Of a stretch of 40,231 nt of DNA, positions 1 to 40,231 are shown in pieces. Under the pieces are notes generated by a model. That model was given only the letters and a program-made list of their open reading frames with translations, ran no database searches and was not told where the DNA came from. Source of the DNA: a virus. The stretch covers positions 1 to 40,231 of IMG/VR virus record IMGVR_UViG_3300024344_000042; one strand, written 5' to 3'. Numbering within the stretch: the first letter of the stretch is position 1; every line of letters begins with the position of its first letter. The translations under genes and the position numbers were made by a program.

Positions 1-8
1 CCGACGTT

Positions 9-305
9 GTGACGCGGGTCAACTATCGGCTGACGGCGCGTGAAGGCGATTTGAGCGTAACGGACGTTTACGGGCGGATTGCGATCCCGGCGCCAAAGGC
101 GGGGCAACCATTCGTTGACTTTTCCGTGTTCGTGCCGGTCGATGGCGAAAGCGCCGCCGACCTCGACGCACGCAAGGCGCGCATCCTGGATTTCGCGGCG
201 CAGGTCGCAGGGCCGACATTTGTTACCGATTGCGAGGCCAAGGCGTTGGCGCAATTGCAACGGTTGCAGGGCGCCCAAACGGAAACGAGTGTGAGCATCC
301 TATGA
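9..305 (+). CDS. Hypothetical phage protein, possibly 5'-truncated
   Basis: A 98-residue ORF if translation starts at the GTG at position 9, but the frame is open to the window edge, so the true start may lie upstream. I do not recognise the family. It is acidic, without a signal peptide or membrane helix; the second half (AADLDARKARILDFAAQ, then CEAKALAQLQRL) looks helical. It overlaps the next small gene by four bases (ATGA-type junction) and sits where the end of a tail module would be, just before lysis cassette A. The equivalent position before cassette B holds an unrelated 234-residue gene. Confidence 0.55.
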   Translation: MTRVNYRLTAREGDLSVTDVYGRIAIPAPKAGQPFVDFSVFVPVDGESAADLDARKARILDFAAQVAGPTFVTDCEAKALAQLQRLQGAQTETSVSIL

Positions 306-451
306 ACCCGGAAATCTTGCTGCAAATCATTCATGACTTGAAAGCCGAAACGCTGAACCTTGCCAAGCAGGCGCGCGCGGAAATCGCGGCGCGCGACGCC
401 AAGATCGAGGAACTTGAAGAACAGGTTGCGCAAAACGCCGGCAACGGTTGA
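302..451 (+). CDS. Small coiled-coil protein
   Basis: A 49-residue protein starting at ATG 302, overlapping the preceding stop. Residues about 10-43 form a continuous charged amphipathic helix with heptad-like spacing (LKAETLNLAKQ, AKIEELEEQV), so a short coiled coil is likely. No family recognised. It ends about 100 bases before the first lysis-cassette gene. Its counterpart is missing from cassette B, so it belongs to the variable edge of this cassette. Confidence 0.5.
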   Translation: MNPEILLQIIHDLKAETLNLAKQARAEIAARDAKIEELEEQVAQNAGNG

Positions 452-554
452 GCCGACACCGGGCCGGGCGGTCACATAACAACACAACCCCGGCGGCATT
501 AAGCCTACTGAAACGGAATGAAAGGGCGCGGCTGCGGGGTTGCGTGCGTTGGGG

Positions 555-863
555 ATGAGCGATGAACAAGCGAAACTTGCTGACCTGATTGGCAAGATGG
601 AAGCCATTGTTGCCGGTGGCGTCGCGGGGGATGCGGCCGCGGCCTCGTATGTGTTCAACCGGGATGAAGTGTCGGCATTGCGGAAGATCATCAAGGATGT
701 GCCGGTCTTGCTGAAGATTATCAAGCTTTACAGCCGGTTGGAAGGCTTTGTTTTTGTATCCGGGCGCGGCGCGGCGGTGGTGATCTTTCTTGTGGTGTTG
801 ATCGTCAACGCTGAGCGGCTACTTGACTTCGCGCGCGCGTTACTTTTGGGGAAACCGCCATGA
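555..863 (+). CDS. Lysis-cassette single-TM membrane protein (copy A)
   Basis: Predicted 102-residue protein. The N-terminal part is soluble and helical (QAKLADLIGKMEAI), followed by a C-terminal hydrophobic segment, GRGAAVVIFLVVLIVNAERL, that should span the membrane once. I start it at ATG 555 because the homologue at 33703-33978 starts at the matching MSxxQAKLADLIGKM; an upstream TTG at 540 is also in frame. A short stretch (RKIIKDVPVL) is absent from copy B. It opens the lysis cassette and overlaps the next gene by four bases. It may be a holin-type or endolysin-regulating membrane protein; function is inferred only from position and topology. Confidence 0.75.
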   Translation: MSDEQAKLADLIGKMEAIVAGGVAGDAAAASYVFNRDEVSALRKIIKDVPVLLKIIKLYSRLEGFVFVSGRGAAVVIFLVVLIVNAERLLDFARALLLGKPP

Positions 864-1366
864 AAATTCTGCGAGGCATCCGGCTGGCGCTTTTCTGGGC
901 GTTTGTGCTGACCTATGTCGGCGGCGCGGTGTTGCCGGCGTCGACGTTGTGGTTCGATCCGGGCGAGGTTGAGTTTTCAGACGCCATCGAAGGCCGGTCG
1001 CCTGCACTGCGCTATAGCAGGACAATTCACAGGCCGTCGTTGATCAAATATGTCGTGCTGGTCCGGGAAGTGGTGCCGGGTGGGTTTAACCTGACGGTGT
1101 GTGAGGCGCCAAGCGGGCCGTTCACATACCAGCCGACATCCGGGCCGGTGATAGGCAAGGATTTGGCATGGTGGGCACCATCGGATCCACGGTGCCGACA
1201 CCTGCCGGCGGGCACCTACCAGGTTGAAACGGTGTGGACGATCGTGCAGCCGCTGGGCGACTTGTTGCCAATTTGGATGCAGTGGTTATCATGGGCCACG
1301 CCGCCAAAGCGGGTGCGTCGTGAAAGTGAGCCTTTCACGATCTTGCCGCGCAAGGGCGAGGATTGA
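860..1366 (+). CDS. Membrane-anchored periplasmic lysis-cassette protein (copy A)
   Basis: Predicted 168 residues with one N-terminal membrane helix (RLALFWAFVLTYVGGAVLP, about residues 7-25) and a large domain that should face the periplasm. Two cysteines (VCEAP and DPRCRHL) could pair there, and the motif LWFDPGEVEFSDAI just after the helix is identical or nearly so in copy B (33975-34490). I do not know the family. The constant position between the first membrane protein and the endolysin, in two cassettes with different endolysins, suggests a role in lysis or envelope modification rather than in one enzyme's chemistry. Confidence 0.75.
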   Translation: MKILRGIRLALFWAFVLTYVGGAVLPASTLWFDPGEVEFSDAIEGRSPALRYSRTIHRPSLIKYVVLVREVVPGGFNLTVCEAPSGPFTYQPTSGPVIGKDLAWWAPSDPRCRHLPAGTYQVETVWTIVQPLGDLLPIWMQWLSWATPPKRVRRESEPFTILPRKGED

Positions 1367-1381
1367 AAACCGGAGGGCAAT

Positions 1382-2050
1382 GTGCACGTCTCGGACCAAG
1401 GCTTGATTGAAATCTGCGAATACGAGGGGATCGTGCCGGCGCCTTACCGCGATAGCGTCGGCGTCTGGACCTACGGCGTTGGGCATACGTCGGCGGCGGG
1501 TGGTGTGGATCCACGCGAGATGAACGGGCGTTATCCGGGCGCCGACGAGATCGACGCGGCGGTTGACCGGGCGCTTGCGGTGTTCCGCGCGGACGTCGTC
1601 AAGTATGAAAACCGGGTCAACGCGGCAATCAAGGTGCCGTTGGCACAACATCAATTCGACGCGCTGGTCAGCTTCGACATCAACACGGGCGGGATCAACC
1701 GCGCCAAACTGACGGCGGCAATCAATGCGCGCAACCCGGATGCTGCGCGGCATTTCTTCGGATGGTTGAAGCCGCCGGAGATACGCGGGCGGCGCACGGC
1801 TGAACACGATCTGTTTGTGAGCGGCGATTATGCGGCGAACGGTGACCGGGTGCCGGTTTGGCGGACGGATGGCAAGGGCAACCTGGCGGGCATTCTGGAA
1901 ACTGTGTCGGGCGCGGAAATCTTGCGCAGGATGGGCGGAACACACCCGCCGCTTGACCATGTGCCTGCCAAAGCTGTTCCGGGCGTCCTGGGCGCCCTCG
2001 TGGCCGCGTTGGGGCAATTGCTGGCGCGTATTGGAAGGAAGGCAACATGA
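1382..2050 (+). CDS. GH24 phage lysozyme (endolysin)
   Basis: Muramidase expected to cleave the MurNAc-GlcNAc bond of peptidoglycan. It starts at GTG 1382 with a GGAGG five bases upstream. The T4-lysozyme catalytic triad spacing E-x8-D-x5-T is present: E15, D24 and T30 within EGIVPAPYRDSVGVWTYGVG. No signal peptide is present, so export needs a holin. The 222-residue length exceeds the usual 150-170, the extra being a C-terminal tail ending in a hydrophobic helix (GVLGALVAALGQLLARI). The homologous cassette B carries a GH19-type enzyme at this slot, so the endolysin has been exchanged between otherwise matching cassettes. Confidence 0.93.
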   Translation: MHVSDQGLIEICEYEGIVPAPYRDSVGVWTYGVGHTSAAGGVDPREMNGRYPGADEIDAAVDRALAVFRADVVKYENRVNAAIKVPLAQHQFDALVSFDINTGGINRAKLTAAINARNPDAARHFFGWLKPPEIRGRRTAEHDLFVSGDYAANGDRVPVWRTDGKGNLAGILETVSGAEILRRMGGTHPPLDHVPAKAVPGVLGALVAALGQLLARIGRKAT

Positions 2051-2271
2051 GATACGTCCATCCAAAGTCAATGACATGGTGGGCCGGGGTGGCGTCCATC
2101 GCGACGGGCGCGGCCAAGATCGCGTTTGCCACCAGCGTGCCGTTTGCTGAGTTGGGCCACCTTGTTTCTTTGCTGGCTGGCACGGGCGACAGTTCGTCGG
2201 CGGCGTTGATCTATCTCGGGCTTGGCCTGATCGGCGTCCGGGACAAGATGGAACGCGGGTTTGCGACATGA
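2047..2271 (+). CDS. Two-TM holin candidate (copy A)
   Basis: Small 74-residue membrane protein with two predicted hydrophobic segments, TWWAGVASIATGAAKIAFA and SSSAALIYLGLGLIGV, separated by a short loop, and a charged C-terminus (RDKMERG). It overlaps the endolysin stop by four bases and the following Rz-like gene by four bases. Size, topology and placement between endolysin and spanins fit a class II holin. The homologue at 35307-35534 is about two-thirds identical and lies next to a different endolysin, which fits a non-specific hole-forming role. Confidence 0.75.
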   Translation: MRYVHPKSMTWWAGVASIATGAAKIAFATSVPFAELGHLVSLLAGTGDSSSAALIYLGLGLIGVRDKMERGFAT

Positions 2272-2534
2272 TCGAGGCGTTGCTTTCCCTGATTGGTGGG
2301 GGCGCGGGCGGCATTGTTACCGGGGTTGTTGCGCTGCTTGCTGCGCTGGCGGGCTTGTGGGGCTGGGGCAAAAAGCGGGAACGCGATGGGCGGTTGCGTG
2401 AACGCGGGCGGCAAGCGGATGCCCAAGCCCGGGCCGCCGCGCAACTCAAGGAGAGACTGGATGATGTTGAACAAAATCTTCCCGGCGGCGCTGATGCTGC
2501 TCGTGAACGCCTGCGTCGCCGCGCCCCCGACTGA
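2268..2534 (+). CDS. Rz-like inner-membrane spanin (copy A)
   Basis: 88-residue i-spanin candidate: N-terminal membrane segment (GGIVTGVVALLAALAGLWGWG, residues about 11-31), then a long charged helix (KKRERDGRLRERGRQADAQ and onward) predicted to form a periplasmic coiled coil. It would pair with the outer-membrane lipoprotein encoded inside its own 3' half in another frame to disrupt the outer membrane at lysis. The nested arrangement is the classic lambda Rz/Rz1 layout, and it is repeated in cassette B. Confidence 0.8.
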   Translation: MIEALLSLIGGGAGGIVTGVVALLAALAGLWGWGKKRERDGRLRERGRQADAQARAAAQLKERLDDVEQNLPGGADAARERLRRRAPD

Positions 2535-2667
2535 CACCCGCGCCACCTTCTGCGCAGGCATGGCCTCGGCCGTGGCCGACGTGGGGGCAACCGTGCCGGA
2601 CCATGGCGCGGACGATTTCGTGATTGCCGTGGACAGGCTGGTCAGGACACTAGATGCCGGGTGTTGA
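2461..2667 (+). CDS. Rz1-like outer-membrane lipoprotein spanin (copy A)
   Basis: 68-residue ORF starting at ATG 2461 (or 2464), in a different frame from the Rz-like gene and overlapping its last 74 bases. The N-terminus has a lipoprotein signal: hydrophobic FPAALMLLVNAC with a lipobox cysteine, followed by VAAPPTDTR. The mature part is about 50 residues. This is the o-spanin partner of the preceding gene. The copy in cassette B (35727-35933) keeps the same start context, lipobox and end (DAGC). Confidence 0.8.
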   Translation: MMLNKIFPAALMLLVNACVAAPPTDTRATFCAGMASAVADVGATVPDHGADDFVIAVDRLVRTLDAGC

Positions 2668-2968
2668 TCTGGCGGGCCTTGCGCTGAGTGCCGCGCTGGC
2701 AACCGGGCCGGTCATGGCGCAATCTGACGCACCTAGATGCGGACCGCGCGCTGCCGCTGCCGAAACGTTGGCGACGCGCTACGGCGAGGCGGTTCGTTTT
2801 GTCGGCATAATCAACGCGGCGGCGGTGGTTGAAGTCTGGGCGTCGGATGCCAGCGGCACCTGGACGCTTTTGGTTACGAACGCGGCAGGCGAAACGTGCG
2901 TTATTTTCACGGGGGGCAGCGCGACATTCGGGGCCGCGCCAAAGGAGCCGGCCGGCAGCGGCGGGTGA
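2654..2968 (+). CDS. Small exported protein closing lysis cassette A
   Basis: 104 residues with an N-terminal signal-like stretch (LAGLALSAALATGPVMAQS) and probable cleavage after MAQ or VMA. The mature domain has two cysteines (RCGPRAA and ETCVIF) and beta-rich segments VVEVWAS and TWTLLVT that are shared with the copy at 35920-36237. It starts inside the Rz1 frame, overlapping it by 14 bases. Family not recognised. Strict co-conservation with spanins suggests a periplasmic role during lysis or superinfection, but this is inference. Confidence 0.7.
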   Translation: MPGVDLAGLALSAALATGPVMAQSDAPRCGPRAAAAETLATRYGEAVRFVGIINAAAVVEVWASDASGTWTLLVTNAAGETCVIFTGGSATFGAAPKEPAGSGG

Positions 2969-3053
2969 CATTCGGACTTGTGCTTTGCCACTGCGCGGCG
3001 GGACCGCTTTTAGCGTCAAAACATTTCCAATTGCTTCGGTGGCTTAGCCCGGT

Positions 3054-3124
3054 CCGTCGGCTTCCAAATCCACTGCCCCGAGGCCGTGGGCAGCTGCGAG
3101 AGTGCGCCACGCATATCCCGCTGC
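3054..3124 (-). pseudogene. Remnant 3' end of the methyltransferase gene left behind the HNH insertion
   Basis: On the minus strand this stretch encodes a C-terminus nearly identical to the last 23 residues of the methyltransferase copy at 39321 (pattern YAWRTLAxAHGLGAVDLEA, then a TAA). In copy A it lies downstream of the HNH gene and is detached from the methyltransferase, which has its own slightly different ending ([17 protein letters not shown]). It is therefore a displaced gene end, evidence that the HNH segment was inserted into the methyltransferase 3' region. Confidence 0.75.
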
Positions 3125-3128
3125 CAAA

Positions 3129-3563
3129 TTATGTACGACGCGAAAGCCGGGTGCGTCTGGCTAACTGGTAGCGGCAATGCTTCGAGCAGGTCTTGGACCT
3201 CCCCCGCGTTTTCGCAGGCGGCGCATATTCGTTCCCACACCATTCGCACGGCTTCACCTTCGGATGTTTGCTGTGATGCAGGCTGGAATGCTCTTGAATG
3301 GTCAAAACTTCCAAGTTTTCGATTCGATTGTCGCGCTTGTTGCCGTTCTTGTGGTGGACGTGTTCGTTCGTCTTGAGTTGTCGTCCGAGATGGGTTTCCA
3401 TTACCGCCCTGTGTTCGGTGGTCGGCGTCCCGTCCCTGTGTGTCTGGACGTACCATCGTCCCGTCCGGCGGCTCACGTTGAAGCAACTTCTGCAACAGTA
3501 TTTGTTCCGGGGCCGTTCGGCTGGAAACGTACCGCCGCAGGCTTCGCATGTTTTCTGTATCAT
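3129..3563 (-). CDS. HNH endonuclease, free-standing homing type
   Basis: 144-residue HNH nuclease. Two zinc-binding clusters flank the core: CEACG...CCRSC (residues 6-27) and CEWCG...CSKHC (106-130). The core is typical of the HNH_3 group found in phage homing enzymes: [20 protein letters not shown] followed by [11 protein letters not shown]. The start codon overlaps the methyltransferase stop (AAATGA). Comparison with the copy at the right end shows that this gene plus the last ~35 methyltransferase codons replaces about 40 bases there, so it marks an insertion. It probably spreads by cutting methyltransferase genes that lack it. Confidence 0.9.
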
Positions 3564-4765
3564 TTAACGATCCCTTGTAGCCCGTGCGCCCCTGCCAGCG
3601 TTTGCCATGCGTAGGCCGCTGTGATGGGCACGACGGCGTTGCCAAGGACGCGCAAAAGAGGTGATCGGGCGGAAAGCACATCAACCAGCTTACGAAAAGC
3701 GGGTTCAGGCGCCGCTTGTCCCGTGACCGCCACAGCCGCCGCGTGATGGTTCGCCCATGCCGCCGCATCGCGTAGCGCAATAGCCGGTAATAGGTCGGGC
3801 GGGGTTCGACGCCAGGCTTCGAAGTCGTCGGGCCTGGGGGCGTGAATGCTTGTTCGGCGGCAAAGTCCAACATGTCCAACCGGCTCTTTCCGTCCCGCCG
3901 CGTTACTGAACCCGGGCTGCTGCCCTTCTGGTCGCGCGCCGCTGGCGTCGGCCAGTTCGCCGCTTGCGCTGGCAGCGGTGTCCCGCCCGTGCCGAACGCT
4001 TGGTTCGGCCCGCCTTTTTCCGCGTCCGATGCTCGCGGCGTTCCCCAGAGCGCCAAGGCCATCGCTTCCGCTTTCCGAGTGAAATCGTTGTTGCCCGCCG
4101 CGCTGTTCCCGTTCTGTGCGGGAGTTCCGGCCATCGGAGTCGGCCAGTTCTGAGCGTCGGTCGGCAGGCAGCGGTTCCCCGCGTGCCTCTGCCCCGTCTT
4201 TTGCCCCGACCCGCGCGCCGTCACGTCGTGGGCTTGTGGCGTCGTCCATGCCCGTGCTGTATGCAACGCAGAACCAGCGCAGCCGTTCATGTGCCGCGCC
4301 TGTTTCTTCCGCAGAGAATAGGCCAACCGCAGGCGTGAAACCCATTCCCCATAACTCTCGCAATACGGCCTCTGCGCCGAGGCTGGTGTGGCCCGCGACG
4401 TTTTCAAGGAAAACCCATCGCGGGGAACATTCGCGGATGATGCGGGCGACATGGGGCCATAGGTGTCGGGGGTCGTCTGCGCCGCGACGTTGTCCCGCTT
4501 GGGAAAACGGCTGGCATGGATAGCCGGCGGTGACGGTGTCAACGATGCCGCGCCACGGGTAGCCGCTGAATGTTTTGACGTCGTCCCAGATCGGGGCAGC
4601 GGCAAGGTATCCGGCGCGCTGGGCGGCGATGATGGTTTGCCGAGGGTAGTCTTCCCATTCAACATAGGCGGCGGCGGCAAAGCCCGGCTCGGCAAGTTCA
4701 AGGCCCATGTCAAGTCCGCCGCCGCCTGCACAGAGGCTGAGGCCGCGTCGGGGAGGTAATGCCAT
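3560..4765 (-). CDS. C5 cytosine-specific DNA methyltransferase (copy A)
   Basis: 401-residue enzyme that should transfer a methyl group from SAM to C5 of cytosine, probably protecting phage DNA from restriction. Motif I is [13 protein letters not shown] (residues 9-21), motif IV the catalytic [10 protein letters not shown] (Cys84), motif VI FLENV (119-123), and motif X LGNAVVP near 375. The middle contains repeated AD/GN-type segments ([21 protein letters not shown]), with 55 residues more than copy B. The gene is expressed leftwards after the DUF7694-like gene, one base apart. No cognate restriction nuclease is adjacent. Confidence 0.93.
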
Positions 4766-4766
4766 A

Positions 4767-5117
4767 TCATTTCGGCCCCACGAAGACCGCCGGCGGGCGC
4801 GGGATTTCGGCGTTTTGCGGCCGCCACAGGTGCAGCGTGTGCGGGTGGCAATTCACGTAATCCGTCAGCGGCGGGTGGATCTGGATGACCGTCTCATCAT
4901 CATCAAAGAACGCGCGCCGCGTTGCCTCCATCTCGACCCAATTCGGGCAACGGTTTGGCAAGCTGACGCTGACGTGATCCCAGCCGCCGCCGTCCGAGGC
5001 TATGACGCGCAGGTCAACGCCGGTTCTCGGGTGTGCCAACAAAAACGCGCCACCATCGGCTCCCAAGTCGACAACCTTCACGCGGTCGTCGGCGCGGACA
5101 TCTGCCAGCCGCTTCAC
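4767..5117 (-). CDS. DUF7694-like phage protein
   Basis: 116 residues, function unknown. The segment WDHVSVSLPNRCPNWVEMEA, then VIQIHPPLTDYVNCHPHTLHLW and IPRPPAVFVG, is the pattern I associate with the small phage family DUF7694, often found beside methyltransferase or anti-defence genes. It overlaps the upstream Acb2-like gene by four bases and ends one base before the methyltransferase start, so the three are presumably co-translated. No membrane helix or signal peptide. Confidence 0.7.
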   Translation of the reverse strand: MKRLADVRADDRVKVVDLGADGGAFLLAHPRTGVDLRVIASDGGGWDHVSVSLPNRCPNWVEMEATRRAFFDDDETVIQIHPPLTDYVNCHPHTLHLWRPQNAEIPRPPAVFVGPK

Positions 5118-5314
5118 GCGACCGCCAGGTCGAGAGCGGCGCGCAACATGCAGTCCCTGGCCTCGAGCAGCTTGCGCAGGCCGGCGGATTTCTCGGGGCC
5201 GTCGGGCAGCATGGCCTCGAGGTCCTCGGCGAGGTCGCCGAACGGGGCGCTGACAACCTGCAGGTGGGCCGGCAGGTGTGTGTAGGCGAAGTGCCTCAGG
5301 ATCGGGGTTTTCAT
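5114..5314 (-). CDS. Acb2/Tad1-hairpin-like protein, candidate anti-CBASS nucleotide sponge
   Basis: 66 residues starting at ATG 5314 with AAAGGA upstream. The sequence reads as a helical hairpin: YTHLPAHLQVVSAPFGDLAE, then LPDGPEKSAGLRKLLEARD and CMLRAAL. That order matches my memory of the Acb2 family, whose members form hexamers that bind cyclic di- and trinucleotides and so block CBASS effectors. Sequestration of CBASS or Thoeris signals is known for the family; here it is inferred. It sits in a leftward operon under probable repressor control, ahead of a methyltransferase, which would make a small anti-defence module. Confidence 0.75.
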   Translation of the reverse strand: MKTPILRHFAYTHLPAHLQVVSAPFGDLAEDLEAMLPDGPEKSAGLRKLLEARDCMLRAALDLAVA

Positions 5315-5483
5315 CGCGGGTCCTTTCAAGCTTTGGGCATCGGGCGGCGGTTCGCCCCGCACTGATCGGCCAGCGCAGGCGGGGCGGTTCCCGGAAACAA
5401 GGTGCCTTTCGAGGTTTGTGCCCGGGTGTGCGCGCCGCTCGTCGCGCCCCGGGGGCCGGATGGGTTGCTGAGCGGGGTTCGGG

Positions 5484-5849
5484 TCACGTAGCCGGGGTGT
5501 CCGGCTTGCCGCGGCGCGGGCCGACCGTCGAAAGCACGGCGTTGTAGATCGCCTCGCGATAGGCTGGGGTGGGGGCGACGGTGTCATCCCACGTGAAATG
5601 CACGCGGTGTCCGCGCGCCGCGTCCTCGATGGTCAGGCAGCGCGTGATATCGTCGTCGATTTCGCCGGCGCGCGTGATGGCGTGGCGCAGCTGGTCGAGA
5701 AAGTGCGGCAACCAGGTGCCGTCATCTTCGCCGAGCATATCCGCATGCGCGGCGATAGCGTCGGCGGCCGCGGTGGGGCCCATGCGGCGGACGGCATCGG
5801 CGAAGGCCGTCAGGCTTCCGATCAGGCGGGTTTCGGATGTGGTGGTCAT
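5484..5849 (-). CDS. Hypothetical early-left protein
   Basis: 121 residues, soluble, mostly helical in the first two-thirds (LIGSLTAFADAVRRM, AAADAIAAHADML, FLDQLRHAITRAGEID) with a hydrophilic C-terminal third (HRVHFTWDD). I do not recognise a family. It follows a small membrane-protein gene by about 27 bases in the same leftward transcript. About 170 bases without a gene separate it from the Acb2-like gene; that gap holds G+C-rich inverted repeats but no clear terminator. Confidence 0.6.
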   Translation of the reverse strand: MTTTSETRLIGSLTAFADAVRRMGPTAAADAIAAHADMLGEDDGTWLPHFLDQLRHAITRAGEIDDDITRCLTIEDAARGHRVHFTWDDTVAPTPAYREAIYNAVLSTVGPRRGKPDTPAT

Positions 5850-5876
5850 GCGGTGCGTCCTTGTTTCGGTGCGGCG

Positions 5877-6131
5877 TCAGAACAGGCCGGCGGCCCAGGC
5901 GGCGAGGGCGCCGAGGGCGACCAGGCCAAGGTGGATCGCGTAGGCCCGCCACAGGCGGCGCCGCGCGGCCCAGGCCTGGCGGCGGTGATAGCCGGCCAGG
6001 GCGCCGGCCCAGTCGCGGCGTTCGACGGGGGGAAGGGCTGGAACGCCTGAGTGGTCCCTTCCCCCCGGAGCCCGCGCGCGACGGGAGGCGAAGCGCGGGG
6101 CGGTGGTGTCGTTGGCGGCCGGCGGGGTCAT
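5877..6131 (-). CDS. Small protein with C-terminal membrane helix
   Basis: 84 residues. A basic, disordered N-terminal half (RFASRRARAPGG) and an Arg-rich linker (RRQAWAARRRLWR) lead into a single C-terminal hydrophobic segment, IHLGLVALGALAAWAAGLF, ending at the C-terminus, so it may be tail-anchored. The start overlaps the stop of the upstream gene by four bases. No family recognised. Its position in a cluster of unrelated tiny genes is typical of phage host-takeover or anti-defence loci. Confidence 0.55.
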   Translation of the reverse strand: MTPPAANDTTAPRFASRRARAPGGRDHSGVPALPPVERRDWAGALAGYHRRQAWAARRRLWRAYAIHLGLVALGALAAWAAGLF

Positions 6132-6457
6132 GCGCGGCACACCGTGTGGCCCAGCTTGGCGGCCATGTGCAGGGTGTAGTCGCAGGCCGCGGCGTGGGCG
6201 CGCCCCTCGGCCGCGGCCAGGCGGTCCGGGATGTGGCGGGCTTCGACCTGGTCGGCCAGCGCACGCAGCAGCGCGGCGGTGGCGCCGGGGGCGTCGGCGG
6301 CCATGCTGCGGGCCATGACCACGGCGATCACCGGGGCCAGCGTGGCCGGGTGGGCGCGGGTTTCGGCGGCGGCTATGGCCAGCGCGCCGTCCAGCGCGTC
6401 GGCGACGAGGGCGTAGATGCTGGCGGTCTGGGCGCCCGAGGCCTGGAGAACGGTCAT
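6128..6457 (-). CDS. Small alpha-helical hypothetical protein
   Basis: 109 residues, Ala-rich and almost entirely helical (YALVADALDGALAIAAAE, VIAVVMARSMAAD, AALLRALADQVEARHIPDRL), with two cysteines near the end. No signal peptide; the helices are amphipathic rather than membrane spanning. No recognised domain. It is linked to both neighbours by four-base start/stop overlaps, so it is translationally coupled within the early-left operon. Confidence 0.6.
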   Translation of the reverse strand: MTVLQASGAQTASIYALVADALDGALAIAAAETRAHPATLAPVIAVVMARSMAADAPGATAALLRALADQVEARHIPDRLAAAEGRAHAAACDYTLHMAAKLGHTVCRA

Positions 6458-6657
6458 GCGGCCTGCCCCTTCGCGGCGGCGCCGATCCGGCGGTGCGCGT
6501 CGGCAACCTGGGCGCCGAGGCTGGCAACCTCGTCGACGTGGTCGGCGGCAAGGTGGTCGATGTTGCCCTCGAGCAGTGCCATGCGCCCGGCCAGGCGTTC
6601 GACGGCCAGCTCCAGCGTGTGGAGGCGGGCCTCGAGCATCAAGTGGCGGCTTTTCAT
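6454..6657 (-). CDS. Small coiled-coil protein
   Basis: 67 residues, a single predicted coiled coil: LEARLHTLELAVERLAGRMA and ALLEGNIDHLAADHVDEVAS show leucines at heptad spacing. Function unknown; such short phage coiled-coil proteins usually act by binding a host or phage partner. It overlaps both neighbouring genes by four bases and is the second gene of the leftward operon. Confidence 0.6.
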   Translation of the reverse strand: MKSRHLMLEARLHTLELAVERLAGRMALLEGNIDHLAADHVDEVASLGAQVADAHRRIGAAAKGQAA

Positions 6658-6860
6658 GGGCGTGCGCTCCGGTCGGGGCGGCGGGTGCCGCGCAGGGGCG
6701 CGACCGACAGGCCGCGCTCGGAATGCAGCGCCCGCCAGGCGATTTCGCGGGCCGAGGCGGGGGCGCCGAACAGCGCCGGATCGGCAACCAGCGTCAGCGC
6801 CATCTGTCCGGCCGGGGTCGACCCCAGCGGGTGCGACGGTTTCATCGGGGCAAGGGGCAT
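6654..6860 (-). CDS. First gene of the early-left operon, hypothetical
   Basis: 68 residues from ATG 6860, chosen because GGAG lies at a normal distance upstream; a longer reading from 6905 would run into the operator region. It contains ALTLVADPALFGAPASAREI and a basic C-terminal tail (GTRRPDRSARP). No family recognised. It is the gene closest to the palindromic operators at 6894-6929 and so the first under their control. Confidence 0.6.
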   Translation of the reverse strand: MPLAPMKPSHPLGSTPAGQMALTLVADPALFGAPASAREIAWRALHSERGLSVAPLRGTRRPDRSARP

Positions 6861-6893
6861 GGGCGGTCTCCGGCTTGTTGGATCGCAATCAAT

Positions 6894-6929
6894 GCCATAA
6901 TGCATGGCTTGTCAACCATAAAATATGGC
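6894..6929. promoter_or_regulatory. Double operator for the leftward promoter
   Basis: Two palindromes of the form (G/A)CCAT-N5-ATGGC: GCCATaatgcATGGC at 6894-6908 and ACCATaaaatATGGC at 6915-6929. Their starts are 21 bp apart, two helical turns, so dimers would sit on the same DNA face. A TTGACA hexamer on the minus strand (6915-6910) lies between them. Placement just before the leftward gene chain suggests repressor sites controlling it. The same half-sites recur at 7415-7480. Confidence 0.65.
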
Positions 6930-7119
6930 AAACAGAAGCTTCAAGACTTGGCACGGGCTCTCCGCGGGCCCTCTAGCTCCCGAGTTAGGTGGGGCGGTGT
7001 TGACGTGATGCCGGATGCACTGAAACGTTTACTCTCAACCAGAGAGAGATTCTTGATATGGAAAGTGACCGGATCGACATATTAGTCGCCGGGGCAAATC
7101 GTTCCGGTTTTACGATAGA

Positions 7120-7404
7120 TTATTTGGAAGCGTTGACGTCTGGTCTGTCAATCCAGGACGCGCGCAAGGTCATCGGCAACGCATCGGCAATGCCCTCGTA
7201 TATGAAGTCGAGCGATAATCCGAATGTGCGCCGCAGAGCTAGCGCGCCGTCGACGGAAACGCGTTGAAGGCCGGTTTCCCAATTGGATAGCTGCGACCGC
7301 TTGATCCCGGCCGCTTTGGCATAATCGGCTTGGTTCAGCCCTTCAAGGTGTCGGTGCCACCTGATTCGAGCCGCAATGTCCGCAAAGGGCACGTCATTCT
7401 GCAT
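7120..7404 (-). CDS. XRE-family HTH repressor, probable lysogeny regulator
   Basis: 94 residues from ATG 7404. The helix-turn-helix spans about residues 22-45 (LNQADYAKAAGIKRSQLSNW), followed by a typical XRE tail, LRRTFGLSLDFIYEG, and ALPMTLR. It lacks a LexA-like peptidase domain, so it would not be cleaved by RecA in the CI manner. The start is uncertain: in-frame ATGs or alternatives at 7470 and 7512 extend it by 22 or 36 residues, but the shorter form matches the usual start of this subfamily. It is transcribed away from the Cro-like gene, with palindromes between them, and presumably represses both directions. Confidence 0.85.
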   Translation of the reverse strand: MQNDVPFADIAARIRWHRHLEGLNQADYAKAAGIKRSQLSNWETGLQRVSVDGALALRRTFGLSLDFIYEGIADALPMTLRASWIDRPDVNASK

Positions 7405-7414
7405 GCCTGATTTT

Positions 7415-7480
7415 ATGGCACGCCATGAATTCTGGCGCACTTCGTGAAGATATGGCTTGTCAATTGCCATGTTGTATGGC
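7415..7480. promoter_or_regulatory. Divergent operator region between repressor and Cro-like gene
   Basis: Contains the full palindrome GCCATgttgtATGGC (7466-7480), a nearby half-site ATGGC (7452-7456) and a close variant ATGGCacGCCAT (7415-7426). These repeat the half-sites seen at 6894-6929. The full site touches the alternative repressor start at 7470 and lies 12 bases before the Cro-like start, so binding would affect both directions. Clear -10 boxes are not obvious. Confidence 0.6.
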
Positions 7481-7491
7481 AATGCCGTCGC

Positions 7492-7704
7492 ATGAGCAAA
7501 TCTCACGTCCACCGGATCACCGACGAAATCCCTGTCGAGGCGATTTGTGAACGGTTGCAGGTTAAGCCGCGGTCGGTCCGTCTGGCTCGGGAGCGGAGGG
7601 TTTTTCCCTCGAGCTGGTTTTGGGGGTTGTCCGCCCTTTGCAAGGAGCGGGCAATCGACTGCCCGCCGGAGGCTTTCAACTGGAGGGCGCGGACGAATGA
7701 CTGA
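7492..7704 (+). CDS. Small Cro-like DNA-binding candidate
   Basis: 70 residues, first gene of the rightward early transcript. The segment IPVEAICERLQVKPRSVRLA looks like a helix-turn-helix (AICERLQVKPRSV) and is followed by RRVFPSSWFWGLSALC and a short tail. Divergent orientation from the XRE repressor, with shared operators in between, is the classic cI/cro layout. I see no strong Shine-Dalgarno; translation may start close to the mRNA 5' end. The Cro role is inferred from position and HTH likeness. Confidence 0.65.
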   Translation: MSKSHVHRITDEIPVEAICERLQVKPRSVRLARERRVFPSSWFWGLSALCKERAIDCPPEAFNWRARTND

Positions 7705-7843
7705 GGCTGCTTTCGAACTCTATGGACACCCACGCAGCACCACCCGCCCCCGAGGGCGGGGAAACGGGGCGGGCGGCGTGAGGCGGGGGTGGCCATCCAG
7801 CACTTGTCGTTGGGTATTGGGGTTGCCTCAAGGAAACGGCGTT

Positions 7844-8338
7844 TCAGTTGCCGTCGTAGGGCGATCGCGGTGCCTCGCCTCCAAGGTCACGGATGCGATC
7901 GCGGATGCACCACCAATTCGGAGACGGACGTGGGTCGTAATCCGGGGGGCGTTGACAATAGTCGTAGATACGCTCGGCCATTGTGTGTCCGAACTGCGCC
8001 GCGGCAAGCGCCCGATAAGTCTCGACATGGCGAATTTTCGCGGTGACCTCGAGGGCACAAAAGTAGACGAAGTCCCAGTATGGCCAGTGATCGGTTTCAC
8101 ACTTGTCAATCTGAGGGCGAAAGATTTCAGGCGCGTCGTATCGCATCGTTCGAAACCCACGCCAGCCGTCGGTCGCATCCTCAACGCATTGGCTTCGAGC
8201 CTCCAGTTCATCGGAGTTCGAGAACTCGGCAAGACACATCCGGCGAATGGTGTCAGTTACCTCGTCATGCTGTTGGGCCGCTGCGCCCTGCGGGATGAAA
8301 AGAACGGCGGCCAGGGCGGCCAGGGCCAATCGGGTCAC
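7844..8338 (-). CDS. Exported Cys-containing protein, candidate lysogenic-conversion gene
   Basis: 164 residues from GTG 8338, preceded by GGAGGAG at good distance; reading from the TTG at 8353 would consume this Shine-Dalgarno. Residues 1-22 form a signal peptide (LALAALAAVLFIPQGAAAQ). The mature part has at least six cysteines (MCLAE, QCVED, KCETD, FCALE, YCQRP, WCIRD) and many aromatics, suggesting a disulfide-stabilised periplasmic or secreted protein. It lies opposite to the surrounding early genes, as moron genes expressed from the prophage often do. No family recognised; a partly open plus-strand frame opposite it lacks such features. Confidence 0.7.
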   Translation of the reverse strand: MTRLALAALAAVLFIPQGAAAQQHDEVTDTIRRMCLAEFSNSDELEARSQCVEDATDGWRGFRTMRYDAPEIFRPQIDKCETDHWPYWDFVYFCALEVTAKIRHVETYRALAAAQFGHTMAERIYDYCQRPPDYDPRPSPNWWCIRDRIRDLGGEAPRSPYDGN

Positions 8339-8405
8339 AATAAACTCCTCCAAATGTGCGCCGTCAGTCTGGGCGTCTCAGTCGGGCAAATCAAGGAGGC
8401 CGCCC

Positions 8406-8873
8406 ATGGGGCCCGGCGTCGTCCGGGTTCGGGTGAGGCCTCGGATGGTTGAGCGCGCGACCCTCAATGCGCTGGTGCGGTCGCTGATCGACGGCACCTT
8501 CCGCTGCCTCGACGCGGCGGCCGAGACCATCAATGCCCGCTATGGGCGCGGGGCCTCGAAAGGCACGCTGTCGAAGAAGCTGTCGGGTCAGCTGGACTGG
8601 TCGGTGGCCGAGGTGGTGGCGCTGGAGGATGCCTGCGGGCGCTTTCCTGTCACCCGCTGGATGGCGCGGCGGCTGGACCGGTGGGGCTGTTTGCCGGCGC
8701 CGATGCTGGCGCAGGCGGGGGCGATTTCGCGCGAGGCCGGCGAGGCGGTGGCGGCGATCCTGGCGGCCGAGCAGTCGGCCGGCGCCGATGACCGGGCCCA
8801 GGCCGTGGCCGAGATCGACGAAGCCATCGAGGCGCTGCGCGCCGCACGCAACCAACTGGAGGTGAAGGAATGA
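8406..8873 (+). CDS. CII-like phage regulatory protein
   Basis: 155 residues starting at ATG 8406 after AAGGAGG. The segment GRGASKGTLSKKLSGQLDW followed by SVAEVVALEDACGRFPVTRW resembles phage CII-type regulators, in which an HTH helix contains KGTLSKKL. The C-terminal third is a long Ala-rich helix (AQAVAEIDEAIEALRAARNQ), likely for oligomerisation. It overlaps the next gene by four bases. Role in the lysis-lysogeny or early-to-late switch is inferred from family likeness and position after the Cro-like gene. Confidence 0.65.
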   Translation: MGPGVVRVRVRPRMVERATLNALVRSLIDGTFRCLDAAAETINARYGRGASKGTLSKKLSGQLDWSVAEVVALEDACGRFPVTRWMARRLDRWGCLPAPMLAQAGAISREAGEAVAAILAAEQSAGADDRAQAVAEIDEAIEALRAARNQLEVKE

Positions 8874-9211
8874 GGATCGGTCAAAAGTATCTTGTGTCGG
8901 TGGACAATTGGTTTCATGCGCCCGATGGCAACACCTACCGGGCCGTGTTCGGCACCGTGCATGCGGTGGTCGACAGTGTGGCGGTGCTGGGCCTCCGCCC
9001 CAACCGCCACTCGACCAACTGGTATGTCGTCATCGGCGATACGGTCGTGGCAGGGTGCCAGGTGCATTATGCCGTCCGGGCCGAGACGTTTTCGCCCGAG
9101 CCGGGGTTTGCAGAGGTGGACCACAACGGCGTTCGTCATTCTGTCAAGAATGGGATGACACGCATCTATGATGCCGACGCCAGTGGCCTGGTGGCCACGG
9201 TTGCGGAATGA
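8870..9211 (+). CDS. Conserved-looking hypothetical protein
   Basis: 113 residues, beta-rich: KYLVSVDNWFHAP, YRAVFGTVHAVVD, WYVVIGDTVVAGCQVHYAV. No signal peptide or membrane helix, no recognised motif. It is coupled to both neighbours by ATGA overlaps in the early-right operon. Expected to be a small cytosolic protein of DNA metabolism or host takeover, but nothing in the sequence decides this. Confidence 0.6.
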   Translation: MRIGQKYLVSVDNWFHAPDGNTYRAVFGTVHAVVDSVAVLGLRPNRHSTNWYVVIGDTVVAGCQVHYAVRAETFSPEPGFAEVDHNGVRHSVKNGMTRIYDADASGLVATVAE

Positions 9212-9561
9212 GGACGGCGGGTGCCTCCCAGTGGTCCGCGCTTGCCGGAGCCGTTGCACAGCGCGAAGCGCCGGTCCGAAGCGGGGTTCGCCCTGTCGAC
9301 TTTGCACAGCGCGAAGCGCCGATCCGAAGCGGGGTTCGCCCTGTCGACTTTGCACGGCGCGAAGCGCCGGTCCGAAGCGGGCTTCGCCCTGTCGACTTTG
9401 CACGGCGCGAAGCGCCGTTCCCAACGCTTGCCGGCGGAGCATCAGCTTGCTCCGGGTGGCCCGACGCGGGGGCCGGGTGGCCGGCTGGCTGCCCCCGCAT
9501 CCTCCCTGAAACTGACCCGGGGCCGGTGCCAAGGCCCGGTCTCGGGTGCTTTTCGGCCTGA
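9208..9561 (+). CDS. Possible repeat-containing ORF, low confidence
   Basis: An ORF of 117 codons whose ATG overlaps the previous stop and which ends just before the next gene's ribosome site. Its middle consists of three 16-residue repeats, such as AQREAPVRSGVRPVDF, produced by a 48-bp DNA repeat. All forward frames are open through the repeat because 48 is divisible by three, so openness proves little. The remaining residues are Pro/Gly/Ala-rich without recognisable folds. It may be a spacer holding DNA or RNA repeats rather than a gene. Confidence 0.3.
   Translation: MRTAGASQWSALAGAVAQREAPVRSGVRPVDFAQREAPIRSGVRPVDFARREAPVRSGLRPVDFARREAPFPTLAGGASACSGWPDAGAGWPAGCPRILPETDPGPVPRPGLGCFSA
9256..9421. 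repeat. 48-bp tandem direct repeat, 3.5 copies
   Basis: Units begin at 9256, 9304, 9352 and 9400 (last one partial, about 22 bases). Copies differ at only a few positions (A/G at unit position 5, G/A at 19, G/C at 31). Each unit contains two small palindromes, GGCGCgaaGCGCC (or GCGCgaaGCGC) and CGAAGCgggCTTCG-like, plus a GTCGAC. The third unit has the most perfect hairpins. It could bind a protein, form RNA hairpins or be a parasitic palindromic repeat. Confidence 0.9.
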
Positions 9562-9575
9562 AAGGAGACGACATC

Positions 9576-9980
9576 ATGGGTTTTACCCCGATCAAGGCGC
9601 CGCTGAAGGCGTCGGACAATCGCACCGGCATCAGCCTGTCGCTGCTGGTGAGCAAGAAGGCGGCGGTCGCGCGGCTGAGTGTCACCGCCCGGGTGCAGGA
9701 AGAGATATTCGGCGGGCCGATTGCCGGGCGCCGCTTTGAGGCATCGGTCGGGCGTGGCCAGGACGAGGGCCGGCTGTTGCTGGTCGAGAAAGAGGGCGGG
9801 GCGCTCGAGGCCCGCAAGTCCGTGGCCGGAAGCGCGATGATCCGCATGGTCGCCTGGGACCTGTTGCCGAAGGACAAGCGCGCAGGCGCCGAGGTCCGCT
9901 TTCTGGAGGCCGCGCAGGGCGGGTGGCTGTTCCTGTTGCCCGACTGGACGCGGCCGTCGCTGGTTCGCCGGGTGGCCTGA
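9576..9980 (+). CDS. Hypothetical early protein
   Basis: 134 residues from ATG 9576 with AAAGGAGA upstream. Mixed alpha/beta and rather basic: ISLSLLVSKKAAVARLSVTA, IRMVAWDLLPKDKRAG, WLFLLPDWTRPSLVRR. No domain recognised. It directly precedes the GP88-like gene by one base and is likely co-translated. Recombination or DNA-binding accessory function would be a guess; I assign none. Confidence 0.65.
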   Translation: MGFTPIKAPLKASDNRTGISLSLLVSKKAAVARLSVTARVQEEIFGGPIAGRRFEASVGRGQDEGRLLLVEKEGGALEARKSVAGSAMIRMVAWDLLPKDKRAGAEVRFLEAAQGGWLFLLPDWTRPSLVRRVA

Positions 9981-9981
9981 C

Positions 9982-10887
9982 GTGACGGCGGCGGCGCTGG
10001 ACATGGCGCGGGCCCAGGTGGACGCGGCCCTTGACCGCGGCGACGCGGCGGCTCTGCGGCGCCTGGGTGCGCAGATTGACGCGCGGCTGGCCAGCGGCCG
10101 GGTCGATGCGCTGCGGGCCGCGCGGCAGGTCCGGGGCGTGGATCGCGTGCGCGACCGGCGGCGTTTCAAGTCCGCGGCGGTGCCTGACGGCGACTACAGC
10201 AAGCAGGCGGCGCCAGGCGTGACCGGCACCCTGTTTCCAGGCCGCGTGTCCGGGTTGGTTCCGGGCGAGCCGGTTCTGAAGGACGGCGCCAACAATGCGA
10301 AGATTGGCGGCGATGTGCATCGCGGGCGCCTGCGCGGCGCCCATATCGTGACCCTGACCCTTGAAGAGCGGGCCACGTGCCCGCGCAGCTGCCGCCACTG
10401 GCGCGGCTGCATGGGCAACGGCATGCAATTCGCTCGGCGTTGGCAACATGGCCCGGCGCTGGAGGCACGCCTGGCGGAAGAAATCCCTGCCTTGATCGCC
10501 GCACATGGCCGGCTGCTGGTGCGGCTGCACGTATTGGGCGACTTTTATTCGCTGGACTATGTTGGCTTCTGGCACGGTTTGCTGGCCGCCCACGCCGGCC
10601 TGACGGTGTTTGGCTTCACCGCCCACGCCCCGGATCAGGGGATTGGGCGGGCCGTGGCGAAGCTGAATACCGATTTTCCGTCGCGCGCCTTTCTGCGATT
10701 TTCCGAGCGCACGGGGCCGGATGGTGCCTTCACCCTGCCCTTTCCAACCGATGCCCGCCGGATCGGCGATGCCATTGTTTGCCCCGAGCAGACCGATGCC
10801 ATGGCCGGAGCGCCCCGAAGCATCCATTGCGGCAATTGCGGCCACTGCTGGGCCCATCGCCGCCCGATCGCGTTCGTGAGGCACTGA
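9982..10887 (+). CDS. GP88-like (DUF7227-type) phage protein with Cys clusters
   Basis: 301 residues from GTG 9982. The recognisable core starts at NNAKIGG (104-110), then TLTLEERATCPRSCRHWRGC with Cys133, Cys137 and Cys143, then RLHVLGDFYSLDYVGFW (181-197) and TVFGFTAHAPDQGIG. The C-terminus has a second cluster, CGNCGHCW (283-290), with Cys267 nearby. This is the pattern of the mycobacteriophage L5 Gp88-like family, of unknown biochemistry. The cysteines could hold an Fe-S cluster or zinc. Three-Cys plus GD motifs echo the DUF5131 protein at 38430-39299. Confidence 0.75.
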   Translation: MTAAALDMARAQVDAALDRGDAAALRRLGAQIDARLASGRVDALRAARQVRGVDRVRDRRRFKSAAVPDGDYSKQAAPGVTGTLFPGRVSGLVPGEPVLKDGANNAKIGGDVHRGRLRGAHIVTLTLEERATCPRSCRHWRGCMGNGMQFARRWQHGPALEARLAEEIPALIAAHGRLLVRLHVLGDFYSLDYVGFWHGLLAAHAGLTVFGFTAHAPDQGIGRAVAKLNTDFPSRAFLRFSERTGPDGAFTLPFPTDARRIGDAIVCPEQTDAMAGAPRSIHCGNCGHCWAHRRPIAFVRH

Positions 10888-11633
10888 TGGCTGAGTTGTC
10901 CCCCGATATGCGCAGGCTGATCGACGATGCCGTCGCCGCCGGCCAGGTGCAGGTGGTGGCGCCCGGCGTGTCGGCCCTGCCGTTGCCGGTGTGGGACGGG
11001 ACAAATCTGCGCTATCCCGAGGGTGCGCCCCGCGGGGCGATCGGTTGGAAAAAGGGGGGCGGGACACGGCGGGCCCGCAGCGTGCCGTCTCATGTTGCGG
11101 CCCGGCGGGCCGCGTTCCGGCGCCACTGGACCCCGGATATCACCGCGGCCGCGATGGGCCGGCTGCTGGGGGCATCGGCCCAGGTGGCCCGTGACGACGC
11201 GCGGGCGGTCGATCTGCCGCTGGCGCGTGAACAGCGCGGGCCCAACACCGGGATTGCCTGCCGCCGCGCCCATGTGGCCGCGCTTCTGGCGGGCGACAAT
11301 CCTCCGGCCACACGGGCCGCGTTGCTGGCGCAGGTGCGCCTGCGCTTTCCGGACACCACGCACGAAGGCCTGCGCGGTGATCGCCGGGCCCTGGGGCACT
11401 CGTTCGAGCCGGCCGACCGGATGCGCGCGCGGATGCGCACGATCGAGCGCCGCCGCGACCGCGTCGCGGACCTGACCGCGCGCCGCGTGCCGGTGCGCGA
11501 CATTTGCAGGCTGTTGGGCGTGTCTGATCATACTGTGCGCGCCGATCTCGATGCACGCGGCCTGTGCACGGCCCCGACCCGGCGGCGCCGGGCACCGGGC
11601 AAGGGGGCCACGGGCAAGGGGGCCGCGTCATGA
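10887..11633 (+). CDS. Putative DNA-binding protein with two HTH segments
   Basis: 248 residues, strongly basic. Two helix-turn-helix-like segments are visible: TPDITAAAMGRLLGASAQVA (about residues 81-100) and VPVRDICRLLGVSDHTVRAD (about 203-222), the latter reading like a resolvase/sigma-type HTH. The tail is Lys/Arg/Gly-rich. It lies between the GP88-like gene and the replication gene, overlapping the latter by four bases. Likely a regulator or replication accessory protein; the specific role is not visible. Confidence 0.65.
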   Translation: MAELSPDMRRLIDDAVAAGQVQVVAPGVSALPLPVWDGTNLRYPEGAPRGAIGWKKGGGTRRARSVPSHVAARRAAFRRHWTPDITAAAMGRLLGASAQVARDDARAVDLPLAREQRGPNTGIACRRAHVAALLAGDNPPATRAALLAQVRLRFPDTTHEGLRGDRRALGHSFEPADRMRARMRTIERRRDRVADLTARRVPVRDICRLLGVSDHTVRADLDARGLCTAPTRRRRAPGKGATGKGAAS

Positions 11634-12253
11634 GCACCGCGCGTGCCCCGCACCTGGTCGAGACCCGCGACCTCGAGGACTATCCCCTCGGCCGCGAAGA
11701 CCGGCTCGACAGCCACTATTTCCTGCCGTGGGAGCGCCGGCGCTGGCTGAACAGCGAGATGCGGCTGAAGGGCCCGCCCGAGTGCCGGGCGATCTATTTC
11801 GACCTGATCTGCGCATCCTACGACCAGGCGCCGGTGGGCACGCTGCCAGACGATGTCGAGCAGCTGGCCAAGCTGGCCCAGGTGCCCGAGGGCCATTTCC
11901 GGGCCCTGTGCGCGCTGGAATACGGGCCCCTTTACAAGTGGCGCCCCTGCCTGTCCGAGGGCGAGCGCCGCATCTATCACCCGATGGTCCTGCGCACGGT
12001 GCTGGAGGCGCTGTCACGGCGCGAGGACAATCGTGCCCGCAACGATGCCGCCAACGCCAAGAAGCGCCGCCAGCGGCTGCGCGGGCAGCTGGCGGGCTAC
12101 ACCCCCGAGCTGGCCAAGAACGACGCCGCCCTGCGGTTCATCGACGAATGGCTGCTGGCCGAGGGCTGCGAGTATCGCACCGCGTCCTGGGTCGAGCGTG
12201 GCATGGCGGCCTGGTCCAACCACATCCTGGACCTGCAGCGCCGGCGTATCTGA
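11630..12253 (+). CDS. DUF1376-type (YdaU-like) phage replication protein
   Basis: 207 residues. The N-terminal half carries the DUF1376 pattern, a winged-helix-like module of phage replication initiators: HYFLPWERRRWLNSEMRL, CRAIYFDLICASYDQAPVG, LPDDVEQLAKLAQV. The C-terminal half is Arg/Ala-rich helix (NDAANAKKRRQRLRGQL), then SWVERGMAAWSNHILDL. The family is thought to bind the origin or load the host helicase. A cluster of GGGGACA repeats starts nine bases after its stop, which would fit an origin recognised by this protein. Confidence 0.8.
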   Translation: MSTARAPHLVETRDLEDYPLGREDRLDSHYFLPWERRRWLNSEMRLKGPPECRAIYFDLICASYDQAPVGTLPDDVEQLAKLAQVPEGHFRALCALEYGPLYKWRPCLSEGERRIYHPMVLRTVLEALSRREDNRARNDAANAKKRRQRLRGQLAGYTPELAKNDAALRFIDEWLLAEGCEYRTASWVERGMAAWSNHILDLQRRRI

Positions 12254-12261
12254 TCCTTTCC

Positions 12262-12353
12262 AGACTGTCCCCCAACTGTCCCGGGGACACTGTGGGGACA
12301 CTGTGGGGACAGTCTGCCGACAAAGTGTCCCGCACGACAGGGACAGGGACAGG
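12262..12353. repeat. GGGGACA/TGTCCCC repeat cluster, candidate replication origin
   Basis: About 90 bases hold two inverted copies (ACTGTCCCC, AACTGTCCC), three direct copies of GGGGACA with CTGT spacers at 11-bp steps (12283-12310), one further TGTCCC, and a run of three GGGACA-type units (ACAGGGACAGGGACAGGG). CCCGGGG sits at the symmetry point. The cluster occupies most of the 183-base gap after the DUF1376 gene. Iteron-like origins next to the initiator gene are common in phages. Confidence 0.6.
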
Positions 12354-12436
12354 GAAAAGAAAAAGACAGTAGGGCACTTCGCCCCGACCGTGGCGGAAAT
12401 CGGTGGGGTGGGCAGGCAGAGAAAAGGAGACAGGCA

Positions 12437-13012
12437 GTGACCGAGGTGGGGGAAACCGGCCAGGCGCGGGTGCGGCGGCACCTGTTGGAGCGCGGGGACG
12501 AAGCGGGGCTGAAACGGCCAGCCAAGATGACGGTCGAGACGTTCGGACGGTGGCGCGACCGTCTGGTCGCCGCGCTGGATCACATGACGCCGGACAATCT
12601 GGAAACGCTGGCCGAGCTGGTGATCGCCAACGCCGCCGGGCGCCGGCACGACGAGTGGCCGGCCGAAGTGCTGGTGCGCCAGTTCGCCAAGGGCTTGCAA
12701 CCGCGGCCCGCCGGCCAGGGGCGCATCGTCACCAGCTGGCTGGCCTCGGTCGAGGGTCCGGCGGCCGAGGCCGGCGGTTACCTGGTCGAGCTGCACCAGT
12801 TCCTGTTGGCCAGGGGCCGGCCGCCATCCGAGATCGACATGCGCACCATCCGCGCCGAGGCCGCCTCCAATCACCGCGAGGTCGAGCGGATCACCCGGCG
12901 GGCCGATCGTGGCACGGCCGACGAGGCCGACCGCGTCTGGCTGGAGGCTTTCCGGCGCGCAGAGGCGCGGGCGCAAGCGCTGGTGCGTCCGACGGCACGG
13001 GTGGCGGAATGA
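12437..13012 (+). CDS. Hypothetical protein after the candidate origin
   Basis: 191 residues from GTG 12437 with AAAAGGAGA upstream. Helix-rich and charged: MTVETFGRWRDRLVAALDHM, DNLETLAELVIANAAG, GGYLVELHQFLLARG, then a long charged C-terminal helix. No domain recognised. It is four bases into the next gene (ATGA). Its place beside the repeat cluster and replication protein suggests a replication accessory, without direct support. Confidence 0.6.
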   Translation: MTEVGETGQARVRRHLLERGDEAGLKRPAKMTVETFGRWRDRLVAALDHMTPDNLETLAELVIANAAGRRHDEWPAEVLVRQFAKGLQPRPAGQGRIVTSWLASVEGPAAEAGGYLVELHQFLLARGRPPSEIDMRTIRAEAASNHREVERITRRADRGTADEADRVWLEAFRRAEARAQALVRPTARVAE

Positions 13013-13809
13013 CGGCCGCGTTGAGCCCGCAAGAGCGGGCGCTGATCGCCAAGGTGGTGGCCGACGGCATGGTGCGCCGGGTCGGGCCGCGCACGCCGCC
13101 GCCGGTGGTCTCGGACGCAAGGGGGGATGCCGACGCCGCGGCCCGGTGGTCCGGCGTTTCGCTGGCTCCGGCGCCGCGCCGGGTGCGGCAGATGGGCATC
13201 CGGCAGGCGCTGGAGTGGGCCTTCGGGGTCGAGATGGCCCGCCTGCGTTTCAACGACAGCGGCGCCCCGCAGGCGCCGGCCTTCGGGATGGAGTTCGTGC
13301 TGATGGAGCGCGCCATGCTGGGCCAGGAAGTCGACACCAGCCGCGGCCGGTCGTCGCCCGCCGACGATGCCGAGCTGATCGCCGACGCTGTGCAGTCGCA
13401 GCTGCGCCCGGCCGAGGCGCTGTGGGTGGCCGAGCTGGCGCGCAGCATGCGCAGCCCCGACCCGCTGGTCGGCGTGGTCCCGAAATGTGTGCCGGTCGCG
13501 TGGAGCCGTGCCACGCGGCATGGCGCTGCCATGGGCAAGGCGGAGGTGGTCGAGACCATTCGCTACCACGGGCGCCGCGGTTGGGTCGAGCGCCAGGTGC
13601 GGGCGACACCGGTGCGCTTTGTCCCGGATGCGGCCGAGATCGCGGCGGCCCGGCGCACATGGCTGGACTGGTGGGGCCACATGGTGACGCTGTCCGCGTT
13701 CCTGCGCGCGGTTGACCTGCGCTGGGTCGAGATCACCGACCGGATGCCGCCCATGCGGCCCTGGGCGGTGCAGGAATTTGGGCAACGTCAAAGAAACAAG
13801 GCGAATTGA
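13009..13809 (+). CDS. Hypothetical protein, last gene of early-right region
   Basis: 266 residues from ATG 13009. Features include RQMGIRQALEWAFGVEMARL and FNDSGAPQAPAFGMEFVLME in the first half, then HGRRGWVERQVRATPVRFVP and RTWLDWWGHMVTLSAFLRA. The last segment, reading VEITDRMPPMRPWAV, is common at the ends of phage proteins with unassigned roles. Its stop nearly touches the TTGACA of the promoter at 13806. A late-gene regulator is conceivable from position alone. Confidence 0.55.
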   Translation: MTAALSPQERALIAKVVADGMVRRVGPRTPPPVVSDARGDADAAARWSGVSLAPAPRRVRQMGIRQALEWAFGVEMARLRFNDSGAPQAPAFGMEFVLMERAMLGQEVDTSRGRSSPADDAELIADAVQSQLRPAEALWVAELARSMRSPDPLVGVVPKCVPVAWSRATRHGAAMGKAEVVETIRYHGRRGWVERQVRATPVRFVPDAAEIAAARRTWLDWWGHMVTLSAFLRAVDLRWVEITDRMPPMRPWAVQEFGQRQRNKAN

Positions 13810-13834
13810 CATCACTCGATTTTACATCTATTGA
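13806..13834 (+). promoter_or_regulatory. Sigma-70-type promoter before the packaging/structural operon
   Basis: TTGACA at 13806-13811 and TATTGA at 13829-13834 with a 17-bp spacer, overlapping the end of the preceding gene. The spacer is AT-rich (gattttacatc) in an otherwise GC-rich region. It precedes a run of about 30 same-strand genes, so it is a good candidate for the late promoter or a contributor to it. Confidence 0.5.
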
Positions 13835-13854
13835 CTGGCGACAGTGAACACAGC

Positions 13855-13885
13855 CGCGCCCGGAGGGACCACCCCGCCGGGCGCG
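13855..13885 (+). terminator. Hairpin in the leader of the late operon
   Basis: A perfect 9-bp stem, CGCGCCCGG paired with CCGGGCGCG, with a 13-base loop, followed by TTGCGTTTTGG. It lies just downstream of the candidate late promoter and before the HNH gene. The T-run is interrupted, so it could act as a weak terminator, an attenuator or an antitermination target. Confidence 0.4.
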
Positions 13886-13907
13886 TTGCGTTTTGGGGGT
13901 GCGACCG

Positions 13908-14258
13908 GTGAAGATGCTGAAGCCGCTGGGACCGCGGCTCAAGTCCGACCTGCCCTTCCTGCTGCCGGTGTCCGACTATGACCGTCGCCGCTCGGATCGG
14001 GCGCCGTGGCGCAAGTGGTATGGGCTGGCGCGATGGAAGAAGCTGCGATGGTCCTGTCTGGTGCGGGACCACTTCACCTGTGCGATGTGCGGGCGGATCG
14101 AGGCCGACACCGGGCAGCTGCACGCGGACCACGTGCGGGCCCATCGGGGCGATCCGGCCAGGTTCTGGGACGCCGGCAACGTGCAGACGCTATGCGCGCG
14201 GTGCCACAATTCGAAGAAACAGAAACAGGAGCGCCGCGCGGCGCGCAACAAGGGGTAG
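13908..14258 (+). CDS. HNH endonuclease, packaging-associated
   Basis: 116 residues if starting at GTG 13908 (ATG 13914 also possible; GGGGG upstream favours either). Core: FTCAMCGRIEADTG, LHADHVRAHRGD and NVQTLCARCHNSKKQ, giving the two CxxC zinc ligand pairs and the D-H and H-N catalytic residues of the HNH family. Position immediately before the terminase genes is typical of HK97-type phages whose HNH protein stimulates the large terminase nuclease at cos sites. Together with the terminase this suggests a cos-type mechanism. Confidence 0.9.
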   Translation: MKMLKPLGPRLKSDLPFLLPVSDYDRRRSDRAPWRKWYGLARWKKLRWSCLVRDHFTCAMCGRIEADTGQLHADHVRAHRGDPARFWDAGNVQTLCARCHNSKKQKQERRAARNKG

Positions 14259-14401
14259 AGGGTCACACCGGGGCGAGGGCCCGCCATGGTCGGGCCCGGC
14301 GGCGCGACCCCGGGCGCGCTACAGGTAGGGGTAGGGGGGGGTCAATCCCCCACCGGCCGCCGCCGCTCTACCGGCCCTGTTCCCTCACGCGGAGAGTTTT
14401 T

Positions 14402-14890
14402 TTGGCGCAGGATGCAGAATCTGACCTGTTCGGGAACCCTTCCCGGCCGGGGCGAGGGTGTCGTGGGCGGCCGCCGTATGAGCCTACAGAGAAAGATCGC
14501 AACAAAGTCAAACTGTTACTGGCAATAGGCTGGTCGAACACGCGGATCGCCAATGCGCTTGACGTGTCGGCCGCAACCCTGAAGCGGTATTTTAGATCCG
14601 ACCTCAAGGTGCGCGACCAGATGCGCGACCGGCTGGAGGCGCGGCGCTTCGAGGCGGTGGCGCAGGCGGCGCTGGACGAGGGCAACATGACGGCGCTTCG
14701 CGAGCTCAATCGCATGCTCGAAAAGTCCGACCTCATGGAAGCCGCGAGACGGGTGCAGGCGCGGGACGAGGATGACGAAAAGCCGGCGAAGCTGGGCAAG
14801 AAAGCCGTGGCCCAGCTGGAGGCGCAAGTGGCCGGCGAGGGCTCGGACTGGGGCGACGATCTTCTCAGCCCGACGCAGAGGATCAACTGA
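14402..14890 (+). CDS. Terminase small subunit
   Basis: 162 residues, starting at TTG 14402 with GGAGAG five bases upstream; no suitable ATG or GTG precedes the conserved part. The N-terminus has GRPPYEPTEKDRNKVKLLLA then GWSNTRIANALDVSAATLKR, a helix-turn-helix that recognises the packaging site. A helical middle (AAQAALDEGNMTALRELNRM) serves oligomerisation. It lies one base before the large subunit. Its partner and order match the usual small-large terminase pair. Confidence 0.85.
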   Translation: MAQDAESDLFGNPSRPGRGCRGRPPYEPTEKDRNKVKLLLAIGWSNTRIANALDVSAATLKRYFRSDLKVRDQMRDRLEARRFEAVAQAALDEGNMTALRELNRMLEKSDLMEAARRVQARDEDDEKPAKLGKKAVAQLEAQVAGEGSDWGDDLLSPTQRIN

Positions 14891-14891
14891 C

Positions 14892-16607
14892 ATGACCAAA
14901 ACCCTGCCGCTGGATCGAACGGGCTGGTCGACGGCGGTGCCGGATTGGGGTGACCGTATCCGCGAAGGCCGGTCGCTGCTGCCGGACCTGCCGCTATTCG
15001 ACGACCAGGGCGAGCGCGCCTTGCGCATCTTCAAACGGCTGCGGATGCCGGACGAGCCGGGGTTGCCGACCTACGGCGAACTGTGCGCCGACTGGGTGTT
15101 CGACCTGGTTCGGGTGGTGTTCGGCAGTTTCGACCCGGAGACGAAGCGACGGATGCTGCGCGAGTTCTTCATCCTGGTGCCGAAGAAGAATGGCAAGTCC
15201 TCGATCGCGGCGGCGATGATCGTGACCGCGGCGATCATGAACGAGCGCCCCCGGGCCGAGCTGCTGCTGATCGCGCCGACGATGAAGATTGCCGACACGG
15301 CTTTTCGCAATGCCAAGGGCATCATCGAGTGCGACCAGGAGTTGTCGAAACTGTTTCATATCCGCGACCACCTGAAGACGATACGTCACCGGCTGCTGGA
15401 GGCCGAGATCATGATCAAGGCCGCCGACACCAGCGTGGTTACCGGGGGTCGGGCCACATACACGTTGATCGACGAGACCCATGAGTTCATCCGCAAGGCG
15501 GCGGCCGCCGACATCTTCTCGGAGATTCGCGGCGCCATGGCGTCGCGCCCCGATGGTTTTCTGATGCAGATCACCACCCAGTCGAAGGGGCCGCCGTCCG
15601 GCGTGTTCGACAAGGAACTGACCCGGGCCCGCGCGGTGCGCGACGGCGAACTGGACTGGCCGCTGTTGCCATTGCTTTACGAGCTTCCGCCTGACCTGGC
15701 CAAGGACTGGAAGAACCCCGAGACATGGCCGCTGGTCAATCCGAATTACGGCCGGTCGGTCGATCCCGTTTTCCTGCATGACGAGCTGAAGAAAGCCGAA
15801 ATGGATGGGCCCGCCGCCCTGGCGCTGACCGCCTCGCAACACTTCAACGTCGAGATCGGCGTGGGCCTGCGGGTCGAGAGCTGGCTGGCGGCCGAGTATT
15901 GGGGCGCCGCCGAGGACCCGGAACTGACGCTTGACGAGATCATCGAACGATCAGACGTCGCGGTGATGGGGGTCGACGGTGGCGGACTGGACGATCTGCT
16001 TGGCGTGGCCGTGCTGGGGCGTTGCGCCACGACCGGCAACTGGCTGCACTGGGCGCACGCCTGGGCCCACGAGGACGTCTTCGCGCGGCGCAAGGAGGTT
16101 GCCTCGGCGCTGCGCGGCTTCGCTGAAGACGGCGATCTGACGGTGGTATCGGGTGCCGAACCCCAGGCAGACCTGGACGGCGTGGCGGCCCTGGCTGAAC
16201 GCCTGAAGACGGCTGGCCTGCTGCCTCGGGCCGAGGCCATCGGTGTCGATCCGCAAGGTGTCGTGGCCTTCACCCAAGCGATGGCGGCGCGAGGCATCAT
16301 CGAGGACCAGATGCCGCGGGTCGGCCAGGGCTACAGGCTGAGCCCGGCGATCTGGGGACTGGAGCGCATGCTGAAGGACGGGTCGTTTCGTCACTCGGGC
16401 CAGCGGCTGATGAACTGGTGCATCGGCAATGCCAAGATCGAGCAGCGGGGCTCGGCAGTGGCGATGGAGAAGGCGACGGCCGGCAAGGCCAAGATCGATC
16501 CGGTGATCGCGATGCTGAACGCCTTCATGCTGATGGCGCGCAACCCGATGGCCGCCCTTCCGGCCACCCCCTGGGACATGGACCCTGAATTCAGGATGAG
16601 CGCATGA
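14892..16607 (+). CDS. Terminase large subunit
   Basis: 571-residue packaging motor. The ATPase domain has Walker A VPKKNGKS (about 96-103) and Walker B YTLIDETHE (190-198), with the coupling motif ITTQSKG near 227-233. The nuclease domain includes MGVDGGGLDDL (359-369), with D362 a likely metal ligand, and the late GVDPQGV. Length matches the Terminase_1 family. Starts at ATG 14892; the stop overlaps the portal start. It translocates DNA into the prohead through the portal ring and cuts it. Confidence 0.95.
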   Translation: MTKTLPLDRTGWSTAVPDWGDRIREGRSLLPDLPLFDDQGERALRIFKRLRMPDEPGLPTYGELCADWVFDLVRVVFGSFDPETKRRMLREFFILVPKKNGKSSIAAAMIVTAAIMNERPRAELLLIAPTMKIADTAFRNAKGIIECDQELSKLFHIRDHLKTIRHRLLEAEIMIKAADTSVVTGGRATYTLIDETHEFIRKAAAADIFSEIRGAMASRPDGFLMQITTQSKGPPSGVFDKELTRARAVRDGELDWPLLPLLYELPPDLAKDWKNPETWPLVNPNYGRSVDPVFLHDELKKAEMDGPAALALTASQHFNVEIGVGLRVESWLAAEYWGAAEDPELTLDEIIERSDVAVMGVDGGGLDDLLGVAVLGRCATTGNWLHWAHAWAHEDVFARRKEVASALRGFAEDGDLTVVSGAEPQADLDGVAALAERLKTAGLLPRAEAIGVDPQGVVAFTQAMAARGIIEDQMPRVGQGYRLSPAIWGLERMLKDGSFRHSGQRLMNWCIGNAKIEQRGSAVAMEKATAGKAKIDPVIAMLNAFMLMARNPMAALPATPWDMDPEFRMSA

Positions 16608-17842
16608 AACTCTGGCCCTTTCGTCAACGCGAAGAGCGGGCGGCCCCGGATGTCGCGGTGCCGCAGAGCGACCCGAACTTCCTGCGCATCCTGGGCCTTG
16701 ACGCGGGCGCGATGTCGGTCAGCGATATTGCTGTCACGACTGACAGCGCGCTGGGGGTCCCGGCGCTGTGGGCGGCGGTCAATTTCCTGGCCGGGACAAT
16801 CGCGGGATTGCCGCTGCCGGTCTATGATCGCGCAGACGATGGCGGCCGGAAGAAGGTCGTCGGCGGCATCGCGGCTTTGCTCAGCGGCGCGGTCAACCCG
16901 GCCACGACGTCCTTTGCCTGGCGAAAGCTGTCGATGGAGCACCTTCTGACGGGCGGGCGTTGGCTGAGCTTCATCGAGCGGGCGCCTTCGGGAGAGGTCA
17001 TCAACATCTGGCCACTGGACCCGTCGCACGTCACGATCCGCCGTCGGGACTGGACGCAAAGCTACGAATACCGCCCGCCCAACCAGCGCCCCGTGGTCTA
17101 TGGCGCCGAGGATATCATCGATCTGCCGTTCATGTTGCGCAGTGACGGTCTGAGCCATCGCGGGCCGATTGCCGCGAACAAGGACGTCATCGGCCTGGCG
17201 ATTGCGGCGACGCGATACGCCTCGCGATATTTGCAGAAGGGCGGCGTGCCGCCGTTCGCCATCACCGGAAACTTCCAAAGCACGGCGGCGCTGCAGCGCG
17301 CCGGCGACGACCTGGAGGCCGCGGTCAAGAAGGCCGCGGCCGAGGGGCGGCAGGCCTTGACGCTGCCGCTGGGGCTGGAGGTCAAACCGATCGGGGTGGA
17401 TCCCGAAAAGAACCAGCTGGTCGAGTTGCAGCGCTGGAGCGTTGAACAGGTGGCACGCATCTACAGCCTGCCGCCCACGTTCCTGCAGGACCTGACCCAC
17501 GGGACGTTTTCAAATTCGGAACAGCAGGACCTCCACTTCGTGAAGCATACGCTGTCGCGCTGGGTGCGGCAGATCGAGCAGGAGCTGAACCTCAAGCTGT
17601 TCGGCCGCGGGCGCACCGACCGCTACGTTGAGATCAACGTGGATGGCCTGCTGCGCGGCGATTTCAAGACCCGGATGGAGGGCTATGCCCTTGGCATTCA
17701 GAACGCGATCCTGACCCCGGAAGAAATCAGGGTCATGGAGAACCGGGAGAAGAAGGCCGGGGGCGATCAGTTGATGATTCAAGGGGCGACCGTGCCGCTG
17801 GGCAGCCAGCCCGGTGCGCCGCAAGGAGGCAAAAATGGGTAA
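16604..17842 (+). CDS. Portal protein, HK97 family
   Basis: 412 residues, normal for the family. Recognisable parts are ALGVPALWAAVNFLAGTIAG near residues 48-67, NIWPLDPSHVTI, YEYRPPNQRPVVYGAEDIID, and a late block WSVEQVARIYSLPPTFLQDL followed by GTFSNSEQQDLHFVKHTL. It should form the dodecameric vertex ring. The end overlaps the protease gene by eight bases. Its start overlaps the terminase stop (ATGA). Confidence 0.95.
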   Translation: MKLWPFRQREERAAPDVAVPQSDPNFLRILGLDAGAMSVSDIAVTTDSALGVPALWAAVNFLAGTIAGLPLPVYDRADDGGRKKVVGGIAALLSGAVNPATTSFAWRKLSMEHLLTGGRWLSFIERAPSGEVINIWPLDPSHVTIRRRDWTQSYEYRPPNQRPVVYGAEDIIDLPFMLRSDGLSHRGPIAANKDVIGLAIAATRYASRYLQKGGVPPFAITGNFQSTAALQRAGDDLEAAVKKAAAEGRQALTLPLGLEVKPIGVDPEKNQLVELQRWSVEQVARIYSLPPTFLQDLTHGTFSNSEQQDLHFVKHTLSRWVRQIEQELNLKLFGRGRTDRYVEINVDGLLRGDFKTRMEGYALGIQNAILTPEEIRVMENREKKAGGDQLMIQGATVPLGSQPGAPQGGKNG

Positions 17843-18440
17843 GTTCGAAGCGCGCGGCCAGTTCATCCGGCTCCCGGCCGAGGTGCGTGAAAGCGAGGGC
17901 GACATCCAGGTCGCGGGCTACGCGGCGGTCTTCAACCAGGAGGCCGACATCGGCGGCTATTTCCGGGAACGCATCGCGCCGGGCGCCTTCACGGACGCCA
18001 TCGGCCGCGACGATGTCGCCTTCCTGTTCAACCACGACGAGGACACGGTGATGGCCCGCACCCGCTCGGGCACGCTCACCCTGTCTGAAGACGACCACGG
18101 TTTGAAGATCGCCGCGCGGCTGGAGCCCGGTGACCCGGACGCGCAGCGGGTGCTTCACAAGATGCGGCGCGGCGATATCGACAAGATGTCGTTCGCCTTC
18201 TTTCCCGAAGTGGAAGAGTGGGACACCTCGGGCGACGTGGCCGTGCGGACGCTGAAAACGGTGCGGCTGCATGATGTGTCGGCGGTGACATGGCCGGCCT
18301 ATGACGGGACCGAGATCGCGCTTCGCAGCCTTGCGGCGCATCGTGACCAACAGCGCCGCAGTGGCAATTTCGCGGCAACGCAGCGGCGGTTGCGGATGAA
18401 GACGGACTACCTCGGCCGGATCGGCCGGGAGAACGGCTGA
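17835..18440 (+). CDS. Prohead protease, HK97 family (S78)
   Basis: 201 residues from ATG 17835 after AAGGAGG. Family blocks: GYAAVFNQEADIGGYFRERI, APGAFTDAI, FLFNHDEDTVMART with catalytic His67, and DIDKMSFAFF with nucleophile Ser119. It cleaves the delta domain of the major capsid protein during maturation and is itself destroyed. A terminator follows before the capsid gene. Confidence 0.95.
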   Translation: MGKFEARGQFIRLPAEVRESEGDIQVAGYAAVFNQEADIGGYFRERIAPGAFTDAIGRDDVAFLFNHDEDTVMARTRSGTLTLSEDDHGLKIAARLEPGDPDAQRVLHKMRRGDIDKMSFAFFPEVEEWDTSGDVAVRTLKTVRLHDVSAVTWPAYDGTEIALRSLAAHRDQQRRSGNFAATQRRLRMKTDYLGRIGRENG

Positions 18441-18469
18441 CCGGCCCCGCGCCAGGACGCCTATCGAGC

Positions 18470-18492
18470 GGCCGCCTTCGGGCGGCCTTTTT
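18470..18492 (+). terminator. Rho-independent terminator between protease and capsid genes
   Basis: GGCCGCC-TTCG-GGCGGCC, a perfect 7-bp stem with a stable UUCG loop, followed by TTTTT. It sits 29 bases before the major capsid start. Partial termination here, with a fresh or antiterminated transcript beyond, would separate expression levels of protease and capsid. Confidence 0.85.
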
Positions 18493-18520
18493 GATGGTGA
18501 ACACAGAAAGGAACCATCTC

Positions 18521-19798
18521 ATGAAGACCCTGAAAGAGCTGCGCGAGCAGCAGGCGCGGATTGCCACCGAGGCCCGTGCCAAATGGGACGAGATCAAGGG
18601 CGACACGCCCGAAGATCGTGGCCAGGAGATTGAACGCGAGTTCGACAAGATGATGGCTGACCACGACGCGCTTGGCGCGCGCGCGGAGCGGCTGGAGAAA
18701 CTGGAGCGCGCCGAACGGTCGGCCAAGTCCGAACCGGACCCGCGCCGCCCAAACGCCGCCGGTGAAAGCCCGGGCGCGGACGAAGGTGCCGTTGTGCCAA
18801 ACTACCGCGAGGCGTTCCACGCCATGTTGCGGGCCCAGGGCAACGAGGCCCTGCTGAGTGTGGAGCAGCGTGCGGCCCTGCGGGCGGGATATGCAAGCAT
18901 CGGCGCGGAAGAGCGGGCCCAGACCGCCGGAACCGATGCGGCGGGTGGCTACCTGGTGCCGACCGAACTGGCCAACATCCTGGTCAAGTCCATGGCGGCC
19001 TATGGCCCGATGTATGACGACAACGTCACCACCGTGCTGACCACGACCGGTGGCGGCCAGATCGACATCCCGACGGTCGACGACACCGCTGTCGCGGCCG
19101 GCACGCACACGGAGGGGGCCACGCTGGCCGACACCGGCGCCAAGGACGTGACCTTCGGCCTGAAGTCGCTGAACGCCTACGCCTACAACACCGAGTTTCT
19201 GCGCATCTCGAAGGAACTTGTGGACGATTCCTTCTTCGTCGTCGAGCAGGTGATCGGCAGTCTGCTCGGGGAACGGCTGGCGCGGATTGCCAACACCAAG
19301 TTGACCACCGGAACCGGCTCGGGCGAGCCGAATGGCATTGTCACCGCCTCGGCACTGGGCAAGACGGCCGCTGGCACGGCGGCGCTGACGGCCGACGAGA
19401 TCATGGATTTGCTCCACTCGGTCGATCCGGCCTATCGCGAGGCGCCGGGGTCGGTGTTCATGTTCAATGACAGCACGCTGTCGGCGATCAGGAAGCTGAA
19501 GGACGGCAACGGCAACTACCTGTGGCAGATGGGCAATGTGCAGCAGGGCGTTCCGGGCAACATTCTTGGCTATCGCTACCACATCAACCAGGCGATGGAC
19601 GCGCTGGCCGCCGCCAAGAAGGTGGTGCTGTTCGGTGACTTCGGCAAGTATTTCGTCCGCAAGGTCGGGGGGCCGTTGGTTGGTGCCGTGCAGGACAAGG
19701 ACTTCTGGCCGGGCTTCGGGATGGCCGGGTATGTCCGGTTCGACGGTGAACTGACCGACACCGCCGCCGTCAAGCACCTGATCACCGCCGCGGTCTGA
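18521..19798 (+). CDS. Major capsid protein, HK97 fold
   Basis: 425 residues from ATG 18521 with AAAGGA upstream. Residues 1-75 are a charged coiled-coil delta domain (LKELREQQARIATEARAKWD, FDKMMADHDALGARAERLEK) expected to be removed by the protease. The mature part starts near YREAFHAMLRAQG, with the canonical GTDAAGGYLVPTELANILVK, IDIPTVDDT and LGERLARIANTKLTTGTG. The C-terminal part holds FDGELTDTAAVKHL. No separate scaffold gene is present, as usual for this type. Confidence 0.96.
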   Translation: MKTLKELREQQARIATEARAKWDEIKGDTPEDRGQEIEREFDKMMADHDALGARAERLEKLERAERSAKSEPDPRRPNAAGESPGADEGAVVPNYREAFHAMLRAQGNEALLSVEQRAALRAGYASIGAEERAQTAGTDAAGGYLVPTELANILVKSMAAYGPMYDDNVTTVLTTTGGGQIDIPTVDDTAVAAGTHTEGATLADTGAKDVTFGLKSLNAYAYNTEFLRISKELVDDSFFVVEQVIGSLLGERLARIANTKLTTGTGSGEPNGIVTASALGKTAAGTAALTADEIMDLLHSVDPAYREAPGSVFMFNDSTLSAIRKLKDGNGNYLWQMGNVQQGVPGNILGYRYHINQAMDALAAAKKVVLFGDFGKYFVRKVGGPLVGAVQDKDFWPGFGMAGYVRFDGELTDTAAVKHLITAAV

Positions 19799-19821
19799 GC
19801 CTGCTGGCCGCTGACAGCGGA

Positions 19822-19850
19822 GGGGGCGACCTTCGGGTCGCCCCCTTCCC
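19822..19850 (+). terminator. Strong terminator-like hairpin after the capsid gene
   Basis: A perfect 10-bp stem, GGGGGCGACC paired with GGTCGCCCCC, with a TTCG loop (19822-19845), followed by TTCCC. The T-tract is weak, so it may stop part of the transcription or protect the capsid mRNA 3' end. It lies 24 bases after the capsid stop. Confidence 0.7.
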
Positions 19851-19870
19851 TTTGCCGAAGGAGAGTTTCA

Positions 19871-20053
19871 ATGAAAGTCAGACTTCTCGTGTCCCGCAGC
19901 GGTCTTGACGGCGCGTTCAATCGCGGCGACGAGATCGACGTTCCCAAAGGCGAGGCCGCCCGCATGATCGAAGCGGGCCAGGCCGAGCCGGTGCGCAGCG
20001 CCAAGCCGCAGACGGCGACGAAACGCGCCCGTCCGGAGACGGCGACGAAATGA
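19871..20053 (+). CDS. Small head-region protein
   Basis: 60 residues with a Shine-Dalgarno (AAGGAGAG). The first 40 residues are folded-looking (KVRLLVSRSGLDGAFNRGDE, GEAARMIEAGQAEPV), resembling small SH3-like proteins often found after HK97 capsid genes; the last 20 are basic, with repeated TATK/RPETATK. It overlaps the connector gene by four bases. Role unproven; a capsid accessory or connector helper is plausible. Confidence 0.65.
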   Translation: MKVRLLVSRSGLDGAFNRGDEIDVPKGEAARMIEAGQAEPVRSAKPQTATKRARPETATK

Positions 20054-20619
20054 TCCGCCCCACCCGCGTCACAGCGATGTCGGTGTTTCCCGTCACGCTG
20101 ACCGAGGCCAAAGCGCATTGCCGCGTCGACGGGTCCGACGACGACACCGTGATCAGCGAGTTGATCAAAGGGGCAACCGACCTGGTTGGCGAGATGACCG
20201 GGCTGGTTCTGGGCGACGAGGTCTGGCAGTTCGGTTTCCGCGTGACGTCCGGCGACGTGATGTTCCCCAAGGTCCCGGTGCAGTCGATCGACCAGGTGAA
20301 CTATATCGATCCGGACGGGTCGACCCTGTCTGACAGCGTTGCCAACTACGATCTGTTTCCCGATCCCGAGCGGCCGTGGATGCGGCCCAAGCTCGGGCAG
20401 TCCTGGCCGGCGACGTCGGTGCGGGAAGACGCCATTACCGTGCAGTTTTCCGCTGGCGTTGCGGCGGTGCCCGCGGGGTTGAAGACCGCGATCCTGATAC
20501 TTGTGGGCCACTGGTTCGAGCACCGCGAGGCCGTGGTTACCGGAACGATTGCGACAGAGTTGCCGCTCGCGGTCGAGGCGCTGGTTGGCGCCCACCGGCT
20601 GGGCTGGGTCGGTGCCTGA
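20050..20619 (+). CDS. Head-tail connector, gp6-like
   Basis: 189 residues. The N-terminal region VTLTEAKAHCRVDGSDDDTV, then ISELIKGATDLVGEMTGLVL is the standard start of gp6-like adaptors that bind below the portal. The middle is beta-rich (QFGFRVTSG, VQSIDQVNYIDPDG) and the end is helical (LKTAILILVGHWFEHREAV). Overlaps its neighbours by one to four bases, in the conserved order portal-protease-capsid-connector. Confidence 0.9.
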   Translation: MIRPTRVTAMSVFPVTLTEAKAHCRVDGSDDDTVISELIKGATDLVGEMTGLVLGDEVWQFGFRVTSGDVMFPKVPVQSIDQVNYIDPDGSTLSDSVANYDLFPDPERPWMRPKLGQSWPATSVREDAITVQFSAGVAAVPAGLKTAILILVGHWFEHREAVVTGTIATELPLAVEALVGAHRLGWVGA

Positions 20620-20957
20620 TGGCGCGTGCAGGGCATCTGCGCGAGCGCGTCACGTTTCGCCGCTATGCGCAGGTCGATGACGGCTATGGCAATGTCGTGT
20701 CGGGGGCGCCAGCCGATGTGGTCACCGTCTGGGCGGATGTTCTGGAGAGGACTGGACAAGAGAAGCTGGCCGCCGGGGCGCTGGAAGCGGCGCGCCTTGC
20801 GACGCTGCGCGTGCGCTCGTCGACAGAGACGCGGGCCCTGACCGAGGCCGATTTCGTGGTGGCACGGGGGGTGCAGTGGAACATTCGTTCGATTGCCGCG
20901 GTGGGCCGCAAGGGCGACCTGCTCGACATGCTTTGTGAAACCGGAGGGGCGACATGA
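20619..20957 (+). CDS. Head closure / head-tail adaptor protein
   Basis: 112 residues from ATG 20619. Typical head-closure pattern: GHLRERVTFRRYAQVDDGYG with VWADVLERTGQEKLAAGALE, then RVRSSTETRALTEADFVVAR and WNIRSIAAVGRKGDLLDML. This is the SPP1 gp16/HK97 gp7-like fold, a beta barrel that plugs the connector. The next gene starts inside its stop. Confidence 0.9.
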   Translation: MARAGHLRERVTFRRYAQVDDGYGNVVSGAPADVVTVWADVLERTGQEKLAAGALEAARLATLRVRSSTETRALTEADFVVARGVQWNIRSIAAVGRKGDLLDMLCETGGAT

Positions 20958-21301
20958 CCAACACGGTGATCGGCGCCGACCGGGTGCGGCGCAAGCTGGC
21001 CCGGCTGAAAACCCTGGTGCCCAAGCATATGGCGCGGGCGAACCAGTTGTCGGGGGAAGAGCTGATCCGCATCGCGCGGGTGCTGCACCCCGGCGACGGC
21101 GCGACCCGGGCCGAGATCGTGGGCCGGCAGAGTGCCGACGGCAGCTATACCTGCGACTTCGGGTCCAAGGCCAAGGTCACCGAGGGCAAGCGTGGCCCGC
21201 GACCCTTTGTCAACCCGGCGCTGAAAGCCACCGAAAAGAAGCGCAAGCGCCGGCGGTCCGCGGCGGTGGGCAAGGCGGTCAAGGAGGCGATGAATGGCTG
21301 A
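20954..21301 (+). CDS. HK97 gp10-like tail/neck protein
   Basis: 115 residues, small basic protein in the slot of HK97 gp10 (tail completion or head-tail joining). Visible segments are VRRKLARLKTLVPKHMARAN, GEELIRIARVLHPG, ADGSYTCDFGS and a C-terminal basic helix (KKRKRRRSAAVGKAVKEAMN). GPRPFVNPALKATE near the end is characteristic of the family. Overlaps the next gene by eight bases. Confidence 0.88.
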   Translation: MTNTVIGADRVRRKLARLKTLVPKHMARANQLSGEELIRIARVLHPGDGATRAEIVGRQSADGSYTCDFGSKAKVTEGKRGPRPFVNPALKATEKKRKRRRSAAVGKAVKEAMNG

Positions 21302-21707
21302 CGGTCCCGGCCTCGCCCTGCAAAAGGCGCTGGTGGCCACGCTGAAGGCCGACGCCACGCTGGCCGCCCTGGTGGGCGCGCGGGTCTATGACGAGCCGCC
21401 GCAGCCGGTGACCCGGCCCTTCGTGCGGATCGGCAATGTCGACGTGCGGCCCGAACGCGCGGCCGCGGTCACGGCCTGGGCGGTGACCTTCTCGGTCGAA
21501 GGCCACTCGCGGCCGAAACAGGGCCGGGTCGAAGCCACGCGGATTGCCGAGGCCATCGTCGCGGCACTGGACGGCCAGCACGGGTCGATCACCGTGGCCG
21601 GCTTCACCTTCAGCTGGTGTGATTTCGCGGCCCAGACCGTGATCCGCGACAGCGACGGAAAGAGTTACGCGGCCAATATCGCCTTCGAGGCGATGCTGGA
21701 CGTGTGA
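21294..21707 (+). CDS. DUF3168-type tail terminator/completion protein
   Basis: 137 residues. The start ALQKALVATLKADATLAALV, then GARVYDEPPQPVTRPFVRIG matches DUF3168, the tail-terminator family that ends tail tube growth. Later parts AVTFSVEGHSRPKQGRVEAT and RIAEAIVAALDG fit as well. It precedes the tail tube gene by 50 bases. Confidence 0.9.
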   Translation: MADGPGLALQKALVATLKADATLAALVGARVYDEPPQPVTRPFVRIGNVDVRPERAAAVTAWAVTFSVEGHSRPKQGRVEATRIAEAIVAALDGQHGSITVAGFTFSWCDFAAQTVIRDSDGKSYAANIAFEAMLDV

Positions 21708-21757
21708 GCCCTGATCGGCCCTTGGGCAAGGCCTGACGCAAAACGGAGCCTCTTGTT

Positions 21758-22180
21758 ATGGCAAAGGACCTGGGGCGCACGCTCCTTCTCAAAATCGGTG
21801 ACGGCGCGACGCCGACCGAAGTCTTCACCACGCTGGCCGGGATCACGTCGAAAGGGATCGACTTCGAGGCTGACACCATCGACGTCACCACGCCGGACAG
21901 CACGGCGCCCGGCGGCCGCATGGATCAGGAGCTGCTGTGCGGCACCCAGCGCATGCGGGTCAGCGGCAGCGGCGTGGCCGAGAACGAGGCCACCTATACC
22001 CGGCTGATGACGGTGCTGCGCAGCGCCACGCGCAAGTGCAATTTCCAGATCGTCGATCCCGGGGACGGCACCTATGAAGGCGCGTTTTTCGTGACTGGCA
22101 GTATCACCGGCGAAGACATCTCGGGTGGCAAGACCTTCAACATCACGCTGCTGTCGAGCGGCGCCTACACCTTCACCTGA
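21758..22180 (+). CDS. Major tail tube protein
   Basis: 140 residues, TP901-1/GTA-type tail tube protein: GRTLLLKIGDG, TLAGITSKGIDFEADTIDVT, QELLCGTQRMRVSGSGVAEN and FFVTGSITGEDISGGKTFNI. It should polymerise as hexameric rings around the tape measure. An independent Shine-Dalgarno is weak (AACGGAGCC upstream). It is followed after four bases by the chaperone gene. Confidence 0.92.
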   Translation: MAKDLGRTLLLKIGDGATPTEVFTTLAGITSKGIDFEADTIDVTTPDSTAPGGRMDQELLCGTQRMRVSGSGVAENEATYTRLMTVLRSATRKCNFQIVDPGDGTYEGAFFVTGSITGEDISGGKTFNITLLSSGAYTFT

Positions 22181-22184
22181 TCCC

Positions 22185-22613
22185 GTGGCGATTGCGGGAA
22201 CCGGCGCCTACGAGGAAGAGATCGGCGGCGCGCGCCGCCGGCTCGTCCTGCGCAACGGCGAGATCGAACGCTTCGAAGAGCAGCACGACCTGGGCATCTT
22301 CGAGCTGTTCGAGCAATTGATGGGCCGGGGGGCGCGGCAGCCGCAAGTGCGGCACGTCCGTGACCTGGTGGCGCTGGGGCTGGTGGGCGGCGGCATGGCC
22401 GACCGGGCCGCCGACGCGCTGGTCGCCGGCCTGGGCCCCGAGCACAATCTCGATCTGCGGCAGTTTGCCAGGGCGCTGCTTGGGGTGACCTTCCTGCCGG
22501 CGGTGCGGGAGGCGGCGAAGGACGCAAAAAAGCCGGATGGATCGGGCGACGACAGCGCCGAAGCGTCACCCATTGGGACGCCCGGTCCAGGCTCCGAAAC
22601 CTCTGCGGCGTGA
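22185..22613 (+). CDS. Tail assembly chaperone (upstream frame product)
   Basis: 142 residues from GTG 22185. GAYEEEIGGARRRLVLRNGE, then FEEQHDLGIFELFEQLMGRG and VRDLVALGLVGGGMADRAAD match GTA-type tail assembly chaperones (PF11836-like). The last ~27 residues after AAKDAKKP are low-complexity (DGSGDDSAEAS, GTPGPGSETS), as expected for a frame that terminates after a frameshift site. The slippery heptamer A_AAA_AAG lies in register at 22526-22532. Like lambda gpG, this protein would coat the tape measure during assembly. Confidence 0.88.
   Translation: MAIAGTGAYEEEIGGARRRLVLRNGEIERFEEQHDLGIFELFEQLMGRGARQPQVRHVRDLVALGLVGGGMADRAADALVAGLGPEHNLDLRQFARALLGVTFLPAVREAAKDAKKPDGSGDDSAEASPIGTPGPGSETSAA
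22526..22532 (+). promoter_or_regulatory. Programmed -1 ribosomal frameshift site (A_AAA_AAG)
   Basis: The heptamer AAAAAAG is in the phase of the chaperone frame (gcA AAA AAG), the most efficient bacterial slippery sequence. After a -1 slip, the reading continues from 22532 without a stop through 22765, fusing the chaperone to the following small ORF: join 22185-22532 with 22532-22765, about 193 residues. The layout is the lambda G/GT arrangement between tail tube and tape measure. Confidence 0.8.
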
Positions 22614-22765
22614 CCGGCAGACTGCCGGCGGCCATTCGGGCGATGACGCCCGAAGAAACGATCCTGTTCACCCAGGGCTGGAATGCCGCGCAAAGCGGCG
22701 GACTTGACCCGCCGGACCGCGACGAGGTCATGGCACTGATGGAGCAATACCCGGATGGCGAGTGA
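22610..22765 (+). CDS. Second tail chaperone domain (T part of a G-GT pair)
   Basis: 51 residues if started alone at GTG 22610 (ATG 22643 also in frame), but more likely made as the C-terminal part of a -1 frameshift product. Key segment MTPEETILFTQGWNAAQSGG followed by RDEVMALMEQYPDGE. The upstream open part in this frame (GRRQRRSVTHWDARSRLRNL) has no stop back to the slippery site. Ends within the start of the tape measure gene, overlapping by 11 bases. Comparable short ORFs occur at this position in many siphoviruses and gene transfer agents. Confidence 0.75.
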   Translation: MTGRLPAAIRAMTPEETILFTQGWNAAQSGGLDPPDRDEVMALMEQYPDGE

Positions 22766-24884
22766 AGAAACCGAGCGTATCGAGATCATCCTGGCGGCCC
22801 GTGACCGCGACCTGAACCGGGCCATCGACCGGTCGAACAAGCTGATCGCCAAGTTCGAGCGCGACGCGCGGCGCAACACCGGCCGGGCCACCCGCGAGAT
22901 CAACCGCAATCTCGACCGGTCGGCCGAGCGCTTTGTCGCCTTCGGGCGTGCCGGGGCGGCGGCGCTGGCGGCGCTGGCGGCCTCGGCCACGACCGGGGCC
23001 ATCCGCCGCACGGTGCGCGGCATTGCCGAGATCGGCGACCAGGCCCGGCGCTCGGGCCTGGGTGTGGATGAGTTCCAGGCGCTCAAGTTCGTCGCCGAAC
23101 AGACCCGCATTCCCATCGACAGCCTGGTCGACGGCATGAAAGAGCTGTCGCTGCGCGGTGACGAGTTCGTGGCAACCGGGGCCGGGCCGGCGGTGGAATC
23201 GTTCCAGCGGCTGGGGCTGAGCGCACAGGACCTGGCGCAGCAGCTTCATGACCCGTCCGAGCTGCTGCTGGAAATATTCAAGCGGATGGAAGACCTGGAC
23301 CGGGCGGCGCAAATCCGGGTGGCCGATGAAATCTTCGGCGGCACCGGCGGTGAACGCTTTGTCGAGCTGATGGCGCAGGGTGCTGGGGGCATTCGCACCA
23401 TGATGGGGCAGGCGCGGGAAGCCGGCGCGATCCTGGACAGCGAGGTGATCCAGAAGGCCGACGAGATCGACAAGCGGTTCTCCGCAATGACATCCCACGT
23501 TGGAGCCGCGCTGAAGGCGCTCTCTTTGGACGTCGTTCAGGTCGGCGTCAACTGGGCCGATGGCATCGGCGCTGTAGTCACGCCGGAAAGGGACCAGGCG
23601 GCCGACGGGATTCACTTTGCGAAAAGCCTGCTGAGCGAAGTGCAGGCGATTAACACGGCCTTGATCACCACCAATCAAAGGAGCGACCAGCTGGCGGCAT
23701 TGGCCGTCAAGCTTCGAAGCGTCGTTCGGGCCTTCGAGTCTGGAGATATCAATCTCGACACCTTCACGCACGCCCTTAAAGCTATCATTGAAGACGGTAA
23801 CACGGCGGTCGACACCGTCGCCGCCCTTGACGATATCGCGGTCGATGGCCTGATCTCCCGGATCAACGCGCTGGCGGGTGCGCTGAAGACAGTGGCGACC
23901 GAGGCCGCCACGGTGGCGGCGGCCATACCGGCCGCGGTGACCCACAGCAACGAACCGGACCAGAGGATTGGCGAGCCGGTGATCGGTATTTCGCCCCTGG
24001 CGCCGGTCACGTCGCCGCGGCCGGTGCCTCCGCCCAACGACATCGATTTCGGCGTGCCGATCGTTCCCGCCGGCGGCGGCGGCGCGGCGTCGGGCGACAG
24101 CTATCTCGACCAGGTGGCACGCTATCGCGACGAGATCGCCCAGCTTGAACTGGAGGCCGCGCAGCTGGTGCTGGTGGCCGAGGGCGGCCGGCAGCTGGGT
24201 GACGCGCTGGAATATGCGCGGGTCAAGGCCGAGCTCTTGTATGCGGCCCAGAAAGAGGGGCGCGAGGTGACGCCTGAGCTGGCCGCCGAGATCGACGACT
24301 TGGCGTCGTCGCTGGTGGCGGTCGGCGCTGAGGCCGACGCCGCGGCCGACAAGCTGGCGCGCATCCAGGACAATGCCAGGCGTGGCGCCGACGCCATGGC
24401 CGACCTGTTCTACGGCATCCTGTCGGGGTCGATGTCGGCCGAGGATGCCGTGGCGCGGCTGCTGGCGCAGATCGCCCAGGCCCAGCTGGCGGCGGCCTTC
24501 AACGGCATGGCTGCGAATTCGCCGACCGGCGGCTTCCTGTCGATCCTGGGCTCGCTGTTGTCGGGGGGGCGCGCCAGTGGCGGCCCGGTCACCGCGGGGC
24601 AGCCATATCTGGTCAACGAAAACACCGCCAACTCCGAAATCTTCGTGCCCTCGCAATCGGGCGCGGTGCTGAACGTGCCGCAGGCGCAGGCGGCCTTGTC
24701 GGGCAGCGGTGGCGGTGGCGGCGGCGGAAGGATGATCCTCGATATTCGGGTCGAGGAGGCGCCCGGCTTTGCCTCACAAGTCAAAGCTCAGGCCAATGCG
24801 GCGGCCGCCGAGCACATCAGCGCCTATGACCAGACGCTGCCGTCGCGGGTCAGCGAGATCGCCGACGATCCGAGGGTGCGCTGA
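22755..24884 (+). CDS. Tail tape measure protein
   Basis: 709 residues; by the usual 1.5 angstrom per residue rule this implies a tail near 105 nm. N-terminus charged helical (RDRDLNRAIDRSNKLIAKFE), then a hydrophobic stretch (AGAAALAALAASATTGAI) and GLGVDEFQALKFVAEQTRI. The C-terminal part has the canonical GGRASGGPVTAGQPYLVNEN and SEIFVPSQSGAVL. Around 23470-23870 the base composition is less GC-rich than on either side, suggesting a replaced internal segment. It overlaps the next gene by one base. Confidence 0.93.
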   Translation: MASEETERIEIILAARDRDLNRAIDRSNKLIAKFERDARRNTGRATREINRNLDRSAERFVAFGRAGAAALAALAASATTGAIRRTVRGIAEIGDQARRSGLGVDEFQALKFVAEQTRIPIDSLVDGMKELSLRGDEFVATGAGPAVESFQRLGLSAQDLAQQLHDPSELLLEIFKRMEDLDRAAQIRVADEIFGGTGGERFVELMAQGAGGIRTMMGQAREAGAILDSEVIQKADEIDKRFSAMTSHVGAALKALSLDVVQVGVNWADGIGAVVTPERDQAADGIHFAKSLLSEVQAINTALITTNQRSDQLAALAVKLRSVVRAFESGDINLDTFTHALKAIIEDGNTAVDTVAALDDIAVDGLISRINALAGALKTVATEAATVAAAIPAAVTHSNEPDQRIGEPVIGISPLAPVTSPRPVPPPNDIDFGVPIVPAGGGGAASGDSYLDQVARYRDEIAQLELEAAQLVLVAEGGRQLGDALEYARVKAELLYAAQKEGREVTPELAAEIDDLASSLVAVGAEADAAADKLARIQDNARRGADAMADLFYGILSGSMSAEDAVARLLAQIAQAQLAAAFNGMAANSPTGGFLSILGSLLSGGRASGGPVTAGQPYLVNENTANSEIFVPSQSGAVLNVPQAQAALSGSGGGGGGGRMILDIRVEEAPGFASQVKAQANAAAAEHISAYDQTLPSRVSEIADDPRVR

Positions 24885-25534
24885 TGGCTGTGCTGACCTT
24901 TCCCACCGCGCATGCCGATTTCTTCGGGCTTCTCGATCATCTGGCCGGCGACATGTGGCTGGCCGAATACCGCGAGCATTCCGAGACCGGCGGCGGCGCG
25001 ATCCTGACCGCCGACTATGGCCCGCGGCTGTGGCGCGGCAGCGTGCAGCTCAAGCCGCAGCGCCTGCCGGACTGGGCAGAGACGCAGGCACTGATTGGGG
25101 CGTTCTTGCAGGGGCAGCGGACGTTCCATGCCTCGGACCCGTTCGCGATGGCGCCGGCGTCGGACCCGGCCGGATCGGCGGTCGCCGCGTCGGTCGTGTT
25201 GCTGGACACCGTCAATGCTGACAAGCGGCGCCTGGCCCTGAAGGGTCTGCCTGCCAACTATGTGCTGACCCGGGGCGATCGGCTGTCGGTCACCGACAGC
25301 GGCGGCGGCGTGCATCTTCATGAGATGGTCGAGACCGTTACCGCCAACGGGGCGGGCACGACCACCGAGTTCGAGTTGACCCCCTTCACCCAGACCACGC
25401 TGGCCAGCAACGATGCGGTGACGCTGGTGCGGCCGTCCTGCCTGGCGCTGATCGTGCCGGGGTCGTTTCGGCGTGGCCGCCTGGCTGGCGGGTTCCGCGT
25501 CGGGGCGGGCTTCGACTGGATCGAAAGTCTCTGA
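24884..25534 (+). CDS. Tail tip protein (distal-tail-like)
   Basis: 216 residues. Position directly after the tape measure indicates a distal tail or hub component. Beta-rich: WLAEYREHSETGGGAILTAD, LWRGSVQLKPQRLPDW, FLQGQRTFHASDPF, and a later jelly-roll-like part ending FRVGAGFDWIESL. I do not recognise the exact family. The end lies three bases before the next gene. Confidence 0.7.
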   Translation: MAVLTFPTAHADFFGLLDHLAGDMWLAEYREHSETGGGAILTADYGPRLWRGSVQLKPQRLPDWAETQALIGAFLQGQRTFHASDPFAMAPASDPAGSAVAASVVLLDTVNADKRRLALKGLPANYVLTRGDRLSVTDSGGGVHLHEMVETVTANGAGTTTEFELTPFTQTTLASNDAVTLVRPSCLALIVPGSFRRGRLAGGFRVGAGFDWIESL

Positions 25535-25537
25535 CCC

Positions 25538-26134
25538 ATGCAGCTTGACAGCGCCGCAATCAATCATCTCACGGCCCGGGTCGGGGTGGTTCCGCACTGG
25601 TATCTTTGGGTAACGGCCCGCAACCGCAGCACCGGGCTGGACGAGACCATCGGCATCTGGACCGGGCGGCGTGACGTTTCGCTGACGGTCGAAGGCGCCA
25701 GCCGCACCTACACCCGCGCCGGGGCGCTGATGCAGGTGGGCCCGATCACCTTCGAGCCGGGCCCGGTGGTGCGCCGCCAGACTGTCACGCTGTCGCCGCT
25801 GAGCACGCAGGTCACCGACATGATCCGCACCTATGACGCGCGGCTGGCCAAGGCCGATCTGCACCTGGGCATGCACGACCCGGAAAGCGGCGACCTGGTG
25901 TCGATCCCGCGGGTGTTTCGCGGGGTCATCGACAAGGCGCCGGTGGTGACGCCGGCCAAGGGCGGCATGTCCACGGTGCAGGTGACAATGGTCAGCAACG
26001 CCCGCGACATGACCCGCAAGCTGGCGCTGAAACGGTCAGACGAAAGCCAGCGGCTGCGATCCGACGACCGGTTCCGCCGCTATGCCAGCGTGTCGGGCAG
26101 CGTCGGGGTCTGGTGGGGCGAGGAGCGCAGCTGA
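25538..26134 (+). CDS. Tail hub-type protein
   Basis: 198 residues, part of the conserved trio between tape measure and tip attachment protein. Segments: HWYLWVTARNRSTGLDETIG, IWTGRRDVSLTVEG, LMQVGPITFEPGPVVRRQTV, and VFRGVIDKAPVVTPAKGG. It ends with YASVSGSVGVWWGEE, as in hub proteins whose C-terminus carries an active or anchoring tail. Specific family not recognised; function inferred from order. Confidence 0.7.
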   Translation: MQLDSAAINHLTARVGVVPHWYLWVTARNRSTGLDETIGIWTGRRDVSLTVEGASRTYTRAGALMQVGPITFEPGPVVRRQTVTLSPLSTQVTDMIRTYDARLAKADLHLGMHDPESGDLVSIPRVFRGVIDKAPVVTPAKGGMSTVQVTMVSNARDMTRKLALKRSDESQRLRSDDRFRRYASVSGSVGVWWGEERS

Positions 26135-26553
26135 TGATCGAACCGCAACCATTGCAACGCCTGCCCGACTGGCGGGTGCGGCTGACAGACTATCTCAATC
26201 GGGTGGCGCGACTGCGCTTCCGGCCCGGGCGGCACGATTGCGCGTTGTTCGCGGCCGGCGCGGTGCAGGCCATGACCGGCATCGACCCGGCCCGGGGCTG
26301 GCGCGGTTACCGGACGCTGAACGAGGGCCGGCTGAAGCTGGAGCGGCTGGGCTATGGCGATCACATCGCCCTGGCCGAGGCGTGGCTGCCCGAGGTGCCG
26401 CCGTCCTTCGGGCGCGAAGGTGACATCGCCGTGCTGGACGGCGACATCGACCAGTCGCTGGGCGTGGTGCAGGGCGCGCGCATCTACGTGCTGCGGCCCG
26501 GCGGCCTGGGGCTGGTGTCGCTGACAGAAGCCCAGAGGATGTTCCGCGTATGA
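26134..26553 (+). CDS. NlpC/P60-like tail peptidase (DUF6950 type)
   Basis: 139 residues from ATG 26134, overlapping the previous stop. RFRPGRHDCALFAAGAVQAM (Cys36 within HDCALF) is the nucleophile motif of the small phage NlpC/P60-like family, and FGREGDIAVLDGD is the usual following strand. A conserved later histidine is not obvious, so activity is uncertain. In lambda-like tails this slot holds gpK, which helps pass peptidoglycan and joins tip assembly. Confidence 0.8.
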   Translation: MIEPQPLQRLPDWRVRLTDYLNRVARLRFRPGRHDCALFAAGAVQAMTGIDPARGWRGYRTLNEGRLKLERLGYGDHIALAEAWLPEVPPSFGREGDIAVLDGDIDQSLGVVQGARIYVLRPGGLGLVSLTEAQRMFRV

Positions 26554-29500
26554 TCCGCCTTGTCGTCGCGGTCCTGGCCGCATTCCTGTTCCTCGCCCAG
26601 CCGGCCGAGGCCGGTCCGCTGGCGGCTGCCCTTGGCGCGCTGGCCCAGGGCGCCTGGGCGGCCATCACGGCCTCGACCATCGCCGGGCAGCTGATCCGCG
26701 GCGTCATCTTCTCGCTGTTGTCGCAGATGCTGGCCGGCAGCCAGCGCGAACCCGGCATCGCGACCGAGGTCACGCAGGATGGCGGGTCCAACCCGATGGG
26801 GTTCCTCCTGGGCCGCTATGCCACCGGTGGGTCGTTTGTCGCCCCGCCGATGAGCCACGGCGCGGCCGGCAACACGCCCAACGCCTATCTGAGCTATGTC
26901 ATCGCGGTCAGCGACGTCCAGATCACGGCGATCGACAAGCTCTGGCTGGCCGACCGCGAGGCCGATGTGTCAGGCGCGGTGCACGCCGATTATGGCGCCG
27001 AAGCGGTGGGCGAGTTCGCGGCGCGGCTGTGGATGAAAACCTACGACGGCACCCAGACCGTCGCCGACCCGGGCCTGGTTGCCAAGTATGCCGCCGATCC
27101 CGAGCGGCCGTGGACGTCCGACATGATCGGGCGCGGCGTCGCCTATGCAATCCTGACATTCCTGTATGATCGCGAGGTTTACAACGGCTTCCCCCAGGTG
27201 CGCTTTGAGGTCCGGGGCATCAATCTTTACGACCCGCGCAAGGATGACACCGTGGGCGGCACCGGCACGCACCGCTGGAGCGACACAGCGACGTGGGAGT
27301 TCTCGGAAAACCCCATCGTCATGATCTACAACCTGCGCCGCGGCATCCCGATGCTGGACGGGTCGATCTATGGCGGCCGCGCGGCCGAGGCCGATCTGCC
27401 ATATGCAAACTGGGCGGCGGCGATGAACGCCTGCGACGCGGCGGCCGAGATCGAGGGCGGCGGCACCGAGCCCGCCTATCGCGCCGGGTTCGAGGTCAGG
27501 GTCAACGACGAACCGTTCGACATCGAGAAGGAGTTGCTCAAGGCCGCGTCGGCCCAGATCGTCGAGGCCGGCGGCACCGTCTATATCCGCGTCGGCCCGG
27601 TGGGACTGCCGGTCTATTTCTTCACCGATGACGACTTGCTGCGCACCCGCGACCAGGAGCTTGACCCGTTTCCTGGCCTGGCCAAGACCTTCAACGCCGT
27701 GCACGCATCGTTCCCGGACCCGGCGCAGTCGTGGGAGGCGACCGACGCGCCGCCACGCTATGACGCCACGCTCGAAGCCGAAGACGGCGACTGGCAGCTT
27801 TCCGCCGACCTGAGCCTGCCGGCGGTCCCGTTCCCCGATCAAGTGCAGCGGCTGATGAAGGCCTGGATCGAGGATGCGCGCCGGTTCCGGCAACATCGCG
27901 GCGTGTTCCCGCCGGACATGCTGACCGTCGATCCGCTGGAGGCCGTGAGCTGGACCAGCACACGCAACGGCTACAGCGCCAAGATATTCGAAGCCGGGGC
28001 CATGCAGATCGATCCGCGGTCGCTGGCGGTGGGTGTGGCGCTGCGCGAACGCGATGCCACCGATTACGACTGGGTGCGGGCCGACACGCAGCCGTCGGAC
28101 ACGCCGTCGACCACCACGACGCCGCCGGCGACCCAGGTGGTGCCCGGCTTCGCGGTGGTGGCCACCGACATCAGCGACGGCACCAATGCCCGGCAGCCGG
28201 CGCTCAAGATCAGCTGGACCCCGACGCTGGATGGCGTCAGCGGCGTGGCCTGGGAAATCCGTCTCAGCGGCGACACGGTGGTGCAGTCCACCGGATCGAC
28301 CCACAATTTCGCCCTGGGCGAGGTGATCGTGGCCGAGGGCATCCTGGCCAACACCGCCTACGAGGTCCGCGCCGACCTGATCACCGACCTGCCCCACGCC
28401 TTCACGGCCTGGACGGCGGTGACCAGCAACGACACCCGCATCACCACGATCGACCTGTCGGACGCGCTGAACCAGGAGATCGACGACGCGGCCACGTCAT
28501 CGGCGGCCGACAAGGCGGCGGCAGAAGCGGCGGCCACGGCGGCGGCGGCGGCGCAGGCACTGGTCGAAGGCGTTCTCGACCTGGTTGGCCCGGTGGAGCT
28601 GGCCGAGCCCATCGGCGCCTGGACAGGCTATTCCGCCAGCAGCACCACGGCACCGCCCAAGACCGCCTTGACCACCGGCATCGTTACCGGCGACGCCGAT
28701 TTCGGCGACTGCTACGAGTTCCCGGACACTGGCAACAAGACGTTGGGCCAACAGGCGGGCTTTGCGCTCGACCCCGCCGCTGGCACGGCGCTGAAGCTGA
28801 CGGTCACGGCCAAGGTGGTGACCGATGGCACGGGCGGGACCGGCGCCTACAAGATCGGCATCTCGACCTGGGCTGGGGTCACGTCGCTGGAGAACAACAT
28901 CCAGTTGTCGACCAAGACCGACAAGGCGGTTGCGGATGGGGCCTTCACCCTCACCGTGCTGTTCGGGCTCGACACCGATGTGACCGATACCGACCGGGCG
29001 TCTATGGGCTGCGACTACCTGGTCAACTGGACCTCGGCCAGTGCCACCGCCGACCGGCTGTTCCCGCATTTCCGCCAGAACCCTGGCAGTGAGGCATCGA
29101 AGTTCCGCGTCGACCTGATGCAGATGCAGGACGTGTCGGCGGCGCTGAGCGCCAAGCGTGACGCGGCATCGGCGGCTGTGTCCGAGGTCAATTCCGCCGC
29201 CAGCGCGGTCAGCGCCACAGCGCAGGCCGACCTTGCCACAGCCGAGGCTCTGGAAGCCAAGGCGCTGGCCGTGCAGGTCAAGTATCAAAACTGGGGCGCT
29301 GGCGCCCTGTCCGACCGGGTATGCCTGATCGCCGACACCTACGAGGTGATGGTCGAAGAGGCCGCGACCGCGATCTACCTCAACGGGGCCTACTCCCAAA
29401 CCTTGAGCCCCGGTGCGCTGACCGATGTCGTGCTGGCCCAGGGCGATGTGCTGAGCAGCGGCGGCAAGCCGTTGGGCGCCAGCGCCAAGAACAACGTCTA

Positions 29501-31808
29501 CGGGCTGCAACTGGGGTCGCAGGCGCACACCGGCAATCTGTTCGTCCACCATGTGACCCGCAATTTCGACACCTACGCCTGCAAGGTGGTGCTGTGGATG
29601 TCGGCGGCTGGCAAATATCGCGCCAAGAAGAGCGAGACGCAGGGCGACATCGACCTGTCGGCTGAGAGCTGGGTGACGGTGCCAGCCGGCGTGACGGTGC
29701 TGACCTTTGCGTCAGGCACGGTTGCCGGAGCCACAGTGTCAGTCGAGACCGACGCCCCGGCGCTGGCGGCGCTCTATTTCGATACGTTTGCCCATGACCA
29801 GGCGATCCTCGAACCGCTGTCCGAGATCATCGTCAGTCGCGACACCAGTGGCCAACGTATCACCGCAGGCGGCGGGACGCTGGCTCAGTTCGGCAGCCAC
29901 CCCGCCTGGCACACCACCGACTATCTGACCAAGGCGTCGGGCTCGATCACCGGCGACGGAGGCGGCACCAGCGCCATCAACTACGCCAACTACTACCGCC
30001 GGTCAGACCGCTTCCCGTTGGCCCAGACCGACCTGACCGACTATTTCATCGCCTCCGACGAAGGCTGCACGGTCACCATCACCGACAAGAACGGCGCCAC
30101 GGTGGCCACCAAGACGTTGACCCCGGACACCGACGGCTGGGACGAATTGCAGGTGGGTAATATCGCTGGCACCGATCCGTCGATCAGCGCCAATGGGCCG
30201 TTCTTCTTTACCGGCAGCGCACCGTTCCTGCTGGGCGTGAACAAGATGCAGGACGAATACTGGCCGCAAGGCTACCTGAGCGCAGCCAAAGGCACCGGGG
30301 CGGCGGGCGGCGCGGCGACGGCCAGCGCGGCTCAGGCGACCATTGCCACGGCGCAGGCGACCGCGGCTGGGGTCTCGGCGGCGGCAGCCTCGACCAGTGA
30401 ACTGAACGCGAGCACATCAGAAGGCAACGCGCTGGTCTCTGAGAACGCGGCGGCTGGGTCTGCGACCGGCGCCAGCGGGTCGGCAGCGTCAGCACAGCAA
30501 AGTTCGCTGGTGTCGGCGCAGCTTCTTGGTGCGGGCGTGGCTTTGGACCCGACGCTGCAAACATGGTCGGGCGGGTCGCCCATCAACGGCTGGCAGACTG
30601 TGGGTGAAGGAACCGTCACCGAGAGCACCGGAAACCCGTATGGGTCGGCGGCGCTGATCGAAACACTCAACCCGCCCACTGCGGCCAATCCTGTTCTGAA
30701 GATCAACGCGAGCGACGGGGACTACACCGTCTTCCCGCTGTCCAACGAGACCGACGAGATGCTGGTCACGCTGGAGGTGTCGCTGGTGGCCGGAACATGG
30801 GAGGGCGCGCATCTACGCGTGCGCTGGTTCCAGGCGCTGACCGGCAGCACCTACGTTGACACCATCGTCTATATCGACGGGATGGACGCGGACGCGATAA
30901 CGCTCTCCAACACCGTGGGTCTCAAGCAGCGTGTGAGCGTGCAGATCAAGCGCCCCACCGGTTTCGTCTATGTCGACAATCCGCGCATGGAAATTCGCTT
31001 TCAAGCGGCCAGCAACGCGGGCATCCGCAGCTACACCTACGGCAAGTTCAAGATCCACAGTTTCGACGCGGCGCCGGTATTGGCTGGGTCGACTGCTGAG
31101 TGGCTGTCTTTTGCCAAGGCCACCAGCGACGGGCTGGTCGAAGCCGGTATGGTTCTTCGCGCGAACGGTGCTTCGATCGAGATTGTCGGGGCGGACGATC
31201 CGGTTAGCGGAACGAAAGTCACCGGCATCTATTTCAACGCCGACGAGGTGATTGCGTCGGGGTCGATCAAAGCAGCGCATATTGCTGCCGATACAATCAC
31301 CGCAACCCACATCGTTGCGGAAACAATTGACTCGCCCGAGTTGGCCAACTTCTCCACGTCCTTGGAGTTCTTCAAGTTGGCCGAAGCGCGAATTGATGCC
31401 GTTTCGGTCGGGCCGATCTACGAGCCGAACAGTGCCGGGCTGAAATGGGTAAAGCTGGTCAACATCCCGGACTTTCCGCGCGAGGCCGGCTACGCCTGTA
31501 GTCTGGCGGTGAGCTTTGCTTACGAGATTGCGAACCCTCCGGGGGGCGCGGACTATCGCTTCGTGATGCCGTTCATTCGGGTTAAGCGTGACGGGGTTAT
31601 CATTTCCAATTCCGTCTATGCCACGCCGATCATTGGGGTGAGCAGCATTTCATTCTCGAACACCTTCACATGGAATTGGGTGGACGAGGATAAGTCAATC
31701 AGCGGCAACGTGAATTACAAATTCGAGATCGCCGTGGGTGGCCAGACGAGCGGATACATTCTCGCCTGCACAAACCGGTATGCGAAAGCCCGGCAGGATT
31801 TCAAATGA
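26550..31808 (+). CDS. Tail tip attachment protein J-like, central fibre
   Basis: 1752 residues. Residues 1-22 are hydrophobic (LVVAVLAAFLFLAQPAEAG), then a hub domain with ILTFLYDREVYNGFPQVRFE, LRRGIPMLDG and ELLKAASAQIVEAGGTVYIR as in phage-tail_3/J proteins. About 530-630 resembles a fibronectin III module (PALKISWTPTLDGVSGVAWE). Three Ala-rich coiled-coil spacers lie near 643-673, 863-907 and 1249-1323. IKAAHIAADTITATHIVAET near 1570-1590 is typical of J C-termini. The last ~240 residues use less GC-rich codons than the rest. It likely determines receptor binding. Confidence 0.9.
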   Translation: MIRLVVAVLAAFLFLAQPAEAGPLAAALGALAQGAWAAITASTIAGQLIRGVIFSLLSQMLAGSQREPGIATEVTQDGGSNPMGFLLGRYATGGSFVAPPMSHGAAGNTPNAYLSYVIAVSDVQITAIDKLWLADREADVSGAVHADYGAEAVGEFAARLWMKTYDGTQTVADPGLVAKYAADPERPWTSDMIGRGVAYAILTFLYDREVYNGFPQVRFEVRGINLYDPRKDDTVGGTGTHRWSDTATWEFSENPIVMIYNLRRGIPMLDGSIYGGRAAEADLPYANWAAAMNACDAAAEIEGGGTEPAYRAGFEVRVNDEPFDIEKELLKAASAQIVEAGGTVYIRVGPVGLPVYFFTDDDLLRTRDQELDPFPGLAKTFNAVHASFPDPAQSWEATDAPPRYDATLEAEDGDWQLSADLSLPAVPFPDQVQRLMKAWIEDARRFRQHRGVFPPDMLTVDPLEAVSWTSTRNGYSAKIFEAGAMQIDPRSLAVGVALRERDATDYDWVRADTQPSDTPSTTTTPPATQVVPGFAVVATDISDGTNARQPALKISWTPTLDGVSGVAWEIRLSGDTVVQSTGSTHNFALGEVIVAEGILANTAYEVRADLITDLPHAFTAWTAVTSNDTRITTIDLSDALNQEIDDAATSSAADKAAAEAAATAAAAAQALVEGVLDLVGPVELAEPIGAWTGYSASSTTAPPKTALTTGIVTGDADFGDCYEFPDTGNKTLGQQAGFALDPAAGTALKLTVTAKVVTDGTGGTGAYKIGISTWAGVTSLENNIQLSTKTDKAVADGAFTLTVLFGLDTDVTDTDRASMGCDYLVNWTSASATADRLFPHFRQNPGSEASKFRVDLMQMQDVSAALSAKRDAASAAVSEVNSAASAVSATAQADLATAEALEAKALAVQVKYQNWGAGALSDRVCLIADTYEVMVEEAATAIYLNGAYSQTLSPGALTDVVLAQGDVLSSGGKPLGASAKNNVYGLQLGSQAHTGNLFVHHVTRNFDTYACKVVLWMSAAGKYRAKKSETQGDIDLSAESWVTVPAGVTVLTFASGTVAGATVSVETDAPALAALYFDTFAHDQAILEPLSEIIVSRDTSGQRITAGGGTLAQFGSHPAWHTTDYLTKASGSITGDGGGTSAINYANYYRRSDRFPLAQTDLTDYFIASDEGCTVTITDKNGATVATKTLTPDTDGWDELQVGNIAGTDPSISANGPFFFTGSAPFLLGVNKMQDEYWPQGYLSAAKGTGAAGGAATASAAQATIATAQATAAGVSAAAASTSELNASTSEGNALVSENAAAGSATGASGSAASAQQSSLVSAQLLGAGVALDPTLQTWSGGSPINGWQTVGEGTVTESTGNPYGSAALIETLNPPTAANPVLKINASDGDYTVFPLSNETDEMLVTLEVSLVAGTWEGAHLRVRWFQALTGSTYVDTIVYIDGMDADAITLSNTVGLKQRVSVQIKRPTGFVYVDNPRMEIRFQAASNAGIRSYTYGKFKIHSFDAAPVLAGSTAEWLSFAKATSDGLVEAGMVLRANGASIEIVGADDPVSGTKVTGIYFNADEVIASGSIKAAHIAADTITATHIVAETIDSPELANFSTSLEFFKLAEARIDAVSVGPIYEPNSAGLKWVKLVNIPDFPREAGYACSLAVSFAYEIANPPGGADYRFVMPFIRVKRDGVIISNSVYATPIIGVSSISFSNTFTWNWVDEDKSISGNVNYKFEIAVGGQTSGYILACTNRYAKARQDFK

Positions 31809-32971
31809 CAGACGCGACAGAAATCTTCGTCCTTTACGACGCCAATTACCCCGGAGGCGCTCCATATCCAATCCGGGAGCGGGGGGAATGCGTCACCGGG
31901 CGGGCCAGCTACCAGACCGAGACTGTCGGCACGGGGGCGGGCTATCTGGTCAACAGCGGGTCATTGGCCGTTGGTGACACAGACATCTGGGTGGACACCG
32001 GCACCGGGACGATCCTTGCTGGCGACCTGATCAAGTTCGCATCCAGCCAGTATTACTACACGGTCGAGACCGCTTTGACCGGCGGAAAGGTGGTCATCCA
32101 AAACGGCTTGATCGAGGCCGTCGCCAATAATGTCGCTTTGCACGTCGTGGCGCCGACCGGTATTGCCGTCACGCACGCCAATGACCTTGCCGTCCTGAAC
32201 AATGCAACCAACCGCGCCCATGCCGGTGACCCGACCAAGGCGCCCTATTATGCCTTCACCATTGATACGGGCGCCGCTGATGGCAGTCGCGTGGCGGCGG
32301 TAACGGTGTCGTCGGATGACGATCTGACCGCCAACATGAACCGGGCGTTGATTGCCGCAGCACTTGAAGGTGTGTTCCGAGACTATCCGCGCGATGGTCT
32401 CTTTACGGACGCCAGTTTCGACAGCCGCGAGACCTTCGTGCGGGCGCTGCTCGACCTTCCCAACCATGCCAATTGGCCCAACTTGTTGTCGGGGGACTGG
32501 CCGACGTTGGGAACCATGACGACCAGCACCACGAGCGAGCGGGATCGGTCATATCGGCGGGGCAACATCGTCAGCACGCCAACCGAAGACGGCACCGGCA
32601 TCCCCACCGCCGGGATCATGAAGACCGATCTGGTCGCTGGCAGCGGACGCTACACCAAGTTTGCGGATGGCTCCATGCAGGCATGGGCCGACCTGACGCT
32701 GGTCTATGCCACGACGTCCTATCTCGAGATCACGTGGACCTTCCCGGTGGCTTTCATCAATGCTGTCGACATCATCGTGACGGCCACTCCGAACGGCGCG
32801 ACGATGACGCCGGCGTGGAATGTGATTGGCGCCATTCGGGTGCTCTCGGTCACCACCACAACCTGCAAGGTCCGCGTCTACCGGCAGGGCGGTGCCACGA
32901 ACTTCGCCAGTGGCGACACGATGGATGTCCACGCCCACGTCCATGGGCGCTGGCACGCCTACAACAACTGA
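31805..32971 (+). CDS. Tail fibre / receptor-binding protein
   Basis: 388 residues, overlapping the J-like stop. N-terminus attaches to the tip (EIFVLYDANYPGGAPYPIRE, then TETVGTGAGYLVNSGSLAVG). The C-terminal 120 residues resemble gp53-like fibre tips: SGRYTKFADGSMQAWADLTL, ITWTFPVAFINAVDIIVTAT, and DTMDVHAHVHGRWHAYNN with a closing His-rich tip. Beta-rich and probably trimeric. It should contact the host surface with the J-like protein. Confidence 0.78.
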   Translation: MTDATEIFVLYDANYPGGAPYPIRERGECVTGRASYQTETVGTGAGYLVNSGSLAVGDTDIWVDTGTGTILAGDLIKFASSQYYYTVETALTGGKVVIQNGLIEAVANNVALHVVAPTGIAVTHANDLAVLNNATNRAHAGDPTKAPYYAFTIDTGAADGSRVAAVTVSSDDDLTANMNRALIAAALEGVFRDYPRDGLFTDASFDSRETFVRALLDLPNHANWPNLLSGDWPTLGTMTTSTTSERDRSYRRGNIVSTPTEDGTGIPTAGIMKTDLVAGSGRYTKFADGSMQAWADLTLVYATTSYLEITWTFPVAFINAVDIIVTATPNGATMTPAWNVIGAIRVLSVTTTTCKVRVYRQGGATNFASGDTMDVHAHVHGRWHAYNN

Positions 32972-33001
32972 GCAGCATCAAGCAAAAGAGGGGCGCCGCC
33001 C

Positions 33002-33706
33002 ATGAACATCCTGACAGCCGTCAACGACTTTCTCCGCGACGCTTACGCCCGCGTGCCCGACCCGTCGCTGGCCACATGGCCCCGGGCGCTGGTGCGGCTG
33101 GCTGTCGCCAACGCGGCCCAGGGGCGCCCGCCCGAAGACTGTGTGCAGATCGCGGCCGTCATGGTGGGCGGCCTGGCCGCCGACGCCCGGGCCGAGCTGG
33201 AGGCCGAGATCCAGATTCCCGCCAATGTGCTGGCCTTTCTGGCTGCGGCCGACCCGGTGTGGCCGGCGCAGACCGGCGCCATCGACTGGCAGGGGCTCGA
33301 CCCGCTGGCGCTGGACGCCTACCGCGCGCAGGCCGTCAACAGCCTGCGGCGTGCGCTTGATCACGAGGCGCAGCGCGTGGTGCCTGGCGACCCCCGGATG
33401 CTGCTGACCCAGGCCATGCAGGTGATCGAGGCGGGCCGCGTGATCGACGCCGGCGCCGACGCGCTGGCCGCGCCCCATGTCGAGGGCTATCGGCAAGGCA
33501 AGGGGCTGGCGGCGCTGCCCGACGCCGCTGCCGCCATCATGGGCCGCGCCGCCGGCTGGGGGGCGGCCAACGCCGCGATCGAGGCGGCCCGCCACACGGC
33601 GCTCGACGCCATCGCTCTGGCGCCCGACGCCGCCGCCGTCGACGCCGCCGTCGACACGGCCACCGCCACGACCCGCGCCATTGTCGACGGGGTGCTGGGG
33701 GTATGA
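33002..33706 (+). CDS. Hypothetical protein between tail fibre and lysis cassette B
   Basis: 234 residues, very Ala-rich and helical: VRLAVANAAQGRPP, IPANVLAFLAAADPVW, LDAYRAQAVNSLRRALDHEA, and a C-terminal series of Ala helices (AANAAIEAARHTALDAIALA, VDTATATTRAIVDGVLG). A tail fibre chaperone or a fibre-associated protein would fit the position; no motif decides. Its final stop overlaps the first lysis gene (ATGA). Replaced in phage 1 by the two small genes at 9-451. Confidence 0.6.
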   Translation: MNILTAVNDFLRDAYARVPDPSLATWPRALVRLAVANAAQGRPPEDCVQIAAVMVGGLAADARAELEAEIQIPANVLAFLAAADPVWPAQTGAIDWQGLDPLALDAYRAQAVNSLRRALDHEAQRVVPGDPRMLLTQAMQVIEAGRVIDAGADALAAPHVEGYRQGKGLAALPDAAAAIMGRAAGWGAANAAIEAARHTALDAIALAPDAAAVDAAVDTATATTRAIVDGVLGV

Positions 33707-33978
33707 GCGGGCAGCAAGCCAAACTGGCCGACCTGATCGGCAAGATGGAGGCGCTGGTGGAAGACAGCGGCGACGGAACGGGGCCGGCCTATGTCTTCAA
33801 CCGCGACGAGGTGTCGGTGCTCTTGAAGATCATCAAGCTTTACCGCCGCCTTGACGGCTTCGTCTTCGTGTCCGGGCGTGGCGCCGCCGTGGTCGTGTTC
33901 ATTGTTGTGCTGATCGTCAACGCTGAACGGCTTCTCGACTTTGCACGCGAAGTGGTCGTCGGGCGCCCCCGGCCATGA
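33703..33978 (+). CDS. Lysis-cassette single-TM membrane protein (copy B)
   Basis: 91 residues, homologue of the gene at 555-863: QAKLADLIGKMEALV, AYVFNRDEVSVLLKIIKLYR, then the membrane segment GRGAAVVVFIVVLIVNAERL. It is 11 residues shorter, lacking the RKIIKDVPVL stretch and some of the N-terminal linker. The codons are much more GC-rich than those of copy A, so the two copies evolved in different backgrounds. Same inferred lysis role. Confidence 0.75.
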   Translation: MSGQQAKLADLIGKMEALVEDSGDGTGPAYVFNRDEVSVLLKIIKLYRRLDGFVFVSGRGAAVVVFIVVLIVNAERLLDFAREVVVGRPRP

Positions 33979-34490
33979 AACGGCAACTGCGCGGCATTCG
34001 CATTGCCCTGTTCTGGGGATTGCTGGCCACCTATCTGATCGGCGCCATGATCCCGGCGACGGCGCTGTGGTTCGATCCGGGCGAGGTCGAATTTTCAGAC
34101 GCCATCGCGGGCCGCCGCCCCCCGGCCCTGCGGTTCAGCCGCACGATCCACCGGCCCACAGTGATCCGTTACAGCGTGGTCGTGCGCGAGGTGATCCCCG
34201 GCGGCCATAGCGGTCTGGTGGCCTGTGAAGCGCTTGGTGGACCCTTCACCTACCAGCCGGTGTCCGGGCCGCTGATCGGCAAGGACCTGAGCTGGTGGGC
34301 CCCCGGCGATCCCCGCTGCTCTCACCTGCCGCCCGGCACCTATCTGACCGAGACCGTCTGGACGGTGGTGGCACCCCTGGGCGACCTGCTGCCAGAGCGC
34401 TTGCGCTGGCTTGAGTGGCTGATCCCGGCCAAGCGCGTGCACCGGACCAGCGAGCCTTTCACCATCCTGCCCCGCAAGGGCGCGGACTGA
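33975..34490 (+). CDS. Membrane-anchored periplasmic lysis-cassette protein (copy B)
   Basis: 171 residues, homologue of 860-1366. Anchor RIALFWGLLATYLIGAMIPA, then LWFDPGEVEFSDAI (identical in both copies), FSRTIHRPTVIRYSVVVREV, FTYQPVSGPLIGKDLSWWAP with the Cys-containing GDPRCSHLPPGTY, and FTILPRKGAD. Conservation is strongest in the periplasmic domain, which points to a defined extracytoplasmic partner. Overlaps the preceding gene by four bases. Confidence 0.75.
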   Translation: MKRQLRGIRIALFWGLLATYLIGAMIPATALWFDPGEVEFSDAIAGRRPPALRFSRTIHRPTVIRYSVVVREVIPGGHSGLVACEALGGPFTYQPVSGPLIGKDLSWWAPGDPRCSHLPPGTYLTETVWTVVAPLGDLLPERLRWLEWLIPAKRVHRTSEPFTILPRKGAD

Positions 34491-34536
34491 CCCGACCCGA
34501 CCCAAACATCGTGACGCCGAAAAGGAGCCCATGATC

Positions 34537-35310
34537 ATGGACCCGGAAACCCTGGCCGCCATCGCTGGCCGTGCCGTCAATGACAACATGCGCAGCCAGG
34601 CCCGCGCGCTGCGCGATTTCGGCCCGGGCTTCGGGCTGGACCGCCCGCACCGGCTGGCGCATCTGATCGCCCAGATCGGCCACGAGAGCGGCGGCTTCCG
34701 CTATGACCGCGAGCTGTGGGGGCCGACCCGGGCGCAGGCGCGCTATGACACGCGCACCGATCTGGGCAACACGCCCGAGCGCGACGGCGACGGCAAGCGG
34801 TTTCGCGGCCGCGGGCCGATCCAGATCACCGGGCGCGGCAACTATCGCCGGTTCACCCGCTGGGCCCGCGCGATGAACGCCGCCGCCCCCGATTTCGAGG
34901 CCGACCCCGATGCCGTGCTGACCAACCCGTGGGAAGGGTTGGCGGCCATCTGGTTCTGGTCGACCCACAACCTGAACGCGCTGGCCGACGCCAACGACAT
35001 CGAGGCCATTACCCGCGCCATCAACGGCGGGGTCAACGGGCTGACCGATCGCAAGCTGTGGTTTGCCCGCGCCGCGCTGGTGCTGCTGGGCTTTGGCCGC
35101 GACGACGTGGCGGGCTTTCAAGCCGGGCACGGTCTGGCCATCGACGGCATCGCCGGCCCGGCAACCAGCGCGGCCCTTCATCGTGCGATGCAGGCGGCGT
35201 GGGACGACAAGAGCGCCCGCGCCGCGGCAACGGCCGCGCCGCCTCTTGGCGGCCTCTTGGCCCGCCTGCTGGCCTTCCTCTCTTCGCTGACACGAAAGGA
35301 CACCGCATGA
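34537..35310 (+). CDS. GH19-type endolysin (chitinase-like)
   Basis: 257 residues from ATG 34537; ATG 34531 is only three bases from AGGAG, so 34537 has the better spacing. GH19 features: RLAHLIAQIGHESGGFRYDR with the catalytic Glu (HES), then RFRGRGPIQITGRGNYRRFT and ITRAINGGVNGLTDR. The C-terminal part holds LAIDGIAGPATSAALHRAM, like a half peptidoglycan-binding repeat, and a hydrophobic end (GGLLARLLAFLSSL). No signal peptide. It occupies the slot held by the GH24 enzyme in cassette A. Confidence 0.93.
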   Translation: MDPETLAAIAGRAVNDNMRSQARALRDFGPGFGLDRPHRLAHLIAQIGHESGGFRYDRELWGPTRAQARYDTRTDLGNTPERDGDGKRFRGRGPIQITGRGNYRRFTRWARAMNAAAPDFEADPDAVLTNPWEGLAAIWFWSTHNLNALADANDIEAITRAINGGVNGLTDRKLWFARAALVLLGFGRDDVAGFQAGHGLAIDGIAGPATSAALHRAMQAAWDDKSARAAATAAPPLGGLLARLLAFLSSLTRKDTA

Positions 35311-35534
35311 GATATCTGCACCCGACCTCGCTGACCTGGTGGGCAGGTGTCGCTGCCATCGCCACCGGGGCCGCGAAGACCGCCTTCGCCGCCTCGGCCC
35401 CGTTGTCCGAACTGGGGCAACTGATCGCGATGCTGACCGGCACCGGCGACAGCTCGGCCGCGGCGCTGATCTATCTCGGGCTGGGCCTGATCGGCATCCG
35501 CGACAAGATCGAGCGCAGCCTGGGGCCGTCATGA
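35307..35534 (+). CDS. Two-TM holin candidate (copy B)
   Basis: 75 residues with the same design as 2047-2271: LTWWAGVAAIATGAAKTAFA, then SSAAALIYLGLGLIGIRDKI. The tail is short and charged. Start overlaps the endolysin stop by four bases and the Rz-like gene overlaps its end. That the holin is kept while the endolysin differs shows the exchange was limited to the enzyme gene. Confidence 0.75.
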   Translation: MRYLHPTSLTWWAGVAAIATGAAKTAFAASAPLSELGQLIAMLTGTGDSSAAALIYLGLGLIGIRDKIERSLGPS

Positions 35535-35800
35535 GCCTGGGCAGCCTGATCGGCCTGCTGACCGGCGGGGCCGGTGGCCTGGTCACCGGTCTCGTGGCCC
35601 TGCTGGCGGCGCTGGCCGGTCTGTGGGGCTGGGGAAGAAAGCGGGAACGCGATGGGCGCCAGAAAGAGCGCGGCCGCCAGGCGGACGCCCAGGGCCGGGC
35701 CGACGCGCAACTCAAGGAGCGACTGGATGATGTGGATGAAACGCTGCCCGGTGGCGCTGATGCTGCTCGTGAGCGCCTGCGCCGCCGCGCCCCCGACTGA
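35531..35800 (+). CDS. Rz-like inner-membrane spanin (copy B)
   Basis: 89 residues from ATG 35531, overlapping the holin stop. Membrane segment GGLVTGLVALLAALAGLWGW, then a charged coiled coil (RKRERDGRQKERGRQADAQG) ending AARERLRRRAPD, identical in the last 12 residues to copy A. The reading frame is open further upstream but there is no reason to start earlier. Contains the Rz1-like gene in another frame. Confidence 0.8.
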   Translation: MSLGSLIGLLTGGAGGLVTGLVALLAALAGLWGWGRKRERDGRQKERGRQADAQGRADAQLKERLDDVDETLPGGADAARERLRRRAPD

Positions 35801-35933
35801 CACCCGCGCCACCTTCTGCGCCGGCATGGCCTCGGCCGTGGCCGACGTGGGTGCCAGCGTGCCGGACCAGGGCGCGGACGATTTCGTGATTGCCGTCGAC
35901 CGGTTGGTCCGCACCATCGATGCCGGCTGCTAG
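35727..35933 (+). CDS. Rz1-like outer-membrane lipoprotein spanin (copy B)
   Basis: 68 residues from ATG 35727 (three in-frame Met codons in the first four residues), nested in the Rz-like gene. Signal and lipobox: KRCPVALMLLVSAC, then AAAPPTDTRATFCAGMASAV. The mature part is almost the same as in copy A, ending TIDAGC. Lipidation at the lipobox cysteine would anchor it in the outer membrane. Confidence 0.8.
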   Translation: MMWMKRCPVALMLLVSACAAAPPTDTRATFCAGMASAVADVGASVPDQGADDFVIAVDRLVRTIDAGC

Positions 35934-36237
35934 GCGCGCCGGCCTGGCGCTGGTGACCGTGCTGGCCGCCAGCGGTGCCTGGGCGCAGGAACCGGCGGCG
36001 CCCTGCGGCCCCCGGGCCCTGGTCGCCGCCACCCTGACCGCACGCTATGGCGAAGCGCTGCGCTTTGTCGGCCTGATCGATGCCACCTCGGTGGTCGAGG
36101 TCTGGGCCTCGGAGGTCACCGGCAGCTGGACGCTGCTGGTCACCCGTGCCAGCGGTGGCAGCTGCGCGGTCTTTGTCGGCGCGGCCGCTGCCTTCGGCCC
36201 GCCACCACCGGACGGACCCGCCGGCCGTGGCGGCTGA
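35920..36237 (+). CDS. Small exported protein closing lysis cassette B
   Basis: 105 residues from ATG 35920, overlapping the Rz1 end. Signal-like AGLALVTVLAASGAWAQ, then CGPRALVAATLTARYGEALR, FVGLIDATSVVEVWASE, TGSWTLLVTRASGGSCAVF. Homologous to 2654-2968 with both mature cysteines conserved. The next small gene starts ten bases before its stop. Function unknown. Confidence 0.7.
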   Translation: MPAARRAGLALVTVLAASGAWAQEPAAPCGPRALVAATLTARYGEALRFVGLIDATSVVEVWASEVTGSWTLLVTRASGGSCAVFVGAAAAFGPPPPDGPAGRGG

Positions 36238-36466
36238 GCCCGACCCGCCCGTCACCTACAGCGTCAGTCCGGAGCGCGGCGCCATGATCTGGCGCGGGCC
36301 TGATCTGGTGTTGCAGACGGCCGAGGCCGACCAGATGGTCGACCTGGCCCGCCAGGCCCTCGCCGGCGCGCTGAGGCTGCCGGGCTGCGCCCCGATCTAT
36401 GACCAGCGCTGGCTGCTGCGCTTCGCGGCGCGCACGCTGGACGTGGCGGCGGGGGAGTGGGTCTAG
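36227..36466 (+). CDS. Small hypothetical protein at the end of the late operon
   Basis: 79 residues from GTG 36227, in a frame overlapping the previous stop. TYSVSPERGAMIWRGPDLVL and QTAEADQMVDLARQALAGAL look folded; a late WLLRFAARTLDVAAGEWV closes the protein. No family recognised and no counterpart after cassette A. It converges with the SNase-like gene, stops lying two bases apart, with no clear terminator between. Confidence 0.5.
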   Translation: MAAEPDPPVTYSVSPERGAMIWRGPDLVLQTAEADQMVDLARQALAGALRLPGCAPIYDQRWLLRFAARTLDVAAGEWV

Positions 36467-36468
36467 AA

Positions 36469-36915
36469 TTACCGCTCGCAGTATCCCGGCAATGGATACG
36501 CGCGGCTCAGGTCCAACCCATGGGCAATCGCGTCCTGCTCTGCCGCCAGGTAGCGCCCGCCCGAAAAATGCGGGCAATCGCGCGCGTGGCCGCTGCGCAC
36601 CTGCATTTCGCCAACGTCGCGACCGTCGACAAAGCACACGCCGACCGGGCGGCGGTTGGCGGTGGAGCCATCCAGTGCACACCAGATTTTGTCGTGGCCT
36701 GCGATGATCCGGGCCAGATTGTCGGTGCTGTCAGGGCCGACCGGGAATTGCGATTGTTCGGGTGCCGCGATGCCCTGCAGGCGAATCTCGACATTGCCGA
36801 ACAGGATGCCATCGCCGTCCTTGACGGTTGCGTGGCCGGCAATCGTCGCCACCGTTTCCAGCCCGGCAGCCGGGCCAGCCAGCATCACCAAGAGGATCGC
36901 GAATCGGAGGGCCAT
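36469..36915 (-). CDS. Exported SNase-like (thermonuclease-family) protein
   Basis: 148 residues from ATG 36915 with a signal peptide (ALRFAILLVMLAGPAAGLE). The SNase signature follows: HATVKDGDGILFGNVEIRLQ with GIAAPE, placing the expected catalytic Arg45 and Glu53. Later RRPVGVCFVDGRDVGEMQVR and SGHARDC fit the family; it has four cysteines near the end. The protein would act outside the cytoplasm on DNA or RNA. It may be a prophage moron or a bacterial gene captured next to the attachment site. The AT-rich 36916-36950 could hold its promoter. Confidence 0.82.
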   Translation of the reverse strand: MALRFAILLVMLAGPAAGLETVATIAGHATVKDGDGILFGNVEIRLQGIAAPEQSQFPVGPDSTDNLARIIAGHDKIWCALDGSTANRRPVGVCFVDGRDVGEMQVRSGHARDCPHFSGGRYLAAEQDAIAHGLDLSRAYPLPGYCER

Positions 36916-37087
36916 GGCAAATATTAACAAATCGTTAACGGTTGTGCTTGTTCCGTCTTTCGCGCTCACCACCTAAGCAAGAGACGTGAAGAATTCGTTG
37001 GGACCGCAGGCGCCGTTTCGACAGTTTACACCCGCCCGAAATTTCCGTTGAAAATCAAAGGGGGTGGGGTGGGTCGGTTTATCGCGC

Positions 37088-37154
37088 AACCCTTTGAATA
37101 CAGGGAATAAACGTGGTCCTCCAGGGATCGCCAGTTGCCTTGTAACCCTTTGAA
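37088..37154. other. Candidate attachment region beside the integrase
   Basis: The 11-mer AACCCTTTGAA occurs twice, at 37088-37098 and 37144-37154, 56 bp apart, in a less GC-rich 250-base stretch without genes that follows the 3' end of the integrase gene. Repeats there may be arm-type or core sites for the recombinase. The rest of 36916-37162 shows AT-rich patches and no ORF. No tRNA fragment was recognised, so the core is not defined. Confidence 0.35.
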
Positions 37155-37162
37155 AACGCCGA

Positions 37163-38242
37163 CTAGTTACGCCTGCGGCGGTCCGGGTTTACAGGGTTCT
37201 GTTTCTGTTCCGTTCCCAAAACGGCCTTGGCGCGTTGTGCCCGGCGCGTGTAGCGCTCGACTTCGGAGAGCGTTGTGTGACCGACCCAGGCCTGCATCAT
37301 GAGCACCCCTGCGCCGAACTCGGCCAGCTGGTTCATCCGATACTTTCGCAGGCCGTGAGCCGCCAGGTCACCCAGCCCGGCGGCACTGGCGGCGCCGGAG
37401 AACCACGAGCTGAAGGCCTTGATCGATCGCGGCTTGCCGGACGCTGTGCGAATGAACACCAGCCCTTTGGTGGTCTGGGCCAGGCTGGTGACCAAATGCT
37501 GGCGCTGCCATTCCAGGTCGGCCGGGGCGTGGGTCCAGGGCACCATTGCTTCGACGCCGGTCTTGGACTGGCGAAACACCATGAGGCCGTTCGCGCGGAC
37601 CATCCCGGGACCCAGCCGGACGGCATCGCTGGCCCGGGCCCCTGTCCACTGCAGCAGCTCGAACGCCAGCCTTTGCGGCGACCCCGCCGGCCAGTGGGCG
37701 CGAAACCGTTCGACATCTTCCGGCTGCCATTCCGGGTGGCCCGGCGTCGCCGGAAGCCGCTGGCTGCGCACCGACCCGGCCGGATCGGCCGTCACCCAGC
37801 CCTGGACGCGCCAGAAGGCCCCCAGCTTGCGCCAGGCCTTCATGCGCGCCTGGGCTACTGACGGCAGGAGGGTTTCGATGTTGGCCTCGATGTGGCGCGG
37901 GCGCAGGTCGGCCATGCGCCCCTGGCCGCCGGCCAGGCGGATCGCTTCGACGTGGCGGCGGATCACGGCGCGATAACTGGTTCCAAGGCCGGCGAAGGAA
38001 GCCGAGGCGAGGTAGGCCACGCAGCCGGCCCCGATCGTGCCTTCGGCGTGCGGCGACTTCGGCACCGGCTTGCGGGCTTCTTCGGCCGTCCAGGCGGCGA
38101 TGAAGTCGGGGTGGTCTTCGGGGATGTCTGAGGGCAGTGGCGCACGGGTGCGGCGGTGATACTTGTGCACCGCACCGCCGGGCTTGGTGACACGATGCAC
38201 GCGTGGCAGTTTCACGCGCTCGCCCCGAACAATCCGTCGCAT
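37163..38242 (-). CDS. int: Tyrosine-recombinase integrase
   Basis: 359 residues. The catalytic set is complete: Arg203 (TGARASDAVRL), Lys227 (RQSKTG), His296 and Arg299 (HGLRKYR), His322 (VGHTTL) and nucleophile Tyr331 (EVERYTRRA). The N-terminal 60 residues are basic, like arm-binding regions, and 60-150 form the SAM-like core-binding domain. It catalyses prophage integration and, with the excisionase encoded just upstream, excision. Start overlaps the excisionase gene by 31 bases. Confidence 0.94.
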   Translation of the reverse strand: MRRIVRGERVKLPRVHRVTKPGGAVHKYHRRTRAPLPSDIPEDHPDFIAAWTAEEARKPVPKSPHAEGTIGAGCVAYLASASFAGLGTSYRAVIRRHVEAIRLAGGQGRMADLRPRHIEANIETLLPSVAQARMKAWRKLGAFWRVQGWVTADPAGSVRSQRLPATPGHPEWQPEDVERFRAHWPAGSPQRLAFELLQWTGARASDAVRLGPGMVRANGLMVFRQSKTGVEAMVPWTHAPADLEWQRQHLVTSLAQTTKGLVFIRTASGKPRSIKAFSSWFSGAASAAGLGDLAAHGLRKYRMNQLAEFGAGVLMMQAWVGHTTLSEVERYTRRAQRAKAVLGTEQKQNPVNPDRRRRN

Positions 38243-38439
38243 GAGTTTTCGCCCTCGCTGCCTTCGACCGGTAGGCCGTCAGCATAGGCGATCAGATCGT
38301 TGATGTGATAGAGCCGTTTGCTGCCCAGCAGCCGGCGCGGCAGGTCGAGGGTCAGCAGCTTGGATTGCGACACGCCAAGGAAATGCGCGGCCTGCGGGGC
38401 CGGCATCAGGCGTGGCGGGAATTCCAGGGTTACGGGCAT
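38212..38439 (-). CDS. xis: Excisionase / HTH_17-like DNA-binding protein
   Basis: 75 residues from ATG 38439. APQAAHFLGVSQSKLLTLDL followed by PRRLLGSKRLYHINDLIAYA is the MerR-like winged helix seen in phage excisionases and HTH_17 proteins. It overlaps the DUF5131 stop by ten bases and the integrase start, so all three are translated from one leftward message. It should bend att DNA and set the direction of recombination. Confidence 0.82.
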   Translation of the reverse strand: MPVTLEFPPRLMPAPQAAHFLGVSQSKLLTLDLPRRLLGSKRLYHINDLIAYADGLPVEGSEGENSCDGLFGASA

Positions 38440-39299
38440 CGGTGGGACGGGGGAAATTCCCGCACCATCAGATCGGCGGGAATAGGCTGCTTGCCGGTCA
38501 TCTGCTTCATAAAAAACGGCACGCCGGCGACAGCGCATTGGTCGCGCAGCCATCGCGCCCAGTCAGGGTCCATCATCCGGGACGCCTTGCCGGATTCGCC
38601 TCCGCAGATGACCCAGTCGAGGCCCGCACTGAGATGGCCCAATGAGACCTTCCCGATCAGCGGTTCGGCACTGACAAACCGCACGGCAGCGGGCGTCCGC
38701 AAAAGGTCGGGTATGCGTTCGTCTGCGCGGCGTTGATCTTCGGTGGAGACGCCAAGCCAGACGTTGGGAAGGGGCCACACGCCGAGCGAGACATGCGTGC
38801 CATCGGGGGCAATGTCGGCGTGGGCGGCGGGATCGGCGTGGGCGGGATCGGCGAGAAGGATCACGCTGGCCGGCCCGTTGAGGGCGATATCGCTAAAACG
38901 ACGTTGGCAATACTCGCGCATCCGGGCGGCACGCTTGGTGAGAACCTGAAAGCGGTGCTGTGGGCAAAGCGCCATGACGGCAAACACCCTGTCAATCCAC
39001 GCATCCGGCACGTCTTCATGGAAAAGATCGCCCATGGAATTGACGAAGTAGGTGGTGGGCTTCTTCCGGCGCGTCGGGGCCATCAGAGTGGCGGCCGGGG
39101 CCTCTGCAACCTTGCCGGTCCACACCGGGCCACCGTTGCTGTCCGTGACTGTGCCGGCGTAGTGCGGCGTATGCTGGTTGGCCGCCAGTCGGTTGGCCAT
39201 CTTCATGGCGTAGCAGTTTGTGCACCCCGGCGAGACCACGGTGCACCCGACAATCGGGTTCCACGTTTTTTCGGTCCATTCGATCTTGGTCAAAAACAC
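38430..39299 (-). CDS. Phage Gp37/Gp68 family (DUF5131) three-Cys protein
   Basis: 289 residues starting at GTG 39299. WNPIVGCTVVSPGCTNCYAM has Cys19, Cys26 and Cys29, the three-Cys motif of the family. Then TTYFVNSMGDLFHEDVPDAW, FQVLTKRAARM, NVWLGVSTEDQRRADERIPD, RFVSAEPLIG and VICGGESGKASRMMDPDW, in the order expected of a radical-SAM-like barrel. A TcmP-type partner, often adjacent, is not seen. It follows the methyltransferase B gene by 21 bases. Biochemical role unknown. Confidence 0.88.
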   Translation of the reverse strand: MFLTKIEWTEKTWNPIVGCTVVSPGCTNCYAMKMANRLAANQHTPHYAGTVTDSNGGPVWTGKVAEAPAATLMAPTRRKKPTTYFVNSMGDLFHEDVPDAWIDRVFAVMALCPQHRFQVLTKRAARMREYCQRRFSDIALNGPASVILLADPAHADPAAHADIAPDGTHVSLGVWPLPNVWLGVSTEDQRRADERIPDLLRTPAAVRFVSAEPLIGKVSLGHLSAGLDWVICGGESGKASRMMDPDWARWLRDQCAVAGVPFFMKQMTGKQPIPADLMVREFPPSHRCP

Positions 39300-40231
39300 A
39301 TCTCCAATTGCTGTAAAGGCTTAGCCCGGTCCGGCGGCTTCCAAATCCACTGCCCCGAGGCCGTGGGCAGATGCGAGAGTGCGCCACGCATATCCCGCTG
39401 CCAATGGGCAAACGCCATTTCCGAGCAATCGCAAAGAGCGTGCCCGGGCGGAAAGCACATCAACCAGCTTACGAAAATCGGGTTCAGGCGCCGCTTGTCC
39501 CGTGACCGCCACAGTCGCCGCGTGATGGTTCTCCCATGCCGCCGCATCGCGTAGCGCAATAGCCGGCAATAGGTCGCGCGGGGTTCGACGCCAGACTTCA
39601 ATGTCGTCGGGTCTGGGGGCGTGAATGCTTGTTCGGCGGCAAAGTCCAACATGTCCAACCGGCTCTTTCCGTCCCGCCGCGTTACTGAACCCGGGCTGCT
39701 GCCCTTCTGGTCGCGCGCCGCTGGCGTCGGCCAGTTCGCCGCTTGTGCGGGCAGCGGAATCCCGCCCGCCCCGAACACTTGGTTCGGCCCGCCCTTTTCC
39801 GCGTCCGATGCTCGTGGCGTTCCCCAGAGCGCCGTCACGTCGTGGGCTTGTGGCGTCGTCCATGCCGGTGTTGTATGCAACGCAGAACCAGCGCAATCGC
39901 TCGTGCGGCGCGCCCGTTTCTTGCGCTGAGAATAGGCCAGTCGCAGGCGTGAAGCCCATTCCCCATAACTCTCGCAATACGGCCTCTGCACCGAGGCTGG
40001 TGTGGCCCGCGACGTTTTCAAGGAAAACCCAGCGCGGGGAACATTCGCGGATGATGCGGGCGACGTGGGGCCATAGGTGCCGGGGGTCGTCTGCGCCGCG
40101 CCGCTGTCCCGCTTGGGAAAACGGCTGGCATGGATAGCCGGCGGTGACGGTGTCAACGATGCCGCGCCACGGGTAGCCGCTGAATGTTTTGACGTCGTCC
40201 CAGATCGGGGCAGCGGCAAGGTATCCGGCGC
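39290..40231 (-). other. Alternate-frame ORF overlapping methyltransferase B
   Basis: As in copy A, the +1 frame stays open through the copy and holds [60 protein letters not shown] and, at the end, HWQRDMRGALSHLPTASG, finishing ten codons past the methyltransferase stop. No clear ATG precedes the conserved part here (the copy A Met at 4452 is Thr), so expression would need an alternative start or a frameshift from the methyltransferase. Listed as a candidate only. Confidence 0.28.
39321..40231 (-). CDS. C5 cytosine DNA methyltransferase (copy B), 5' end outside window
   Basis: The frame is open to the right window edge, so the N-terminal ~50 residues, including motif I, are not visible. Present are [20 protein letters not shown], the catalytic GYPCQPFSQ (motif IV), the region of motif [12 protein letters not shown], and motif X-like LGNGVCPLAAGYAW. 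It ends intact at YAWRTLASAHGL...GPG, without the HNH insertion of copy A, and lacks 55 codons present there (copy A 4055-4219, bounded by GCGCC repeats). Elsewhere the two copies are highly similar. Confidence 0.92.
   Translation of the reverse strand, partial: AGYLAAAPIWDDVKTFSGYPWRGIVDTVTAGYPCQPFSQAGQRRGADDPRHLWPHVARIIRECSPRWVFLENVAGHTSLGAEAVLRELWGMGFTPATGLFSAQETGAPHERLRWFCVAYNTGMDDATSPRRDGALGNATSIGRGKGRAEPSVRGGRDSAARTSGELADASGARPEGQQPGFSNAAGRKEPVGHVGLCRRTSIHAPRPDDIEVWRRTPRDLLPAIALRDAAAWENHHAATVAVTGQAAPEPDFRKLVDVLSARARSLRLLGNGVCPLAAGYAWRTLASAHGLGAVDLEAAGPG

Follow-up and report, generated by a model that had tools for sequence, protein, structure and literature searches.

In the window, the whole 40,231-nucleotide stretch of viral DNA that we analysed, genes for the terminase, portal, capsid, connector, tail terminator and major tail protein lie 5' of a gene predicted to encode a tail assembly chaperone (22185..22613, + strand). 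The major tail (tube) protein gene (21758..22180, + strand; PF06199, E 6e-18; phrog_1407) is directly upstream of the chaperone, and the tape measure protein gene (22755..24884, + strand; phrog_10574, E 1e-129; PF10145 just under its cut-off) overlaps the end of a small ORF that continues past the chaperone in the -1 frame. The original prediction had placed the chaperone where phage lambda makes gpG and gpGT, and its location between the major tail and tape measure genes bears this out. The tail region of the window also holds a 1752-aa ORF (26550-31808).

The window carries an integrase-like ORF (37163-38242, - strand; phrog_1, E 9.7e-18), unlike RcGTA-type gene transfer agents (GTAs), which have no integrase. 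Together with ORFs for an endolysin (1382-2050, + strand) and a DNA methyltransferase (3560-4765, - strand), this identifies the window as an integrase-bearing phage, probably temperate, and not a gene transfer agent. Its nearest named relatives are found mostly in Rhodobacterales genomes.

The 3' part of the chaperone gene contains the heptamer AAAAAAG (22526-22532, + strand), a predicted slippery sequence. Counted from the GTG start at 22185, position 22526 is a third codon position and the codons across the heptamer are GCA AAA AAG, so that the phasing A_AAA_AAG claimed for it in the chaperone frame is correct. Read in the zero frame, the gene stops at TGA 22611-22613 and specifies a 142-aa short form, the 'G' product, which belongs to the TAC_11 (GTA-gp10) family; its tail 3' of the heptamer, PDGSGDDSAEASPIGTPGPGSETSAA, is of low complexity, again as claimed. 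The -1 frame had been described as open from 22532 to 22765, and its opening proved wider, with no stop between 22364 and the stop codon at 22763-22765. A slip at the heptamer would join the first 116 residues, common to the short form, to a 'T' part with a TAC_6-like domain (22532..22765, + strand; 77 aa plus stop). Translation would thereby yield a fusion of 193 aa beside the 142-aa protein, the two lengths originally proposed.

AAAAAAG is present as a single copy in the window, both strands counted. Dinucleotide shuffles of the window contain 1.43 copies on average, and 69 of 100 contain at least one; the count is thus within chance, and we rejected the rarity of the heptamer as evidence. 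Lysine is encoded in the main structural genes by AAG 139 times and by AAA 34 times, and just one of the nine Lys-Lys pairs in these genes is written AAA-AAG, namely the slip site.

The short form matches PF11836 (TAC_11, GTA-gp10) at E 3.3e-10 (40.3 bits, cut-off 27.8) and phrog_8985 (tail) in PHROGs. Among the viral fold matches of an AlphaFold model of its domain (pLDDT 89.6) are proteins that bear the name tail assembly chaperone and, at lower strength, GT of phage N15. By family match above cut-off and by modelled fold, the first domain belongs with the tail assembly chaperones. The -1 extension scores 17.6 bits against PF09550 (TAC_6), below the cut-off of 23.4. Among 25 aligned members, TAC_11 is matched by all 25 and TAC_6 by nine at E up to 1, the best at 1.1e-5. 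The modelled -1 domain is of moderate confidence (pLDDT 78); taken alone, it had no match in PHROGs, and its model matched no viral fold at E <= 0.001. Sequence and fold searches of the PDB returned nothing useful for the chaperone domains.

Profile scans for relatives yielded two partly overlapping sets, 18 genome loci and 64 viral contigs, and frame relations were read with profiles for both domains. Removal of duplicates left 65 distinct -1 junctions, some of them still close kin. Wherever both domains were found, the TAC_6-like one is read in frame -1 relative to TAC_11, the exceptions being phage RcapNL (frame 0) and L049 (+1). An in-phase A_AAA_AAA, A_AAA_AAG or A_AAA_AAC is present at 63 of the 65 junctions; the other two are L014, with G_GGA_AAG, and L089, a weak match without an in-phase run. 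Runs of at least six A occur elsewhere in the junction loci once per 4381 nt, and the permitted window summed over junctions is 6566 nt. It is this retention of an in-phase run, and not the heptamer alone, that makes the slip site significant. Loss of the heptamer or a stop in the -1 frame had been named as evidence against a frameshift; we looked for both, and essentially all relatives keep the in-phase A run and the open -1 frame. Toward the 3' end of the first gene, a putative slippery sequence is therefore conserved among relatives, and from this conservation we infer that the shift occurs in cells.

Near the same junction, L014, L121, L139 and L145 have an in-register G_GGA_AAG or G_GGA_AAA. 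The former is the slippery sequence of lambda G/GT.

Two loci depart from the -1 relation. Phage RcapNL encodes both domains in one continuous 190-aa ORF (RcapNL_00016, AFA44856; L008 2501-3073), whose product is 56% identical to the window's over 189 residues and has the same two domains. It differs from the window in that the long form needs no frameshift, the domains being already in one frame; its junction run is A7C, in the zero frame. A +1 slip in RcapNL would end after about 11 codons, and in this phage slippage might be what yields the short form. L049 has an A8 run (around 2800-2830) with the second domain in +1, which fits loss of one A from A9, whether by sequencing or in reality. 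Both loci are what one would expect if the pair were a single ORF broken in the assembly by a sequencing error or a real indel, RcapNL for its single frame with an A7 run and L049 for its one-base offset. Random errors would give mixed frames, however, and the 65 distinct junctions, which draw on isolate genomes and metagenomes alike, share the same -1 relation; we regard a broken ORF as extremely improbable.

The same two families also occur in gene transfer agents. A PF11836 search of the genomes of 12 relatives returned 13 strong matches besides the prophage copies, and we read the GTA-type junctions L091-L095, L101 and L103 (L096-L100 and L102 were left out). At six of these seven candidate loci, TAC_11 stops directly after its domain, and TAC_6 starts independently, in the -1 frame and without an A run. 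At the seventh, L103 (84.8 bits to PF11836; from the same genome as L094), the downstream frames encode a different gene with no TAC_6 domain, for which reason we leave it out of the GTA gp10/gp10.1 loci. The RcGTA-type gp10/gp10.1 pair thus has PF11836 followed by PF09550, in the same order as the window, but as separate genes, whereas the window's pair would be linked by a frameshift. On the six loci read, the GTAs of these hosts appear to keep TAC_11 and TAC_6 apart; we take these clusters to be GTAs from their gp10 match. The separate-gene layout recurs in L124 and in most of the L200-L220 set, from another order.

This layout lends interest to a second explanation of the window, in which TAC_6 is a separate gene translated by coupled re-initiation, like GTA gp10/gp10.1, and the heptamer is incidental. 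A possible GTG restart of the second ORF indeed overlaps the short-form stop TGA as GTGA (22610..22613, + strand), an NTGA overlap is found in 25 of 64 junctions, the window's own included, and six of the seven GTA-type candidates are organised as separate genes. To this extent TAC_6 may additionally be produced from a start of its own. The overlap in relatives can, however, arise from the GTGATG codons of conserved VM residues alone, and 30 of the 64 junctions lack a start codon between -7 and +8 nt relative to the zero-frame stop. By eye, no Shine-Dalgarno (SD) sequence precedes GTG22610. Re-initiation would also leave the in-phase A run kept at 63 of 65 junctions without a role.

The coding constraint upstream of GTG22610 points the same way. 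In the stretch 5' of the zero-frame stop where both frames are open, mismatches counted over 19 independent, non-overlapping pairs number 123, 119 and 169 at -1-frame codon positions 1, 2 and 3 (of 495 each). Position 3 of the -1 frame is position 2 of the zero frame, and it holds the most mismatches; of the two frames, the -1 frame is therefore the more constrained. The aligned -1 peptide shows conservation beginning at the slip (GWI.R...DAR..I.NICGVMGRLPAEVRAMTP), and its conserved residues W, I, N, C and G (GWI.R, then N.CG) are located upstream of GTG22610. The first helix of the modelled -1 domain likewise begins before this codon, so that a start there would remove helix 1. The single ORF of RcapNL, with both domains in one protein, speaks for a fused product too. 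Judged by these alignments, the shifted frame stays open after the slip site and codes for protein, and we consider re-initiation as the sole route to TAC_6 very unlikely.

The length of the A run varies among relatives, from 9-10 in 47 loci to 6-7 in 16 (of 64 junctions). Mapped on a 62-row TAC_11 tree, the division into a short class (A6-7 plus GGGAAAG) and a long class (A9-10) needs about 12 changes, at least four of them forced by well-supported branches. Given such repeated switching, the short and long types look interchangeable, as they might if RNA polymerase slipped on the A run and produced mRNAs with altered numbers of A, as in Thermus dnaX. The literature supports both ribosomal and transcriptional slippage on A runs, and the A9-A10 found at 47 of the 64 junctions are lengths known for the latter (PMC3711429, PMC5009743). 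In the longest-run (A9-type) relatives, the shift may be transcriptional rather than ribosomal. The run in the window, by contrast, is an A6, below the n > 7 that PMC3711429 gives for transcriptional slippage on A runs, and it stands in the canonical X_XXY_YYZ register with dnaX-like flanks. Polymerase slippage is a highly unlikely account of the window, and for its A6G site we infer a shift of ribosomal nature, together with its efficiency.

Two sequences flanking the heptamer could stimulate such a shift. The SD-like GGGAGG (22507..22512, + strand), 13 nt before the heptamer, is a weakly indicated candidate; its duplex with the anti-SD has an energy of -8.7 kcal/mol, compared with -5.5 for shuffles. 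A hairpin is predicted 5 nt after the heptamer (22538..22589, + strand), with an 11-pair outer stem (22538-22548 with 22579-22589). In a 60-nt window its energy is -27.6 kcal/mol (z -2.1, with 6 of 200 shuffles as good), and in an 81-nt window its z is only -0.6. Folding of the RNA 3' of the site had been suggested as a check, and its outcome was mixed: a hairpin is predicted in the window itself, but across relatives downstream structure does not exceed background (mean z -0.81 versus -0.61 in control windows, p = 0.09), and we rejected conserved downstream structure as general evidence. The run classes differ in hairpin energy and SD pairing (p about 1e-4), a comparison confounded by base composition and kinship; with the shuffle-based hairpin z the p value is 0.55, and the idea that short-run loci have stronger stimulators was also rejected.

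The decoding tRNA may be a further point of likeness to E. coli, where the shift-proneness of A_AAA_AAG has been linked to a sole tRNA-Lys (PMC5009743). In two Rhodobacterales genomes with such prophages, tRNA-Lys(UUU) was the only lysine tRNA found, although both tRNA sets are incomplete, with Ile and Tyr tRNAs found in neither. The dnaX cassette of E. coli has an SD-like sequence upstream and a stem-loop downstream of A_AAA_AAG (PMC6787027, PMC3711429). The window has the same heptamer, with a candidate SD-like stimulator upstream and a predicted stem-loop a few bases downstream; the resemblance of its layout to the dnaX cassette is no more than suggestive. The two differ in outcome, as the very efficient dnaX shift gives the shorter product and the window's shift would give the longer one.

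A different motif marks TAC_11 genes in other alphaproteobacterial orders. At 13 loci (L122, L126, L127, L129, L130, L194, L195 and L221-L226), TAC_11 ends in CCT TTC CCT GGN (CTT GGA in L226), and 16-19 nt ahead of the zero-frame stop the -1 frame encodes the TAC_6 motif PFPW. All 13 carry C_CCT_TTC and 12 carry T_TTC_CCT; since the loci were grouped by the PFPW/CCT TTC motif itself, the C_CCT_TTC count describes them and tests nothing. We regard C_CCT_TTC in these genes as a candidate frameshift site. On reading L193, a further locus from a small order, this layout was not seen. Among 20 separate-gene loci, 13 have TTT as the corresponding Phe codon, which makes codon choice alone weak evidence for slipping there.

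Among the papers searched, none reported a frameshift in a TAC_11/TAC_6 pair, though this does not prove that no report exists. No occurrence of g10, Rcc01692, Rcc01693 or chaperone was found in a paper on the structure of RcGTA (PMC7296036). Unlike most of the R. capsulatus phages described in PMC8601537, RcZahn is said there to show no clear sign of the frameshift sequences usual for tail chaperones.

Together, the results lead us to propose, with a probability of roughly 0.9, that the TAC_11/TAC_6-like chaperone of this phage is made in two forms by a -1 shift at A_AAA_AAG, in the manner of lambda G/GT. The phasing of the heptamer, the gene order, the conservation of the junction and the constrained frame were all observed here. 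Most ribosomes would read 22185-22613 and release the 142-aa TAC_11 protein. A minority would slip one base back at A_AAA_AAG, with tRNA-Lys re-pairing from AAA-AAG to AAA-AAA, and would continue in the -1 frame to 22765, yielding the 193-aa fusion that ends in the TAC_6-like domain.

A tail-assembly frameshift is reportedly conserved among dsDNA phages (Xu, Hendrix and Duda 2004). Like lambda G/GT, the window's pair has a position between the major tail and tape measure genes, an in-register heptamer near the 3' end of the first gene, short and -1-extended products, and a TAC-like fold of the first domain. Lambda uses G_GGA_AAG, whereas the window has A_AAA_AAG and most relatives A9, and the window's families, TAC_11 and TAC_6-like, are unlike lambda's. 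Product ratio and function are suggested by analogy only with gpG/gpGT, which have been reviewed with the dsDNA-phage frameshift (PMC5009743). On that analogy, the domains would divide the labour: the shared part would coat the tape measure protein, the extra domain would recruit tail-tube subunits, and the ratio of short to long product would set tail assembly.

A broader view of the family is more tentative, and we think it rather less probable than not. TAC_11 and TAC_6 may be linked by interchangeable means: a ribosomal shift at A6-7, probable RNA polymerase slippage at A9, in-frame fusion in RcapNL, and other heptamers (G_GGA_AAG, and C_CCT_TTC in other orders), with uncoupled genes in Rhodobacterales-type GTAs. 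Loss of coupling could accompany the domestication of a phage into a GTA.

The frameshift itself is a device well known from phage lambda; what the present data show is its conservation in a distinct, GTA-related protein pair. With this finding, the known tail-chaperone frameshifts would extend to a widely sampled clade of Rhodobacterales prophages, and it would correct the annotation of the second gene, in which GTG or ATG start calls miss the true N-terminal part. It would also allow a single chaperone pair to be compared in its naturally occurring frameshift-linked, fused and separate forms, GTAs included.
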